From assembly GCA_022564455.1 (NCBI GenBank), contig JADFLK010000061.1:1-9167 (forward strand): a stretch of 9,167 nucleotides of DNA. The letters run 5' to 3'. The stretch is from Bacteroidota bacterium. GTDB taxonomy: Bacteria; Bacteroidota; Rhodothermia; Rhodothermales; Rubricoccaceae. Under the pieces are notes generated by a model. It had not been told where the DNA came from. It did not search any database and saw only the letters and a program-made list of their open reading frames with translations. The number at the start of each line of letters is the position of its first letter. Position 1 is the stretch's first letter. Made by a program: the position numbers and the translations under genes. Shown here in pieces: positions 1 to 9,167 of the stretch.

Positions 1-684
1 CGGCTCAGGCTCAATGGGAGTGATCGAAGCAGGTTCCGGCTCTTCGAGCGTGAACGCGGGCTCTACAGGTATGTCTTCGGCCGGTTCGGACTCCGGCATG
101 TCTGCGTCGGCGTGCTCATGGGAAGGCGTCTCGCTCAAGATGGTTTCCGGTTCCGTTGCGTCATGCTCTGCCTCCCCGCCATTCGGCAAGGCAGGCGGTA
201 ACGCGCGGGCATCGTCCGCTCCGTTCCCTTCAGAAAGCGCCGGCATCGATTTCGAAAAGGCGTCGAGTGCGGTAGCAAGCTGCTGGCGGAGTTCGCCGAG
301 TTCAGAATCGCGACGACGGATTTCGTGGCGCAATTCGCTCTTGATGCCGTCCATCTTCGCGTCCTGTTGGCCCATGTGTGTGCGGATCTCATCCAGCTTC
401 TGCCCAAGGTGCTGCTTCTGCGTCTCCGCTGCCATCTGCTGATGTTCCATCAACGCTTCGATGCGGGTACGGATAAGAGAAATTTCCTCAGCGCTTTTCG
501 CACGCTGTTCCATACCGGCCTTATCGGGCTCCACGGTTTCGGTCTCGGGATCGTAAATGTATCCCTGGCGCTCACGAATCCGAGCCTTGGCGTAGTGGAA
601 GGCCATTAGCCCGGCCACAGCCGCTGCAAGAATCAGCGAGGCGGCCAGGATGAGGTTCGTCACGACACTGCCTAGGATGAACAT
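1..684 (-). CDS. Membrane-anchored coiled-coil protein, partial (C-terminus off left edge)
   Basis: I do not recognise this protein. Read from an ATG at 684, the frame stays open for 228 codons to the edge of the window, so the C-terminus is missing. Residues about 4-30 form one hydrophobic membrane segment rich in Ala, Leu and Val. A short basic stretch with a YIYDPETE motif follows. Residues about 58-143 are charged and Gln/Glu/Arg-rich with heptad-like hydrophobic spacing, as expected of a coiled coil. From about residue 150 the chain becomes Pro/Glu/Asp-rich and low in complexity, probably a disordered acidic tail. There is no cleavable signal, so it is probably an N-terminally anchored membrane protein; which side the coiled coil faces is not clear. 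It starts 27 nt after the stop of the upstream minus-strand gene, which suggests co-transcription. No clear Shine-Dalgarno sequence precedes the ATG. The continuous reading frame, biased composition and clean operon spacing support a real gene. Confidence 0.75.
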   Translation of the reverse strand, partial: MFILGSVVTNLILAASLILAAAVAGLMAFHYAKARIRERQGYIYDPETETVEPDKAGMEQRAKSAEEISLIRTRIEALMEHQQMAAETQKQHLGQKLDEIRTHMGQQDAKMDGIKSELRHEIRRRDSELGELRQQLATALDAFSKSMPALSEGNGADDARALPPALPNGGEAEHDATEPETILSETPSHEHADADMPESEPAEDIPVEPAFTLEEPEPASITPIEPEP

Positions 685-711
685 GGTGGAAGGTTTTGGC
701 GGAAGAAGGGA

Positions 712-1401
712 TTAGGCCGGGTCGGCCGTCAGGCTGTGAATGCCCGATCGAGGCACGAAGGTGAGCCGGCTGGAAACGACACCGGCCGATTCGAAAAGGC
801 GGCCAAGAACCTGGGCGCGGGCTTCAGCCAGATTCCGGCTGGGCGCGGCTACGCGGATGCGGTAGGCGCCGGGACGAATGTTCATGCGCCCGGCCAGACG
901 GTACGCGTAGGGGCGTAGGGTGGGGGCAATCTGGATGCTAGATTCTCCAAAGCCTTGTTGAATTGCGTCGAGGAGCCTGCTGAGTTCAACGTCGAGCGGC
1001 TCTTCAGAGGCCTGCTCGAGCGCAGTGATCACTGAGGCCGGTAGGGGGGCGGACTCGGCGGTGAAAATGGCGGCGGTATTCGGCGCCTCAGCCGGAGCTT
1101 CCGCCATGACGCCTTCATCAGGAGCGCTTCCTATTTCCTGGTCGGCAGTTCGCTCGGCCGGAACGTCCAGCTGAAGCTGCGATTCGTCCACGGTTCGATT
1201 CGATTCGAGGGCGAGTGCCATAAACAGCGCGAGGCAAAACAGTATCATTCCACCGACCAAAAGTATGGCGCGGCTCGACAAGGGAGGGCCGGATGGAATC
1301 TTGAGGTGCAAAATTGTAACGCGATGCAGTCTAGTTGCGGGTTTTCGGTACGAAAACACACCACCTGGTACATCTGGCAAGCCCTGTTCCAAACCGGGCA
1401 A
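712..1401 (-). CDS. Single-pass membrane protein of unknown function
   Basis: I do not recognise this protein; its longest frame is 229 residues from a TTG at 1401. Residues about 45-65 are a strong membrane segment (AILLVGGMILFCLALFMALAL). An acidic, Ala/Pro/Glu-rich linker (about 66-120) leads to a more ordered C-terminal part (about 120-222) containing the sequence RPGAYRIRVAAPSRN and several amphipathic segments. The start is uncertain: no ATG precedes the membrane segment. In-frame alternatives are GTG at 1359 (residue 15) and TTG at 1311 (residue 31). The TTG at 1311 leaves a short N-terminal tail before the membrane helix and would free about 200 bp for the divergent promoter region, so I find it plausible. 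The stop is 27 nt from the ATG of the downstream coiled-coil gene, and both products have one N-terminal membrane anchor followed by a soluble part, so they may act together. It is divergent from the cytochrome gene at 1515. Confidence 0.65.
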   Translation of the reverse strand: MPGLEQGLPDVPGGVFSYRKPATRLHRVTILHLKIPSGPPLSSRAILLVGGMILFCLALFMALALESNRTVDESQLQLDVPAERTADQEIGSAPDEGVMAEAPAEAPNTAAIFTAESAPLPASVITALEQASEEPLDVELSRLLDAIQQGFGESSIQIAPTLRPYAYRLAGRMNIRPGAYRIRVAAPSRNLAEARAQVLGRLFESAGVVSSRLTFVPRSGIHSLTADPA

Positions 1402-1514
1402 TACAGTGCCGGTGTATGGGAAGCGTGTCTGATTATGGGAGTGTGATAGGCTATTTTCAGGCCGGATGTGGTCGTACGGACATCATACACGCACAATGAC
1501 TGCTCCTCTTCACC

Positions 1515-3629
1515 ATGCGCCTGCTCATCCCCATCTGTCTGGTCTGTGTGCTTGTCGTCGCATTTGGATGCGGGGAAAGCGAGGAAGCTGATCTGCGCCG
1601 AGGAAGCACCGCCACGTTTGTAGGTGACGAGGCGTGTGCCAACTGCCACGCCGATATCTATACGAGCTACCACGAAACGGGGATGGCCCGATCCGTCTCA
1701 CGCTTCGATGCCGGCACGGCTCCGGAACAGTTCAACGCGGACGGACGGAGCCCGGAGGTGTGCCACGACGCGAGCGGTTACTGCTACGTGGCCTTCGTCC
1801 GGGGCGACACACTATTCCAGCGCGAGTTTCGGAGGGATGATCCAGAGCACGAGCGTACGTATGCCGCAAGCCACGTCATAGGATCGGGCAATGCCACACG
1901 GTCGTACTTCATGGTGGCCACGGTGCAGGATGATTCGCCCGACGTTGGCTATTACACCGAGATGCCGCTGACGTGGTATGTAGAGCGCGAGCTATGGGAT
2001 TTGAGCCCGGGATACGAGCAGACGAATGACCGTTTCGAACGGCCGATTGTTTCACACTGCATGACGTGCCACAACGGGCTGCCCAAGTTCGAGGCCGGCC
2101 CGCAAAACTTCTACACCGAGGGGCCGCTGGGCATCACGTGCGAACGATGCCACGGTCCTGCATCCGATCACGTGGAAATGCAACTCGCGGGAGGTGGCGT
2201 CGAGGGCGAACCCGATCCTACGATCGTGAACCCGGCCAGACTAGATGCTGGGCGACAACTTGCCGTGTGCCAGCAATGCCACCTTTCCGGAGAGACCGTT
2301 TTCAAGCCGGGCGAAGATCCCACGACGTTTCGCCCCGGCATGGCGCTGTCCGACAACCGGGCCGTGTTTGCACGTCAGGAACAGGTGGATGACCCCGAAG
2401 CCTTCGGAATCTCTTCCCACGCTCTGAGGATGATGCAGAGTGTGTGTTTTACGGCCACACGGGGGTTGGAAGACGCCCTCACCTGCACCACCTGCCATGA
2501 CCCGCATCGCTCAACGGCTTCGATGGAAGCGGATCATTTCAATACGACGTGCCGGTCGTGCCACGGCTCGGAGGCCCACCCCACAGTACTGCGGGGCGCT
2601 CGACCCGACGTTGCGTCGGTTGAAGAAGCCATGGTCGGCAATTGTGTGAGTTGCCACATGCAGCGCGGCGGTACAAGCGATATCCCACACGTTCTGTTCA
2701 CCGACCATTGGATCCGCCGCACCCTCCCGCCGCCGCGTCCTCCGGAAGACATCGAACGAGGCGGCGTTCGTTCGATCCCGTTCACGTTGATTGATGTTAC
2801 AGCGCGTGAACGCGCTCTTGCGGGCGAGGAAGAGCGTGTTGACGAGGCCGACTCCGCCGTTGAACTAGGCATCGCGTACTTCCATTTTTATGATTCGGAG
2901 CACCGGCTTCCGGCGTATTTACCCACGGTTGCCCAGCACATTCGCCGCGGCCTCGCCGCGGGCAGCGAACGGTCGGATGCACGGATGTACCTCGGCCGTG
3001 CGCTGATGGCAATGGATTCGCTGTCGGCTGCGGAGAGCCAACTGACTCTTGCCGCACAAGCTCATACGGGCGACCCGGAGACGCTCTACTGGCTTGGCGC
3101 CGTTCGTCTTCTCCGAGGGAACGCTGTGGCCGCCATTGAGGCGCTGGAGGAAGCCGTTGCCGTTCAGCCAGGGTTTTCGGAAGCTCGTTTTAAGCTCGCA
3201 GAGGCGCTTGCGGATGCGGGGCGTGTGGACGAGGCGCTCGCCTCTTACACGCAGGCCCTCCGCATGGACCCCTACCGCCACGCCTCTGCGTGGAATAACA
3301 TGGGCTTCCTGTACCTTCAGGCCGGCAACATGGACGACGCTGCACAGGCTCTCCGGCAGGCGGTTGGGCTCGACCCCCGTTTCGTCGAAGCTCGAACAAA
3401 TCTCGGTGCTGCGCTAATCAACAGCGGAAACCTGGTATCGGCGACCAGCCAGTTCGAGGCCGCACTTCGGTACCAGCCCGACTATGCTGCTGCCATCGGC
3501 AACCTGGGGGTGATCTACATGCGGCAAAGTCGTCGTAGCGATGCTCGCAGGATGTTCGAGAGGTTGCTGGCGCTCAATCCGGGAGATCAGAATGCGCTTG
3601 CATATCTCAATCAACTGAACGACAACTAG
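1515..3629 (+). CDS. Exported heptaheme c-type cytochrome with C-terminal TPR repeats
   Basis: This is a 704-residue protein probably involved in electron transfer outside the inner membrane. The start MRLLIPICLVCVLVV followed by AFGC (Cys19) looks like a lipoprotein signal with a non-ideal lipobox (Phe at -2). Seven CxxCH heme c sites are visible: residues 41-45, 182-186, 209-213, 252-256, 324-328, 346-350 and 377-381. The spacing, the ETGMARS segment after the first heme and the CTTCHDPH site resemble the cytochrome c554/DmsE-like multiheme proteins that carry a TPR tail in several environmental phyla. Residues about 445-700 form TPR-like helical repeats; NNMGFLYLQAGNMDDAAQAL and NLGVIYMRQSRRSDA are clear units. 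TPRs usually bind partner proteins. The ATG has no Shine-Dalgarno sequence. A weak promoter-like pair, CTGATT (1429) and TATTTT (1452) spaced by 17, lies upstream. The P460-like cytochrome gene starts 8 nt after the stop. The substrate is unknown. Confidence 0.9.
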   Translation: MRLLIPICLVCVLVVAFGCGESEEADLRRGSTATFVGDEACANCHADIYTSYHETGMARSVSRFDAGTAPEQFNADGRSPEVCHDASGYCYVAFVRGDTLFQREFRRDDPEHERTYAASHVIGSGNATRSYFMVATVQDDSPDVGYYTEMPLTWYVERELWDLSPGYEQTNDRFERPIVSHCMTCHNGLPKFEAGPQNFYTEGPLGITCERCHGPASDHVEMQLAGGGVEGEPDPTIVNPARLDAGRQLAVCQQCHLSGETVFKPGEDPTTFRPGMALSDNRAVFARQEQVDDPEAFGISSHALRMMQSVCFTATRGLEDALTCTTCHDPHRSTASMEADHFNTTCRSCHGSEAHPTVLRGARPDVASVEEAMVGNCVSCHMQRGGTSDIPHVLFTDHWIRRTLPPPRPPEDIERGGVRSIPFTLIDVTARERALAGEEERVDEADSAVELGIAYFHFYDSEHRLPAYLPTVAQHIRRGLAAGSERSDARMYLGRALMAMDSLSAAESQLTLAAQAHTGDPETLYWLGAVRLLRGNAVAAIEALEEAVAVQPGFSEARFKLAEALADAGRVDEALASYTQALRMDPYRHASAWNNMGFLYLQAGNMDDAAQALRQAVGLDPRFVEARTNLGAALINSGNLVSATSQFEAALRYQPDYAAAIGNLGVIYMRQSRRSDARRMFERLLALNPGDQNALAYLNQLNDN

Positions 3630-3637
3630 GTGACCAC

Positions 3638-4684
3638 GTGTTGAAGCAACATTTGCTAAAAGACGGCGAGTGGCGAGCGGCGGATGGCGGCGCATACAAC
3701 TCAGCGATCTGCGGTCTGCGGTCCTTTCTCTTCATTGTCGTAGCGTTCGGAATCATGCAACCTCTCACTGGTTGCGGAAGCGGCCCCATAGACGTAGCCA
3801 CGGCCGGCCGCGTGCCCGTGGATCTTGACAAGAGCAACGAGGAACGGTTGCTCAGGTATTATCTCGGCGGTTATGTCTCTCCTGAGGGAGGCGACCCCGT
3901 AGAGGCCGGGCTCATGATCGTGGATGGCGGGCTGGCCTTGAACCCCCAGCAACTCGATCCTGTCTTTCGCGCCGCATTGACGGATGCCGACGGCGACGGC
4001 ACGATTGGGTGGGATGAGTTTGTCGAGTTCGTTGAGGCCACCTATGCGGATGCCCGGTTGTTTCCACCTACCCTGGCGGAGCTCAGGTCTGATGTGCAGT
4101 GGAGCAATGACGACTCGGTGTGGTTTACCGTAGACGTAGACGGTGTAGTTACCGAGGCCCGCCGGAGGATCTACGTACCTCTCGAGACGATTCGCACAGC
4201 GCTGGCCGGTTATTCGGATGCGGGCGAGCAGATTGTTTATGCACCCGGCACCGTGATTATTGCCGAGCACCTGGATGATGAACGGGTTCTGGAAACCACT
4301 ATCAAACGCCGCAGAAACGATGGTTTTTGGGATTTTGCTATCTACAACGCAAACGGCCGGCGGGCGTCGCACACATCCACCGGTCCACGCGAGTTGCGGG
4401 CGCCGGTTCAGTGCGTGGGCTGCCATCTGGGCCATCGCGCCTTCGATCCCGAGAAAAGCTTCCCCGCTGAGGCGCCGGATGGACCCTACGGCCCGCGAGC
4501 GCTCTACGTGAGCGACGAGCTTCGCAACGCCGAGGTCACCGCGTATTTCGACGAGCACGCAAAGCGCAGTGACGGCGTGTTGGGTCTCTACGCTACGCTC
4601 TACACCGCCCAACTCGTGGCGGATCGGAGGGCCGGCTCTCTTTCGGAGGAAGATCGTACACTGCTTGAGAGCTTGGGGTTGTAA
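3638..4684 (+). CDS. Lipoprotein with EF-hand loop and P460-like single-heme cytochrome domain
   Basis: This 348-residue protein (from the GTG at 3638) has a lipobox LTGC with acceptor Cys46, preceded by a hydrophobic helix (residues about 29-43). A canonical 12-residue EF-hand loop lies at 116-127 (DADGDGTIGWDE), so it may bind calcium. Residues about 195-275 contain GTVIIAEH, a WDFAIYNANG strand and a single CVGCH heme c site at 259-263, followed by FDPEKSFP. This order resembles cytochrome P460-type domains, in which the only CxxCH is close to the C-terminus; the assignment is by pattern and is tentative. The start is unclear. AGGTGA at 3628-3633 lies 4 nt before GTG 3638 but 7 nt before TTG 3641, so TTG may be used. 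Either start gives an unusually long n-region of 27-28 residues, encoded partly by 7-base repeats. The gene follows the heptaheme gene by 8 nt, implying an operon and a shared electron-transfer role. Confidence 0.82.
   Translation: MLKQHLLKDGEWRAADGGAYNSAICGLRSFLFIVVAFGIMQPLTGCGSGPIDVATAGRVPVDLDKSNEERLLRYYLGGYVSPEGGDPVEAGLMIVDGGLALNPQQLDPVFRAALTDADGDGTIGWDEFVEFVEATYADARLFPPTLAELRSDVQWSNDDSVWFTVDVDGVVTEARRRIYVPLETIRTALAGYSDAGEQIVYAPGTVIIAEHLDDERVLETTIKRRRNDGFWDFAIYNANGRRASHTSTGPRELRAPVQCVGCHLGHRAFDPEKSFPAEAPDGPYGPRALYVSDELRNAEVTAYFDEHAKRSDGVLGLYATLYTAQLVADRRAGSLSEEDRTLLESLGL
3665..3722 (+). repeat. Degenerate 7-base tandem repeats (GGCGAGT type and CTGCGGT type)
   Basis: Four consecutive 7-base units begin with GGCG: GGCGAGT, GGCGAGC, GGCGGAT and GGCGGCG (3665-3692). 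After about 16 bases come CTGCGGT and CTGCGGT in tandem (3709-3722), preceded by the related AGCGAT. The stretch lies between the heptaheme gene's stop and the hydrophobic core of the next gene's signal peptide. It is read there as residues 10-28, a low-complexity sequence unlike a normal n-region. It resembles short degenerate heptamer repeats of intergenic type. Confidence 0.55.
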
Positions 4685-4780
4685 GGTTGAAGGTTTCAAG
4701 GCTACAGGTTAAAGGTTTGTGTCATCAACATTCGGCTACATCGTCAATCTTCAATCTGTAACTTTCTAACCTGCAAACCC
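4684..4780. repeat. Quasi-palindromic AGGTT heptad element
   Basis: The left arm has AGGTT-like units starting at 4684, 4691, 4699 (AGGCT), 4706 and 4713, that is, steps of 7, 8, 7 and 7. The right arm has the complementary units AATCT (4746), AATCT (4753), AACTT (4760), AACCT (4768) and AACCC (4776), with steps 7, 7, 8 and 8. Aligning the left arm with the reverse complement of the right arm gives about three quarters identity over about 32 bases, so the RNA could fold into an imperfect long hairpin with a loop of about 28 bases. It fills the 104-nt gap between the P460-like gene and folB. A second small pairing is possible between TGTCATC (4720-4726) and GATGACA (4783-4789). It could end transcription or protect mRNA, but has no long T tract. 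Confidence 0.65.
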
Positions 4781-4788
4781 AAGATGAC

Positions 4789-5160
4789 ATGCTCGCCACC
4801 GTACGCCTCGTCAATGCCGTTTTCTATGCCCACCACGGCGTGATGCAAGAGGAGCACCGCATAGGCGGGCGCTTTGAGGTGGACGTAGCGATGGACCTCG
4901 ACGTGGACGCCGCAGCAATGGAGGACGACCTCTCCAAAACCGTCGACTACGAGCGTGTGTATGCGTTCATCAAAGAGGTGATGCTGGCCAACACGTTCTA
5001 TTTGATCGAGAAAATCGCTTACACCATCGCCCACGAGGTGCTCGATCATTACACGAAAGTCGTGGCTGTGGAAGTGACGGTTCGCAAACCCAATCCGCCC
5101 GTCGGCGGGCCGTGCGACCGAGCCGACGTGACCTACAGGCTGTCTCGGGATTCAACGTGA
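4789..5160 (+). CDS. folB: Dihydroneopterin aldolase
   Basis: FolB converts 7,8-dihydroneopterin to 6-hydroxymethyl-7,8-dihydropterin plus glycolaldehyde in cytoplasmic folate synthesis. The 123-residue length is normal for the family. Family features are visible in order: the N-terminal strand and AHHGVMQEE segment (residues 14-22, containing the active-site Glu), GGRFEVDV (27-33), DDLSKTVDYERV (46-57), NTFYLIEKIA (68-77) and VTVRKPNPPVGG (96-107) with the conserved Lys100. The ATG at 4789 gives a natural family start. No Shine-Dalgarno sequence is visible, and the AGGTT repeat element ends 8 nt upstream. The stop TGA (5158-5160) overlaps the GTG start of folK in a GTGA junction, which indicates translational coupling with the next pathway step. 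A separate promoter is not obvious; expression may start within the gap or read through from the cytochrome genes. Confidence 0.93.
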   Translation: MLATVRLVNAVFYAHHGVMQEEHRIGGRFEVDVAMDLDVDAAAMEDDLSKTVDYERVYAFIKEVMLANTFYLIEKIAYTIAHEVLDHYTKVVAVEVTVRKPNPPVGGPCDRADVTYRLSRDST

Positions 5161-5708
5161 ACAACGGCAAGAAGTCCGTCGCTGCGTTTGTGGGGATGGG
5201 GAGCAATCTCGGAAACCGGCTCAGCATGCTCCGGTTCGCCGTTGCCGCGTTGGATGTGGCGGAAGGAGTCGCGGTTGAAAAGGTATCGCCTGTCTACGAA
5301 ACCGAAGCCCACGTCTTGCCGGATCAGGATCCCCAGCCGGATCATCTGAATGCAGTTATTTGGATGAGCACGACACGAACCACCGAGGACCTTCTCGGCC
5401 TGCTTCAACACATCGAACGAGAAGCAGGGCGCAATGCATCCGCACCGCAATGGAGCCCGCGGCCGCTCGATCTGGATCTGTTGCTCTTCGGTGCGGAGGC
5501 CTTCGAATCCGACAAACTCACGATCCCTCATCCAAGGCTGGCCGAACGCCGGTTTGTTTTGTTGCCGCTGGCAGATCTTGTCCACAATCTTGCCGTGCCT
5601 GGTGCAGATGGCACCACGGTTTCCGATCTTCTGGGACGTTGCCCGGATACCAGGCGCGTGAAGCGCTCCCGGCTGCGTTTGGTTGATGATCCTCAGCCGG
5701 ACCGATGA
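5157..5708 (+). CDS. folK: 2-amino-4-hydroxy-6-hydroxymethyldihydropteridine pyrophosphokinase
   Basis: FolK (HPPK) transfers pyrophosphate from ATP to 6-hydroxymethyl-7,8-dihydropterin, the product of FolB. I choose the GTG at 5157, which overlaps the folB stop by 4 nt (GTGA) and gives 183 residues; the longer frame from GTG 5112 adds 15 residues not expected in the family. Family motifs are in order: GMGSNLG (13-19), SPVYETEAH (44-52), HLNAVI (63-68), the signature WSPRPLDLDLLLFG (99-112) with Mg2+-binding Asp105 and Asp107, and IPHPRLAERRFVLLPL (123-138). The TGA stop overlaps the ATG of the deoxynucleoside kinase gene (ATGA). The C-terminal 25 residues are basic, then acidic, and not diagnostic. 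The protein is cytoplasmic, and all key motifs appear intact, so it should be active. Confidence 0.94.
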   Translation: MNNGKKSVAAFVGMGSNLGNRLSMLRFAVAALDVAEGVAVEKVSPVYETEAHVLPDQDPQPDHLNAVIWMSTTRTTEDLLGLLQHIEREAGRNASAPQWSPRPLDLDLLLFGAEAFESDKLTIPHPRLAERRFVLLPLADLVHNLAVPGADGTTVSDLLGRCPDTRRVKRSRLRLVDDPQPDR

Positions 5709-6376
5709 GTCAACTCCCTGAACATCTCCGCTACATCGCTGTCGAGGGCGTGATTGGCGTCGGGAAATCCTCGCTTGCGCGGATGCTTGCCGAGCGAACC
5801 GGTGCCCGGCTCGTGCTGGAGGACTTCGGCGAGAACCCGTTCCTCCCACACTTCTACGAAGACCCCGAACGTTGGGCGTTCCAAACACAGTTATCGTTCC
5901 TGGCCAGCCGCTTCCGGCAGCAGAAGGACTTTGCCTCGCGCGACCTCTTTCAGCAGGCCGTCATTGCAGATTATACCTTTGAGAAGGATCGTATCTTTGC
6001 CCACGTAACCCTTTCGGGGGATGAACTCCAGCTTTACGAGAGCTTGTTCAGCTTGATGGAAGCCAATGCGCCCGTGCCAGATTTAGTGGTGTACCTCCAG
6101 GCCTCGGTGGATCGGTTGATGCACAACATTTCACTGCGTGGGCGTAGTTACGAAGCCAATATGGACCGGGCGTACATCACGGAACTGGCGGGGGCGTACG
6201 ATCAGTATTTCTTCCATTACGTGAAGAGTCCGCTGCTTATCATCAATGCCTCGCAACTCGATTTCGTTCGGCAGCCCGATCACTTCGAGGAACTGGTTCG
6301 CCAGATTGCACATCCGCCCTCGGCAACCGCACACTTCAACCCGCCGTCGTCGATGCAGTTGGACTTTGGGAGCTAG
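5705..6376 (+). CDS. Deoxynucleoside kinase (dAK/dGK/dCK family)
   Basis: This enzyme phosphorylates deoxynucleosides with ATP in nucleotide salvage; the base preference cannot be read from the sequence. The 223-residue protein has a P-loop GVIGVGKSS (15-23), an LEDFGENPF segment (38-46) holding the substrate-binding Glu, DYTFEKDRIFA (89-99) corresponding to the family DR(S) motif, a parallel-strand segment DLVVYLQAS (126-134), and the LID motif RGRSYE (145-150). The ATG overlaps the folK stop (ATGA), so the two are translationally coupled. An adjacent or fused folK and deoxynucleoside kinase is, to my knowledge, a recurring arrangement in Bacteroidota, which supports the taxonomic guess. The stop TAG (6374-6376) lies in one arm of a hairpin shared with the convergent tonB gene. 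All key motifs seem intact. Confidence 0.92.
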   Translation: MSQLPEHLRYIAVEGVIGVGKSSLARMLAERTGARLVLEDFGENPFLPHFYEDPERWAFQTQLSFLASRFRQQKDFASRDLFQQAVIADYTFEKDRIFAHVTLSGDELQLYESLFSLMEANAPVPDLVVYLQASVDRLMHNISLRGRSYEANMDRAYITELAGAYDQYFFHYVKSPLLIINASQLDFVRQPDHFEELVRQIAHPPSATAHFNPPSSMQLDFGS

Positions 6377-6394
6377 GAGTTCGACAGACTCCTA
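6374..6394. terminator. Bidirectional hairpin spanning two convergent stop codons
   Basis: TAGGAGT (6374-6380) and ACTCCTA (6388-6394) pair perfectly over 7 bp around a 7-nt loop. The first three bases are the TAG of the deoxynucleoside kinase, and the last three are the complement of the tonB TAG. Because it is symmetric, it forms in either transcript. No T tract follows on either strand, so it is at best a weak intrinsic terminator; it may only act as a 3'-end block. Confidence 0.4.
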
Positions 6395-7138
6395 AACGCC
6401 GAAGTTGCAAGTGATGGTTGTGTAGCTCTGTACGGCGCGGCCTTCGTGGCGCGCAGGGCGAAACTGGTACCTCCTTGCGGCCTCCAGCGCCGATTGATCG
6501 AGGCCATGCGGGAGGGAGGAGACGTGCTCTTCCCGGTCGCCCCGGCCTATGCGTATTCGTTCGAGGATCCGCATTTCCTGCACGCGTCCCCGTTCATCCA
6601 CCAGTACCTCGATACGCACTCGCGCGCGTATACCTTCCGCTCGGGCGGCCGGCGGATAGGCGGGCTCCGAAAACCGAACGGGCACCGGGCTGCGATCCGG
6701 CCTGCGGACCAGCGTGGGCTGTGGGGGAGGAGGAGGCTGCGCCGCAGGTTGCGGAGGCCCGGCGGGCCCGGGTGGAGGAGCCGGCGGGGCGTTCGGAATC
6801 GAGTTCAGACTTGGAAACGCCGCCTCCAGGTCCAGAACGCGTTCCTCAATAATACGTGTATCAGGTACTTCAACCGGCGGAAGGAGAACCTCTTGCGGCG
6901 GCGGGGGGGGTGCAGGCGGAACGGCGTAGTCCTGGATCGTTTGCTCAATTAGTTCGAGCTCGATGATCTCCTGAGGGCGTACTGCTGCAAAGAGGTCTGA
7001 GTTGTCGGCCTCCGGCGACGGCAGCGGCCAAAGCCGGAACATCCCCACCACCACGAGCAAGCTCATGGCCAGGCTGCTCAGGCCGCGCATTCGCAGGGCC
7101 CGGCGTCGATCGGCTGGCGGCGGATATGGACGGCTCAT
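6392..7138 (-). CDS. tonB: TonB family energy-transducing protein
   Basis: TonB proteins link the ExbB/ExbD proton-driven motor of the inner membrane to outer-membrane receptors. From the ATG at 7138 (248 residues) the order is typical: a basic N-terminus, one membrane segment (about 20-38), an extended Pro-rich periplasmic linker (about 73-153 with several runs of 4-5 Pro), and a C-terminal TonB domain (about 157-246) with SEPAYPPAARAEGIRARVRI, a VDERGRVQEMRI strand pair and the terminal ARRYQFRPARHEGRAV helix/strand. A longer frame begins at 7246, but its extra 36 residues are odd and put the anchor far from the N-terminus, so I prefer 7138. No exbB, exbD or receptor gene is in the window. 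It is convergent with the deoxynucleoside kinase and divergent from carA. A run of eight G (6903-6910) encodes part of the proline tract and could be prone to slippage. Confidence 0.88.
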   Translation of the reverse strand: MSRPYPPPADRRRALRMRGLSSLAMSLLVVVGMFRLWPLPSPEADNSDLFAAVRPQEIIELELIEQTIQDYAVPPAPPPPPQEVLLPPVEVPDTRIIEERVLDLEAAFPSLNSIPNAPPAPPPGPAGPPQPAAQPPPPPQPTLVRRPDRSPVPVRFSEPAYPPAARAEGIRARVRIEVLVDERGRVQEMRILERIRIGRGDREEHVSSLPHGLDQSALEAARRYQFRPARHEGRAVQSYTTITCNFGV

Positions 7139-7278
7139 AGGCAGAAAACGATGAAAACGGAACCTTCGCGCCCGGTAGTGAAAAAGAAGTAGTGTAAAAG
7201 GTGTGGTGCAAAAGAATACGCATTCGGTGTGCCCGAGGGCAGGCAAAGAGCGATCCCCGTGAAGACAACGGAGATGGC

Positions 7279-7307
7279 TTGACGGTTGCTTCGACTCTCT
7301 TTAAGTT
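7279..7307 (+). promoter_or_regulatory. Candidate sigma70-type promoter of carA
   Basis: TTGACG (7279-7284) matches five of six -35 consensus bases. TAAGTT (7302-7307) keeps the key first T, A and last T of a -10 box, and the spacer is exactly 17 nt. Transcription would start near 7314, where a leader hairpin begins, giving a 5' leader of about 165 nt before carA. The -10 box is weak, and Bacteroidota promoters often differ from this consensus, so this is a candidate only. Confidence 0.42.
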
Positions 7308-7313
7308 CTCATC

Positions 7314-7346
7314 CTGAAAACAAGCCGTACCTGCGGCTCATTTCAG
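7314..7346 (+). promoter_or_regulatory. 5' leader hairpin upstream of carA
   Basis: Outer stem CTGAAA (7314-7319) pairs with TTTCAG (7341-7346), and inner stem AGCCG (7323-7327) pairs with CGGCT (7334-7338). They are separated by a small internal loop (ACA / CA) and closed by a 6-nt loop. In total 11 perfect base pairs lie right at the expected transcript start. It could be a protein-binding or mRNA-stabilising element of the leader; it does not match the PyrR-binding motif that I know. Confidence 0.45.
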
Positions 7347-7363
7347 ACCAACGACCCTGCCCG

Positions 7364-7435
7364 ATGCGCGGCCTCGCCTCGCCCAACAGTGCGCTACCTC
7401 TTCGCGGTCCCGGCCATCGAGCCGTCCGCTTTTAG
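7364..7435 (+). CDS. Possible 23-residue leader peptide before the carA attenuator
   Basis: An ATG at 7364 opens 23 codons (starting MRGLASPNSALPLRG) and ends with TAG at 7433-7435. The last base of this stop is the first base of the terminator stem, and U-rich RNA follows. This is the geometry of translation-coupled attenuators such as E. coli pyrBI, where ribosomes following the polymerase closely prevent the terminator from folding. There is no Shine-Dalgarno sequence, and a frame this short can arise by chance, so this is an inference from position rather than a confident gene. Confidence 0.28.
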   Translation: MRGLASPNSALPLRGPGHRAVRF

Positions 7436-7468
7436 CCTTTTCCGTTTTTCGGGAAGGGCCTTTTTTTT
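7435..7468 (+). terminator. Intrinsic terminator (probable attenuator) just before carA
   Basis: GCCTTTTCCG (7435-7444) pairs with CGGGAAGGGC (7450-7459) over 10 bp, including two G-U pairs, with a T5 loop. It is followed directly by CC/T8 (T run 7461-7468). This is a standard intrinsic terminator reading in the plus direction. It ends 11 nt before the carA ATG with no other gene between the candidate promoter and carA, so it should control read-through into carA rather than end an upstream operon. Confidence 0.72.
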
Positions 7469-7479
7469 ATCCGTGCCCC

Positions 7480-8784
7480 ATGACTGATCGCACCATATCT
7501 GATCGCATAGCCAAGATCGCTTTGGAAGATGGAACCGTCGTCATCGGCCGCGCTGTTGGCCATGCCGGAGAGGCTGTGGGCGAGTTGTGCTTCAATACGT
7601 CGATGAGCGGTTACCAGGAGATTCTGACCGACCCGAGCTACGTCGGCCAGTTGATGATGATGACCTACCCGCACATCGGCAACTACGGGTGCTTTGAGGA
7701 AGCAACGGAGGCCGCCCGCCCGATGGTGAGTGGACTCGTCGTAAGGTCTTTCACGCACCGCCACTCGAACGCGGCAGCCGAGGAATCGCTGGATGCCTAC
7801 ATGAAGCGTCACGAACTGGTGGGCATCTCGGGCGTCGATACTCGGAAGCTGGTTCGCCACATTCGCTCAAAGGGGGTGATGAATGCAGTGGTCTCGTCGG
7901 TAGATATGGACGATGAGAGCCTCGTGGCCAAAGCCAGGGCAGCACCGAGCATGGCCGGCCTCGAACTGGCGAGCCGCGTCACTACCGAAGATGCCTACGA
8001 CTACCACCTTGGCGAAGGCCCACGCATCGCAGTGTACGATTTCGGCGTGAAGCGCAACATCCTCCGCTCGTTCGCCAACCGCGATTGTACGGTGCGGGTT
8101 TACCCGGCAAGCACGGCGCTCGAAGGCGTCCTCGCCTGGAATCCGGACGGCCTTTTCTTCTCGAATGGCCCCGGCGATCCGCGGGCGATGGCAGAGTCCG
8201 TAGAGATGGTCCGAGAGGCTACGAAGGCGGGCATCCCACTCTTCGGGATTTGCCTTGGCCACCAGTTGATGTCCCTCGCCGAGGGGCTGAAGGTGTACAA
8301 GATGAAAGTCGGCCACCGCGGTGCGAATCACCCGGTGCTCAATCTCGAAACCGGCCATGTCGAGATCACCGGTCATCCCGTGGCGAAACTCTGGATCAAC
8401 ACCAATGCCGAGGACGGCGATTTCTTCGTATATCTGGAGGAAGTCGATTCCGAAGGCTATTCACACTACATCACCGAAGGCTCGCTCCGCGTCACTCACC
8501 GATCCCTGAGCGAACCGGACTACGACTATCTGGGCCTGCCCTACCATCGAAGCTACAAAGCCGACATGACGCCACTGACGGGCAAGCCGATGCTGCTGGA
8601 GATCGATCTGCTCCCGACGTCAAATATCTTCGACAAGGGGAATCGCATCCGCGTGACCATCACCTGCGCCGATCGGGACAATCTGGAGACCCCGGTTGTC
8701 GATCCGCCCCCGATCGTGACCCTGGAATGCAATCCCGAGCTGGCGTCATCGATTGTCCTGCCGATCATCGAGCATCGGAAATAG
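7480..8784 (+). CDS. carA: Chimeric CDS: CarA N-terminal part joined in frame to a CocE/PepX-type C-terminal domain
   Basis: Residues 1-297 are the carbamoyl-phosphate synthase small subunit, which supplies ammonia from glutamine for pyrimidine and arginine synthesis. Visible are ALEDGTVVIGRA, FNTSMSGYQEILTDPSY, TYPHIGNYG, GISGVDTRKLVRHIRSKG, the amidotransferase FSNGPGDP (227-234), the nucleophile Cys258 in GICLGHQ, and GHRGANHP. At VEIT (294-297) the family normally continues with SQNHGFAV and ends with the catalytic YHPEA region. Here it continues GHPVAKLWINT, EDGDFFVYLEEVD, YITEGSLRV, LGLPYHRS and DLLPTSN, which is the late part of the X-Pro dipeptidyl-peptidase C-terminal beta-sandwich of CocE/NonD hydrolases, with a natural ending (VLPII). 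The catalytic His and Glu of the glutaminase are therefore missing, as is the hydrolase domain of CocE. At 434 residues it is longer than a usual CarA (about 360-380). No carB follows. It is probably inactive as a glutaminase, or an assembly artefact. Confidence 0.85.
   Translation: MTDRTISDRIAKIALEDGTVVIGRAVGHAGEAVGELCFNTSMSGYQEILTDPSYVGQLMMMTYPHIGNYGCFEEATEAARPMVSGLVVRSFTHRHSNAAAEESLDAYMKRHELVGISGVDTRKLVRHIRSKGVMNAVVSSVDMDDESLVAKARAAPSMAGLELASRVTTEDAYDYHLGEGPRIAVYDFGVKRNILRSFANRDCTVRVYPASTALEGVLAWNPDGLFFSNGPGDPRAMAESVEMVREATKAGIPLFGICLGHQLMSLAEGLKVYKMKVGHRGANHPVLNLETGHVEITGHPVAKLWINTNAEDGDFFVYLEEVDSEGYSHYITEGSLRVTHRSLSEPDYDYLGLPYHRSYKADMTPLTGKPMLLEIDLLPTSNIFDKGNRIRVTITCADRDNLETPVVDPPPIVTLECNPELASSIVLPIIEHRK
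8359..8371 (+). other. Junction of carA and CocE-type sequence at a shared VEIT coding stretch
   Basis: The twelve bases GTCGAGATCACC encode VEIT, a peptide that both families carry at this point: CarA as VEITSQNH and CocE-type proteins as VEITGHP. To the left the sequence is only CarA-like, and to the right only CocE-like, with no shift of frame. The breakpoint therefore lies in or directly beside this short identical or near-identical stretch. The left-hand side carries a carA leader, while the right-hand side carries a CocE 3' end packed against an M16 gene, as if two loci had been joined. Confidence 0.75.
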
Positions 8785-8791
8785 TCGACCG

Positions 8792-9167
8792 TCAACCACT
8801 TGCGACCTGTTCGGGGATCGCAAGCGCCACCGGGCCGAGGGTGGCGAGGGTGAATTGATCAATTTCCCGCCCGCTGACGTATTCGTTTAGCTGATCGTGG
8901 CTGATGGCATCAATCTGCGAGGCGATGTCATCCAGCGATCTTGCCCGCCCGAGTCGAAAATGATCCTGAGCCACCGCCGCGGCCCGGGCCGGGGTTGATT
9001 CACCCTGCATGATCAGGCTGCTCTTGAGGGAAGTGACAGTACGATTGAATTCATCTTCGCTGACCCCCTCTCGCAGACGATGAATTTCCCTCACGCTCAC
9101 ATCGAGGGTTTCCTGGGCGCGCTCCGGGGTGGTTCCCGCATTCAGCGTCACCATTCCATAATCACGC
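8792..9167 (-). CDS. M16 family zinc metallopeptidase, partial (C-terminal part only)
   Basis: About 124 residues are visible, and the frame is open to the right edge (RDYG before MVTLNAG), so the N-terminal catalytic part with the HxxEH zinc site lies outside. The visible segments are typical of the C-terminal, often inactive, repeat of M16 (pitrilysin/insulinase/processing peptidase) proteins: the GTTPERAQETLDVSVREIHRL helix, GVSEDEFNRTVTSLKSSL, an ESTPARAAAVAQDHFRLGR helix, the DDIASQIDAISHDQLNEYVS helix pair, and a closing QFTLATLGP strand. In Gram-negative bacteria such proteins are usually periplasmic or lipoprotein peptidases, often encoded as pairs. Its TGA stop (8792-8794) is 7 nt from the stop of the convergent chimeric gene, with no terminator between them. 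Confidence 0.85.
   Translation of the reverse strand, partial: RDYGMVTLNAGTTPERAQETLDVSVREIHRLREGVSEDEFNRTVTSLKSSLIMQGESTPARAAAVAQDHFRLGRARSLDDIASQIDAISHDQLNEYVSGREIDQFTLATLGPVALAIPEQVASG

Follow-up and report, generated by a model that had tools for sequence, protein, structure and literature searches.

The window, i.e. the entire stretch of 9,167 nucleotides that was analysed, carries near its 3' end an open frame in which the beginning of a carA gene is continued by the end of a cocE gene, and the end of an M16 peptidase gene lies convergent with the cocE part (Table 1). At 6379-6380, between the deoxynucleoside-kinase gene and a TonB_C gene, the window is without 144 bases that are present in the related genome G001 (locus L002, 260-403).

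Table 1. Features of the window, with positions counted from its first base
Feature	Position	Strand	Basis
Multihaem cytochrome c with TPR tail	1515-3629		
Frame adjoining the cytochrome frame	3638-4684		EF-hand match, weak and short of the cut-off; CxxCH motif identified by eye
folB, folK and deoxynucleoside-kinase gene, close or overlapping	4789-6376	+	
Fused carA-cocE frame	7480-8784	+	Open, 434 aa
5' part of Rhodothermales-type carA (residues 1-293)	7480-8358	+	NCBIfam/Pfam; P0122; G001 DNA identity
Junction word GTCGAGATCACC = VEIT (residues 294-297)	8359-8370	+	Reads VEIT in both families
3' part of cocE (PepX_C end), foreign to the left side	8371-8784	+	Intact CocE matches P0002, P0003
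3' part of M16 (pitrilysin-type) peptidase gene	8792-9167	-	Pfam Peptidase_M16_C; exits the window end

Domain content and junction word of the fused frame

On the CarA side of the fused protein, the CPSase_sm_chain domain (PF00988) occupies residues 14-138 and is complete (profile positions 2-126 of 126), the GATase domain covers residues 185-295 with profile positions 2-117 of 190, its C-terminal portion being missing, and the NCBIfam model CPSaseIIsmall (TIGR01368) spans residues 12-298 (positions 2-293 of 361). On the CocE side, PepX_C (PF08530) is represented at residues 294-400 by positions 91-182 of 217 only, and CocE_NonD (TIGR00976) at residues 293-401 by positions 421-508 of 550. Both NCBIfam matches exceed the cut-off, and the E-values of the CarA and CocE domain matches are far from chance. 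Pfam and NCBIfam thus agree with the initial annotation, which had assigned residues 1-297 to CarA and the last 137 residues to the late part of the CocE/NonD PepX_C domain. Its description of the catalytic parts, with the His region of CarA lost, Cys258 retained and no hydrolase domain on the CocE side, likewise holds. The nucleophile Cys is kept as residue 258, and the HPEA motif, which alignment to E. coli CarA identifies as the site of the catalytic His and whose Glu we take to be catalytic as well, is absent from the fused frame. In the intact CarA protein P0122 this motif starts at residue 343, past the join, so that the catalytic-His stretch is lost. No Pfam match to the alpha/beta-hydrolase domain PF02129 was found in the fused protein; this domain is present in most of the 120 listed of the 790 homologues of the CocE tail.

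The change from one family to the other had been placed at VEIT, a peptide thought to occur in both, and relatives of each side indeed show the same word: the CarA relatives L001 and L065 have GTCGAGATCACG at the junction position, and the CocE relatives P0002-P0004 read VEITGHP. Some 11 bases (8359-8369), GTCGAGATCAC, are common to the CarA and CocE sides. The 12th base of the word is C, which fits the CocE side, whereas it is G in the CarA relatives L001, L005 and L065. Because both genes read the word in the same frame, as V-E-I-T, the frame is open across the join without any need of selection.

Affiliation of the two sides

The best-ranked relatives of the window among genome contigs belong to Rubricoccaceae, Rhodothermaceae, Rhodothermales or unspecified Bacteroidetes (best 80 of 165 confirmed loci). 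DNA similarity to locus L005 extends over positions 239-1396 and 4789-8369 (72-74%), and that to genome G001 over 6121-7650 (88-89%) and 7635-8369 (89.5%). Eleven loci were inspected, and in all eight of those that match inside carA (L001, L005, L006, L007, L008, L009, L012 and L065, of which L001 and L006 are the same gene counted twice) the similarity stops at 8336-8370. The matches end at position 8369 (L001, L005, L006, L065), 8370 (L012), 8367 (L009), 8364 (L007) and 8336 (L008), and none of the loci compared gave a DNA match past 8420. Beyond this point the carA gene of G001 continues as GTCGAGATCACGACCCAGAAC and then has a normal CarA end, with a carB-like start read by eye 3' of it, and L005 encodes an intact CarA of 370 residues followed by carB. 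The assembly of G001, the nearest of the genomes compared, also breaks within carA, at L102 (end of contig C154, base 12185) and L103 (start of contig C41); C154 ends at the base that matches window position 7650 and C41 starts at the one that matches 7635, an overlap of 16 bases.

The same continuity is seen in a broader set of CarA loci. When the comparison was confined to the 81 loci whose match reaches residue 280, those with a best match stopping earlier being dropped, 80 kept their frame as far as YHPE or HPEA; the remaining one, L064, leaves its contig 108 bases later. The best CarA match in the protein database, P0122 (20 member sequences, longest contig 1,463 bases), is identical to the fused protein at 293 of residues 1-297 and is intact, with 375 aa, the HPEA motif and a normal C-terminus. 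A real fusion would be a strain-level event. No carB was found near the fused frame; the 383 bases 3' of the frame contain the end of the M16 gene.

The CocE tail has 790 homologues in the protein database at E-values up to 0.001, the best of which are the intact CocE proteins P0002 (611 aa) and P0003 (607 aa), with 81-82% identity to the tail. No intact cocE from the donor strain itself turned up, these two being the best relatives. The best named match is P0005 from a Planctomycetota bacterium (68%), and the eight organism names among the listed homologues comprise two Planctomycetota, three Candidatus Aminicenantes, one Acidobacteriota and two Anaerolineae/Anaerolineales; the named matches span several phyla, so that the phylum of the source cannot be read from the CocE tail by itself. 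The tail alone matched none of the 114 genomes of the order of G001 in a search that had no positive control, and searches with full-length CocE proteins were relied on instead. The full P0005 protein matched 38 of the 114 genomes, with identities of at most 39% in the stronger rows and 45% in one piece of 54 residues, and P0002 matched 156 of 395 Bacteroidota genomes at 23-45% identity among the matches listed. Matches of the tail to 22 plasmid records were all below 60% identity (best listed 41.9%), and a DNA comparison of the window with plasmids in 'near' mode gave no match.

The foreign side extends into the next gene, which was absent from the initial annotation. The M16 end is 95% identical to the intact protein P0242 over the whole piece, and all 13 organism names among the best 120 of its 159 matches are Planctomycetota, Planctomycetes, Phycisphaerales or Phycisphaeraceae; its matches in 40 of the 114 genomes of the order of G001 reach 21-33% identity. 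Relatives of CocE and of the M16 end in the Bacteroidota genomes sampled are thus no more than distant ones. The nearest relatives of the two sides therefore lie in different phyla, Rhodothermales-type on the left and, by the M16 end, planctomycete-type on the right. The CocE and M16 match lists have contigs of 14,127, 15,322 and 25,851 bases in common. Counted among 45 and 42 contig sizes of at least 10 kb, these three coincidences compare with a mean of 0.037 and a maximum of one in 2,000 jittered lists, and P0005 and P0247, whose contig is the one of 15,322 bases, agree in sources and organism name as well. Judging by the shared contig sizes, the two genes are probably neighbours in a planctomycete-type group, and the M16 end and the cocE part would have a common foreign source.

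Origin of the join

Very probably, the window combines the DNA of two organisms at an artificial join, and the fused frame is no new enzyme. Bases 1 to about 8369 would come from a Rhodothermales-type bacterium (Bacteroidota) and end within its carA, and bases from about 8359 to 9167 from a planctomycete-type bacterium, beginning within cocE and passing into the convergent M16 gene. The two DNAs would have been joined at the approximately 11 shared bases, with both genes cut, either by the assembler or via a chimeric DNA molecule during library amplification. Usual k-mer assemblers need overlaps longer than about 11 bases; a plain graph error is therefore no easy explanation, and a chimeric molecule or read is the more likely route. 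The comparisons show the differing affiliations, the place of the break and the existence of intact relatives of the cut genes; that the joining took place after sampling, outside any cell, is our inference. The possibility of an artefactual join at a short shared word, raised in the initial annotation, is thus supported by the intact CarA with 293 of 297 identical residues, by the differing phyla, and by a similarity that stops at or just before the word. For each of the cut genes an intact separate version exists, namely P0122 for CarA, P0242 for M16, and, though at 81-82% identity only, P0002 and P0003 for CocE.

The tetranucleotide distance of the right piece is 0.46, as compared with a maximum of 0.436 among 76 overlapping left pieces, which speaks weakly for two sources. 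In synonymous codon use the two sides do not differ, since 113 of 118 left pieces fit worse than the right one, and codon usage lends no support to two sources. The latter agreement is in favor of a genuine illegitimate recombination, very recent and confined to one strain, by which planctomycete-type DNA would have entered carA and left a functionless fused frame; so are the open frame, the lack of any scar in the sequence and the position of the join at a short shared word. However, the sole near-identical CarA, P0122, is intact, as are the CarA relatives wherever they are readable (80 of 81), and no mobile-element gene is found among the annotated genes of the foreign segment, whose cocE and M16 parts resemble an undisturbed neighborhood of another phylum. 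Such an event would also have disrupted CarA, whose enzyme depends on it as glutaminase subunit and feeds the synthesis of arginine as well as of pyrimidines (PMC6245113). We regard this course of events as improbable.

A strain-level recombination at the 11-base word that, in addition, produced an expressed non-glutaminase CarA, working with free ammonia only or as a scaffold, is more improbable still. The initial annotation had offered a real non-glutaminase or scaffold form as its second explanation and had proposed a search for other proteins that combine CPSase_sm_chain with PepX_C. PF00988 was absent from the best 120 of the 790 CocE-tail homologues, and PepX_C was absent from the best 120 of the 7,999 CarA homologues scored; with both domains cut as well, this explanation gains no support. 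A literature search for CarA/PepX/CocE fusions gave no paper that contained three of its four terms. A new CarA architecture was likewise rejected, there being no two-domain protein among the listed matches and both domains being cut mid-fold. A working CarA variant devoid of glutaminase, which uses free ammonia or serves as a scaffold for CarB, is an extremely improbable reading of the fused frame: the complete CPSase_sm_chain makes contact with CarB conceivable, and carbamoyl phosphate formation from ammonia is an activity of the E. coli CarB subunit (PMC6245113), but neither domain is whole, GATase stopping at 117 of 190 and PepX_C starting at 91 of 217, no listed match of either search has both domains, and the bases 3' of the frame hold the M16 end and no carB.

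With the artificial chimera as the preferred reading, the fused frame should not be given a function, and the CarA-CocE fusion should stay out of domain-architecture databases. The case illustrates how two genes that are joined at a short word may yield an open frame resembling a new enzyme, and how intact near-identical genes together with the affiliation of the next gene expose it.

Comparison with known systems

Residues 1-297 share with CarA (TIGR01368; E. coli CarA, PDB 1bxr chain B) the CPSase_sm_chain domain and the nucleophile Cys. In contrast to CarA, whose catalytic residues are given in PMC6245113 as Cys-269 and His-353 in E. coli numbering, the fused frame is without the last part of GATase and HPEA, and it is followed by the M16 gene and not by carB. 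The N-terminal domain of the family is thus present, whereas a complete class-I GATase with both Cys and His is absent, as is, from the 383 bases that follow, a carB close downstream of the kind seen in L005 and G001. With 81-82% identity to the C-terminal ends of P0002 and P0003, residues 298-434 resemble the CocE/NonD family (TIGR00976, PF08530), from which the fused frame differs by a partial PepX_C (91-182 of 217) and by the absence of PF02129, the hydrolase domain of that family.

The closest parallel to the join itself, which would apply to an amplified sample, is provided by the chimeras formed in multiple displacement amplification, for which PMC1855051 describes short complementary words of 2-21 nucleotides at more than 70% of junctions. 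Of the chimeras in that source, 85% are inversions within one genome; what the two cases have in common is that the joining took place where a short word is shared.
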